A stretch of 64,000 nt of DNA, taken from contig WHUX01000212.1 of NCBI GenBank assembly GCA_015179025.1, forward strand, positions 27,162 to 91,161. The letters run 5' to 3'. Below, piece after piece: positions 1 through 64,000 of this stretch (its first letter is position 1; every line of letters starts with the position of its first letter). The notes beneath the pieces were generated by a model that was not told the origin of the DNA, ran no database searches, and worked only from the letters and a program-made list of their open reading frames with translations. Made by a program: the position numbers and the translations under genes. The DNA is from Terfezia claveryi (lineage: Eukaryota > Ascomycota > Pezizomycetes > Pezizales > Pezizaceae).

Positions 1-2611
1 AATTGATCTCCAAATGAAAGGAGGAGACTTAATCAATTCTTAATTTGTATACTTATACAAAATACTGACTAGAAGTATCGAGAAGAAATCATTAAGTACT
101 GCAATTAAAGGCTCCAAAGGAACAATAGATAAAGCTTATACTATCAAACTAGATTGGATAGGTTAGATAGAAGAATGAATGTTCTATGTAGCTCATTTGA
201 CTGAATAGGATATGATACTAGGAGAACCTGCTCTTAATAAAGTATAAGCAATAATTCCTGCCCATTAGGAACCAGTCACTATCCAACCAGAAAATATTCC
301 TTGATTCCAGCTAAGTGTATGGAAGGGATCTAGAACCATGGCGAATGGTATAAGATCAGCATATACCTAGGTCATCTGTAAATCTGTTATAGATTATAGT
401 AAACCAGATAATTGGAAAAATGTTAGTGATGCAGAAGATACTAATTCAGAAAGAGAACTCATGACAGCTGTTTCTACAGTACAGAAACAATTTAACTCTA
501 TAACAGAGTTTTCCTTATTATTTCCTGAGACAATTCCATAAGAATTACCACTACTAAGAAAGATTAATTACTCTATAAAACTAAAAGTAGGAGCTACTTA
601 GATACCAAAATGGCAACTTTCAGGACATCGATTTAGACAACAAATCCATAACAAATTAGTTGAAGAAGAAGTATCAAGTTACATATATAGAGTAGAAAAT
701 GATACAAATGGTATAGTCATATTTACTATTACTAAACAAGATAAACAGGAAGAAGCTAAACACAACAATGACTGTCGAGACTACAATTTAGCTGTCAAAC
801 CAGACCACACTCTATTGCCAGATATTAATGAAGCAATTGAACTAGTTACAGAGAATCCCATTTGGACTAAGCTCGACTTAGCTAACAGATTTGTTAATAT
901 CAGAATTAATAAAGAATCTAAGTAACTCTCTACCTTTTTATGTCACCTGAGATATTTTGGAAGCAGAAATATACAACAAGGGGATTGTAATGCACCAGCT
1001 ACCATGGTTCACATTATGCATAATATTTTTAAAGACATGGTCTATAAAAATTTAATTATCTATAATGATAATATTATTATATTCTCAAAAACGTATGAAG
1101 AATATATAGAATTATTGAAGAAAGTACTTTAACATCTACAGGATGACAAATTCTATCTCAAAGAAAGAAAATACCAGTTCTTTACTCCTAGATTGGAAAT
1201 CTTATGACATATTTTGATATCAGATAGATTACATGTAGACTTAAAGAAAAGGACTACTATATTAACATTTCCAACTCCTACAAGAAAAAAGGATCTCAGA
1301 GGATTCCTTGGAATTGTTAATTATCTCAGTAGATTTATTCCTAACTCAGTGTCATATGCAAGCACCCTGTCAGAACTGCAAGGAAAAACAAAGAAATAGA
1401 AATAGACAAATACTTATAACGCAGCGTTTGAAAAGCTTAAGGAACTCATGAATCCCCTACATGTTTTAAAACTCTGGAATAATGGGTCTACTAAACCCAA
1501 ATATTTAGTTTGTGATGCTAATGATATAGTACTAGAATCATGGATTGGTCAAGGACCATTGATGCATATTAGACCATCATGCTTCCACTCTAGAAAATTT
1601 AATCCAGTACAACTCAATTATCCTATCTTTCAAAAGGAATTATTAGTGATCATTGACACATTAAAATTTTTTGAAGCACAATTAAGAGGTTACAAGTTCA
1701 CTATCCTTATTGACCACAAACCATTAGTAACCTTCCATATCTAAATACCTGCAAGTCCAAAATTGAGGTGATGGCAAGATTACCTAATAGAATTTGATAC
1801 AGACATACAGCATACTGCAGGAAAGCAAAATTTGATAGTAGATGCTCTATCAAGAAAGCATAAATACTTGGACACTCCCACCACTGAGGATGATTATATT
1901 TCCAATAATATCAATCCTCCTAACTATACCTACAACTGCAATATCTCTACCAATGCTCTAAAAACCTTCCATTTACTAGAAACCTCCACTCAGAACAATA
2001 TGGTTTCTCACGGAGCTATCAATTTCAAGCATGTCAACTGTAACTTCAACAAATGTCATGGAAGAGCTAAAGAACTTGGACATCATATCTTCTATCTATA
2101 CTTCGAGGGCATTCTAGACAAAGAAGGTGAATATGATATGATGAAGGAAGAAAAGTCCTCATATGATAAGACTCTATCCACCATCCTAGAAAAGGTTTTT
2201 AGTGGGTATAATTGTATACCTAATATAAATAAGAATAAACATTTAACAGTTCTTAGACTAAGATATAGACCTCTCTCTTCTGAAAATGCACAACAAAATA
2301 TCCTCATTCCTGAAGAAGCAAACGAAATTGCGATTAACCTAGCTTATAGCAATTGGCAACAATATAAAAGGATGTATTAGTCCTTTTGTGGAGATTTCTA
2401 CTGTCCAACTCATGGTAGTTCCCATGTCATAAATAACCATATGTTCATCATTGAAATGTGTGCAATCTGCAACTACCATGGATATGGCAGTTTGAACTAT
2501 GACCTTTCAGCCTCAGTTCTTAAGAAGGAGAAGTAATTCCATATGTTTCGTATTGTGCACCTTGTATCCACAAATGAGTCCCGAAAGGAACTAGCACTAG
2601 TACAACAAACA
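1..2611 (+). mobile_element. Gyp-1 copy A: 5'- and 3'-truncated Ty3/gypsy retrotransposon
   Basis: The window opens inside the protease region of a Ty3/gypsy element; the first bases match copy B from about 6041. In order one can read protease remnant (1-120), reverse transcriptase (about 600-1230), RNase H (about 1270-1880) and the Cys/His-rich linker (about 1890-2600). The frame is full of TAA and TAG codons where copies B-D have CAA, CAG or TGG, so it is a dead, RIP-like-mutated copy. The RT active site reads YNDN instead of YIDD. At 2611 the internal sequence stops abruptly and an LTR begins, so integrase, chromodomain and its own downstream end are missing here. It is the most decayed of the four copies. 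Confidence 0.9.
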
Positions 2612-3289
2612 TGTAATGGAGAACGTTGTTTCCTTGCTTATATAATTGATTATATAATTTTGTATTTCCTATATTACTACTAGGTTATGTAACTAAGCTC
2701 TCGGTTGAAGGACTAGCCTTCTACCACCTCCTATTGCTTTATAAGTGTCCATAGCACGCGGAATTTGCCATGGGAAGTTCCATGGCACTTGCCATATGAA
2801 GACACCCTCATTATGGCTGCGTGATCTCTGTTTAAGGCGTGTGACTCATTACTATGGCCACATGACTATCGTTTAAGGCGTGTGATTCATTACTATGGCC
2901 ACATGACCCCTTTTGTACAGCGCACCACCTTCTGGTGTGCCACCCTTTATTGTATTTATTTCCTTAGTTATCAGATCTCAGAGGAATTTAAATAGGCCAC
3001 TGGATTCCCTCTGGAATCCACAGAAAGAGAAGAAGCAACCAAGCAAGCATACAGAGCAAGCAAGCCTATATTCCGATTAGATTAAGATCATATAGCTTAA
3101 ATAGCACAAATCATATAAGATAGATTACACCAGTTAATTACTGTTCCCTTCGGGAACGTACCACATAGTAATCTCCCTACCCTTCTGAGGTCTTACCTCA
3201 GCAGAACCGAAATACACAAACGTCCATGCCTATGGATATAGATTGTATAAACGGTACTGAATGAATACTGTCTAGTACCATTCATTACA
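2612..3289 (+). repeat. LTR of Gyp-1 (left LTR of copy B)
   Basis: Begins TGTAATGG and ends CATTACA, a short inverted terminus of the usual TG..CA kind. It contains a roughly 37 bp direct repeat (about 2831-2868 and 2869-2906, with the core ACTATGGCCACATGAC) and a TATA-like AATTTAAATAGG near 2988. Homologous copies lie at 11404-12073, 13813-14447 and 60421-61103 (minus). Confidence 0.9.
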
Positions 3290-4103
3290 TTTTTTTTAAC
3301 TTACTTACCTAATCTTTACTCTTAAATCCAAGACCTGATCAATCTTCGGATACCTTTATTACCCTCACGCAAGTGTATACAATTTGACACCTAAGTGCAC
3401 ATATGAAATCGATATTGTTATTCAACTAGCTAGCCAACAAAAAATCCAACAAACGAGACATCAGACTCTCAACTGCAGTACATCAACAAAAGACTTAGAA
3501 GCAAGCTAAGCAGAGCTCTAACGGGCAGTGGTATCCCACATTAAACAATCCCACCCTCGTTCACAACACTTTTCCCAATAAGATTGACAACTCATCTTGC
3601 ACTTCTGGCAACCGCCATTACATCTGTACCTGTAAATCCAGTACACCATTGAAAAACCGGCCCCCCAGGTCCCAGGAATAATTGGTCTAAACAACTAAGC
3701 GTCACAATCCCAAGGCTCAAATCTCGCTGCCTCCACTGCAGCCATTTTCTCTAGAAAAGAATTACCTCTATCAGAACCTTCCTTAGGCCCAGACATCTCT
3801 ACCAATACCTCTGCGCCCCCAACGTCTACCTCAACACACCAATCAAGAAAAGTGACACTCTTGCCAGAAGAACTAGAACAAGATTCTAGACCAGTAGACG
3901 AAGAAAAACCAGGACCATAAGAAACATCAGGATCCTGACATCCAGCCTAACCAGCCTCGTGAGCCACCGAGCCAACAGAACCGTCAGTCAAATGGAGATC
4001 ATAAGGATCATCAGCCACCATACCATCAGCACACAAAGGTGCTAAAGAAGAAAAGTAACTCGATGATCGTATCGCATAACAAGCTGCATTTGGTTGCGGA
4101 TAG
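3290..4103 (+). other. Leader between LTR and gag in Gyp-1 copy B
   Basis: About 0.8 kb without a sense reading frame. It starts with a T8 run right after the LTR, and I find no convincing tRNA-complementary primer site (TGG...) in the first 30 bases. The distal part (about 3700-4100) is open on the minus strand except for one stop at the end of the antisense frame from 4390 to 3947; the same antisense frame is open in copy C. Confidence 0.6.
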
Positions 4104-6020
4104 ATGACGAACCCAGACATAATGGCATCTGAACTTAGTAAGAAGACTAAGAGGTCGAGACGGTTAACTATATTACCCGAAGATATTAAGAAATTAGTAG
4201 AAGAAACTTCCAGAAAGACCAGATTTATAGTTCCTAACAGAGAAGGGGAAATAAATCTGCCCATGGATATAGAAATAGGAGAACCAGGTAGAGCAGGAAC
4301 TAAACTATATTTTAGTATGGTTCTACCTCTCGCACCAGAAGAATTTTGGGATAGACATTTTCCAACAATTGAGGAGATTTTGAAATACACTCACTCAATG
4401 GGACATGCCCAACAGTATCATCTTGATGATACTTGACTCTTAATGGAAGCCGTAGTAAAACACTATTTATGGCTAACACATTACCCATTCAAAGAAAAGG
4501 ACTTAGAAATGAACGCATTTTTAAGTAAAGAATTAAAGAAACCTGTTGTTCCACTCTTAAGGAAACCGAATTGGGTAATACATAACTGGGAAGAAGTAAT
4601 GGCATTCATGATGAGTAGCACTCATCTAGAAGAATCAGCATATACCGCAGAGGATTTTTTCAATCCTAGCAAAGAACTTCCAGGAGCGTTCCTGAGAATA
4701 CCAAAAGATCTATCAAAAGGCAAAGGTCGAGCACCTGAGACACCAGAAAGGAGGACTGGGTCAGCCAAAGAACCAGAACATAAAGACCAACCACCAGAAG
4801 ATATAGAATTACCAGAAGACAATGATGATCTAGATGCAGGACTAGACCAACAGAAGCAGAAAACACAAGGAGAAGGACAAGACCCCAATGATAGTGGAAA
4901 TGATAGCTCGGACTCTGATAAGGCATCGTCAGTTGCAAGTCAAACTCTTAAAAGAAAACCCAAACGAGGAAAATCAGTTGAACACCAGCAATGGGAATCT
5001 ACAACAGGAATAGTTACAACAGGTAACCATAAAGCAACGAATGCTTTAAAAGGAATAAAGATTGATATGCCAGAAAAATTAAGAGGAGAAGACAAAAAAT
5101 GGTAAGACTTATAGTATTTTGACTCTTGTGCTACAGCAATGCAATGTTGGTTTATTCTCAAAAGAATAGATTTAGAAGGCACTGCAGCTTTGGAAATTGT
5201 TAGATTCAGAATGGAAGAAGCGCACTCACTACTTATAATCAGTTTCTATAAGAAAAAGGAAAGAATACGACATTTTTGGTTTCATACTAGAGCTAAGGGA
5301 TTTTCTGATACCCTCTACTAGTAAGGACATTTTGTGGAAACGATGGGAGACAGCCACACCATACAAGGACGGACGTCACATAGGAATCAAACAGTTTGCC
5401 AACTGGTTACTGAAATGCAAATCAAATTGATTGACAAGGTTAGCAAACAATCAATATCGCAGGAAGTAAAAAGAAGAAAGTTTCTTAATCACCTGCTGCC
5501 ATATATGTCAGCTACATTAATTCCTATAATCAAAGAAGAATGGTCATATGATTAGCTCGTACATAAAGCGGAGTCATATGAAGCTTCCCAGAAGGATATT
5601 GCCCCACTATCCACAACAAATACATCCTGACGACAACACCCTCGGAATGAAAATCGAAGTCACGGTCCACGTAGGGACCAGAATCAATGACAAAAAACAG
5701 GATTTAATCCTAGTAGCAATCCCAACACCAAACCCAACACAGAAAATCAGAAGGACTCAGATTAGGACACCATCATAAAAAAATTGGATCAGAAGACGAA
5801 TATGCAATTAATTAGAGACAAGAAATATCTATGGTGTTGGAATCCTGGACACTCCTATAAGGACTGTAGGAAACGAAAAAATAAAGTACCTATGCGTACA
5901 GCCGCACAAGATTTAGCTATGCCGATAGCCACCAAGGATAAAAACAACAAGGATAAAATCAAGGAACGACCCTTGTCAAGACAGGTACCAGATTTTAGCA
6001 AAGTATTCGTTAAAGCTAAC
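4104..6020 (+). pseudogene. gag of Gyp-1 copy B (capsid and nucleocapsid), broken
   Basis: The start ATG at 4104 is followed by a basic N-terminus (SKKTKRSRR), a Ty3-type capsid region and an acidic, proline-rich hinge (about 4700-4920) full of E, D and Q. A capsid C-terminal segment lies near 5460-5580 (MSATLIPIIKEEW). A zinc knuckle lies near 5825-5872, in which CWNPGHSYKDC is visible but the first cysteine of the CX2CX4HX4C pattern is tyrosine. Stops at 4434-4436 and 5103-5105 and shifts near 5220-5340 and 5590 break it. Several stops sit where copy C has CGA or CAA. Gag would assemble the particle and bind RNA. Confidence 0.85.
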
Positions 6021-8299
6021 GAACACCCCGCACTAGCTTTAATTGATCTCCAAATGAAGGGAGGAGACTTAATCAATTCTCAATTTGTACACCTATACAA
6101 AATACCAACTAGAAGTATCGAAAGAAATCATTAAGTACTGCAATTAAAGGCTCAAAGGAACGATAGACAAAGCTTGTACTATCAAACTTGATTGGATAGG
6201 TTATGTAAAGAACGAACGTTCTATGTAGCTCATTTGACTGGATGGGACATGATACTAGTAGAACCTGCTCTCAGCAAAGTGCGAGCAATAATTCCTGCCC
6301 ATCAGGAACCAGTTACTATCCAACCAGAAAACATTCCACGATTCCAGCTAAGTGTATGGAAAGGATCTAGAACTATAGCGAATAGTATAAGATCAACATA
6401 TACTCAGGTCAGCTGCGAATCAGTTACAGATTATAGTGAACCAGATAATTGGGAAAATATTAGTGACACGGAAGAAACTAATTCAGAAAAAGAACTCGTG
6501 ATAGCTGTTTCTACGGTACAGAAACAATTCAACCCTGTAACGGAGTTTCCCTTATTATTTCCCAAGACAATTCCATGGGAATTGCCTCCACTAAGAAAAA
6601 TTAATCACTCTATCAAACCAAAAGCAGGAGCTACTTGGATACCAAAATGGTGACCCTCAGGACATCGATTTAGACAACAAATCCATGACAAATTAGTCGA
6701 AGAAGAAGCATCAGGTCGCATATATAGAGTAGAAAATGACATAAATGCTGTAGTCATGTTACTATCCCTAAACGAGATAAACCGGAAGAAGCCAGACATG
6801 TCAATGACTGTCGAGACCGCAATTTAGCCGTCGAACCGGACCACATCCCATTGCCAGATATTAATAAGAAATTGAACTAGAAGTGAAAATCCCATTTGGA
6901 CTAAGCTTGATTTAGCCGACGGATTTTTTAATATTAGGAACAATAAAGAATCTGTGCAATACTCTACCTTTTTATGTCACATGGGATATTTCATAAGTAG
7001 AGTTATGCAACAAGGGGATCGTAACGCACCAGCTACCATAGGTTCGCGTTATGCATGAAATTTTTAAGGACATGGTCTATAAAAATTTAATCATCTATAT
7101 TGATGATATTATTATATTCTCTAAAACGTATGAAGAACATGTAGAATTATTGAAGAAAGTACTTCAACGTCTACAGGATGAGAAATTCTATCTCAAAGAA
7201 AGCAAAGCCAGTTCTTTACTCCAAGATTGGAAATCTTAGGACACGTTTTGACATCAGATGGATTACATGTTGACCCAAAGAAGAGGACTACTATATTAAC
7301 ATTTCCAACTCCTACAAGAAAAAAGGATCTTAGAGGATTCCTTGGAATTGTTAATTATCTTAGCAGATTTATTCCAGACTTGGCATCGTGTGCAAGCACC
7401 CTGTCAGAACTGCAAGGAGAAACAAAGAAATGGGAATGGACAGATACTCATAATGCAGCGTTTGAAAAACTCAAGGAACTCGTGAATTCCCCACATGTTT
7501 TAAAACCCTGGAATAATGAATCTACTGAACCCAAATATTTAGTCTTTGATGCTAGTGATATAGGACTAGGATCTTGGATAGGTCAAGGACCGTTGATGTA
7601 CATCAGACCATCATGCTTCTACTCTAGAAAATTTAATCCAGTACAACTCAATTATCCTACCTTTCAAAAGGAATTATTAGCGATTATTGACTCATTATAA
7701 TTTTTTGAAGCCAATTAAGAGGTCACAAGTTCACTATCCTTACAGACCACAAACTGTTAGTAACCTTCCATACTCAAACACCTGTAAGTCAAAAATTGAG
7801 GCGATGGCAAGATTACCTAATGGAATTTGATACAGACATACAGCATACCGCAGGAAAGGAAAATATGATAGCAGACACTCTATCAAGAAAGCATAAATAC
7901 TTGGATACTCCCACCACCGAGGACGATTATATCTCCAACAGCATCGATCCTCCTAACCATACCTACAACCGCAACATCTCTACCAATGCTTTAAGAACTT
8001 TCCACTCACTAGAAACCTCTACTCAGAACAATATGGTTTCTTATGGAGCTATCAATTTCATGCATGTCGACTGCGACTTCAACAAATGTCATGGAAGAGC
8101 CGAAGAACTTGGACACCATATCTTCTGTCCATACTTTGAGAGCATCCATGACGAAGAAAGCGAATATGACATGATGAAAGAAGAAGAGTCCTCAGAAGAC
8201 GAGACTCTATCCAGTATACCAGAAGAAGTTTTCAGCGGGTATGATCGTGTACCCAATATAAACAAGAACAAACCCTTAACAGTTTTTGGACTAAGATAT

Positions 8300-9020
8300 A
8301 GGCCTCCATCTTCTGAAAACGCACAACAAAATACCCTCGCTCCTGAAGAAGTGAAAGAAATTGCTATCGACCTGGCTCATAGCAATTGGCAACAACACAA
8401 AAGGATGCACTGGTCCTTTTGCGGTGACTTTTACTGTCCAGTTCATGGCAGCTCTCACCCCATGAACAACCGCATGTTCACCATCGAAACATATGCAATC
8501 TGCAACCACCACGGACATCAGCAAAGAATATTTGGCGCCCTGGCGCCCTGCAGTGGCGCCCTGACGCCAGCGGTCTAGTAGCGGCCGCTGTGGCTCCAGC
8601 GGCGCCCTGGGCGCCCGGGCGCCATTCTAGCGATCGGCCGGTCATATTTTCAGTGCATTTCGGTCGGAAATATGGCGCCCGGTGGCTCCTAGTGGCGCCA
8701 GGGCGCCAGCGATCCGGTTTGGTGCCTTTGAGATTGACAGCTTGCCTTTAGGGGCGCCAGTGGCGCCAGAGGCACAAGGGGCAACCAAGATTCTTTGCTG
8801 ATGTAGACCTCTATCTTATAAAAAGATACAACAAAACAACCTCGCTCCTAAAGAATCGAAAGAAATTGCTATTGACCTAGCTAATAGCAATTGGCAACAA
8901 CACAAAAAGATGCACTAGTCCTTTTACCAAGATTTTTGCTGTCTAGCTTATAGCAGCTTCCATGCCATGAACAATCATATATTTATTGTCAAAACATGTG
9001 CAATTTGCAAGCACCATGGA
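8300..9020 (+). repeat. 215 bp direct duplication of Gyp-1 linker flanking the GC-rich insert
   Basis: Positions 8300-8514 and 8805-9020 both encode the same linker segment (CACAACAAAA..., AGCAATTGGCAACAACACAAAA). The upstream repeat is close to copies C and D and nearly stop-free; the downstream one carries several transition stops (for example CACTAGTCC where the upstream has CACTGGTCC). Two differently aged Gyp-1 copies therefore meet here. Confidence 0.75.
8515..8804. mobile_element. GC-rich MITE-like insert with 15 bp perfect terminal inverted repeats
   Basis: A 290 bp block of very high GC content lies inside the AT-rich Gyp-1 copy B. It begins ACATCAGCAAAGAAT and ends with the exact reverse complement. 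The interior holds about eleven GGCGCC palindromes, mostly as GGCGCCCTG or GTGGCGCCAG. No protein is encoded. It sits between two copies of a 215 bp stretch of the retrotransposon. The termini could come from a small DNA transposon; I do not recognise the superfamily, and no clear target duplication outside the inverted repeat is seen. Confidence 0.7.
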
Positions 9021-11403
9021 CATGGCAGTTTGAACTGTGACCTGTCAGCCTTAGTTCTTAAAAAGGAGAAGGAATTCCTTACGACTCGTATTGCGCATCT
9101 CATATCTGCAAATGAGCCTCAAAAGGAACTAGCACCAGTACAATAAACACCAGCTTATCTACCTCCACGAGCTCTCAGCTGCAAAGATGCTATCCAAGAA
9201 ATCAGAGAATGAGCAAAAAGATGGATTACTAACAAACCAACATACCATACTCTCCAACCCAACATTTAGTTCAGTAACTTTACTGAACAAATGAGCACCC
9301 AACAAATAGAACAGGAGATCATGAATACTCCTGTTGCCCTACAACAACCATAGAATACACCTCAACAACCAGCTACAACTGCTAGCAGCAGTAATGCAAT
9401 TCCAATCAATACCGCCGCCGTCACTACTCGTTATAAAAAGCAAGTAGCCATTGATGAACATTCACTCTCTTTCATTCAGGACACCAAAACCTCTAGACAG
9501 CATTGTTATTTCTGTAAGTTCTCAGGACATAAGGCTTCTACATATAAGGAAAAGAAACTCACCATCAATGAGTTCAATATAAGGATTGAACTGACCCTCA
9601 ACAAGTTTATTGAAGAGAAACATATCAGTGACAGATGGGAGGATGACAAGGACTACTTCATCACATACTGCCTTGACCAAGGTACAGGTATGAAAGCTGC
9701 ATATCAATCATACATGAGAGTATGTCCTATCTGGAAGAACTACTATAATACCTTTGTGAACCATGAGGATCATAGAAGAAAAGATAGATTTTTGTATGTC
9801 AAGAACCAACAAGGACAATGGAGATTAGTCATACCCTCTACCTTTAACATTGAAGGTAAGAACTATCTCAAATTGGTTATTAAAGATGCACATAAAGCAA
9901 CCACTCATGGTGGCATTGAAAAAACAATGAAATATCTTACTGATAGATATGATTGCCAGTCCTTTACAGAATCAACTAAGGACTATATTAGAAGTTGTGA
10001 TACCTGTCAATGGACAAAGTATTCCAACAAGGCACCACTTGGACTCGTAACTCCATTACATGTACCAAGCAGGTCATGGACTAACATATTGATAGATTTT
10101 CTTAAGTTAGCACCTGTATTTACTAAGTGTTCAATTTTGTACCCGAATATTCCTATTGAAGAAGATTATATAGTTTGTATTTTATGACTTTAGACGAGTG
10201 TCAATAGACAATTAGGATTCAAGTTTCTTATTCCTGTCTCAGATAAATTCATAGCAGAACAATATACTGCTATCTTTGATACTTATGTAGTCCCAACTAT
10301 GGGATACTCTTTCTGTATTGTTTTTGACCATGACAATCTTTTTATGTCAACACACTTTCAAGATTAGGCTAGGAATAAAGGAATCAAGATGGAACCGTCC
10401 ACCATATATCATCCACATGCAGATGGACAATCAGAAATTGTGAACAAAGAAATTCTACAAGTAGCAAGAGTTTTTAAAATCGAAGGATTTGATTAGCTAT
10501 AGAAACTACCAGAGATACAATTGAAACTTAACTCTAGATATAATGCCGCGAGATAGAATAGTCTCTTTTCCACACTATTTGGATTTAATGCATATCTTGG
10601 CATATCGATACTTCCATACCTCATTAATGCATATGTACTAGCAAATGAACATCATGAGGTAATATCTAAAAACCTATATGATACCAAGAAGAATCAAGTA
10701 TCTCAAGCAAACAAACGACTACCCAATACAGCCAAATTTTCAGTCAGACAATAAGTTATGCTTTCCTAAAAAAATGTCAACCTGTCGAACGTCTCACTCA
10801 AACTCAAACCAAAATGGCTAGGCCCATCTCCCATTATTTCTAGTAATCCGAAATGCAATAACTATAGCCTAAACCTATCTAGTCAACCCAACCTCTGCCT
10901 CATATATAATACTTTTCATATTAGCAAACTCAAACCATACTATAAAAACGATCCTACCTAGTTCCCTCATAGACAATCTCAAGAACCAAGACCAATTCAA
11001 GATGATTATTATGAAGTTAAAAAGGTATTAGAATTTAGAACAGCTCCTCAAACTGGAGAAAGATAATATAAGGTCAGATGGCTAGGATACTCTCTTAAAC
11101 ATGATTCCTGGGTAAATGCCAAGGATATCACTACTGAAATTCTTCAAGACTTCTGCATAACCAGAATTATAGAAGATACATTAAAGAGACATTGAAAAAC
11201 TAAAGAAAAACAAGGACCACGAACCAGAAAGGAGATTAAAGCTCTCATTCAACAAGAACGAGATAGAATCATGAGTCATAGAAATAGTAAAGATATTTAT
11301 GTTAATGCAAATGTATTAACAATATATCAAATCCTAAGATGTATGGAAACCAATATAGCAGAGCAAGAGAAGTAAGGATAGGAAATCCTTCTATGTAGAG
11401 AAG

Positions 11404-12073
11404 TATAATAGAGAATATTGTTTCATTGCTTATATAATTGATTATATACTTTTGTATTTCCTATATTACTACTATATTATCTAACTAAGCCTCTCGGTTG
11501 AAGGACTAGCCTTCAACCACCTCCTATTGCTTTATAAGTATCCACATCATGCGGAATTTGCCATGGGAAGTTCCATGGTACTTACCATATAAAGACACCC
11601 TCAGTATGGCCGCATGACCTCTGTTTAAAGTGTATGACTCATTACTATGGCCACATGACTATTATTTAAGGTGTATGACTCATTACTATGGCCACATGAC
11701 CCCTTTTATATAGTGCACTACCTTCTTGTATGCCACCCTTTATTGTTTTTATTTCCTTAGTCATCAGATCTCCAAGGAGTATAAATAGGCCACTAGATTC
11801 CATCTGGAATCTACAAGAAGCAACAAGCAAGCACACAGAGCAAGCAAGCCTATATTCCGATCAGATCAAGATCATATAGCTGAGATAGCATAAATTATAT
11901 AAGATAGATTACACCAGTTAATTACTGTTCCCTCCGGAAATGTCCTATATAGTAATCTCCCTACCCTTCTGAGGTCTTACCTCAGTAGAACTGAAATACA
12001 CAAATGTCCATGCCTACAGATATAGATTGTATAAACAGTACCGAATGAATACTGTCTAGTACTATTCATTACA
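11404..12073 (+). repeat. Right LTR of Gyp-1 copy B
   Basis: Homologous to 2612-3289 over its full length but with many G-to-A and C-to-T changes, including the terminus (TATAATAGAG). A TATA box (GTATAAATAGG) lies near 11779. It ends CATTACA at 12073. Confidence 0.88.
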
Positions 12074-13812
12074 TACAACTAATTACATTCAATAAAAAAA
12101 CCTTTAAAATGCGTATAGAGTAATATGGACTATACTACATCTAAACTAGACTACAGTAAAATACTCTTTACTTAGTAGAATATGTTTAAGATACAACACT
12201 ATATATTACTAACTAGACTAAACACTATACCACTCTTCTACTAGATATAATACCCTCACTACTTTCTATGACTATATGCTAAGGTTCCTTTTTTAGGCTA
12301 GTCTATATACTGTATACTCTACCTAACATACTCAGTACTCTTAAAGTATATGATCGAGTAGTAACAGAGGTAGATTAGGTTCTAAAACAGGTTGTAGAAT
12401 CTGAAAGTCTATGCTATAATAAGGTCAACAATAGACACCTAGATGTTGGCCCCTCTTAAAAATTAGGGTATATTACTACTTTGTATATTATCTTAAACTA
12501 TTGCCTTAACTTCAAACAATATAATACAGTTAGAATAAAGCAGGCAGAACAGGCTCTAGTAGTTCTTACTTGCTGAGGAAATAGTAATAGAGGCCTATCT
12601 CTATATAGTATTAAAACTATCCTAATAGGCTATATTAAACTAATTACCTCTAAGGTACTAAATTATGTATGGTATGGACCAGGCCTTCCTACTACACCAG
12701 ACCTATACCTAGTTTGATATGAGTGTCTAGAATACTAAGGTCAAAAAAAGATATGCAGAGTATACTATAGTAGCTCTTAAGAAAAACTAAGGCTTATCAC
12801 AAATATTAAACCCCTACTAATAAGCTTTATGACATAGTATCTTACTAAGCTGTAGAGGTATCTTAGCAAGTTTGGTATAAGTATATAGGGAGAATAGGGG
12901 CGTTATAGAAGAAGCTTAATAATATATGATTATATATTATTTTATAGGTAGCTCATACTATATGAATAGAAAATATAAATATTAAAAATATTCTATCTTG
13001 TTCCTCTCCCCCTCTTCCCCCTTTTATTAACTTCATTATATCTGCCTTTTATATTGCTATTCTCCTTTAATTCTATTCTATCTCTACTCAGCTTTAAAGT
13101 TATAAGCTCTTCTCAGAAATGTAGCCTCATACTATAAGGTTTTATTTTAACTCTTGAATATAAACTTTAAAGATAAGCTTAAATAGCTATTCAGCTAGTA
13201 GTATATATTACAGAAATATAGCTCATCACTGCAAAATGGCATATAAAGTAGTATATTTATTTAGATCATAATCTTGATCTAAGTATACTAGTAAAAGTAG
13301 GAACAGGTAAGATAAAAGTTTAGAATATACTTATAGAGTGATAGAAAACTTATTTAAGAAGGGAGGGTAGTATAGATGTCTAAGGCTTATGAATGACTAG
13401 GATGAGGGGTTGAAATAATAATATATAATTGCATAAAAGAGTCTAACTCAATATTTATACTATCTTAATCTTCTATTAATATAAAAGAATCTTTACTACT
13501 AGTAATAGTAATAGAACTAGTAAACTGAACTGAGATTTCTTATATTTTAGGGTAAATTGTTGATATATAGCCTTCCTTATAGCATTCCATACACATCAGA
13601 AAAGAAAATAGTTTGCCTTTCATACTACTGACGCCACAGGCGCTCAAAAGGCAAACTGACAAGTTGGTGGGCCACGTCAGTATACCTGTCCTCCTGACGC
13701 TGTACCACCTGAGTTCTTGCGCCCTAAGCCTTCGCTGCCTCTAGGCACTAGGTGTTTAGCTCCTCTACATTAGGATGCCCGGTACCTGCTACCCTGCCTC
13801 TGAAGGCCAGCT
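12074..13812. other. AT-rich relic without open frames, then a short GC-richer segment
   Basis: From 12074 to about 13560 the sequence is very AT- and TpA-rich and dense with TAG/TAA in all frames. It looks like a heavily RIP-mutated relic whose parent I cannot recognise. From 13561 to 13812 composition rises; there are GACGCC/GGCGC motifs near 13628 and 13697 that recall the insert at 8515-8804. No gene is supported. It may be the ancient target DNA lying between copies B and C. Confidence 0.6.
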
Positions 13813-14447
13813 TGTAATGGAGAACGTTGTTTCATTTCTATATAATTGATTATATACTTTTGTATTTCCTATATTACTATAATGTTATGTAACTAAGCCT
13901 CTCGGTTGAAGGACTAGCCTTCTGCCATATCCTACTCTTTATAAGCATCCATAGCACGGGAATCTCCATGGGAAGTTCCATGGCACTTGCCATATGAAGA
14001 CACCCTCTTTATAGCCCGTGACCTCTATTTTAGAGTGTGTGACTAATTACTATGCCATATGACCTCTTTTGTACTGCGCACCACCTCCTGCCCGTGTGCC
14101 ACCCTTTATTGTATTTATTTCCTTAGTCATCAGATCTACAGGAGTATAAATAGGCTACTGATTCCCTCTGGAATCACAGAAAGAAAGCAAGCAAGCAACA
14201 AGCAAGCACACAGAGCAAGCAAGCCTATATTCTGATCAGATCAAGATCATATAGCTTAGATAGCACAAATCATATAAGATAGATTACACCAGTTAATTAC
14301 TGTTCCCTCCGGGAACATTCCACATAGTAATCTCCCTACCCTTCTGAGGTCTTACCTCAGCAGAACCGAAATACACAAACGTCCATGCCTACGGATATAG
14401 ATTGTATAAATGGTACCGAATGAATACTATCTAGTATATTCATTACA
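13813..14447 (+). repeat. LTR of Gyp-1 copy C (short form)
   Basis: Starts TGTAATGG, ends CATTACA. At 635 bp it is about 45 bp shorter than the others, mainly because it has only one copy of the 37 bp internal repeat and several 1-3 bp deletions. A GTATAAATAGG TATA box lies near 14147. Confidence 0.88.
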
Positions 14448-15261
14448 TTTTTTTTAACTTACTTACCTAATCTTTACTCTTAAATCCAAGGCCTGATCAA
14501 CCTTCAGATACTTTTATTACACTCACGCAAGTGTATACAATTCGCCACACAAGTATACATATAAAATCGATATCGTTATTCAACTAGCTAGCCAACAAAA
14601 TCCAACAACGAGACATCAGACTCTCAACTGCAGTACATCAACAAAAGACTTAGAAGCAAGCTAAGCAGAGTTCTAACGGGCAGTGGTATCCTACATTAAA
14701 CAATCCCACCCTCATTCACAACACTTTTCCTAATAAGATTGATAACTCATCTTGCACTCCTGGCAACCACCATTACATCTGTACCTATAAATCCAGTACA
14801 CCATTGAAAAACCGGCCCCCCAGGTCCCAGGAATAATTGGTCTAAATAACCAAGCGTCATAATCCTAAGGCTCAAATCTCGCTGCCTCCACTGCAGCCAT
14901 TTCCTCCAGAAAAGAATTACCTCCATCAGAACCTTCCTTAGGCCCAGACATCTCTACCAATACCTCTGCGCCCCCAACGTCTACCTCAATACACCAATCA
15001 GAAAAAGTGACACTCTTGCCGGAAGAACTAGAACTAAATTCTAGACCAGTAGACGAAGAAAAACCAGGACCATAAGAAACATCAGGATCCTGACATCCAG
15101 CCTCACCAGCCACATGAGCCACCGAGGCAACAGAACTGTCAGTCGAACGGAGATCATAAGGATCATTAGCCACTACACCATCAGCACAGTAAGGTGCCAA
15201 AGAAGAAAAGTAACTCGACGATTATATCGCATAACTAGCTGCATTTGGTTGCAGACAGACA
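14448..15261 (-). other. Leader of Gyp-1 copy C with a 111-codon antisense open frame
   Basis: The stretch between LTR and gag has no sense frame. On the minus strand 15200 to 14865 is open for 111 codons and encodes a Ser/Glu/Asp-rich peptide (contains SSSSSGKSVTFSDWC). Copy B keeps the same antisense frame with one stop. Whether it is expressed is unknown; it could simply be a GC-richer stretch with few antisense stops. Confidence 0.4.
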
Positions 15262-17150
15262 ATGAAATCAGATATAATGGCATCTGAACTTAGTAAGAAG
15301 ACTAAGAGGTCGAGACGGTTAACTATGTTACTTGAAAATATTAAGAAATTAGTAGAAGAAACTCCCAGAAAGACCAGATTTGTAGTTCCCAACACGGAAG
15401 GGGAAATAAATCTGCCCATGGATATACAATTAGGAGAACCAGGTGCAGTAGGAACCAAACTATATTTTAGTATGGCTTTACTTCTCGCACCAGAAGAATT
15501 TTGGGATAGACATCTTCCAACAATTGAGGAGATTTTGAAATATACTCGCTCAATGGGACATGCCCAACAGTATCATCCTGATGATACTCGACTCTTAATG
15601 GAAGCCATAGCAAAACACTATTTATGGCTAACACCTTACCCATTCAAAGAAGAAGACTTAGAAATGAACGCATTTATAAGTAAAGAATTAAAGAAACCTG
15701 TTGTTCCACTTTTAAGGAAACCAAATTGGGTAATAAATAACTAGGAAGAAATAATGGCATTCATGATGAGCAGCACTCATCTAGAAGAATCAGCACATAC
15801 TGCGGAGGATTTTTTCAATCCTAGCAAAGAACTTCCAGGGGCGTTCCTGAAAACACCAAAGGATCAATCGAAAGGCAAAGGTCGAGCACCTGAGACACTA
15901 GAAAGGAGGACTGGGTCAGCCAAAGAACCAGATAATAAAGACCAACCACCAGAAGATATAGAATTACCAGAAGATAATGATGATTTAGACATAGGACTAG
16001 ACCAACAGAAACAGAAAACGCAAGGAGGAGGACGAGACCCCGATAATAGTAGAGATGATAGCTTGGACTCTGATAAAGCATCATCAGTTACAAGTCAAAC
16101 TCTTAAAAGAAAATATAAACAAGAAAAATCAATAGAACACCAGCAATGGGAATCAACAACAGGAATGGTTACAACGAGTAACCATGAGGCAACAAACGCT
16201 TTAAAAGGAATAAAGATTGATCTACAAGAAAAAATAAGAGTAGAAGACAAAAAATGGCAAGACTCACAATATTTTGACTCTTGGGCCACAGCAATGCAAC
16301 ATTGGTTTGTTATCAAAAATATAGATTTGGAAGGCACTTCAGCTTTGGAAATTGTTGGATTCAGAATGGAAGTAAGCGCGCTCACTACTTATAATCAATT
16401 CCTAAGAGAAAAAGGAAAGAATGTGACATTCTTTAAGTTCATACTAGCGCTAAGAGATTTTCTGATACCCTCCACTAGTAAGGACATTTTGTAGAAACGA
16501 TAGGAGACAGCCACACCATACAGGGATGGACGTCACATGGGAATTGAACAGTTCGGCAACTGGCTAACTGAAATGCAAATCAAATTAATTGACAAAGATG
16601 GTAATCAATCAATATCGCAGGAAGTAAAAAGAAGAAAATTTCTTAATCACCTGCCACCATATATGTCAGCTACATTAATTCCTTTAATTAAAGAAGAATG
16701 GTCATATGATCAGCTTGTGCATCAGGCGGAGTCATATGAAGCTTCAAGGAAAGATATTGGCCCACCACCCACACCGAATACATCTCGATGACAACACTCT
16801 CGGAATGAAAATCGAAGTCATAGTCCATGCAGAGACCAGAATCAACAATAAAAAACAGGATTTAATCCTAGTAGCAATCCCAACACCAAACCTAATACAG
16901 AAAAACGGAAGGACTCAGATTGGGACACTATCACAAAAAAATTGGATCAGAAGATGAAGATGTAATTAATTAGAGACAAGAAATATCTATGGTGTTGGAA
17001 CCCTGGACACTCCTATAAGGACTGTAGGAAATGAAAAAATAAGGTACCCATGCGTACTACTGCATAGGATTTAGCTATGCCGATAGCCACTAAGGATAAA
17101 AACAACAAGGATAAAATCAAGGAACAACCCTTGTCAAGACAGGTACTAGA
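15262..17150 (+). pseudogene. gag of Gyp-1 copy C, nearly complete but interrupted
   Basis: ATG at 15262 starts the same basic N-terminus as copy B. The frame runs open to 15744, where one TAG replaces the Trp codon seen in copy B, and then to 16494. The capsid C-terminal part follows at 16537-16791 (QSISQEVKRRKFLNHL), then a polar region. The zinc knuckle lies near 16985-17030 (CWNPGHSYKDC, again with Tyr for the first Cys). Only a handful of stops (15742-15744, 16492-16494, 16789-16791, then several to 17070) break it, nearly all of transition type. Confidence 0.85.
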
Positions 17151-20100
17151 TTTTAGCAAGGTATTTGTTAGAGCTAACGAACACCCCGCACTAGCTTTAA
17201 TTGATCTCCAAACGAAGGGAGGAGACTTAATTAATTCTCAATTTGTACATCTATACAAAATACTGACTAGAAGTATCGAGAAGAAATCATTAAGTACTGC
17301 AATTAAAGGCTCAAAAGGAATGATAGACAAAGCTTGTACTATTAAACTAGATTGGATAGGTTATGTAGAAGAACGAATGTTCTATTATGCGCATCTGACT
17401 GGATGGGACATGATACGAGGAGAACCTGCTCTCAGCAAAGTGCGAGCAATAATTCCTGCCCATCAGGAACCAGTCACTATCTAACCGGAAAATATTCCTC
17501 AATTCCAGCTAAGTGTATAGAAGGGATCTAAAATCATGAAGAATGGTTTAAGATCAGTGTATACATAGGTCAGCTGCGAATCAGTTACAGATTATAGTAA
17601 ACCAGATAATTGGGAAAATATTAGTGATGCAGAAGAAACTGATTCAGATAGAGAACTTGTGACAGCTGTTTCTACAGTACAGAAACAATTCAACTCTGTA
17701 ACGGAGTTTCCCTTATTATTTCCTAAGACAATTCCACGGTAATTACCACTACTAAGGAAGATTAATCACTCTATCAAACCAAAAGCAGGAGCTACTTGGA
17801 TACCAAAATGGCGACCTTCAGGACATCGATTTAGACAACAAATCCATGACAAATTAGTCGAAGAAGAAGCATCAGGTCGTATATATAGAGTAGAAAATGA
17901 CACAAATGCTGTAGTCATGTTCATTATCCCTAAATGAGATAAACCAGAAGAAGCCAAACATGTTAATGACTGTCGAGACCGCAATTTAGCTGTCGAACCA
18001 GACCACACCTCATTGTCAGACATTAATGAAGCAATTGAACTAGTAGCGGAGAATCCTATTTGGACTAAGCTTAACTTAGCTGACAGATTTTTTAATATTA
18101 GGAATAATAAAGAATCTGAGCAACACTCTACCTTTTTATGTCACATAGGATATTTTAGAAGTAGAGTTATGCAACAAGGGGATCGTAACGCACCTGCTAC
18201 CATGGTTCGCGTTATGCATGAAATTTTTAAAGACATGGTCTATAAAAATTTAATCATCTATATTGATGATATTATTATATTCTCCAAAACGTATGAAGAA
18301 TATATAGAATTGTTGAAAAAAGTGCTTCAACATCTACAGGACGAGAAATTCTATCTGAAAGAAAGCAAATGCTAGTTCTTTACTCCAAGATTGGAAATCT
18401 TAGGACATGTTTTGACATCGGACGGCTTACATGTAGACCCGAAGAAGAGGACTACAATATTAACATTTCCGACTCCTATTAGGAAAAAGGATCTTAGAGG
18501 ATTCCTCGGAATTGTTAATTATCTCAGCAGATTTATTCCTGACTTGGCATTGTATGCAAGCACCCTGTCAGAACTGCAAGGAGAAACAAAGAAATGGGAA
18601 TGGACAGATACTCATAATGCAGCGTTTGAAAAACTTAAAGAACTCATGAATTCCCCACATGTTTTAAAACCTTGGGTTAATGAGTCTACTGAACCTAAAT
18701 ATTTAGTCTGTGATGCTAGTGATGTAGGCCTAGGATCATGGATAGGTCAAGGACCATTGACGTATATCAGACCATCATGCTTCCACTCTAGAAAATTTAA
18801 TCCAGCCAAACTCAATTATCCTATCTTTCAAAAGGAATTATTGGCGATTATTGACTCATTAAAATTTTTTGAAGCATAATTAAGAGGTCACAAGTTCACT
18901 ATCCTTACCGACCACAAACCTTTAGTAACTTTCTATACTCAAATGCCTGCAAGTCAAAAATTGAGGTGATAGCAAGATTACCTAATGGAATTTGATACAG
19001 ATATACAGCATACCATAGGAAAGGAAAATTTGATAGCAGATGCTCTATCAAGAAAGCATAAATACCTAGACACTCCCCCCACTGAGGACGATTATATTTC
19101 CAACAGCATTGATCCTCCTAACCATACCTACAACCGCAACATCTCTACCAACGCTTTAAGAACTTTCCACTTACCAGAAACCTCTACTCAGAACAATATG
19201 GTTTCTCGCGGAGCTATCAATTTCAAGCATGTCGACTGCGACTTCAATAAATGTCATAGAAGAGCCGAAGAACTTGGACATCATATCTTTTGTCTATACT
19301 TCGAGGCCATTCCAGACGAAGAAAGCGAATATGACATGATGAATGAAAAAGAGTCCTCAGATGACGAGACTCTGTTGACTATACCAGATGAAGTTTTCAG
19401 TGGGTATGATCGTGTACCCAAAATAAACAAGAACAAACCTTTAACAGTTCTTGGACTAAGATATAGGCCTCCATCTACTGAAAACACTTAACAAAACACC
19501 CTCGCTTCGGAAGAAGTAAAGGAAATTGCCATTGACCTAGCTCATAGCAATTGGCAGCAACACAAAAGGATGCACTGGTCCTTTTGCTGAGATTTTTACT
19601 GTCCAGTTCATGGCAGCTCCCACGCTATGAACAACCGCATGTTCACTGTCGAAACATGTGCGATCTGCAACCAACACAGATATGGCAGTTTGAATTGTGA
19701 CCTGTCAGCCTCAGTTCTTAAGAAGGAGAAGGAATTCCTTACGACTCGTATTGGGCATCTTGTATGCGCAAATGAGCCTCGAAAGGAACCAGCATATCCA
19801 CCTCCACAAGCTCTTAGCTGCGAAGAGGCTATCTAAGAAATCAGAGAATGGGCAAAAAGATGGATCACCAACAGACCGACATACCATATTCTCTAACCCA
19901 ACATTCAGTTCAGTAACACTACCGAACAAATGAGCACCCAACAAATGGAACAGGAGATCAAGGATACTCCCATTGCTCCTCAATAGCCATAGAACGCATC
20001 TCAACAACTAGCTGCAACTGCTAGTAGCAGCAACACGATTCCAGTCAACACCGCCGCCATCACTACTCGTTCTGAAAAGCTAGTAGCCATTAACGAAGAT

Positions 20101-21304
20101 TCGGCACCCTCTTTTATTCAAAACACCAAGACCTCCAGACAGTGTTGTGATTTCTGTAAGTTCACAGGATATAATGCTTCTACATGCAAGGAGAAGAAAC
20201 CCACCATCAATGAATTCAACCAAAGGATCGAACCGACCCTGAACAAGCTCATTGAAGAGAAATACATCAGCGATAGATGGGAGGATGACAAGAACTACTT
20301 CATCACATATTGGCTCGACCAAGGCACAGGTATGAAAGCTGCATATCAATTGTGTATAAGAGTATGTCCTATCTGGAAGAACTACTATAATACCTTTGTG
20401 GATCATAAGGATCATAGAAGAAAAGACGGATTTTTGTATGTCAAGAACCGACAAGAACAATGGAGATTAGTGTTGCCCTCTACCTTTAATATTGAAGGTA
20501 AGAATTATCTCGAATTAGTTATTAAAGATGCACATGAAGCAACCACTTATGGTGGCATTGAAAAAACAATAAAATATCTTACTGACCGATATGACCACCA
20601 GTCTTTTGCAGAACCAACTAAGAACTATATTAGAAGTTGTGATACTTATCAATGGACAAAGTATTTCAACAAGGCACCACTTGGACTAGTAACCCTATTA
20701 CATGTACCAAGCAGGCCATGGACAGATATATCGATGGATTTTCTTAAGTTAGCACCTGTGTTTACTAAATGTTCAATTTTGTACCCAAACATTCCTGTTG
20801 AAGAAGATCATGTAGTTTGTATTTCATGACTTTGGACGATTGTCGACAGATAATCAGGATTCAAGTTTTTTATTCCTGTCTCAGATAATTTCACAGCAGA
20901 ACTATGTACTGCCACTTTTGATACTCATGTAGTCCCAACTATTGGATACCCTTTTTGTATTGTTTTTGACTGCGACACTCTTTTTATGTCAACGCACTTT
21001 CAAGATTGGGCTAGGAATAAAGTAATTAAGTTCGAACCGTCCACCGCATACCATCTACATGCAGATGGACAATCGGAAATTATGAACAAAGAAATTCTAC
21101 AAGTAGCAAGAGCCTGTAAAATCGAAGGATTTGATTGGCTACAGAAATTACCAGAGATATAGTTGAACCTTAACTCTAGGTATAATGCCGCTAGACAGAA
21201 TAGGACCTTTTCCATACTATTTGGATTTAATGCACATCTTGGCGTATCGATACTTCCATACCCTATTAATGCATATGTACCAGCAAATGAACATCATGAT
21301 GTAA
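17150..21304 (+). pseudogene. pol of Gyp-1 copy C (protease-like to integrase), broken
   Basis: Protease-like segment near 17180-17270 (ALIDLQTKGG). RT spans about 17760-18375 with YIDDIIIFS at 18260-18285; the usual LDLAD motif before it reads LNLAD, a likely D-to-N transition at a catalytic Asp. RNase H spans about 18391-19060 (CDASD, TDHKPL). The zinc linker spans about 19060-20220, with CAICNQHRYG... and CDFCKFTGYNASTC, in which the His is Tyr. Integrase spans about 20230-21300: SCDTY replaces the second zinc Cys, SMDFLKLAP holds the first catalytic Asp, and the later part is HADGQSEI-like. About ten stops interrupt it. Confidence 0.85.
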
Positions 21305-21322
21305 CAACCGTGTGTTCAGTTG

Positions 21323-21690
21323 TTATCACCTGCGATCGCAGGTGATGGGTCATTGTCATTGTTGTCTTTGTCATCACCTGCAATCGCAGGTGATGGGTTA
21401 TTGTGTTATCATTACCTTGCTTGGCTTCCGAGATAGGGAAGCTTATTTCCCCCATTGCCCTGACCGAGTTATGTATATATAGAGCCTGTCCCTCGTTCTG
21501 TCGTTGGATCCCCATCCAACGTCTTGTATACCAAATACAGGACCTTGTCTCTCCGCGAAGGTGTACCTCCCTTCTACCCCCCCTTGTCTTGCCTTGTCCT
21601 GTGAATAGCTCTGCAGCACAGCTGCCCCCCTCCGATATACGCGGCAACTGCCTCCGCATGTCTCGTGCCCCTTCATCAGCAAGAAATCGT
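21323..21690 (+). repeat. Truncated LTR of a second gypsy family (Gyp-3), related to the Gyp-2 LTR
   Basis: Shares with the Gyp-2 LTRs (48134-48610, 53898-54373) the order TATATA box, CGTTGGAT-CCCC-ATCCAACG hairpin, CTTGTATA..AATACAGG..CCTTG, and GCGGCAACTGC..CCGCATGTCTCGTG. It starts near TGTTATCACC and contains two ATCACCTGCxATCGCAGGTGAT palindromes (about 21326-21347 and 21372-21393). It breaks off after CATGTCTCGTGCCCC, about 200 bp short of the Gyp-2 LTR end. No internal gypsy sequence follows. Confidence 0.7.
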
Positions 21691-21745
21691 GTTTGCGTCC
21701 TGTGCGTCCAGATGCACAGGACGCACAGGACGCACAGGACGAAAA
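21690..21745. repeat. Short inverted and tandem GCACAGGAC repeat
   Basis: GCGTCCTGTGCGTCC faces three tandem copies of GCACAGGAC(G) across a 6 bp gap, so the stretch can fold into a hairpin. It sits between the broken Gyp-3 LTR and the foldback element. Confidence 0.6.
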
Positions 21746-21791
21746 CTCAAGATCAGGACGCCAATGCTTGCTTCGCTTGTGTCGGGACGCA

Positions 21792-23598
21792 CTACCCTTG
21801 CAAGCCTACTAGTGAGCAGCCACCGTCTAGTGCACATCCCTGCAAACCCCCTTGCAACAGCGTTTCCAGCCACACTCGTGATATATCATGAGCATAGTGA
21901 TTCCGGCTAAATGCATAGCCATGGAAGAGAGTACGCTCTACAACATGGTTATGTTCATATCCCACCAAGGTCAACCGAAGACTCAATATTCCCCTTTCCA
22001 ATATGACCTCCCCGAAGAGCCACCCCCACCCCCTCAATGCCTGTTATAGGCCTGGTATCTAGCAGGAGAGCCTATGACGACTAGAAGGCCATTTCCTGGT
22101 ACCTATATTCATCTCAAAACAGCCTCTAGGGCAGCAGCCTTGAATATGATGGAATGGTATGCAATCAAAAAAAACCCAAAACGAGCTATTTTAAGAATTT
22201 ACTAAATTTGCTCTATCTATACTATCCTTGACCCTAGCCTTTCCACCTTCTATAACCATGACTCCACAGCATTCTTAATTACTACGGAAAGGCCTCCAAT
22301 AGCTCTAAAAGCTCCAATACCCCCTCTTTGGCCTTTATGGGTTGCTTGTAATTGGGGGGTTTCTAAGATTGTTGCAACCCCCTCATTTCAACCATTTGTT
22401 CCCCATTATCGATATTTCCCAATATCTAAGTACCCGCCAGTAGGCGAGCATAGTCTGATTAATCGAGCATTAGTCTAACGTCATCCTGGTATGCCTGACC
22501 TACTATCTAGCTAGTATCCACTATAGTGTCCTTATTCCAACCGGACTATATAGGCAGCGCCCAATATAGCATCCAACCTAGTGTCCAGCCTAGTGCCAAC
22601 CTATATACCGAGTAACTCAGTGCTCTACCAACTGTTCCGCATTGGTATAGGTAATGCTTTAGCACCCTCGTAGGGGTCTCTAATATTAGTAGCTCTGGAA
22701 CTCCAATACCCCCCCCTAATTCTGGGCTCCAATAGCCGCTTTTATCACCTTTCTCGAGGCATTTTTCAAGCTCTGGAGGAGAGTTCGGATCAGGCGGATC
22801 TAGGAATGAGACTAGATCTAGGAGGGCATAAATAAGGTGTATTTGGTTAATTGGATAATAGCTCTCGGAATTGCTTATTTGGGAGATTAGTACCTTGAAT
22901 TGAGGCCTTCCATTGTTACCATTTTGCACGCTCCACCTTCAGTGCTGGAGGTAGATACTAGGCATAGGTCTCCTAGTTGTTATAGGCCTATTTGTGCAAT
23001 ATTTGGTGTATAGGTAGAGGGAGTAGCTGTTAGGAGGATAGTTCTTGAAGGGAGGCAGTATTGGAGCTATTGGAGCTTTTAGAGCGATTGGGGACCTCTC
23101 CGTAGTAATTGAGAATGCTGTAGAGGGGCAGGTTGCAGAAGGGGAAGGTGGAGAGTTCAGACTAGTATATATAAAGTAAGTTAGTTAATTCTGAAAATAG
23201 TTTATTTTGGAGCGCTGTTGTAGATTGTATAAATTTTAGTCATATTGGTGGCTGCTACCCTAGAGGCTGTTATAACATGAATATAGATACCAGAAAATGG
23301 CCTTCTAGTCGTCATAGGCTCACCCGCTGGATACCTAGCCTATACGAGTGGTTGAGAGGGTGGGGGTGGGTCTTCGGGAAGGTCATGTTGGAAAGGGGAA
23401 TATTGGGTCTTCAGTTGATCTTGGTAGGATGTGAGCATAACAATGTTGAAGAGCGTACTCATTTTCATAGATATGTATTTAGTCAGAATCACTATGCTCA
23501 TGATATCTTACGAGTTGTGGCTGGAGACGCTGTTGCAGGGGGTTTTGCAGGGGTGTGCACTAGACGGTGGCTACTCACTAGTAGGCTTGTAAGGGTAG
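21792..23598. mobile_element. 1.8 kb foldback element with about 530 bp terminal inverted repeats
   Basis: The left arm (21792-22320) and right arm (about 23066-23598) are inverted copies of one another, starting CTACCCTTGCAAGCC and ending GGCTTGTAAGGGTAG. Matching blocks run the whole way, for example GACCTCCCCGAAGAGCC against the complement of GGTCTTCGGGAAGGTC. The unique middle (about 22320-23066) has no open frame of note and holds CCTAGTGTCCAGCCTAGTG repeats and a tRNA-like fragment. No transposase is encoded, so it would be non-autonomous. No clear target duplication is seen (GCA left, CAG right). Confidence 0.75.
22608..22650 (-). other. tRNA-derived fragment (box A-like)
   Basis: On the minus strand the sequence reads CAGTTGGTAGAGCACTGAG, which matches the D-arm and internal promoter box A of many tRNAs. 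No proper anticodon loop or T-arm with GTTCGA follows, so it is not a functional tRNA. It lies in the middle of the foldback element. Confidence 0.4.
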
Positions 23599-23599
23599 C

Positions 23600-23830
23600 A
23601 GCTGGCACCCACGCTTGGAACGTAACGCACTGTGCTCCAGCTCCTGGGACGCAACACTCGCCTATGGAAGGTGTTCCCGCGTCCAGGATGCATCACAATT
23701 GTGCTTCTGCTCCTAGAACGCAATACAAGTGTGCTCCCACGCCTGGGACGCAACACATGCGCTTTGCAGATGCTCCCTCCTCTTGGACGCAATATGGAAC
23801 GGGCTGCTCGTCCCCAACGCTATAGGTTAT
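23600..23830 (+). repeat. Degenerate tandem repeat around TGGGACGCAACAC
   Basis: Five imperfect units spaced 30-45 bp carry the core CTCC..CTCxTGGGACGCAACAC (near 23646, 23685, 23717, 23747, 23792). Open frames across it (about 23277-23904) are by-products of the repeat and of the foldback arm, not genes. Confidence 0.6.
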
Positions 23831-24003
23831 ACCGCTGGCATTGTCAACGGATTGCCCACTATCACTCTCTTCTACAATGCACACCCCGACAGCCAGGTAC
23901 GTAGCCACTATTGCAGCCATTGAATATGCACGTAGATGAAATATCCATTATATTCGCTAATAATTATATACACAGAAGTATTGAGTAATAGAAATATATA
24001 TAG

Positions 24004-24195
24004 AACATGCACTCGCTGCTTCAATCGCTCTAACACTTGCTACAATACCCGCTCTAATACTCACTCCAATTCTTGCTCTAATACTCGCTCCAATACTCGC
24101 TCTAATACTCGCTCCCATACTCGCTCTAATACTTGCCCTAATACTCGCTCCAATACTCGCTCTCATACTCGCTCTAATACTCGCCATAATGTGCT
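24004..24195 (+). repeat. 12 bp minisatellite, about 15 units
   Basis: Tandem CTCTAATACTCG units with variants (CTCCAATACTCG, CTCCCATACTCG, CTCTCATACTCG). Because the unit is a multiple of three it leaves open frames on both strands that encode NTRS-like and RASI-like repeats; these are not taken as genes. Confidence 0.9.
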
Positions 24196-24432
24196 GGGAT
24201 ATAGAGCGAAGGGAAAATGCGCGGGGAAGGGAGGTATATATACAGGAAAACCATAGTTGCCAAGGCCGACTGCTAAGGCCGACAATTTAGACTTTCCGAA
24301 GACAATGAGATAAGGGATAACAAGAGAAGTGGCATGATAGTGACCAATGGTGCTCAGCCCCCTTTCGCCCGCAGGTGCCGTACTATTCAATGCCTGGCCT
24401 GGTAATAGTCATATTGGGCAATCGTAGTCGCG
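24196..24432. other. Unassigned spacer
   Basis: Moderate-GC spacer between the minisatellite and the palindromic array. No open frame or repeat is recognised. Confidence 0.5.
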
Positions 24433-25032
24433 GTATTGAGATATATGCGGAGTTCACACTTTGTGATATGTTTCATAGGAATTCATGCATTCGCGGGCAT
24501 ATATATATATATATAGGAGAAACTCGTACTTTTGGAGACATAGAGCAATGCATGCATTCGCGGGCATATATATATATATATGGGAGAAACTCATGCTTTT
24601 GGAGACTCACATAGATATGTGCGAGAAACTCATGCTTTTGGAGACTTATATATATATGTGTGAGAAACTCGTGCTTGTGGAGACATATATATATATATGC
24701 GAGGAATCCATGCATTCACGAGCTTATATATATATATACGAGAAATCCATGCATTCGCAGGCTTATATATATATATGCAAGAAATCCATGCATTTCTCTA
24801 TGTCTCAAAAAGCACGAGTTTCTCGCACATATATATATATGTCTCCAAAAGCACGAGTTTCTCGCACATATATATATATATGCCCGGGAATGCATGGATT
24901 TCTCGCCAATATATATATATATGTCCCCAAAAGCATGAGTTTCTCGCACATATAAAGTATATATATGCCTGCGAATGCATAAATTCCTACGAAACATATC
25001 ACAAAGCGTGAACTTCGCATATATCGCAATAC
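24433..25032. repeat. 600 bp imperfect palindrome built of alternating 25-mers and (AT)n
   Basis: The outer ends are inverted copies: GTATTGAGATATATGCGG at 24433 faces the complement of CGCATATATCGCAATAC at 25016-25032, and the next 60 bp also match inverted. Inside are 14 units of about 25 bp of two related types, GCGAGAAACTCATGCTTTTGG.. and GCGAGAAATCCATGCATTCGC.., separated by (AT)5-8 tracts at 38-40 bp spacing. The first nine units share one orientation and the last five are reversed; the switch is near 24795. Long open frames across it (IYIYI repeats) are artefacts of the AT tracts. The array stops exactly where the 8.6 kb TIR element starts. Confidence 0.85.
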
Positions 25033-25203
25033 TAGTCTCGGCACCCGACCCTCGAGCTTGGCAAACCAGCGAAGAGGGTCTGGTACAATATCTAATTGTT
25101 TGTGTGCCCACTTTTCCAAGGATTTTGAGGGTGTCACCAACCTCGACAAGCGGGTTTTTAGTACCAAATTCCTCAAGGCAACCGGGCGATGCAACCAAAT
25201 CCC
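25033..25203 (+). repeat. Left terminal inverted repeat of the 8.6 kb element
   Basis: 171 bp, beginning TAGTCTCGGCACCCGACCC and ending CAACCAAATCCC. It is about 95% identical by eye to the complement of 33482-33652. The inner boundary is clear because the sequences diverge right after AAATCCC. Confidence 0.9.
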
Positions 25204-25328
25204 GGCACCCCAAATCCCTAGTTTGACACTCAAGTAGTTAGATAGTAGGCCTTGTCATAAATAAACATCATCGTACATTGACCATCTAAACTGTCGCACA
25301 ACCTTCAAGATCCACAAATAAGCAAAAT

Positions 25329-28029
25329 ATGGCCAACGAAGAGAGATCATTGCTATTGGCGGATCACGGTGAGACTTATGGAGCCGTGCGAAGGAGGAGA
25401 AGTAAGACATTGGCGAGGCATCGTCAACAAAATCATTAATCAACCGGGGAGGAGGCGGTCCCGGGGCCATCTCAGCGGTCTGAAGGGTATCAAGGGATTC
25501 GCGAGCCACAAGAAACCCCCCAGAAGACAGGGGCTAGTAGGCCTAAGAAAAAAGAGAGTCAAGGAGCTCATTATAAAACTCTGAAAAGTCAAAGGGATCA
25601 TGCGGAGAAAATTGAGGCAATTATGGGAGTTATGAAAGAACATTACTCTAGCATCAGAGAATTCTTGCGACATTTCTTCAAGAATGAAAAGTTTAAAGTG
25701 GCTCACCAAAATTTTTACGAGGAAGGAGGATTCAATGAAATCTTGGGATTGTAGTTGAATTCTGATTCTGTGAGGAGCCATGATATGGTACATAGTTTGG
25801 TGGACTATGTGGAATGTTACTTTGAAGACGAATTCCATCAGATGTTGAAAGACAAAGGCTCGGTCGTACAATTCAACGCCAAAGGGCGGATGCTGCTAAA
25901 GGTTGAGGAGATTAGCAACCAGTTTGCGAAAATGTCCACACATGTGAAAAATGAGGCACCATTGGTACGGAGAGTCCTGAAGAGGTGTGCAACTAAGGAA
26001 GGGGATCCAGAGCGCTGGGATCACGGACAGATTCAGTGACACTTTCCTCTATTCTATCCCTCTTGTATAGGCGGAATCAACAAGCGAACGCATGGTAGAG
26101 TACTTTCAGCATATTTTATTATGCTTGCGGACTTCAACGTTCCGGGATGGATGTGTTAAATAAATTGGGTATGTATGTATCATATTCGATCTTCAATAAC
26201 CTTGCACATACATTGTCTGATCAAATGAGGGGTGAATTAATTGAACTGGTGCGGAAAATCCTATGTTGATGGAAGTCGATAATGTCAACAAGCATGTTGG
26301 TGTCCGAGACGGGTCATCAGTGAATCAGAGCTATATGTCGAACAGCACCAGGGGTTTTGCAACGACAGTAAGGGGTTTGCCAGCCGGTTTCAGAGGAAAT
26401 ATGTTACCTAGGAAATGGTATAAGCGTGGCCGCGCAAGGACTTAATGGGTCAGACATGATACCGAAAGATAAATCAGTAGATATCTATGAGGATTTGTTA
26501 CGTTTTGAGATCTGTGACACACTGTCTGCAATGCTTCTAGATGAACTGAAGGATTGGTTTAAAATGTTCGGGGGGAGAGATATGGGGTACCAACAGTTGA
26601 ATTGGTCGATACAACGAAAGCGTTGATCTACAGCCTTGATCTCATGGATTTCGAACAGATGTCTGTGGGGGGAAACTTGAAAAGTGTTAAACATATCCTT
26701 GAAAAAGATTTCCCGTATTCACTGGAATATTTGATTAAATCTTTAGTGCTGTATGGGGGGGATCAGCTTTTCGTCGAGAGCATGCACCAGATTCAGCGAA
26801 TGCAGGAATCGGATGTCGTAGGTGAAAATTACCAGTATATCGTTACGTTGTTAGGGACGTTACATTTAATGATGAATCTGGGAAAGTTAATCATGAAGCA
26901 GCACTATGGGGGTTTAGACTCCAATGATCCGTCCAGATTGAGATTCTTCAACACTTTACTAGGTACATGAGTGGTCCGCAAGGCGAGGCTAATCGTAATA
27001 TGTTTGTGTTGACAGGATTGCAAAAATTGGATATGAAAGGGACGGATTTCTGGTCAACTTCTTTATTGATCCGACGTTCCTTATCAGCGGCGTTGCAGTG
27101 TTGATGATATGTGAAACCGAGCAACCAGTATGGAGGAGTTTACAGTGAAAATTCATGACGGTTCGGTTAGTTGGGTCTCAGCGATGGAGGGAGTAATGAG
27201 GCAACTGATTTTAAACGGGTCAAGGAAATGAGAGATGGGGCAAAAGGCGAAAGGGATATTTCACATGAAAATTTGCTATTGTTCGTGCGCCTAGCGGTCC
27301 AGTTTGTGGGGTTGTATAAAGCTACAAGGCATGGCGACGTGGGTGTTATGCAGTGTGTGATGGATTTGTTAGGGCCGGAATTCTTGGGAGCAAAACAACA
27401 TAAGTATGCGTGGGAGTTATTTGAGGTTGGGTGTGGTTTCAAAAAGGAGTGGAGTCGGGAATTGCAGAATGTGGTCAAATGGAATTGGGTGATTAATGTG
27501 ACTGGGGACCGAGGAATTTTCTTGCTCTGGATGAGTACATGGAAGAGTTGGTCAGAGGAATTAAGGTTGGTGGTTATGATTTTGGTTCAGGGATCTCGAT
27601 TTGCTGAATATGGTTAACAAGGTATTATACAACCAGGCGGATCAGAGAGTTGGATATTTTACCCGGAAGGTAATTACAAGGTCAATACCTTACTTTATGA
27701 GCATCAAGAAGGATGTACTAGGTTGTTAGGAATTGCGCCGAAATCCGGCCATCATACTAGAAGTGAGGTTTGACAGATGTCAAGGCTTTGGTCCGCAAGC
27801 TTTTGCAGAATGGGTGGGGAAAGTGGTACCAGGTAGGGGTGTTATGGGTGAGACCTATAAGGAGTGTATCGACTTATGCAGAAAGGGTGCGATGAGTTGG
27901 GTGAAGGATTTATTGGGAAAGATTCCTTAGAAAGAGTGCAGGTTTAGATGATGAAGGGGACATGGATTTAGACAACGAAGTAGTGGGCTTCAGTGATGAT
28001 TCTTCGGATGACAAGGTTACGATTAGGTG
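25329..28029 (+). pseudogene. DUF6589-type protein gene, decayed
   Basis: The ATG at 25329 (MANEERSLLLADHGETYG) is the first plausible start after the left TIR. Recognisable segments follow: a helical N-terminal region (25440-26039), DNVNKHVGVRDGSS with a downstream STRG (26272-26370), YGGDQLFVESMHQIQR (26752-26800), LLGTLHLMMNLGK (26848-26886), GDVGVMQCVMDLLGPEFLG (27334-27390), NWVINVTGD (27485-27511) and an acidic C-terminal tail ending at 28029. Their order matches my memory of fungal DUF6589 proteins, which are repetitive and often lie in transposon-rich DNA. Stops at about 25436, 25751 and 26037 look like CAA/CAG/CGA transitions, and there are also frame changes. A transposase role is inference. 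Confidence 0.65.
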
Positions 28030-28034
28030 AAGGA

Positions 28035-30823
28035 CTAGTGGAATGATATTATTTGATTAATAGCAACGTAGTTTAAAGAATAAATCAAACACGAGAAATG
28101 AAAGCAGAAAAGAAAATAGAAAATCCGACAACAGAAGTAGCTCATGCGACTAATTTCCTGGGACAAGTATAGGTGCCCATCTGGAGCTGGTGTTGTTTGG
28201 CAACTTGCTTGATGATGGTGTTGTGGTGAATTGGCCCACGACTGTATAACCTGTAGCCTTCCGGTGCCTCGGGTTCCAGGTTGAAGTCTAACTCCCCTGT
28301 CCCAGGCTTGGAGTGATGCAACGAGTTCGTTTTTGGGTTTCGATACATTTAATCCACATTCAATTAGAAGAGGTCTCATTTGCGCAATTGTCATTTTTTC
28401 ATATTCAATGACGGTTGAGTTGTTAACTGAAGAATTATTGTTGGTAGCAGAGCTAACGGTTGTGTTCTCGAGTAGAGTATGGGTACTGCTTTCTGGAAGG
28501 GAATCAGTGTTGGTATGTGAGTTTGTTATATGTCCAGTAGCTGGTCCTGAGACTGTAGTTGGGCTAGAGGATTTCCTTGTTGAAGACTCAGTATTTGTTG
28601 TTTGGACATTGTTATGCGATGATTGGGACAACGCAGTATTGGTACTGTGTTGTAGGCATAGACGTGCTGTCGTTAGTGATTCCCTAGTTGCCGAGGGTCG
28701 GGTGCTGAGACTACTGGCTGCGACCTGCCTGATTTGATATTCTTCGACCTTGGTAGCCACGAGGTCGACGATCGCATGTTCTGTTTTGGCATTAACTTTA
28801 TAGATCTCTAGGAATTTGCTTTGATCTTACCATATTGACTGGAGACTCTTCGAATCCAGGGTATTCCTAGAATCGTGGCGATATCGTCAGGGTTTTGGAT
28901 CCCTTTGTAATTCGCGGCAATGGACTCTATTTGTTTATCTGTCAATACTGATTGTTCTGTCTTGATTCGGGGTACTGGAGTAATAGCTGCAAAGGTACGC
29001 TTGTGAAAATCTTTGAGTGCATCAATAATAATAGTTTTTACTACTGGGTCCGGTTTATGCCAGACTTTATGTGGGGCTATAGACGATGCATGCTGGTAAT
29101 CAATTACTAGGGGAAACATTGAGGGGTCCAGCCTCTCTTAACTATTGTCAATTTGGTACTGGTCACAACAAGCCCTGATACAAGGATTCTGTGGGATGAT
29201 TGCGATGCGGATCCCCAAATAGTCTAGTAAGATTTGACGACGACATTTTTTTTCGCCCTGGAGATTTAAAAGGCGATATAGGCCAACTTCCATTGCAGCC
29301 CGCATGTCTTGATGCATCACCTTGTCCCTTTGGTTTAACTGATTTTGTTTTCTTGTTAGACTTCTGAAATACGAACCGTGAAATTTGGATGTCGCCACGT
29401 TGCCACGACTACCAAAATAATGTGCTTCAGCGAAAACTAGGCAATCCCTTGGGTTTGGAGACTGCGCCCACAACGTCCCCATCTTTGGACCAACATATCC
29501 AGACAATCCAATTCGAAACCTTCCATTGGATGACTCGTAGCACATGGGAATCGTCATACCCATGCCCCATCAGATGTTAAACCAAGATTCTGGTTGTTCC
29601 ATTTCGCCAATCCCGCTAATGTAATCTTTCAATGTGTCAGACAAGTCGGCGAAATAAACTGCAATTGTTTTCTCGGCTACTGATTGCACATCCGTGGTTG
29701 CAGTCAACAGAGCCGTGTCAATTTTTGGTCGACGACGATAACTGCGGTCAAGGTGCCGACGTAAGTATTTGGCGACTTGTAAACACTCCTCGATCTTATC
29801 ACAATAAAGAATCGTTGGGGCAATAGTATCAATCCCAATACCCCGAATTGGGATCAAAAAGTCTAGATCTTGTTGCCCATCTCCTCGTCCTATAATTTCT
29901 CTAACTCCATAAAACAAATTCTTCCGGTTCGTTGTCTCACGAATGGTTACACTACAACCTGGGCGAAAACACAATGCTTGCTTGATTTGTGCTAATTTCG
30001 TGGCTGTCGCTATCGCTGTAAATGTCGAGAAAGATATATTCGGGAAATAAGGTCGCAAGGTATTGATTTTTGAATATTCTTCCGAAACTCCGATCCCCTG
30101 AAGACTCGCGCATTAGTTCACCCTTTGGAATCAATGCAATAGGATCCACTCCCTACCAGTCCAGAATCAAATGACCCTTGTCGGCGATGACGTATCCAAC
30201 GTCACAAGCCCATTACTTCCCCCCTTTAACAACCAAAGCCCAAAAATGCCCTTTCCGCGCCAGGGTTCGCTCTGGAGAAATCAGAATGATATTGTATTCC
30301 TTGTTTAATATCTTGTTGAAAATCCTGGGGTCCGCGGACACTGCTGCATCAGTCAAGGCCACTGCATTGATCTTTAGTTCATTCAGCGCAACCGCCATAC
30401 TTGTCGCCAATGCATTGATCGGGCAAATTATAATGCCGACCTTGCCTGGCAGTAGCAGAATTGGCGCCTAAAAAGCCAAACTCTTCCCACTCGATGTCCC
30501 CGCCACACAGGCCACGTCTCTGCCCATAAGGATGGCCATTGCCGCCCGAATTTGAAATGGATACATGTCTTTCCCACTCCTACACAATGACCATGAGCTG
30601 TATCCATCGAGAATTGCCTTGCATGCCACTCCTACCTCAACTTCACCATCAACTTCAGGATTTCTGCCTTTTGCTGATATTCCGTACTCAGTTCCCAGCT
30701 CTCAACCACCGAAGTTGCCATTTGAATTTCGTAATCAAATTGGTCCCGAGAGTAGATAAAATCAAAGATCCAAAGGATACAGGAGTGTTGTTGTTGTAAA
30801 AGGTTCTGTAACACCGACAACAA
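28035..30823 (-). pseudogene. RecQ-type DEAD/DEAH helicase with C-terminal SAP-like segment, decayed
   Basis: Minus-strand segments in order: N-terminal part (30823-30632), a Q-motif-like YPFQIRAAM followed by Walker A AGTSSGKS (about 30500-30550), motif Ia region with LISPERTL (about 30270), a decayed DExH box reading DKGH (about 30185), motif III TATAT (about 30016), second RecA-like domain with ILYCDKIEECL (about 29800), further C-terminal segments (29563-28808), and a Ser/Thr-rich tail holding a SAP-like helix pair MTIAQMRPLLIECGLNVSK near 28412-28356. Several stops and frame shifts interrupt it. RecQ helicases unwind DNA 3' to 5'; similar genes occur in fungal subtelomeres and mobile elements. 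The lost acidic residue in the DExH box argues against activity. Confidence 0.7.
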
Positions 30824-31327
30824 AACAACGAGGCATTGTCTCCCAGACTACCCAACTACCTCAAAGACAACTCTGTACAATATCCTTATGACGACAACCT
30901 CCTTTTCAAACTATTAAGCTATCCCATACTGACAGCATTTCGTACTTATTATGATGATTGGCTTCTTGATAAGCACCTTGATCATAAGTTCGTAATATTG
31001 ATAACTGCATTTATCATAGCTTCGTAATGTTCATGAGCCAAATATTTCATATCTATATCAGTCTGCCTAGGCACACCTACACAATCCATATAGCCATAAT
31101 TTTATCACGATATATACTATTGATGCTGCGCTGTTAGAATGTAAACAACTATTCTCGGTAAACAACAACAGAAAAGTTCTAGTGCTCTCGAGCTTGGCGA
31201 CCCTACCATGCGACGCACTAACTTCCTCGACCACATATCACCCCCCGTTCACTTTTCCCCACACACAATCTCGGCAACCAAAACATCATACTTCAACACA
31301 CCTCCCCACCCTTGTACCATATCCCAA

Positions 31328-33253
31328 ATGGACACCAAAGGTGACTCCATTGCTCCCAAAAGGATATCCAAGAGACGACTACCTCCCCGTGCTGATGAGG
31401 ATACCGATTCCGACTCAGTCCACAATGACAAAGCCAGTGACGAGTCTGATTCTTACAACAACCATGATTTAGACATAGAAATGCTCGAATCCAAGCTGAC
31501 TTCCTCCCAGACAACTTCTCCAGCACCAGTAAGGCCCAAGAGAAACTTCAAGAAGCCCAAGAACTACAAGATCCCAGAATCCTTATTTCAAGAAGAGCCC
31601 CTCACCAACCTCTGTCCACTAGGATTCAAGCTTAAGGTGATGAAGGCGTTCCAACAGTCCAAAGTTTCTACTACCACCTATGTAAAGTACAACATCCGGG
31701 TTATCATGGCAAAGAGACGAAAGCTCACCCCCATTGAGAAAGAATTTATCCTCATTAAGACTTTTGGATACACAAAAGCTCAAATCAAAACTGCCGGAGA
31801 TGCAAAAGCCTCTGACCCTAAGGCTTCTAGCAAAGTTGAAGTTATCATCATTAAAGCATTCAAAAATGCAAGTGTTGAACCCCCCACGCCTCATAACTCA
31901 TTCTGAACTACTAACTGATAACCCCGTCTTTTTATAGCATACGTCCTACATTTCGAAACTCTTGCGCATGCAATTTGAAGGCCTTGTTAGACAATTCTGG
32001 GAGTTGCAAACCCCAGTAATCAAGGAATTCGCCACCAACTGGGCCACTCAGGCCAAACTCAGAGCCCCTGAACCCGTTCTCACTGGCAACCAACTTGTTG
32101 CCACTCCAAATCAAATCAAATGCATGTTCCTCAAAGACAATACCAAATTGATCTCCGACATTTGGGCCCCAATTCTCAATGTTTACACTGAACACATTCT
32201 CCTCAATGACCCCGAGTGGGCTCAATATTTTACAGAATGTACTGCAATCATCCTCTGCCATCTCCTCACTGCCTGGTTCAAACTGCCGAACCCTCTGGAC
32301 GAAATTCAGAAACTACTTACCTATGTCGGCCAACGTAGTATGTCTGGATTCCCTTTAACTTCTCCGCAAATTGGCGACCACATTGCTCAAGCAGATTTCA
32401 TCCCAACCCCAGTGACTTGGCCAAAGTTTAATAGGCCAGAAAAATGGAATACGGCTCGAGGAAAATGCCCGATTTATGGCCAACTTACATATTCGGTGAT
32501 CAGTGGCGAAATCTCCATTGAAGAGATAGACCAATCCATTACCGAAGAAGGCTTGAATCCATACAGTGAAAATCCTTACCCGCCACCACCTGCCTATACT
32601 AAAATCCCCCCTGATCTCGTGCAACAAACAAATACCAACATTGCGCAATGGGTGATTGTCAGGATCAATCAAGATATCGATACTCTCATTAAGCAGGAAC
32701 TTAAAGCGAAGCAGTAGAAGGAATACTCTCTCAGCATCCTACAGGATATGTACACTTGGCTCGAGGAGCGTCAACAAGTCGTTAACGCTCGAGTTCATAG
32801 CTCGAACACCACTATCGATGCCGCCGCATTTGTTGAAGCAGTGAAGGACGAGTACACTCAAGCCGCGAAGCGGGAAACTGACCCAACGAACCGCCGAAGT
32901 GCACCAAGCATAAACATGGAAATGATTATGACCAAAGATGTCATTGGAGCTTTTCATCTAATTGTCGGCGAAATCAAAAGGCAGATGACTACACCCCTAT
33001 GCCCATCTAGCCCTTCCCCCATTGTACTCCTCCTGTGGTCCCTCCTATGGCCTGTCAACAGGCTACACCCACTGACAACCCCACATCTCCATCCAATCAT
33101 AACCATTCCGAATCTCCTGGGTCAAGCACCGCATCCCCGAAGCCAGTGGTGGATGGGAATGCTCCCCTGATGCCACCCCCGCCACTTCCCCTGCATGTGA
33201 GGGCACAAACCCAAGCGGCTGCCAGCTGCTTGGACCTTTCCACTCAGGCGTAA
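31328..33253 (+). pseudogene. Unrecognised third gene of the 8.6 kb element
   Basis: ATG at 31328 (MDTKGDSIAPKRISKRR) opens a charged N-terminal part, with an acidic D/S/E-rich stretch and a lysine-rich block, to about 31890. A probable intron (branch-like ACTAACTGAT, acceptor TTTTTATAG at 31938) leads into 31939-32717, a frame rich in Trp, Pro and Asn that looks globular. A single TAG at 32715-32717 interrupts the same frame, which continues to about 32990 with a helical, charged part; a proline-rich tail lies in another frame (33035-33253). I do not recognise the family. Its basic N-terminus would suit a nucleic-acid-binding accessory factor, but that is a guess. Confidence 0.55.
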
Positions 33254-33481
33254 ATACTATCACATTGAATGATAGTCATACCAAAAAATCTGGCGCTCAT
33301 TTTCTTCTTATTTTCTTTTCACTAGCAAAATTGTCTTTGTAAAGCCAAAGTTGACATCTTGGTGGAGGTCATTTACGGAATTACCATCAGAATAAAAACA
33401 TTAGCTATTTAATTCAATGAATCAAATGAAATGTATGCACTCGTAATTTATTGATCTTGCTAATTTTCGTTGAGTGAAGTG

Positions 33482-33652
33482 GGGATTTGGTTGCGTCGCC
33501 CGGTTGCCTTGGGGAATTTGGCACTAAAAACCCGCTTGTCGAGGTTGGTGACACCCTCAAAATCCTTGGAAAAGTGGGCACACAAACAATTAGATATTGT
33601 ACTAGACCCTCTTCGCTGGTTTGCCAAGCTCGAGGGTCGGGTGCCGAGACTA
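33482..33652 (-). repeat. Right terminal inverted repeat of the 8.6 kb element
   Basis: Inverted match of 25033-25203, ending CCGAGACTA at 33652. The PLC-like gene's stop codon is only about 200 bp beyond it. Confidence 0.9.
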
Positions 33653-33853
33653 ATATACATGTACTCGTTGCGCTGTTGATGTGGAGAGCATGTCCGTGGT
33701 TGAATACAGCAAAGCAAAAAATTCGGCCAGGCAGACATATCTGTACATACATCACTCAAGACAGACGGATGAAGCAAACGGGCTTTTCCCCGGGTATTAT
33801 CCATTCCTTGTAGCTAATTTTGAGCAATTACAATTTGTAACACAGCAAAACAA

Positions 33854-35219
33854 TCAATTCCAAAGATTTGCCCAATCACCGCTTGCAAGAATCCAATCAC
33901 CCCATTTTGGAGACAAGCCTTGGTTGTCAATCTTGAATAATAGCTCATCCAGGGCTCGTTCACCTCCGGACTTACCTCTGGTGCCCCGTGTTTCATCTTC
34001 AGTCTGCGTTGGGGTCGGCGGAGGTGGCACTCGATTGACCGGATCCGTAACATTGTTCAGGGCGTCGATTGTGGCGATTGGATTGCCGTCATTGAAAAAG
34101 TCGACCAGGACAAAGGTTGGCACCCGGGGCGGTAGAAGGGCCTCCCAGTCACTTGAATCCTTGCACGTTTCTAGACCGGTGGTTAGAGAGGGACCATTGG
34201 TATCTGTGATCTATTAAATGTTGTCAGAACGATGTCTGGTTGGCACAACACCCTCCTCCGCACAACACCCTCCTGTGGAGGAGGGTGTTGTGCCAACCAA
34301 ACTAATGTCCACTTTAAACGCTTCGGAGAGAAGTCTGCAATTACCGCTTCCACATATGGTCTCATCATGCCTAGGCCCATATTCACATACAAGTACCAAT
34401 TCAACAACGGTACCACCCCCTCTGATTGTGCTCTCGTTAACCCCCCTTCGCCCCTCAATCTCCCCGGTCTATCCACAGCACAGCTCCAGGCCTTTGGATC
34501 CGTATTCTCCCACTTTGTCTCCCAGATATAATCCCATTCAGTAAGCAGGAACGGGACGCTAGCATCATCTCCGCCTGCTGTAACAAATACAACTAACCGC
34601 TTCTCGTCCTTGATCATTGTCTGTAGTGTTGGAAAATTAGGGATCCTGGTCCCCGCTGGCGAGGGTACAAAAGCCAATGAATCTGTTCCGCTATTTGTGA
34701 ATGACGGCAGGAGCTCACTGGCAGTAATTCTATCGTCGTTGACAATCAACAAGGTAACCACTGTAAAATTAAAAATATCAGTACTTTAAATAACTGACGA
34801 GCCAGTTCGTTTGACATACCCTCGTTTTCATGCTGGTCCATCCATGCCTTGATATGGGACAACCAATCCTCCAAAGTACCCCCATCCATCAACGTGCAAG
34901 TCGAATGACACAACCTTGGTTCGCCTCCCTTGGAGTCTCTGTGTAATTGTCCCTGGAGTAACCGTATCCCCGCATCCAGCTGCACTGTGACATTGAAGTA
35001 CTGATTTCCTGAAGTTGAGAAACTTGTCGATTTGTCACGGAGGAAGGGGGAGTTGTGTGTCCCCAAGTGTGTTATAGCACCATAGGAGAGGTCGCAGAGG
35101 TGTGGAGAATTGTTACATGCTTTGGAGTCGTAGTATGCTTGTGATTGAAGGGCATGTTGGAAGATGAGGAGGGTGGAGAGGAGGAGGTGGGGGAGGCGGC
35201 CTGTACTGGAGAACAACAT
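33854..35219 (-). CDS. Secreted PLC-like phosphodiesterase (PI-PLC X-type TIM barrel)
   Basis: Three exons, 35219-34820, 34760-34345 and 34210-33854, give 390 residues with all phases consistent. Introns are 59 bp (GTATGT..TTTACAG) and 134 bp (GTAATT..TTAATAG). The start ATG has a CCACC context. Residues 1-28 form a signal peptide ([17 protein letters not shown]). The catalytic-domain signs are [11 protein letters not shown], with the first catalytic His, then [23 protein letters not shown] and [11 protein letters not shown]-terminal [19 protein letters not shown] strand-loop is typical of fungal PLC-like phosphodiesterases. The frame is intact. Substrate is not predictable; fungal relatives are secreted and poorly characterised. 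Intron 2 contains a small hairpin element. Confidence 0.85.
34231..34303. mobile_element. Miniature palindromic insertion in intron 2 of the PLC-like gene
   Basis: Two 22 bp arms, GGTTGGCACAACACCCTCCTCC and its exact complement, flank a 17 bp loop that itself repeats CACAACACCCTCCT. The outer ends (TGTCTGGTTGG / CCAACCAAACTA) are also nearly inverted. It accounts for about half of an unusually long 134 bp intron. Confidence 0.7.
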
Positions 35220-36391
35220 GGTGGGGATCCCAGTAGAGATCGGATATATCTGCCTGTACTGGGCAAACTATCTCTCTGAGGATGAGCGAGGAGTTATAAG
35301 AAAACCTAATCTGGGATAGAATGATCAGTTGTGGATTGTTCACTCTGGTTTGTGTCGTGCGTTTCTGAAGCGTTTGATATGTATGCAGACCTCAATCAAT
35401 CATATGTAGGACAGAATGTCGACAGCTAAACAAACGTTTGGCAATATCGATTATTGAATGGAAATCCCAAAGCCAAAAGCAAACCGGATGGATGATATCC
35501 CTCCAGAACTAGCAGTTTGGTTGATGATAAGCAAATCAGACCTAGGCTGATTATAGTTTTAAGGGCGTGAGAATTCTGTATCGGAAATGCCGGACCCATC
35601 ATCCTTGGGGGAGGATACTCTACATAAGTAAGTATTACTGTGTGAATCGCTGTACTGTACTAGCCTCGAACCCATAGATACGGTACAGCCTGGCTGGCGG
35701 GGCTGAGTATGCGGGAGATCATAACAATTAATGAGTCCCGGTAAGCTGGGCTGAGGCTGAGCTGCATGTCTATTATTGGTCTCTTTTAGGCTGAAAGTCA
35801 CAATGCTGAAATCAGGGTAACGTGTTTTTCGGGCTTGCTGTTTCTTGTAATATTCAAAGAGTAAGTAAGTACCTACCGGTAGTTACTTACTTGGTACTAT
35901 ACATACCTAAAATAATGAAGGTAGTCTGGTTGGCACAAGCCTCTCGTAGAGAAAGGTACAGTACGGAGTACATAGGGTGTGACACATCCCTCTGCATATG
36001 CACACAGCATAGAGACCTGCAAATAGTAAATTCTCTTTGCACCAAAAGTTTCCTAACCTTGCATTCCTTTCCTGGCGGACCAGCGGCTGTTTAAAGAAGG
36101 GGTATTTGCATAGAGTCACGCCTAGTAGAGAGTAATTCATATAAGTCTCACAATTTCCAGTGGCAATACAAACGTTTACTCCTTGGCAGAACACTTGATC
36201 GACCTCCATAGTTTTAACCACATCTTTCGACAAAACCTCCCTCCACCTCTCTCACGACAAAACCTTCCCCCACCTCTCCCACGACAAAACCTCCGACACC
36301 TCTCTCACGACAAAACCTCCCCCACCCCTCCAACGACACGACTGAGTCAGCCGCACCTTCATCAAAACTCTAGTAGCTGCTCTCTGATCCG
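35220..36391. other. Intergenic region with a tandem repeat before the Crinkler-like gene
   Basis: Divergent promoter region of the PLC-like and Crinkler/RHS-like genes. A hairpin lies near 35862-35892 (AAGTAAGTACCTA facing TAGTTACTTACTT). GTCTGGTTGGCACAAG near 35926 repeats the end of the intron insertion. From about 36229 to 36350 there are four imperfect units of about 28-31 bp with the core CACGACAAAACCTCC, ending 40 bp before the start codon of the next gene; they may lie in its 5' untranslated region. Confidence 0.65.
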
Positions 36392-38693
36392 ATGCCCAAC
36401 TTTATCAAGCTATTTTGTTGGGTGCATGGGACCCAAAGTTCCTTTCCCGTCATGATTGACCGGGACGAAACCATCGGAGACCTCAGGGTCATTCTCAGCC
36501 TTCAGGGTAGCGCCATCGCAAGTCAGCTCGAACTTTGCGTTGCCAATATTCCAGACACCAAGAAAGCGAGGAGTGAGTTCGTTTTTCAGGATGATGATGT
36601 GCTTCCGGGGTCAAGAAGGATTTCCAAAATATTCCCCAAAGAGCTTCCGGAAGACACAATCCACATCGCAATCCAGCGTCCTCGTAAGTAACACTCATTC
36701 CTTTTAAGTCAGACTCACTCCCAACAGAACCATACATATTATAATCTGTATCTTAGGGGTTCCCCAGCCTAGTTTATTTTCCAACTACCTTTTCATATCT
36801 ACAGATTACTGACATTCACTTCATAGCCTCTCTCCTTGTTAGTAAGCGAACTGCATTTAATGCCTTTCCCGAAGGATTCGAACCACAAGGTACACCCTAC
36901 AATACTTGAGGATTTCATGCTATAATATCAATATCACCTCCAGCTCGCCTTTTTTTTTCCTCTTTATTTGCCATTATCTAGGATCTCTTCATACTGACGT
37001 CAGAATGTTTATGCTAATCTCTTCCTTCAATTATTTAAACTCTCATTTACCATACAATCAATTTCTTATGCTAATAATTTCCTTCCTTTTCTTCAAGGCG
37101 CGGAGGGTGGAAATCAACGTCCATGCAAAATTCCACACCTAAACAAGGATAATAGAGCTTACCTTTGCTGGAGGTGGTGGCAATCTGTGCGAGACCTTAG
37201 GTTTGGAGATACTAGTATAATCACATTCCCTGTGAACATACTGGGTTGTGATCGTTTTGGGTCGGTGATATTGGTGAGGGATTCTTACAAGTACCTCTAT
37301 AATAAGATTATCTGGAACCAGTTTTGCAATACCGGATATTTCGATCATGCTGACTCCAATACCGCTGACTCCAATATCGTTGACTCCGTACCCGTACGCA
37401 CTGCAATCACGGGCTCACATATCATAAACGGTACACCGGGCATTGGAAAAACGTTCTTCGGAATTTATCTCATATGTCGTTACGCACACGAATTTCCACA
37501 TAGTAACATCGAGTGGGAAAACAACTCTCTACGAGTAATTTTCCTTGCAGATGGTGGCATCCAATATCGGCTATCTGGCTCCAGCATCATTTCCATAGAA
37601 CAGCATGGCGAGGGGGATTATATAAACTACTTCATGGATGAAGCGTTTTACATTGCAGATTCCATACTGCCCACAGCGGGTGAGTTCAGGCCCTTTGTGC
37701 TAGTGACCTCTCCACAAGCGGCACGCTACAAGGAGTTGGCAAAGCAACCTAATGTCAAGATGTTGGGTATGCCCACTTGGGATCATGTGGAGTTGGAAGA
37801 GTTACGGAAGTTGCGATTTTCTTCAGTCACTCAAGCAGACCTTCAGAAATATTTTGACAAATGGGGCGGAGTCCCACGATCAGTCTTGGAGAGAACAGAC
37901 AGCATATATCAGCAAGACTTGGAAGATATCTGCTCGACCGTGGATATTGATATGTGCATGAGGTTCATTGGGACATTGCGCTATAATTCTACAGCTGTCA
38001 GCGGGACTGTGTTACATATGAGTGTAACGTGCGAGGGACTTTATGTGGACCGCCGAGTCAGATTCGCTTCTCTTTATATCGAAAACATGGTCATCTCAAC
38101 CTATGAAAAGGGTAAGAAAGAAGATATCATTAAGTATATCAGGGAGACCGAACAGAATAACGAACTTTCGTCAATGAGGGGATTTATCTTCGAGGCTGTG
38201 GCACATCGTATACTTAGGAGGGGGGGGTGTTTGAGGTTTGTATTACCGGGTTCATAGTATTACGGATTTTATATTGATGTGCTGTTAGATTCGACGCCTG
38301 GGGCATCCGATCAAGGAGAAATTGCCACTTCCTGCGACTACACTGCAGATCTTCCGCACGATTGGCGAGATTAAGCCTGCCTTTTATTGCAGACCACACA
38401 GCAAAACATTTGAGTCTATTGATGCACTTCACATTGGCCACGGAGATTACGATGAGTTATTTCAAATGACGGTTGGAAAACAGCATGGTATAAAGGTGAA
38501 TGGTTTAGAGAATATCAAAGCCAAGTTGACAAAGAAAGTTCGTTTATACTTTGTTATTCCCAACGATGCATATCCTAATTTTATCAACCCACAAAATTAC
38601 CTCAATTTGCAAGGACAAAAGCATCAAAAAATCCCCAAATGGATAGATGATGTGGAACAGTGGGCGTTGAGATTGGATTATACGACTTTTTGA
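36392..38693 (+). pseudogene. Crinkler/RHS-like gene: ubiquitin-like N-terminus, P-loop NTPase and nuclease-like C-terminus; broken near the end
   Basis: A consistent splice model has exons at 36392-36683, 36827-36889 and from 37098. Exon 1 encodes a Crinkler-type ubiquitin-like header (MPNFIKLFCWVHGT, ending HIAIQRP). The third exon carries a P-loop NTPase with Walker A GTPGIGKTFFG (about 37433-37465), VLVTSPQAARYKEL (about 37708) and FDKWGGVPRSVL (about 37852), hallmarks of RHS/Crinkler ATPases. A separate frame at 38322-38693 holds the expected C-terminal part (FESIDALHIGHGDYDELFQMT). An eight-base G run at about 38219 and a TAG at 38254 separate them; two frame changes would be involved, or an unseen intron. 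Such proteins are candidate nuclear effectors or conflict proteins. Confidence 0.75.
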
Positions 38694-40619
38694 TAATTCT
38701 TTTTTTTTTCTTTTTTATTACGAGAGCATTATGGGGGGTTATATTTTTCAAATGGTTAGGTACTGTACTTTAGTGAAGTCAAGCAGGTAGTAATCTCTTT
38801 TTTACCCGAATTCACAGTACAAAAGGGAAAAAAATAAAAGCAATGCTTTTCCTGAAGGATTAAAATACGTACCTCCACGACCTCTCGTTGAGCCAAAACT
38901 TGGCCCAAAGAAGCAAACGTGGCCCCCATGGCCTTCCAAATTGCCCAGGTGGTGAGAAAAGCTGAATGTTTGGAAGAAGCATGAAAGAGATTCCCACTAC
39001 CATGCTGGACTCTTACTAGATCTATGCCTCTTCATTAGATAAACACTTCCTCAGCGATTAAACCACGGACAAGTCTAATAAATACAGCGTTCGACAGTAC
39101 AGGTGGCGGCGGGGTAAAGTGGGCATGGCAGTCAAAAATGTCAGAGGTGATATTCAAGACAGTGCACGTAAGATGTAAATAGAAAAGTTTAGCTCAGGCA
39201 CAGCGTGTTAACCTTGTCAGGTTAGCTGACTGACTAGGTATACCATCTGACCACCGTATTGAAAGGACATACATATGACAAGTTACCTAGTCTGGTTGCA
39301 CTACCCCTCGCCAGACCAGTTACCTACTTAGTATTAGATAATTTAGACTAGTCTAGACTAGCGGATCCGTAAGGTTAAAACCTTCGGATCCACCTCTTCT
39401 CTTCTAGCCACGAATGAATCGTCCATACACTCACGTATGCTTTAACCTGGTTCGTTCTCTGAACTGAGATTGTTGGCGAGTTACCTTTAACTGGGCGAAG
39501 TGGGCTAGCATTTGTTGCACGATCTAGGTAGCGGAGAGGTATATACAACAAAATCTACATCGATGCTCAAATACTTCTAGAAACAACCAGCGCTAGGTAT
39601 GCGTTGTAAAGTGCAATAATATATATGTCCATGCACTGAACTAGAGATGAAAATCAAAACCGTGCATATTATATTGTATCCTTTAATCTAAAACGAGATG
39701 GATGGCCTATTGTTATTTATTCACAGCGACACTGTTTGTTCACACTTGCGTTCCAATTTAACCTACTTAGGTAATTTGAGACTTCAATTATTATTTATCA
39801 CTGTGATATATAATTCGGGGATCTTTAGTTTTCGGGGAGTAACAGCGAATACCTGTACTGCAATCAAATTTGGAGAATTGTTGGTATATATTCAGAGAAT
39901 ACAGATGAGCCTGCACGGGATGTATACGGAGGAATATACATACCTATTCAATTGGGCAGCACAGAAATTGAAAGTACTTAACTACCCATATGCAGCTGAT
40001 GCAATTGGAACGTGCAAGATATATAGCCACAATGCAAATTCTCAACGGCAATTGATCATTCAAGTGTGAATTAGTGCGGCTGCAAGGGCAAGCAAGAGTG
40101 ACTATCTACGCATTACCAAATCCCTAAATTAAAAATATTGCTAGGCTAATGCCTAGGATTGGTTATAGTGGACATTGATAGTCTGATTTGTACATAATTA
40201 TATATTGGAGGAATACGTCAAGATGCATTTCGACCTGTATATCTGTGATGTTCACAGCACGGCTACTGAAATGTGCCTGACTGATATTCTGACAACCAAC
40301 TCTAACTGTTTAACACCAGGCGATATGGAAAAAAAAAAAAAAAAAGTGGCCCTCCTTAGAATAAGCAGCGTGTCAGTGGGACCACTATGCTTGATATTAA
40401 AACAATCCTCGAGTGGTTGAAATATTTCTTCAATCTATACCGGAAAGTCGATGAACAATTGCCCCATATTGCGCTTGGAACAGTGCTCTACACATTCCAC
40501 AGATTGCATATGGCAGGGCGCCTGGAACAAGAGATGCAGATTTCTAGATATTCATGTAGTAGCTTACTTTGGTTTGGACGCCAATGTAGCTACTCTGTAA
40601 ATGACAGACGAACAAAAAA
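38694..40619. other. Intergenic region, no supported gene
   Basis: Short open frames occur (39698-40069, 123 codons; 40205-40420; 40387-40644) but none resembles a known family or has clear coding features. A self-complementary TTTAGACTAGTCTAGACTAG stretch lies near 39345 and an A17 run near 40328. The segment 39645-39705 is one of three copies of a small dispersed repeat (others near 42160 and 42840). Confidence 0.5.
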
Positions 40620-41050
40620 GCCATTAAAGGTAGAAAACCCATAGCAGTTGCCGCTGTAGAGGATTATGAGGCTGTTGTGCAGCTGCTTATGGTGCGGGGA
40701 GACGTGGATGTCAGATTTAAGGATGAATTTGGTTACCCCCCGCTGACCTTGGCAGCTCAGAGAGGGCATAAAGCTGTTGTGCAGCTGCTTGTGCAGTGGG
40801 AGATTGTGGAAAGTCAACTCAAAGGAGATAGCTAGCTCAACTCCACTGACCTGGGCAGCTAGAAACGATAATGAGTTTATAGTACAGCTGTTTTCGGAGC
40901 GGGAGTGATACAGATGGCTTGGGAAGTCAGCATATGATATGAGGCTGTAGTGTGGCTGTTTCTGCAGCAGGAGGATGCGGAATGTGAACGCACAGGATTC
41001 AAATGGACCTCACTAAGCTGGGCGGTGAGAATGAGGCTGCCGTGCGGCTC
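40620..41050 (+). pseudogene. Ankyrin-repeat remnant
   Basis: Reading from about 40618, two adjoining 33-residue ankyrin units are visible: IAVAAVEDYEAVVQLLMV and PPLTLAAQRGHKAVVQLLV. Stops from about 40831 onwards break the next units, where TWAA-like and EAAVRL-like fragments persist to about 41050. Ankyrin repeats bind protein partners. Only a decayed fragment is left, with no start or partner domain. Confidence 0.7.
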
Positions 41051-43348
41051 GCATGGTAGCGTGGATTACACATTCACGCGTACCAATTACCATACAGTAT
41101 CTCAAATATGTAATGTATAATACACCATATAACCAGAAACCACAATACCGACAATATGAACGTCCAAGTCCAAAAAAAAACATCCCGAACTCGTTTCTTA
41201 TGCTAGGTTTTCCTTTCGTAAGTGATTGATATCGATTGTCCATTTCAGATTCACTATTTGTGAGTGTCAAAGCAGCTGGGGAGTTGGCCATTTATTTACT
41301 CGCGTTTTGCAATATTTCTCCTCGTAAAAGCTTTTACTGAAAATTTCGTACTCGTTATCATTCTATTTCTCCTCGATAGATTTTCTTTTACCCATGGTTG
41401 TACCGCCTGGAATAACTAAGTTATATATCAGCGCTGGGTATTTATTTTCACAGCCCAGGAAATTCAGGATTTGGCACGGGAACGCAGAGAGTCCACATTC
41501 ACGTTGTTTTGGGAGAATGTAGAGGATATTTAAACAATTAATACGTTGTAATTTCCGCAGATATATGTAGTTTTAATAACACATGACTAAATTACAAATA
41601 AAAATTGACGTTTGGGGATTGCATCACTTGCAACACACTTAGTAGATGGGAAGGGAAAGACGATGGAGAAATCTGACGAGGGGCTCAACTTTTTCAGCGC
41701 GGTTTCTTTGCATTTAGTTGGCCATTCCACACTTCCAGGAGTAATATGGGGCAGGAAGTGGGGGGTTGGGGGGTGGGGGGGTGGGGGAGTTTAGGATAAT
41801 CCTCCGAGCATGCTAGGGGATAGGCTGCCTCGCCACAGACTAGATAGCCTGAATATGAGTACTGATTTACCAAAAATTAAGGAAAAAAAAAAAAAAAAAA
41901 AAAAAAACCTACGAACAAGTCCTAGGTCCTATCTGGTAATTACCCTGAACAGACCCTTTGCTTGACTTTAACCTTGATCTACAAGTCATCTGCAATGCTA
42001 GAGGTACATTAAGAAGGCACAAATCCTTTCTACATGCCCCCTTCGTGTAATCTTCGTAGAAGTTATCTCCAAGCTGTTACCGCATCTATACATCTTGAAG
42101 TGTTGGGGTTGGCCAACTTTCCCGCTAACCGTGAACAAGAAGGGAGAAAGACAATCAAAATCGATCGCGCACAATGCCCTTGCATTCGAAAAACGAGATG
42201 GCCCATACTAATTATTCAAAAGTGGCACCTGTTCAACAGTTTAGCTTGTATTCAGGCAATTTGGGGCTCCAACCTATTATCGCTAGAGCAGATTCCAGGT
42301 TCAAGTTGAAAAAAGAAAACATCTCTACCCTGTTTCTTCTTATGCTAAACAATTCTCTTTTCAGCTACAGTTGATGTCGGTTGGTTATCCCAGATTCTTC
42401 GATTTGTTGGGTGAAAAGGGCACATTTCATGTACCCAGTCTTCGTTTTTACCCGTTCAGGGAAAGTAAGGGTTTATCACGGGAAAAGGCAATTGGGGGGT
42501 TCCACGTACGTCGATGTATAGGATTATCTAATTAAAAAAAACTGAAATATGTTGCAATATCCTAAGATAAGTCTTTAATAAAAAAATCTTCTCAGTAAAT
42601 TTCAAACCATGAACCAAAGTCCTAATATAAATAACCTCTGGAGTTGTTTACCCCGAGTTGGCATGAAGTTGACACATAAATGTTTTTCTGCATTTCACCC
42701 CCCACCGTAGAAGCGCTATCACTTCGGGTAGTGGTAGATTAGGGATCACATCACATCTACATACAAAGGAGGGTAACCCTGTAGGATATGATATATATGT
42801 CTACTTTTCCACTAGGCGTGAACGTGAGCTGAAGAATCTAAACCGCGCATATACTATTGTCTCCATGGATTCGAAAACGAGATGGTCCATGGTAACTATA
42901 TAGACATACAAAGGTATGCGAGCTGCGGATAAAGCCAGTAACGTGAGACAGCCGGCAACTAGGTATGTACAGAGGTACTAAACGAATATCAGGCCCTCCA
43001 GTAAGATCTCGAGAATATGGTGATTATGGCTCTGGGAGTTTAGAAGCTCGAGAACCACATATTGGCTTAGGGTCTTTCTCTAGCTTAGTGGAAAGTATCT
43101 ACAGTTAATCGGATTAATCCCATCAAGACCGCAGCAGCAGATATATATGCATGTATGCATATGCATATTCAGGTTTGTCACCTCCTATGGAGGCGTTAGA
43201 CTAGGGGCCGGCATTTGCCGAGACACCCAAGAAGGCATTAGCGGGGACATGTGGGGTATCCGGTGATCCGGTGAAGATGCTTCAACAGCTCTCTTCTCCG
43301 CATATTATAAAGCTCTGAACAAGAATACAGCCCACGGTATCTTTCACA
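41051..43348. other. Intergenic region with homopolymer tracts and decayed repeats
   Basis: Contains a G-rich tract (41759-41790), an A-tract of about 25 bases (41882-41907), and segments near 42160 and 42840 that share CGAAAACGAGATGG..CCAT with 39690. Promoter-proximal to the next gene there is an ATGCAT-rich patch (43143-43168) and TATTATAAAGC at about 43303. No coding sequence is supported. Confidence 0.5.
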
Positions 43349-44306
43349 ATGGCGACTGACGGAATGTAAGCTTTACACTATACAAAACGGTAACATGGCT
43401 TACTGACACGGGATGGATATCAGAGCGCTCTCTCCCATCCGCGCTTGCCTGTTCGACATGGACGGATTGCTCATCAACTCAGAGGATCTCTACACCAAAG
43501 TCACAAACACCATTCTCGGAGAACTCGACCGCCCTATGCTTCCTTGGAGTATCAAGGCGAAGCTCCAAGGCCGTCCTGCCCATTTTGTAGGTCTCCCATA
43601 AACCAGCAACAATCGCAAACCCACTAAACATAAAACATATTTCACCTAGTCCTTAGAGCTCTTCAAGCAATGGGCCAACCTCCCCATCTCCACCTCAGAA
43701 TGGTGCGCCCGCTCCGCTGCTCTCCAAAGGGAACTCTTCCCTTCTAGTGCCCCCCTCCCTGGAGTAACCGACCTCTTACAAACACTCCTTGCAGCCGGCG
43801 TGGAAATCGCCGTAGCTACATCCTCAAACTCTTCAAATTACGCATATAAAACCTCGCATCTGCAAAAGGAACTCTTTGATTTCTTCCCCCCTGGCCAGAT
43901 CATCAAAGGTGATGACCCTCGCATACCGCATGGCCGGGGAAAGCCTGCGCCGGATATTTACTTACTTGCCTTGGAGACGATAAATGCACGAAGGAGGGCA
44001 GAGGGGAGAGATGAGATTGAGCCAAGGGAGACGTTGGTGTTCGAGGATGCGGTGCCGGGGGTTGAGGCGGGGAGGAGGGCGGGGATGGGGGTGGTTTGGG
44101 TGCCACATGAGGGGCTGTTAGGGGAATATAAAGGAAGGGAGGAGGAGGTGCTGGCCGGGTTGTGTCAAGAGTATGTAGAGGGTGAAATCAAAGAGGGGAA
44201 GCCAGGGGTGTTGGGGGATGGGTGGGGGGAGTTGAGGAATACGTTGGTGGGGTTTGATTATGAGAGGTATGGGATTAAGGCCGGGAATGGGGTGGTGAAG
44301 AATTAG
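43349..44306 (+). CDS. HAD-superfamily phosphatase (Gs1/HDHD1-like, sugar- or nucleotide-phosphate type)
   Basis: Exons 43349-43365, 43424-43586 and 43650-44306 encode 278 residues; introns of 58 and 63 bp have GTAAGC/ATATCAG and GTAGGT/CACCTAG ends, the first with a TACTGAC branch site. HAD motif I is FDMDGLLINSED (nucleophile Asp and acid Asp), motif II is in VATSSNSSN, motif III lysine in GRGKPAPDIYLL and motif IV is LVFEDAVPGVEAG. The alpha-helical cap between motifs I and II (WSIKAKLQGRP) places it with the fungal homologues of pseudouridine-5'-phosphatase and glycerol-3-phosphatase. Length and layout match Pezizomycotina homologues. It would dephosphorylate a small cytosolic phosphate ester; the exact substrate is unknown. 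The 3' part is unusually GGGG-rich. Confidence 0.9.
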
Positions 44307-45927
44307 TTTGGGCGTGCGATTGGGGAATGGAAGGCATTGGGTATCCCATCTTACGAGCTAAGCCATATCAACGATATGAGAGCTGTAGAGTAACATTGTT
44401 AACATGAAAATGTACATGACCTACATACGGAGTTGCAAGATTTGGAATCCTAATATATACATATTTTGGAAATCCGCCAGACAACTAGAAATCGTGGGTA
44501 CCCAACCATTTCCCTCCATGTCTGACCCCCTCCCAAAGCTAGCCAATCCCTCCTCCGATTCAGTAACAGTCCCATCCCATTAACCTTCCACACTCCCACC
44601 CCAGCGCCACAACCTGCATCAACACAAACACAAAACTTGACCGCCCAAAAGCCTCTGGTGCGTGCACTCATTATCGAATCTGCGGAAGGTTAGAACCCAT
44701 ATTTGCGAGCACGCGCGGGGGGAGCGGGTTTTGGTAAAAGCATCCAAACCATCATGATTGCTGAAGATATTGCAGAGTGTTGTCGATATGTAACCTACAT
44801 CGTGATGAGTTCATGGGCAGGCATTTCCGGGGTGGGGGGTTTCGAGGGGTGGTTGGCATCTATTGGAGTGGGGTTAGTTGGTTGTAGTGATATGGGGATT
44901 ATTGGGGGTGGAAGGGTGAGACAGACCTTATTCCCTCCTCCACTGCCTCCACCAGTGAAGCCGGGGTAGGTGGTCGGCTACAACTTTTGTTCAATAAACA
45001 TTGGAGAAGTATGGCTATTATGCCCCTCCATATAGTTTAGTTATCACTTTTGCGTCTACCTAGAGCCTTCGCATGTAGCCGAAACGCTCTGAAGGAGAGA
45101 ACTGTTATACCTTTTTCGTTTCTTTTCGTTTTATCCGACTCATCGCCCGCCACACATAAACTTTTTTTTCCGTTGAAATCGCACAGCCAAACGCCTTTTA
45201 AACGCAAATCTGGTAAACTTGTGCCAGTAGAACATCCAACTTCAGCGAAACCTCAAACTCCAGCCAACTGCTTCTCACAACTCCATTCAGAGAACATGCC
45301 TCGTCTGAGCAACAAGCGTCGCCTTACCCATTGGTATGTACATATCAAAGGCACACTAGACTGCATAATTGAACACGTGATGGCAGAGGAGATACGGTAA
45401 TCCGTATTATTAGGTATCTCGACTTATTCACTGGCGCCTGCAATGCAATGATCAGAACTACGGAGTACTTCTCTGCACTTTGTGATTATACATGACATAT
45501 GACATGCGCATCTGTGATACAACAGGTTTAGATTATACATTGCAGGCACCACATGCTAACCGGACTAGGTAGTACAAGAGTTAGATCTGGAGTAGTCTGG
45601 ATCTGGAGTTGGGAGTTGGGATCAGGGGTATAAGACTAAACCTGGAGTAGACTAAGCATTCGGCCATATCTAGCTGACTAATACATACGTATATTTCCGT
45701 GAATATAACGTAAGGCATCTCATGCTACTAGCCAACGTGGACAGAAATATACGTCACTTTGCGACAGAATACTCAAAAGTTTGGCCTTTTTTTCGGCCGT
45801 AAACTTACGCACAAAAATTTTGGGTCTAAAACTAACTTTGATTAACCCTATTAATCTAGCTGAGAATTTGGTTCTAAAACTTTTTTGGTGTTATTCCGGA
45901 TTCAAAATATATTTTATATTAATCTTT

Positions 45928-45959
<32 letters not shown>

Positions 45960-46219
45960 TCCAAGTTTTTCTTCACAAGATTGGTTGGGTAGCCAACCCA
46001 TTACAGTACATATCTAATGACACCACTATCATACACGTTAGAAGAACAGCAACAACATAATTAATAAGAGCAAAAAAGAGTATGCTATACTACAAGCTTA
46101 AATTGAAGTTGATACAACCATATTGAAAATTTTTGTTGTAAGTATTTTTATTTTTGTGCGAGAGGAAAGATAGAACTACGTTAGGCTAGTTAGCTAGATA
46201 GGCCAGCCCTGTTGTTAAG
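44307..46219. other. Intergenic region, no supported gene
   Basis: A 116-codon open frame (45050-45400) and a short frame at 44703-44969 that contains GAGFGKSIQTI, reminiscent of an ATPase P-loop, are too weak to call. A C-interrupted T38 tract lies at 45925-45962 and would be a poly(A) tail on the minus strand. ACGTATATTTC (about 45688) and GAAATATACGT (about 45745) are inverted. Confidence 0.45.
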
Positions 46220-46700
46220 ACTGACCATGTGCAATCTACTTAGAAGGCCAAAAATCCCGAAGTTGCTTCTGGACCTTAGTAGTTACCAGTCAGTACCTTT
46301 GGAGGCATAGGTTCATCAACTGGTAGAATTTCTGATGCTGCTTCAGTAATAGATTGCTGAGGAATTCCAGCCTGAATGACTATGGTTCCTACGAGAACAG
46401 GTACCTTGTGCTTACTAGCTACTATAGTTGTTTGAATATCTGAATGTCCATGCTAGCCAGTGGATAAAAAAAGAAAACTCTTAGTTGGGCTCTACTAGTA
46501 CTCTCCCCACAAGTATGCTTTTTTCTTCAAGAAGGGATACCCCACCGCCGCAGGGCTGCAAATTTGCTTTACCGAATCCTGAGGTACACCGGATGGCAGG
46601 GATCTGATTGGTATAGCTACTTAAGGTTCAACTCTACTGTATTGGGATATCCGGAAGTGGTGCTAGCTTCTCCCAAGTCTCCGGGAGTGGCTTATATTGT
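46220..46700 (-). pseudogene. Unrecognised minus-strand coding remnant
   Basis: On the minus strand from about 46620 to 46270 a frame with only two or three stops contains LPSGVPQDSVKQICSPAAVG and, further on, VPVLVGTIVIQAGIPQQS, which has the composition of real protein. It ends upstream of the T tract at 45925-45962. It lies just outside the left end of the Mutator-like element. It could be the tail of a retroposon ORF or a host gene fragment; I do not recognise it. Confidence 0.4.
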
Positions 46701-46739
46701 ACCAACCACTAGGGTCTGGATCTGCTGGTGCATATAGTC

Positions 46740-46848
46740 GGGAGGCATTCAAGCAGAATACACTAATAATTGTACTATCCTATTAAGGAAAAGCAACAGC
46801 TTAGATATCTAGCTGCTTTAGAATTCAGAAAAGGGGCTCGTCATGACG
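46740..46848 (+). repeat. Left terminal inverted repeat of the MULE
   Basis: Matches the complement of 55369-55477 with only a few mismatches. The match resumes over CATATCACCACAAATA a little further inward after a gap, so the original repeat was longer. Confidence 0.8.
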
Positions 46849-46899
46849 AAGTGTCACCATATCACCACAAATATCTATTCCTATTTACAACTCCCATAG

Positions 46900-48133
46900 T
46901 CTATTTCTATTTACAATATCTTCAGCACGAATACTTGTCAGACTACCCAATGTGACTTGTACATGATTAGCCCATTCTTCCATTCACTGACTTTGTACTA
47001 TATCATCGTCTAGGTTAAGCTGATCCATCAACTCATATACTGAATAGAGCTGCTGTTGTACCTGCTCAAAGCTTTCCCGTACCCGACTAATGATATTTGC
47101 TCTCTCAGGATTCCATCCACTACTCTCATTTTCAACCTACACAGTACCTATAGTCTCATAGACTTCCATACCACACTCCTCAAACATCATTAAGTATACC
47201 TTCCACTGCACCATAGTCAATACTTTGATTTCAGTATCAAGATGAAAAATGTGTTGGCAGAGAAGTAAGTATTGTCTGTGGAACTTGCAGTAACACTATA
47301 AATTCCCATCAAATATAGGCAACTCCTTTCCCTTCGCTATGCGCTCCTCAACAGCATCAAGCTCACGAGCAAGCAATTTCTGAATAGGAACCGGTAGCTG
47401 ACCTATTTCTGCATACTGTTTTCTACAAACAGCAAGTTTACGATTTCGGAAGTGACTTTTAGCCACTTCAGCCCGATTATCAACATCATTTGCAGCATCT
47501 ATGATATTTAAAATCATACTATAAATTCCATGTGATGCCACTTGCCCTTTAGATAATCCTGCTCCAGACTTGAGTTTGCGATGCCATGCTTCACAGGCAT
47601 TTGTAGTGGTAGCTTGAAGGAGGAACGGACTATGCTGTCGAGCATACATTGCCCACTTGGGTGCATTCTGAAGCCAGTAGGTACGAATGTATTTTGCAGT
47701 TTCTTCATTAGCAGCCGCAATTGCCTGTTCACACAGCTCACGATTTTTGATCTCGGTAAAGCAATACATAGCATGCTTAAGAAGCTGATATATGGATTTG
47801 TTGGCATTAGAGCCAAGTCGCCAGAGGAGAGTTCGGTTTGAGTGCACAGAACAAAGAAGATGAGCAACTTCTTGCTCACCAGCATTGAGACCTGGAAATG
47901 CTAGGCGGATTGCACGCTATTCAATTGCAGAATTATCGGTCATAATATAACGCGGCTGCCATTTACCTAAAGATTATATAGATATTAATATAAGCCATTA
48001 GGGGGGGTATTGGCAAGTTGAAATTTATGCATACCACTACACCACTGCTGTATATATCTTAATCCTTCAGCAATGATATCTCTATTCTCTCGCTCAACAA
48101 CTAAGTGTGCAGTCAGAATCCATAGATTATGCT
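46900..48133 (-). pseudogene. MULE transposase, C-terminal part
   Basis: Reading leftwards from the Gyp-2 insertion: NLWILTAHLVVERENRDII, then a likely intron (GTATGC at about 48033 to TTTAG near 47967), then YIMTDNSAIE with a stop in AIE*RA. The open segment 47847-47296 contains NACEAWHRKLK, the region before the C-terminal zinc-binding part of MULE transposases. A further segment to about 46900 reads VQVTLGSLTSIRAEDIV. At least two stops are present. The frame continues exactly across the retrotransposon from 54379. Confidence 0.75.
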
Positions 48134-48610
48134 TGTCACAACTGTCCTTTCCTAGCCAGGTTTGAGAGTCAGACGGCTCATTATTATTGATTGATATCGT
48201 TGTTATCTCTGTTCCCGAGATAAGGGGTCTCGGGAACCTTATTCCTTCCGGTGGCCTTGGCCAGGAAGGAAGCCTGTATATATACCTTGCTCTCTCCGCC
48301 CTCTCGTTGGATCCCCATCCAACGTCTTGTATATCTAATACAGGGCCTTGCTTCTCTCCACGTTGGTGTATCTCCCTTGTGCACCTCCTCGCCTTGTCTC
48401 TGCAGCCCAGCTGCCTCCCTTGACACATGCGGCAACTGCTTCCGCGTGTCTCGTGTCCCTTGCCCTCTGTCTCTCTTGCCTCTTGCCCTTGCCTCCCGTC
48501 TCAGCCTTCCCCTAGTCACACACGTAGCGTTCCTACGTGTGTCTTGCCCTAGCCTCTGCCTTCTCCCCGGCGTACCCCTTGGTCGCCTTGTTCCCAGAGC
48601 CCACGTTACA
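48134..48610 (+). repeat. 5' LTR of Gyp-2
   Basis: 477 bp. Features: TATATATA near 48278, followed about 25 bp later by the perfect hairpin CGTTGGAT-CCCC-ATCCAACG (48304-48323), which would sit at the start of the transcript, and AATACAGGG downstream. It ends CACGTTACA. Confidence 0.92.
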
Positions 48611-48645
48611 CTACGTTGGATCACTCTGATCAACCGGTACGCCCA

Positions 48646-49866
48646 ATGGCTGCCCAAGACACCACCCCCGCGCTCGCAGCCAGATTTCGAGCCTGGCAAG
48701 CTCTACCCATTCCCATGAACCAGGATGATTTCGGCAGCTATCGTCAGACCATTATCGATATATACCTGGCGGCGGATGCCTTAGGCCAACGACTGGAATT
48801 AGCCATACATGAAGGCCAACAAAAACAGACCAGAACCAATGACGAGGTCACGATACTCACCGAAGACCTCCTCTCCTGCCAGGCTGACCTCGCAACTGCC
48901 CAGAACGACTTGATCAATGAAAGAAGGACCATCCAGAGCCTGAATAGAGCCCTGGACACAATCCAAGCAGCCCCAGCACCCCAAGCACTATAGGCACCCA
49001 AGACCCAGGATCTCCCTACCCCGCCAAAGTTCAATGGCGACAGAACTCGCCTGAAAGCCTAGAAAAATTCCATCAAAATCAAACTAACTGGGGATGCTGC
49101 AAAATTCCCTACCGTTCAGCACCGATTAGCTTATGTATACGGCCTGTTGGAGGGCAGAGCTTTGGACCAGGTCCAACCCTATGTGCTCGATGACCGCTTC
49201 AACCTCCCTGATGTTGCTGCTCTGCTCACAATCCTCGACCGTGCCTTCAGAGACCCAGACCCCGTGGGTACAGCAACTCGCGCTCTCCGAGCACTAAAAC
49301 AGAAGGGCCATGACCTCTCAACATACGTGGCAGAATTCTCAAGGTTGGCAGCGGAGGTGGAGTGGAACGATCGGGTGAAGCTGGAACAGTTCGAAGAAGG
49401 CCTCAATATTGAGCTCAAACAGGCCCTCCTCCAATCTCCAGATGTTAAAACCCTGGATGAATTCATTTATCAGGCATCCAAGATGGAGCAAAAGATGGCT
49501 AGGTTGAGAGTCCAGGTCAGCGCCCCCAGTACCTATTGGCCTCCTGTTAGAGCCCAGCACCTCCAGCAACAAACTTGACCCCAGAACCCTAGCCCTCAGA
49601 CGCAAGCTACAGCCAATAAGCCAGCCCACCCATCCCTGGTGGTGGGCGGCACCACCCCCATGGATTTATCATCAGGAAGGCCCCGCCTGACACAAGAAGA
49701 GAGGGAACGTCGCCGCAACAATGGGTTGTGCATTGCCTATGGGAAAGGGGACCACTTTATTGCGGCATGTCCCCTCCGAAAAAACCGCTCCCTGGCCGCT
49801 CATGCCATCTCGGAAGCCCGGATCGAGGAGGTTGATGAGGCGGGAAAAGCCCTGTCCCTTGCCTAG
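48646..49866 (+). pseudogene. gag of Gyp-2, one frame with three internal stops
   Basis: The ATG at 48646 (MAAQDTTPALAARFRAW) opens a frame that stays in register to 49866 but is cut by TAG at 48991, TAG near 49060 and TGA at 49576. A coiled-coil N-terminal part (48750-48960) precedes a retrotransposon gag core (PKFNGDR, then ALRALKQKGHDLSTYVAEF). The nucleocapsid knuckle near 49729-49770 reads CIAYGKGDHFIAAC, so the second Cys is Tyr, which should abolish zinc binding. The terminal TAG at 49864 also looks like a CAG transition, so gag and pol may once have been continuous. Confidence 0.85.
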
Positions 49867-49879
49867 TCACTGACACTAG

Positions 49880-52800
49880 CAAAGGACCTACCCCAGGCCA
49901 TTTGTCTTTGTCTGCATTTTCTGTTTCTTCCGCTGTTGACGAATCTCGCTTGTTCAGCGAGCATTTTGTTGTATCTATCTCCCTTAATATCAATGATAGA
50001 ACAATCACCACGTCAGCCCTTATAGATTGCGGAGCTTCAGGAATTGCCTTCATTGACCAGGCCTTTGTCAGTAAATTCTCCATACCCACGTCAAAGCTAA
50101 AAACCCCCCATGTTCTGGATGTCATCGACGGTCGACCCATCTCCTCTGGGGATATCACCGATATGCGTGCGTGCCTGCCCTGGTCGGGGATCACTCCGAA
50201 GCCCTCCCGATGTTTGTGACTAAGCTCAAATACCCGATTGTGCTCGGAATCCCATGGCTAAGAATGCACGATGTATCGGTCAGCTTCGGCTCTTATACCC
50301 TGCAGTTCAATAGCCAGTTTTGCAAAAAACACTGCGGGAATCCGAAGGCCACCGTTACTGGGCTGTGTGCCCTGCCACCCCCGGTAACCTACCCGACCCA
50401 GGTGGTGCACCTGCCTGCGCACCTCGATGCCAATTCCCCCGTTCCCCCCGTTCCCCCCGTTCCTCCCGTTCCTCCGTTCCCCCCGTTCCCCCTACTCCCC
50501 CTGTTCAACCTCCCCCAAAGCCCCTGAATATTAGCTTTATTGGGGCAGGGCTTTCGCTTATCTCACAAGGAGACACAAGCTGAAGGCGCATGCCCTTTCC
50601 ATACATGAGAGGAACCTGGAAATCAACAAGATGCGACCTAAGGAGGAGTGGAAGGCCATGGTCCCAGATGAATACCACGAGTTTATTGATCTGTTCTCGG
50701 AAAAAGCCGCGGAGAAGCTGGCGCCCACCGACCATATGACCACACAATTCCGCTGGTAGAGGGTAAGACCCCCCCCTATGGGCCCCTCTACGGAATGTCC
50801 CGGGTGGAGCTGGAGGCCCTGAAGAAATACTTGGAGGAAAACCTCAACAAGAGCTTCATTCGCCATAGCTCTTCACCAGCGGGTGCCCCAGTGCTTTTCG
50901 TGAAGAAATGGACGGCTCTCTCTGGTTGTGTGTCGATTACCGGGGCCTAAACGAGATAACGGTCAAAAACAGGTACCCCCTACCCCTAATCCAGGAGACA
51001 TTAGCCAGGCTCTCCAAGGCCAAATGGTTCACCAAACTGGATTTAAGAGGGGCTTACAACCTGGTACGGATCGCCGAGGGGGAGGAGTGGAAAACTGCCT
51101 TCCGAACACGATATGGCCATTTTGAGTATAATGTGATGCCCTTTGGCCTAACCAATGCCCCTGCCTCCTTCCAGCACTTCATCAATGACACCTTGCGGGA
51201 TTTCCTCGATGTGTTCTGCACAGCTTACCTGGACGATATCCTCATATACTCGGACTCCCTAGCGGAACACAAAATCCATGTGAGGCAGGTGTTAGAGAAG
51301 CTGGAGAAGGCCGGATTATACCTGAAACCGGAGAAATGCGAGTTTCATGTGCAGGAGGTCAAGTATCTGGGGTTAATCATCACTACAGAAGGTATCAGGA
51401 TGGACCCCACCAAGGTTACCGCTGTCCAGGAATGGCAAATCCCAGCAAATCTTAAGGATGTCCAGGCCTTTCTAGGATTCGCCAACTTTTACCGACGGTT
51501 CATTCTAGGATATTCCAAGATCGTGGCCCCCCTCACAGCCCTGACCAAAAAGGACCGGCGATTCCACTGGAGTCCAGAAGCCCAATCCGCCTTCCAGAAC
51601 CTCAAGGAAGCCTTCTGCTCAGCTCCCATACTAGCTCACTTTGATCCCGATAGCGAGTGTATCGTGGAAACGGATGCCTCCGACTATGTCTCCGCCGGAA
51701 TCCTGTCCCAGTATGTCAATGGAGTCCTCCACCCGGTGCCTATTTCTCCAAAAAGCACTCCCCGGCGGAGTGTAATTACGAGATCTATGATAAGGAGTTA
51801 ATGGCCATTGTGCGAGCATTCGAGGAGTGGAGGCCACACCTAGAGTCAGCCAAGGGGATCATCGAGGTGCTATCCGATCATAAGAATCTTGAGTACTTCA
51901 CACCACTAAGCTGCTGAACCGACGGCAGGCTAGGTGGTCGGAGTTCTTATCTCGATTCAACTTCAAGATCAAGTATCGGCCTGGAAAAGCTGGGGGTAAG
52001 CCGGACGCACTGACCAGGAGATCAGGAGATCTCCCTAAAGGGGGGGATGAAAGGCTAAAGTACCAAAATCAGGTGGTACTGAAACCTGAAAATCTCGACC
52101 TGGCGGCCACTAGCCATGCTGATGCTGATGCTGCTGATGCTGATGCTGATGCTGATGCTGATGCTGATGCTGATGCTGATGCTGATGCTGATGCTGATGC
52201 TGATGCTGATGCTGATGCTGATGCTAAAGCTGAAGCGAACCCAGGAGCAGATCTCCTTCTGCGGATACAACGGGCATATGCGGAGGACGACCTGGTTAAG
52301 GATATAATCGCGCAGTGGAGTCTGGACAGCGCCGTCACACCAAGATTTCCCTAGCCGAGTGCACCACTCAGGACGGCCTCCTATACCACCTAGATCGCTC
52401 TATATACCTGAAGGGGAGCTGCGGAGGCAGCTGATCAAGGAACACCATGATACCCTGCTGCAGGTCACCCTGGAGTGGCTAAGAGTTAGAACTACTAGCT
52501 AGACAATACACATGGATGACCAGCGAAAGGAGGTAGAACAGTACATACGGAACTGCCATATCTGCAAGCGTGCAAAACCCACTCATCATGCCCCCTACGG
52601 AACTTTGAAGCCCCTGGAGATCCCGGATCGGCCCTGGCAACACCTGACCATGGACTTCGTAACTGGGTTGCTGAAGGACTCGGGATTCAATGCCATCCTG
52701 ATGGTGGTGGATCGGTTGACGAAGATGAGGCATGTTATACCTTGCCGAGATACCTGCTCCGCTCCAGAGTTAGCCAACCTCTACCTCAATAATGTATTCC

Positions 52801-53706
52801 GGTACCATGGCCTCCCTGAATCGATCGTGTCCGACCGAGGCCCTCAGTTTACCTCAGAATTCTGGCAAGCCTTCTGCGAACTTCTGGGGATCAAAGTTCG
52901 TCTGTCAACAGCTTACCACCCCCAGACGGACGCCAATCGGAAAGGATGAATGCGATTATGGAACAGTATCTGCGGGCCTTCGTCAGCTACCAGCAGAACA
53001 ACTGGGTTTCATTGCTAGCAACCTGCGAATTTGCCGCCAACAACCAGTTCTCCGAGTCGCTGAAAACGTCCCCATTCCTGGCCAATTATGGCTGGCACCC
53101 TCGGTTCGTAGACTCCCTAGCACCTCTGCGCAAGGCCAGGGAGAATGCCCCAGCCAAGGAGTTCGCCACGCAGATTTCTGAACTCCACTCTACCCTGAAG
53201 ACTGAGTTGGGTTATGCTCAGGTCAGGCAAGCAGAATATGCCAACGGGTCTAGGTTACCAGCCCCCCGATACCAGCCAGGAGACAAGGTTTGGCTCTCCA
53301 GCCGCCATTTCCGGACAGAACGCCCTTCCCGCAAGCTTGACCATAAGTTCCTGGGTCCCTTCGAAGTGCTGGGGGCCGTGGGCACTCACGCTTACCGCCT
53401 GAGGTTCCCCAGAGACATCAAACGCCACCCAGTTGTCCATGTCTCCGAGATCGAGCCCTCCGCGGACGACCCTCTCCCGGCCAGAAACACCCTCCACCTC
53501 CCCCCGTGGTTATCGAAGGTGAGGAGGAATGGGAGGTAGAGGAAGTGCTGGACTCCCGAAGAAGGTATGGGCACCTGCAATATAAGGTCAAATGGCTGGG
53601 AGATGAGGAGACGACCTGGCAACCAGCGGAGGACCTGGAAAACGCACAGGACTTGGTCACCCTGTTCCACCAGCGTTACCCCCGGAAGCCTCGCCCCGCC
53701 CAATGA
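49880..53706 (+). pseudogene. pol of Gyp-2 (protease, RT, RNase H, integrase, chromodomain), frameshifted
   Basis: Protease: ALIDCGASG near 50020, with Cys for the usual Ser/Thr. RT: 50590-51500, with [25 protein letters not shown] and YLDDILIYS. RNase H: 51500-52010 ([19 protein letters not shown]). A microsatellite tract lies at 52116-52225. Integrase: 52250-53150, with CHICKRAK, MDFVTGLL and SDRGPQFTSEFW; the third catalytic region is broken by a one-base deletion near 52932. Chromodomain: 53520-53700 (YKVKWLGDEETTWQ). Frame changes near 50200, 50757, 51750, 51916 and 52932 inactivate it. Domain order and terminal chromodomain mark a chromovirus. Confidence 0.9.
52116..52225 (+). repeat. 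(GATGCT)n microsatellite inside Gyp-2 pol
   Basis: About 18 units of GATGCT, with one GCT insertion near 52133, encode an (Asp-Ala)n run between RNase H and integrase without breaking the frame. Antisense open frames here are artefacts. Confidence 0.95.
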
Positions 53707-53897
53707 TGTTCTTGTCGTCCTGGAATTGGTTATTAGGGTTGTTATTGTCGCTGTTGTTGGGATTATTGTTGGTACGAACTTCGGCATTGGGGTTGTGTTA
53801 TGGTTATTGGTTTAGTCGCCTGTTTTGTTTGTTTGTTTTTGTCTTGCCTTTCGCCTTGTCTTTCGTCGCTGGGGCTCCGAGCCTAAAGCGGGGATAG

Positions 53898-54373
53898 TGT
53901 CACAACTGTCCTTTCCTAGCCAGGTTTGAGAGTCGGACGGCTCGTTATTGTTGATTGATATCATTGTTATCTCTGTTCCCGAGATAAGGGGTCTCGGGAA
54001 CCTTATTCCTTCCGGTGGCCTTGGCAGGAAGGAAGCCTGTATATATACCTTGCTCTCTCCGCCCTCTCGTTGGATCCCCATCCAACGTCTTGTATATCCA
54101 ATACAGGGCCTTGCTTCTCTCCACGTTGGTGTATCTCCCTTGTGCACCTCCTCGCCTTGTCTCTGCAGCCCAGCTGCCTCCCTTGACACACGCGGCAACT
54201 GCTTCCGCATGTCTCGTGTCCCTTGCCCTCTGTCTCTCTTGCCTCTTGCCCTTGCCTCCCGTCTCAGCCTTCCCCTAGTCACACACGTAGCGTTCCTACG
54301 TGTGTCTTGCCCTAGCCTCTGCCTTCTCCCCGGCGTACCCCTTGGTCGCCTTGTTCCCAGAGCCCACGTTACA
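53898..54373 (+). repeat. 3' LTR of Gyp-2
   Basis: 476 bp, differing from the 5' LTR at only about ten sites by eye (for example AGTCGGACGG against AGTCAGACGG, TTGGCAGG against TTGGCCAGG). It is preceded by AAAGCGGGGATAG, a short purine-rich tract in the position of the polypurine primer. Confidence 0.92.
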
Positions 54374-54378
54374 ATGCT

Positions 54379-55282
54379 CATTACGAACAAGAAATGAAAA
54401 CATATTGTGACCCTACCGGTTGAGCTTATGTGTAGCATCAAATTGTGTAAACCAGCCTCGCCTTTGCAGTATCAAAAGTCTTGTAGGATGAGCAAAAACC
54501 AACCCCCATCTTTGCTCTTTCTTATTATCGACTATATGCAGTTGTTCAAAAAACCACCCTCGTTCAGTTAACAAACTGCAAGCATGAAGAATATCATCCT
54601 CAAACAGCTTGCTATGTGGAAGTACCCGAAGGTCTGCTGACCCCAATCCATCCTTTAGATTCCGAATATCTTGTTTATACACCGAGTTTATTAGCTATAT
54701 TATACCTATCAATCAACATAGTTATACAAACGTTCTTAAAGATGAGCCACCAAGCTCTTTTAGCCGCTCAGAGCCTTCATGTGTACCTGTGCCATGGACA
54801 GCATGGTAAATCTGAGCAGCAGAATAATTTTTGGCTGCTTCGGCCTTGATATACTCTACTAATATACTTGGTTTTTTTATCTTGAAGCTCTCCTCAATAT
54901 CATGGATATGGGTATGTTCATCAAGGCGCTCAACTATAACTGCTGTACTGTCAACTGGATGCGAGACCTTAATTCGGACATTGCAAAGGTCGGCGTTTCG
55001 AATACTGCTCTGCCGGCATTTAATAACCTTGCCATCGGCATCTGCAACTTGAGTGATGCTTAACTTCCTACTTTTCTGAAGCCTGCACTCATATTTCTGA
55101 ACACGTACTGTACCATAAGCTTGCAGCAGCTCTTACTGAAGCTTTGAATATACCGAGTCCACATACGGTCATATCTCATCAAATATTTGGGGGGATATAG
55201 TAACTGGTTTGCTGAGCTCGAATAACATAGTGCGGTAGCGCAGAGCATCAGCGGAGATTGGCATCATGGCTTCGGTAGACAT
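54379..55282 (-). pseudogene. MULE transposase, N-terminal part
   Basis: ATG at 55282 (MSTEAMMPISADALRYRTM) lies just inside the right inverted repeat. A DNA-binding-type region (SVYSKLQ..., RLQKSRKLSITQVADADGK) is followed by IVERLDEHTHIHDIEESFK and, in 54682-54413, the start of the catalytic domain with WFTQFDATHKLNR; FDATHK carries the first Asp of the MULE DDE core. Stops occur near 55189, 55140, 54727 and 54413. The last codons run into SFLVRNEH, cut by Gyp-2, and continue at 48133 in the same frame. Confidence 0.8.
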
Positions 55283-55368
55283 TTTGATAGTGTTCACGGT
55301 GATATTGTATTTGCGGTGATATTGTGATATGGTATATACCTGACAACCTCGTGCCTGTAGTAACACCT

Positions 55369-55477
55369 CGTCATGACAAGCCCCTTTTCTGAATTCTAAA
55401 GCAGCTAGATATCTAAGCTGTTGCTTTTCCTTAATAGGATAGTACAATTGTTAGTGTGTTCTGCTTGAATGCCTCCC
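55369..55477 (-). repeat. Right terminal inverted repeat of the MULE
   Basis: Complement of 46740-46848. Ends GCCTCCC at 55477, next to AAGTGGCGCG. Confidence 0.8.
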
Positions 55478-55612
55478 AAGTGGCGCGAACTACAGTAGCC
55501 TTCTTAAAATCTAAGTGCCGTGCACGGGTGGCCAAGCTGTTGCCACTTTCAACGGTGACTAAAAAGTGGCCTAAGAAAACACTAATATTGGCACCAGACC
55601 CTCGTGTGCATA

Positions 55613-56206
55613 CAGTCAAACCTTGCTAAACCGGACTGCATAAATCCCCAGGATTTAGACTAGCGTCCGGTATAACAAATTTTGCGGGCGGGAGCAAAGG
55701 AAAGAAGCATATTGGAAGACACAGACATAATTCTATAGTTAATAATAAGTAAAGATCTTTAATCGTTCTGACAGTGTAAGGAGGTCGCTAATACTATTAT
55801 AGCATGAGTGTTAAGCGGGCTTTCTCTCTGAGAAAGAAATACGGTATGAGATCTGTCAACCGCTTTTTCCAAAGCATGTCTGTTTCTGCTCTTGCTTTTC
55901 CGCACTCCAACTCAGCTCTCCATTCAAGACTTGGTTGATACTATTGGTCAGGCACAAGAAGGACTTAGTCTAAATATTATCAGCAGAAGCATAAGGTTCA
56001 AGCATCACTTAAGGACTTCTGGGTTCCAACTTCCTCTTCCTCAGATACCCCGTCCGGTTCTGCTAATTAATTTTCTATGTATATATTTTTTTTATTCTTG
56101 AGATTGCTTGTCCGGTCCGGCTTACTATTTGTCCGGTATAGCCAAAGCCCGTCCGTAATAGCAAGTTTTCCGGTTAAAGGCGTTCCGGTTTAGCAAGGTT
56201 TGGCTG
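55613..56206. mobile_element. 594 bp mariner-type MITE with TA target duplication
   Basis: Terminal inverted repeats CAGTCAAACCTTGCTAAACC (left) and the complement of GGTTTAGCAAGGTTTGGCTG (right) match over about 23 bp with one mismatch, and each end abuts TA (55611-55612, 56207-56208). Sub-terminal GTCCGGTATA motifs also face each other. There is no transposase. This is the layout of Tc1/mariner (Fot1/Pogo-like) derived MITEs. Confidence 0.85.
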
Positions 56207-56208
56207 TA

Positions 56209-56646
56209 TGTGCGTGCTGGTAGGGGATCAGTATTGGTGGACACGCTGTTCGTCGTTGTCTGTTGTAGGTATTGTGGTCTGGGTGCTTGTGTCTGTTTTC
56301 GGTGTAGGAACTGGCATGGCCTGGCTGACCCATGCTGCGCCTCCTAGGTCTAAATACTTGTCAAAACATCTTCGGCATCGATCTTTATAAACTTCAGGAC
56401 TTCCCGTAGGCACCAATCTGCTTTATCTGTAGCGGCACAACGACCTCTGAAGTCATACTCCGTAGACTTGAAGAATATAAGCTTCATATACGCCTACACT
56501 CCTTCTTTGCAATCTCCCAAGCGGCAGCAAGTAGGTAAGGGTCAACTAGTCTGGTAACAAAATCTCCGCGTTCAATTGAATGTAGCCTTGAAAAATATCC
56601 ACAACACAGAGACAAAAAGAAGATAAAATCTACCACACTACAGTAG
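56209..56646 (-). other. Fragmentary minus-strand coding-like sequence, not recognised
   Basis: On the minus strand 56487 to about 56350 an open stretch begins MKLIFFKSTEYDFRGRC and another (56600-56490) reads RGDFVTRLVDPYLLAAAWE. They are in different frames with no clear splice links, so I cannot call a gene. They may be pieces of one decayed gene. Confidence 0.35.
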
Positions 56647-56647
56647 G

Positions 56648-56836
56648 TTTTATTTTTTATTTTTTTTTTATTTTTTTTTAACTCAGTAGGTACTCGTGTG
56701 CGCAACCTTAGGGATCGCATGACGAGCCACCGGGTGGGTTCAAGGCTAAACTAAACTATGTACGATATCGATAAGTGACCGCTTCCTACCGGTGATCACC
56801 CACTACTGTACATACTAGCCTGGCGATGCAAGCCAG
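56648..56836 (-). mobile_element. SINE-a: A-tailed short retroposon (candidate tRNA-derived SINE)
   Basis: On the minus strand it starts near CTAGTCTGGCTTGCATCGCC (tRNA box A-like TAGTCTGG) and has a box B-like CCTTGAACCCACC. Its 3' part CCGGTGGCTCGTCATG...GAGTACCTACTGAGT is shared with SINE-b, and it ends in an A-rich tail (56648-56681 as T on the plus strand). Clear flanking duplications were not found. Confidence 0.6.
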
Positions 56837-57029
56837 ACTAGCAGACGAGATGCCTTGTTTTCTTCAGTCTATGGCCCTAGATGCTATACACCTTGGGGAT
56901 AAGTACGGTGACGCCAGTGTTCCCAACGGGCCGGCCAGTCCGGCCGTGAAGAAGGCCCATGCAGGTCTGGACCAGGTTGTTTCAGGCCCGCATGGACCTC
57001 GGCCTGAAGGGTGGCCTGGCCGGTTGGTA

Positions 57030-57500
57030 ACACTGCTCCTCCTTCCTCTCCTCTTTCTCCCGCTTCTCTCTCCTCTCCTTCCTCTCTGCATCATCCTTGG
57101 CTTCCCCGCCTCCGCCTCCAGCTTCCTCCTCTTCCTCTCTCCCTCCTCTCCTTTCTCTCCGTATCATCCTTGGCTTCCTCGTCCTGCGCCTCCTGCTTCT
57201 TCTCCGCTCTCCTGTTCTATCTCTCTATGTCTTCCTGGTCTTTCTCCAGCTTGGCCTCCTGCTTCTTTGCCTCCCTCTGGTTCCCTTCATCCACGACTAC
57301 AGCTCCTGTCCACTCATCCGAAGGAACATGAGCTAAGGGCCTATACTGCTGCCTATAGCGGATACAAATACCTGCCATGCTCTTTCCTCGGGAGTTGGGC
57401 TGGGTGCTGGGGCTGAGCAGGGCACTGGGACTGGGCAGGGCACTGGGACAGTGGGACTGGGCATGGTACTGGGACTGGGCATGGTACTGGAGGTAGTGGA
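57030..57500. repeat. Pyrimidine-rich tract and GGGACTGGGCA tandem repeat
   Basis: 57030-57260 is strongly CT-rich on the plus strand and includes a duplicated segment of about 90 bp (TCATCCTTGGCTTCC at about 57088 and 57166). 57405-57495 holds GGGACTGGGCA(G/T)GG(C/T)ACT units. The long plus-strand frame 56826-57416 and its Lys/Glu-rich minus-strand counterpart arise from this composition and are not called genes. Confidence 0.65.
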
Positions 57501-57994
57501 GTTGGCGTCGGAGGTGCGGTCGCTACAAAGAGTTCCTGCTAACGGTAACTACAAAGGGACAATGGTTGTCCCTTTGGTGGGAATTGACCACCAAATCTGT
57601 ATTTGGGTGCATCATATTGGCCTCTGAGGGTCCTAGAAACATGTCAGTGGAAAGACTCTGTTACCTGTAGGGCAAGGATTCTCCAGCACAAGGGGTACTG
57701 ACACGTCTTCACTCATCGGACAATGACATGGAGGCCCGTCAGCCACATTCCCAATACATAAGAACAAAAATATAGAAGCGACTTGCGCAAAGAGGAGTCC
57801 TGATACCATGGCCGTGAGTCTGCAGTATGGTAGTAAGGGAGATGGTAAGAACCAGATGATGTGTAGGAGGAGATCTGGAAGAGAAATAATGGAGAGGTGG
57901 TCTACTTTTGTGGTATCGGCGCATCTAGCGCATGTCGAATACCAGGTCTGCGGGTCCGCGCTAGGGCTGCTATCGCAACCGTAGCAGCTTCCGC

Positions 57995-58134
57995 AACACA
58001 ATAGATACGGGTTATGTAGCCTGGTTACCAGTAGATAGGGGTCGCTCTGAATCCACCCGGGTTTCCGGGTAGCTCATCATAGTCCCGTTGGGACCGAATA
58101 TGAGTGGTGAGTATTTAAAAATAAAAATAAAAAA
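57995..58134 (+). mobile_element. SINE-c: A-tailed short retroposon with 6 bp target duplication
   Basis: TTCCGC flanks it on both sides (57989-57994, 58135-58140). The body contains GTAGCCTGGTTACCAG (box A-like), CTGAATCCACCCGGG (box B-like) and GGTAGCTCATCATAG, and ends GTGAGTATTTAAAAATAAAA. The 3' half is homologous to SINE-b and more distantly to SINE-a. Removing it restores one reading frame of the minus-strand pseudogene. Confidence 0.7.
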
Positions 58135-58860
58135 TTCCGCTGACCAGCAGCTTGCGCGCTTTCTTATCTCGTTTACGGCGCCCGGATTCTTGCCACCTTC
58201 GCGGACCTGCCCAACGTGGAAGCGGAGGGCTTCATTTCCAATGCGAATTTGAGCCAGGAGCAATGCAATTCAGGGTCACGCTCTTCGGAGTTGGCAGGCA
58301 AAGTGTAGTTCTTGGTCGTGCAGTTGGGTGCGGGGTAAATTACGGTAACCCGCGGTGACGATCTGTCCAATGAGTGCGCTCTCGGAATTTCGGTGAGTAG
58401 AGAGAGCCATCTATTCAGGTACGGTAGTCGTTACTGATTCGAGAGGGGTTGTCATAGTTGTTGTGTTTGATGAATTCAAAGCCGACAGACGTGTGAGTCA
58501 GGGGTTCCTGCGAACTGATGGAGTGAGGGAGGGGCTGGTGGGGACTCCGCTGGCGTAAACATGGTCATGGAAGCAGGGAAAGAGTCCGTTGTAGTTGTGA
58601 TCCACGGAGAGGGGCCGTAGGGGGGCGAAGTTGACGGTTAGGGTAATGGGGAAGCCTGCTGGAGATGGAATCACTGTGATGAGCTAAGTTTGGAGCATGT
58701 AGGACAGTTTATACTGCTCATTTTGGCTGATCTCGAGCGCGGGCAAGAGAAAGCAGTCTGTGCCTTGGTGTGTTAGTGGCTCAGCATGAGGGGCACAGGT
58801 GGTGTCCGTGGCTTATCGTGCGGCACACAGGTAGTGCGTCAGCTGACTACGGAGGGCAAG

Positions 58861-58964
58861 GTTTTTTTTTATTTTTATTTTTATTATTATTATTAAATAC
58901 TCAGTAAGTAGTCGTATGTGATGGACCATGGTGAGCCACCGGAAAACCCGAGTGCATTGAGGAC
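58861..58964 (-). mobile_element. SINE-b: 5'-truncated A-tailed retroposon with 8 bp target duplication
   Basis: AGGGCAAG is present at 58853-58860 and 58965-58972. On the minus strand the body reads CACTCGGGTTTTCCGGTGGC, then TACTTACTGAGTATTTAATA and an A-rich tail. It lacks the box A half seen in SINE-a and SINE-c. Confidence 0.7.
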
Positions 58965-59034
58965 AGGGCAAGTTAATCTGCCAGGTCCAGTGTCTATATA
59001 CCGTGGGAAAGAAAAGCTCAAGTGCCCATGGCAA

Positions 59035-60420
59035 GAAGAAAGTACTTATGTATAAGCGGGAGTGAAGATTAGAAACAAACTCAAGTGAAGCAGGCTGTCT
59101 AACCGGCTCATGCCAGATGACCCCAGGGGGCCCGACTGGAGATGCTCCAAGCTATAAATGTGAAAAATATAGAATACCATGTGTCATGTGCCCGAGGCCC
59201 CCTCCTCTCACGGCGTTGCTGTCTGGAGGAAGCCGAATACAGTTTCTACCGCGCCCCACCAGTCTCCGGCTAGTCTGGTTAGAATACCCTAGTGATCAAG
59301 CGGGGTATCTTAGAGGTTGTGGTGGTTCGGATAAGGAACCGTGCTGGAGTACTCGTAAGCTCTGGATGAAAGTGTTGAGCCACAGCTGCTGTGTTGACCC
59401 TCTCTAGATGTAGTCTGGCTGCGTGCAACCAGACTACTCTAGATGAGAGTACGAAAGGTCTCTAATGAGGGATTGTGCCTGACGTAGTTCTATCCTGCAC
59501 AGTAATAAAAAATATTTGCAACAAAAAAAAAAAAAAACATCAAATTGTACCGGTATCAGTATCACAGAAGGCTTAAACGGCGAGACACATTGTTGCTTGC
59601 CTCCAACAGCTCAGTCTACCGCCGCTCCCGTCTAGGTACAGTACCTATACCTTAATATTCGAGGGGCGAACATGTACTGTACTATACATAAACCCCGCCT
59701 CTACCGATTGGCTAGTTTGACCCATTGATCTTAAAAACATGACCAATATATAGTGTTCCAAATATCTATGGTAGCTTTCTGAGGGTAATATGTATACACC
59801 CGGATGATGTTTCAAAAAGAGCAAGTTAGATATAGTTATGGCTGTAGTAGTTTGATTATTATTTGGTTTATCGGTCCAAGTCATCTGTGTAATTCAAATT
59901 CAATCTTCGGTGCTGTATATCCTAGGTAATTTCCAGGCCGGCCGGGTATATGCCCTCGAATTGTGGTATGCTTCAGCTTGGGTACATTTTCCATTTCTGT
60001 AGCCTGGCTGGACTACACTTTCTGGGATGGTAATACCTTTCTATGCACAGTTGCGTTTACAAGACTTTGAAAAAAAAGTTTTCCCAGACATTATGAAACT
60101 AAGTTTCATGTTAGACAATACACCTCTGCTTATAATGGTGCGGACACATTTATTGCCATTCTATAAGGCTGCGGGCATAAACTGAAGTAAGCAGCCACTG
60201 GAATTCATATGCAACTGTCTTTGTATGTGATTCATTACATTTTTCAAGTAGATTTATCGGATTTTTGAAATTGTCAGCGGAGAGCAACCGGGGGCGAAGT
60301 AGATGTAGGTAGGATCTAATAATTATGAGTGAGGACTTGCTATAATACCACATATAGCCTTGATGTAACTCACTTATATATTTTATAGCTGTATAATCTA
60401 ATAGTATTCTAAGCAGGGTT
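59035..60420. other. Intergenic region with tRNA-like and A-tailed fragments
   Basis: Contains a tRNA-like segment at 59268-59355, an A-tailed segment starting GTAGTCTGGCTGCGTGC at 59408 and ending in A15 at 59526-59540 (SINE-d candidate), and GTAGCCTGGCTGG near 60000. Open frames at 59117-59407 and 59884-59645 show no family signature. No gene is supported. Confidence 0.5.
59268..59355 (+). other. tRNA-like segment
   Basis: Starts GGCTAGTCTGGTTAGAATACC (box A-like) and about 60 bp later has GGTTCGGATAAGGAACC, a perfect 5 bp stem with a 7-base loop where a T-arm would be. Acceptor stem and anticodon arm are not convincing, so it is more likely a tRNA-derived retroposon head than a tRNA gene. 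Confidence 0.35.
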
Positions 60421-61103
60421 TGTAATGAATGGTACTAGACAGTATTCATTCGGTACCGTTTATACAATCTATATCTATAGGCACGGACGTTTGTGTATTT
60501 CGGTTCTGCTGAGGTAAGACCTCAGAAGGGTAGGGAGATTACTATGTGGGACGTTCCCGAAGGGAACAGTAATTAACTGGTGTAATCTATCTTATATGAT
60601 TTATGCTATCTAAGCTATATGATCTTGATCTGATCGGAATATAGGCTTGCTTGCTCCATGTGCTTGTTTGGTTGCTTCTTGTCTTTCTTCTTGTGGATTC
60701 CAGAGGGAATCCAGCGGCCTATTTATACTCCTCTGAGATCTGATGACTAAAGAAATAAATACAATAAAGGGTGGCATACCAGAAGGTGGTGCGCTGTACA
60801 AAAAGGGTCATGTGGCCATGATAATGAGTCACACGCCTTAAACGATGGTCATGTGGCTATAGTAATGAGTCACACGCCTTAAACAGAGGTCACGCGGTCA
60901 TAATGAGGGTGTCTTCATATGGCAAGTGCCATGGAGCTTCCCATGGCAGATTCCGTATGCTATGGACGCTTATAAAACAGTATGGGGTGGTAGAAGGCTA
61001 GTCCTTCAACCGAGAGGCTTAGTTACATAACATAGTAGTAATATAGGAAATACAAAAGTATATAATCAATTATATAAGCAATAAGATAACGTTCTCTAAT
61101 ACA
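60421..61103 (-). repeat. 3' LTR of Gyp-1 copy D
   Basis: 683 bp; plus-strand ends are TGTAATGAATGG and CTCTAATACA. It contains the duplicated ACTATGGCCACATGAC block (about 60806-60880) and the TATA box (GAGTATAAATAGG on the minus strand, near 60730). Confidence 0.9.
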
Positions 61104-61293
61104 CTTCCCCACATAGAAGGATTTCCTATCCTTACTTCCTTCGCTCTGCCATATTGGTTTCCATACGTCCTAAGATTTGATGCATTGTTAATACATTAGC
61201 ATTAACGTGAATATCCTTAGTGTTTCCTTGACTCATGATTCTATCTCGTTCTTGTTAGATGAGAGCTCGGGTCTCATCTCTGGTTCATGGTCC

Positions 61294-62946
61294 TTATTTT
61301 CCTTTAGTCCTTCGACGTCTCTTGAATGTATCTTCCATACTTCCGGTAGTCCAGAAGTCTTGAAGAATTTCGGTAGTGATATCCTTGGCGTTTACCCAGG
61401 AATCATATTTAGAAGTATATCCTAGCCATCTGACCTTATATTGTCTTTCTCCAGTTCGAGGAGCTGTTCTGAATTCTAATACCTTTTCAACTTCATAACA
61501 ATCTTCTTGAATTGGTCCTGGTTCTTGAGATTGTCTGTGAGGGAACTGGGTAGGATCATTTTTATAGTAGGGTTTAAGTTTGCTGATATGAAAGGTATTA
61601 TATATGAGGTGGAGGTCAGGTTGACTGGATAAGTCTAGGCTATAGTTATTGCGTTTCCGATTACTAGAAATAATGGGAAATGGGCCTAGCCATTTTGGTT
61701 TGAGCTTGTTGAGGGTCGGTTCGATCCTTGTATTGAAGTCATTGATAGTGGGTTTTTTCTCCTTGCATGTAGAAGCATTATGTCCTGAGAACTTACAGAA
61801 ATCACAACGCTGTCTGGAGGTTTTGGTATCTTGAATGAAAGAGGGTAGATCTTCGTCAATGGCTACTCGCTTTTTAGAATGAGTGGTGACGGCGGCAGTG
61901 TTGATTGGAACTGCGTTACTGCTGCTAGCAGTTGCAGCTGGTTGTTGAGGTGCATTCCATGGTTGTTGTGGGGTAACAGGAGTATTTACGATCTCCTGTT
62001 CCATTTGTCGGTTAGTCATCTGTTCGGTAGGGTTACTGAACTGGATGCTGGGTTGGAGAGTGGGTTGTGTCGGCTTGTTGGCAATCCATCTTTTTGCCCA
62101 TTCTCCGATTTCCTGGATAGCTTCTTCACGGCTGAGAGCTGGTGGAGGTGGATAAGCTGGCATTTGTTGTACTGGTGCTAGTTCCTTTTGAGGCTCATTT
62201 GCGGATAAGATATGCGCAATACGAGTCGTAAGGAATTCCTTCTCCTTCTTAAGAACTGAGGCTGTCAGGTCACAGTTCAAACTGCCATGTCCATGGTGGT
62301 TGCAGATTGCACATGTTTCGACGGTGAACATGCAGTTGTTCATGGTGTGGGAGCTGCCATGAACTGGACAGTAAAAATCACGGTAAAAGGACCAGTGTAT
62401 CCTTTTGTGTTGTTGCCAATTGCTATGAGCCAGGTCAATAGCAATTTCTTTCGCTTCTTCAGGAGCGAGGGTATTTTGTTGTGCGTTTTCAGAAGATGGA
62501 GGCCCGCTGAAAACTTCTTCTGGTATAGTAGATAGAGTCTCGTCATCTGAGGACTCTTCTTCCTTCATCATGTCATATTTGCTTTCTTCATCCTGGATGC
62601 CCTCGAAGTATGGACAGAAGATATGGTGTCCAAGTTCTTCAGCTCTTCCACGACATTTATTGAAGTCGCAGTCGACATGCTTGAAATTGATAGCTCCGCG
62701 AGAAACCATATTGTTCTGAGTAGAGGTTTCTGGTGAGTGGAAAGTTCTTAAAGCATTAGTAGAGATATTGCGGTTGTAGGTATGGTTAGGAGGATCGATG
62801 CTGTTGGAGATATAATCGTCCTCGGTGGTGGGAGTGTCCAAGTATTTATGCTTTCTTGATAGAGCGTCTGCTATCAAATTTTCCTTTCCTGCAGTATGCT
62901 GTATGTCTGTATCAAATTCCATTAGGTAATCTTGCCATCGCCTCAA
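61294..62946 (-). CDS. Gyp-1 copy D polyprotein fragment: RNase H end, zinc linker and chromodomain, integrase deleted
   Basis: Open for 550 codons from within RNase H (MRRWQDYLMEFDTDIQHTAG, whose family continues DALSRKHKY) to the stop at 61294. Linker residues about 180-240 hold CPVHGSSH and CAICNHHGHGSLNC; residues about 350-410 hold RCDFCKFSGHNASTC, a perfect CX2CX4HX4C knuckle. NDFNTRIEPTLNK then joins LKPKWLGPFPIIS directly, skipping integrase. The chromodomain (YEVEKVLEF, YKVRWLGYTSKYDSW) and a basic tail (KRRRRTKGK) follow. The frame starts artificially because a one-base change near 62980 separates it from upstream RNase H. As a protein it would lack integration activity. Confidence 0.85.
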   Translation of the reverse strand: MRRWQDYLMEFDTDIQHTAGKENLIADALSRKHKYLDTPTTEDDYISNSIDPPNHTYNRNISTNALRTFHSPETSTQNNMVSRGAINFKHVDCDFNKCRGRAEELGHHIFCPYFEGIQDEESKYDMMKEEESSDDETLSTIPEEVFSGPPSSENAQQNTLAPEEAKEIAIDLAHSNWQQHKRIHWSFYRDFYCPVHGSSHTMNNCMFTVETCAICNHHGHGSLNCDLTASVLKKEKEFLTTRIAHILSANEPQKELAPVQQMPAYPPPPALSREEAIQEIGEWAKRWIANKPTQPTLQPSIQFSNPTEQMTNRQMEQEIVNTPVTPQQPWNAPQQPAATASSSNAVPINTAAVTTHSKKRVAIDEDLPSFIQDTKTSRQRCDFCKFSGHNASTCKEKKPTINDFNTRIEPTLNKLKPKWLGPFPIISSNRKRNNYSLDLSSQPDLHLIYNTFHISKLKPYYKNDPTQFPHRQSQEPGPIQEDCYEVEKVLEFRTAPRTGERQYKVRWLGYTSKYDSWVNAKDITTEILQDFWTTGSMEDTFKRRRRTKGK

Positions 62947-62959
62947 TTTTTGACTTGCA

Positions 62960-64000
62960 GGTGTTTGAGTATGGAAGGTTACTAACGGTTTGTGGTCGTA
63001 AGGATAGTGAACTTGTGACCTCTCAATTGTGCTTCAAAAAATTTTAATGAGTCAATAATCGCTAATAATTCTTTTGAAAGGTAGGATAATTAAGTTGTGC
63101 TGGATTAAATTTTCTAGAGTGGAAGCATGATGGTCTGATGTGCGTCAACGGTCCTTGACCTATCCAAGATCCTAGTCCTACATCACTAGCATCACAGACT
63201 AGATATTTGGGTTCAGTAGATTCATTATTCCAGGGTTTTAAAACATGTGGGGAATTCACGAGTTCCTTAAGTTTTTTAAACGCTGCATTATGAGTATCTG
63301 TCCATTCCCATTTCTTTGTTTCTCCTTGCAGTTCTGACAGGGTGCTTGTATACGATGCCAAGTCAGGAATAAATCTGCTGAGATAATTAACGATTCCAAG
63401 GAATCCTCTAAGATCCTTTTTTCTTGTAGGAGTTGGAAATGTTAATATAGTAGTCCTCTTCTTCGGGTCTACATGTAATCCATCTGATGTAAAACGTTTC
63501 TAAGATTTCCAATCTTGGAGTAAAAACTGCATTTGCTTTCTTTGAGATAGAATTTCTCGTCCTGTAGACGTTGAAGTACTTTCTTCAAAATTCTACATGT
63601 TCTTCATACGTTTTGAGAATATAATAATATATCAATATAGATGATTAAATTTTTATAGACCATGTCCTTAAAATTTCATGCATAACGCGAACCATGGTAG
63701 CTGGTGCGTTACGATCCCCTTGTTGCATAACTCTACTTCTGAAATATCCCATGTGACATAAAAAGGTAGAGTGTTGCTCAGATTCTTCATCGTTCCTGAT
63801 ATTAAAAATCCGTCGGCTAAGTTGACCTTAGTCCAAATGGGATTCTCGCTACTAGTTCAATTGCTTCATTAATATCTGGCAATGGGGTGTGGTCCAGTTC
63901 GACGGCTAAATTGCAGTCTCGACAGTCATTGACATGTCTGGCTTCTTCCGGTTTATATCGTTTAGGGATAGTGAACATGACTACAGCATTTGTGTCATTT
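62960..64000 (-). pseudogene. RT and RNase H of Gyp-1 copy D, partial
   Basis: RNase H N-terminal part lies at 63361-63062 (CDASDVGLGSWIGQGP); upstream, RT motifs near 63620-63660 encode the IDD region with a few disruptions, and NAPATMV lies near 63690. Small indels (about 63000, 63060, 63500, 63590) break the frame. The element continues outside the window. Confidence 0.8.

Follow-up and report, generated by a model that had tools for sequence, protein, structure and literature searches.

A probable decayed helicase-bearing DNA transposon in Terfezia claveryi, with likely affiliation to AcademH

Helitrons have neither terminal inverted repeats (TIRs) nor target-site duplications (TSDs), KDZ elements are defined by a KDZ transposase domain, Mutator-like elements (MULEs) typically make 9-bp duplications, and the nuclease of AcademX is XPG. 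AcademH, the group closest to the locus described here, was reportedly defined by Kojima in 2020. AcademH has been described as helicase-encoding Academ transposons with TSDs of 9 or 10 bp, and AcademX as having a nuclease gene and TSDs of 3 or 4 bp (PMC10045372). AcademH is reported from Ascomycota, Basidiomycota and Mucoromycota, and helicases are present in several transposon superfamilies, namely AcademH, KolobokH and Helitron (PMC10799480). Helitrons combine an HUH nuclease with a helicase (PMC12730594), MULEs typically have long TIRs (PMC3310237), and Drosophila P elements are cut with a 17-nt stagger, their breaks being repaired with the participation of a Bloom-helicase homologue of the RecQ family (PMC7776569).

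Within the window, the 64,000-nucleotide stretch of T. claveryi DNA analysed here, we delimited an element of 8.6 kb at 25033-33652, running from TAGTCTCGG to CCGAGACTA, with the following features.

25033..25203, + strand: left TIR, with tip TAGTCTCGGCACCCGACCC (inverted-repeat and arm comparison)
25047..25080, + strand: left subterminal palindrome, GACCCTC (25047-25053) ... GAGGGTC (25074-25080)
25440..28030, + strand: DUF6589 gene, broken up by introns, lesions or both; neither end is certain
28035..30701, - strand: gene for a RecQ-like helicase that has a Zn-binding region and a SAP-like tail (Pfam, exon models, tblastn)
28693..28713, - strand: TIR tip resembling family A, TAGTCTCAGCACCCGACCCTC, within the helicase tail
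31208..33170, + strand: third gene, three-exon model, related to protein P0011 of the same genome
33482..33652, - strand: right TIR (inverted-repeat and arm comparison)
33605..33638, - strand: right subterminal palindrome

Self-comparison of the window gave inverted arms at 25029-25203 and 33482-33656 (175 nt, 97%), of which the 171-bp TIRs are identical at 167 of 171 bases, the four mismatches all being transitions. The initial annotation, which had described near-perfect 171-bp TIRs around three genes, was borne out on this point, as the arms enclose the DUF6589 gene, the helicase gene and the third gene. No common 9-mer (at most one mismatch) was found within 60 bp outside the two ends, so that the window copy has no recognizable TSD, an absence with which later loss would be compatible.

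For the DUF6589 gene a frame is open from 25440, and its extent comes from crude exon models. Two ORFs gave Pfam matches to DUF6589 (26563-26970, E = 6e-18; 27171-27617, E = 7e-23), and a 794-residue homologue, P0001, was matched by tblastn from 25593 to 27565; PF20231 (DUF6589) is the sole Pfam match of P0001 at E<=1. Acidic motifs are conserved among DUF6589 sequences. An AlphaFold model of DUF6589 (10 homologues) reached a mean pLDDT of 43.4, too poor for fold comparison, and a profile search found no relative in the PDB, the three matches at E ~1 being meaningless. The DUF6589 protein is probably the transposase, and it may act as a DDE-type catalyst.

In the window copy of the helicase, all domain matches fall below Pfam cut-offs (DEAD, 2e-4 and 0.011; RecQ_Zn_bind, 0.0095; SAP, 0.014), and the RecQ identity is therefore firm solely via relatives. 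Pieces of these exceeded the cut-offs for DEAD (locus L032), Helicase_C (L029, L030 and L032) and SAP (L030), and the best PDB sequences for one L032 piece were WRN, RecQ and BLM. The proposed RecQ-type helicase with a SAP-like tail thus holds through its relatives, the window itself offering sub-cut-off domains only. Motif II of the window copy reads DKGH, and a TAA lies just upstream of it in the aligned frame, unless intronic; this gene is probably dead.

No Pfam family was found for the third gene, one ORF of which gave a sub-cut-off lipoprotein match (0.064), and its homologues in the protein collection are P0011 and P0012 only. The models of the DUF6589 and helicase genes stop at 28030 and 28035, tail to tail; this spacing rests on a crude exon model, and a second setting ends DUF6589 at 27617. 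The tidy gene plan noted earlier accordingly stands for the third gene, divergent from the helicase, while the tight convergent spacing of about 10 bp depends on the exon-model setting.

The three genes recur together elsewhere in the genome. An 8.1-kb element on contig C235 (L029) carries all three between TIRs unlike those of the window (1551-1691 and 9509-9649, 98% identical), and its flanks, GGCGTTATG and GGCGTTGTG, form a 9-bp duplication with one mismatch. Among 40 matches scored in a search for its empty site, the junction was crossed by contig C679 alone (77%, 36 nt short) and each of the others covered one flank, so that support for this TSD consists of its 9 bases alone. Contig C95 holds a third TIR-bounded copy, in which all three genes are enclosed by TIR matches located at 50819 and as far as 67651 (95% over 113 bp). 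These divergent copies uphold the proposal that the three genes form one large DNA transposon, and L029 is a further unit of the 8-9 kb size to be looked for. Because the C235 copy also has in-frame stops, in DUF6589 and in the third gene, no intact copy was found here. The initial annotation had looked to the 171-bp TIR for additional copies and took a single occurrence as evidence against its proposal; at full length the TIR does occur only here (two of 35 genome matches, both window arms; the remaining 33 cover its first 31-45 bases only), and the related elements that carry the same genes have other TIRs.

Across the genome, a helicase match lies near 13 of 22 DUF6589 loci, in tail-to-tail order at all 13, with the third gene at four of these; the other nine have no helicase match, and seven of about 20 helicase loci lack DUF6589. 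Loci L094 and L095 have DUF6589 and helicase, with no bounding inverted repeat of at least 20 nt in the stretch examined around each; the third gene was not found among L094 ORFs of at least 120 aa, nor did it match contigs C6 or C154.

Judged from published descriptions, the element most likely belongs to AcademH. It shares with that group a DEAD/Helicase_C helicase (above Pfam cut-offs in relatives, below them in the window copy), 9-bp TSDs in relatives (L029, with one mismatch, and the short insertions described below; PMC10045372) and occurrence in fungi, including Ascomycota (PMC10799480). The earlier statement that no described superfamily has this gene set is therefore probably wrong. 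By contrast, the window copy has no TSD of 9 or 10 bp, and the third gene of some copies and the short TIR-tip insertions set the elements here apart from AcademH as described in the sources cited. AcademX is a poor fit, as no XPG family was found in the scanned ORFs (part of all ORFs) and the TSD here is 9 bp. Helitrons differ in that TIR and TSD are present here, the helicase is RecQ-type and no Rep/HUH family was found among the ORFs scanned; no KDZ domain was found in P0001, which matched DUF6589 alone.

Lone exact TIR tips are scattered through the genome as insertions of about 30 bases, many between 9-bp duplications. Such duplications flank 29 of the 40 tips of family A, some 25 of them independent (1.5 in a shifted-flank control), and 22 of the 44 of family B (control, 2.5), and were absent from 11 and 22 tips, respectively. 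One exact family-B tip occurs 1,616 times, as against 22 DUF6589 loci, and for one insertion alignment lengths distinguish seven empty from nine filled copies of the same repeat. On reading the inserts, most measure 25-36 bp and have a single tip, with inner ends that vary by several bases and a sharp upper limit of length; a few two-tip forms span 25-81 bp, and both tips are present at L012, L042, L045, L049, L052, L066 and L092. Among 60 family-B-like tips in the examined DNA, only the L029 pair lay within 12 kb of each other and agreed in 8-10 bp of flanking sequence. Since most are single-tipped and only that pair has matching flanks, we rejected the reading of partial TIR matches as ordinary two-ended miniature elements.

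We propose, with a probability of about 0.7, that the block, now decayed, descends from an autonomous DNA transposon of the cut-and-paste kind, most likely an AcademH member, that worked as follows. The DUF6589 protein, as a putative DDE transposase, would bind the TIRs, with the subterminal palindrome as a possible contact site, cut at TAGTC...GACTA and insert into a staggered target, generating 9-bp duplications. The RecQ-like helicase, with the SAP tail seen in relatives, may unwind ends or aid repair, and the third protein would be a helper of unspecified function. At excision, cleavage of the non-transferred strand would fall about 30 nt inward from the tip, and end joining would leave one TIR tip, mostly of 25-36 bp, between two 9-bp duplications. 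Should this footprint model be right, a long staggered cut and a RecQ-family helicase in break repair would recall the P element, although its stagger is 17 nt rather than about 30, its helicase is host-encoded and no membership is claimed (PMC7776569).

An undescribed superfamily, in which DUF6589 is not an Academ transposase and the common helicase and 9-bp duplication are convergent, appears unlikely. The name DUF6589 was not met in a literature search, PF20231/IPR046496 gave only an unrelated optics paper, some copies have a third gene, and helicases are known in several superfamilies (PMC10799480), all of which would suit it; however, AcademH as described agrees in the type of helicase, the length of its TSD and its presence in fungi. 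A MULE that acquired a helicase would explain the long TIRs and 9-bp duplications typical of that group, but is highly improbable, given that P0001 matches DUF6589 only, with no MULE transposase domain at E<=1.

The short insertions would be either excision footprints of an approximately 30-nt staggered cut or aborted one-ended insertions, in which a TIR end joined to a 9-bp staggered target is copied for about 30 nt, released and end-joined. We regard the latter as rather doubtful: single tips, the excess of 1,616 exact tips over 22 loci, the empty repeat copies and a helicase that could power copying speak for it, whereas the two-tipped loci and the sharp length limit, more to be expected of a fixed cut than of random copying, speak against it. 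That they are minimal mobile units moved in trans is quite unlikely; copy number, 9-bp duplications and the few two-tip forms agree with this, but the inner ends vary and a second tip is mostly absent. We tentatively suggest, at somewhat short of even odds, that in one group of helicase-bearing transposons every excision, or every aborted insertion, stamps an approximately 30-bp TIR tip and a 9-bp duplication into the genome, leaving very many tiny insertions. This would entail a cut with a stagger of about 30 nt, or copying from one end driven by the helicase, together with a dedicated third protein; to our knowledge, and leaving the defining AcademH paper outside this scope, none of these has been described.

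These findings suggest transposase as the probable role of DUF6589, a Pfam family of no assigned function, and link this family with RecQ-like repeats of the genome, in a constant tail-to-tail arrangement. If the tip insertions are products of the same machinery, they would form a genome-wide archive of earlier transposition events and offer a way to study how helicase-bearing transposons cut DNA; in annotation, solo TIR tips may be counted as miniature elements. The tip inside the helicase tail has no matching 9-bp repeat within 120 bp. That a palindrome centre sets the length of tip insertions was considered and dropped, as C95-type pieces end at 30-35 and their own palindrome centre lies at 27. 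Among 1000 shuffles of each TIR, 46 for the left and 38 for the right gave a stem as long as that of the subterminal palindrome.

In the T. claveryi genome (72.6 Mb, 794 contigs; the window lies on contig C127), the window TIRs are real: their arms are identical at 167 of 171 bases and lie 8.3 kb apart, which is beyond chance. As the initial annotation had described, they enclose three genes, of which the DUF6589 gene and the third gene lie on the + strand and the RecQ-like helicase gene on the - strand. Judged from its sequence, this copy seems dead, because helicase motif II reads DKGH versus DESH in L029, the related element on C235 (frame aligned to L029, 30% over 47 residues), and a TAA stands directly upstream of motif II in the aligned frame, unless intronic. 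A search for a target duplication at the ends of the window copy found none. The following were observed in and around it:

Window 24500-25000: immediately left of the element, tandem repeats of 39 bp and inverted repeats rich in ATATAT
Window 28693-28713 (-): TIR tip resembling that of the element (family A), inside its own helicase tail
Window 34304 and 35921: tips resembling that of the C235-type TIR (family B); read from 34304, the tip is followed by a palindromic stretch into an opposite tip, likely a miniature element

Recurrence of the TIR elsewhere, which the initial annotation had proposed to check, was found for its tip and not for its full length: all 171 bp matched only at the two window arms, and 33 of 35 matches covered just the first 31-45 bases. 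The exact 20-nt family-A tip has 48 occurrences in the genome and the 17-nt family-B tip 1,616; neither reversed control had any. Among 40 examined of the 46 exact family-A tips outside the window, 29 were insertions, 20-54 or 81 bp long, with 9-bp repeats on either side (at most one mismatch), compared with 1.5 in a shifted-flank control. Because the 81-bp insertion enters the count twice, once per end, and copies of a single repeat hold four (L014, L016, L020 and L051), these represent about 25 independent insertions. For family B, 22 of 44 tips, sampled in 40 stretches from the first listed places on C1 and C2, were insertions of 15-58 bp between 9-bp repeats (at most one mismatch; control 2.5). 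An earlier, looser scan for tips between 9-bp repeats had yielded 14 of 28 (control 1.2) and 17 of 48 (control 2.4).

Stretches with example tip insertions and 9-bp duplications: L012, L018, L019, L023, L025, L045, L066

The modal insertion length was 33 in family A (8/29) and 28-29 in family B (8/22). Matches to the C95-type tip stop at base 30-35 in 25 of 34 cases and in no case at 36-62; shorter ones would have escaped detection. By alignment length, nine copies of one repeat contain a particular 34-bp insertion together with its 9-bp repeat and seven lack them, and the nine filled copies may share a single event. Each of the three TIR types seen has a subterminal palindrome of 7 bp, and a stem as long arose in 33-46 of 1,000 shuffles for each of five ends.

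A single tip between two duplications could result from a staggered cut resembling that of the P element, described as 17 nt in excerpts of the review PMC7776569, followed by end joining. The main rival would have the short tip insertions arise as aborted one-ended insertions. A helper role for the element-borne RecQ-like protein is plausible by analogy, because a Bloom-helicase homologue takes part in the repair of P-element breaks (PMC7776569, in excerpt).

The window element is probably a member of AcademH, a lineage of the Academ superfamily, with putative transposase kinship, because of the published features of AcademH. In excerpts of PMC10045372, target site duplications are 9 or 10 bp for AcademH and 3 or 4 for AcademX, and are linked to helicase and nuclease; excerpts of PMC10799480 record AcademH from Basidiomycota, Ascomycota and Mucoromycota and associate DEAD and Helicase_C with AcademH and KolobokH. 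The earlier view that no described superfamily has this gene set thus probably does not hold. Putative nonautonomous MULE and Academ insertions are widespread in Marasmius oreades (PMC8290104, in excerpt). The name DUF6589 was not found in the literature searched, where the sole PF20231/IPR046496 match was unrelated.

Scoring best candidates only, so that loci may have been missed, genome searches gave at least 40 DUF6589 profile matches (grouped into at least 22 loci), at least 22 matches to the L030 helicase (about 20 loci) and at least eight third-gene matches to P0011, a T. claveryi homologue. Among the matches listed, a helicase lies within about 11 kb at 13 of 22 DUF6589 loci, convergent in 13 of 13, and the third gene at four of these 13 (C235, C95, C135 and C127).

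Contigs with DUF6589 and helicase loci: C300, C235, C95, C151, C154, C6, C242, C62, C127, C792, C135, C778, C31

Counting against recurrence as a unit, among the matches listed, a helicase is missing at nine of 22 DUF6589 loci and DUF6589 at seven helicase loci (C656, C734, C199, C788, C156, C338 and C423), and third-gene matches at C224, C445 and C175 have no helicase match nearby. The third gene is co-directional with the helicase in C235, C95 and C135 and opposite in the window, likewise at C656. At C656:44243-56802, TIR matches at both bounds accompany helicase and third-gene matches and no DUF6589 match. The DUF6589-helicase pairs in L094 and L095 (C6 and C154) have no third-gene match; common to both is an imperfect palindrome of 74 bp next to the DUF6589 gene.

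A further 8-9 kb unit, of the kind that the initial annotation had proposed to look for, was found at C235: this 8.1-kb element carries all three genes and its own 141-bp TIRs, and next to it lies a 9-bp duplication (one mismatch). Stops within its DUF6589 and third-gene frames indicate that it is likewise not intact. Where tblastn gave a measure, identity to the window copy was 24-52% for its helicase and third-gene pieces. A minisatellite-like repeat lies inside its helicase gene (L029:4852-5105). At C95, TIR matches at the bounds are 16.8 kb apart, and the copy there holds an ORF read as gypsy-type pol. All three genes are present at C135 (L032), to which P0011 is 100% identical over 695 residues.

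The ten DUF6589 homologues found, including Kalaharituber, Tirmania and Terfezia, conserve LDNVNxMVGVRD, VGGDQLLADR and ENxLLFxRxExE in their consensus, motifs compatible with a D-D-E triad. The third protein matched no Pfam family at its cut-off. In the relatives' helicase pieces, DEAD (L032), Helicase_C (L029, L030 and L032) and SAP (L030) reached their Pfam cut-offs and RecQ_Zn_bind fell below its own; WRN, RecQ and BLM were among the best PDB sequences for one L032 piece.
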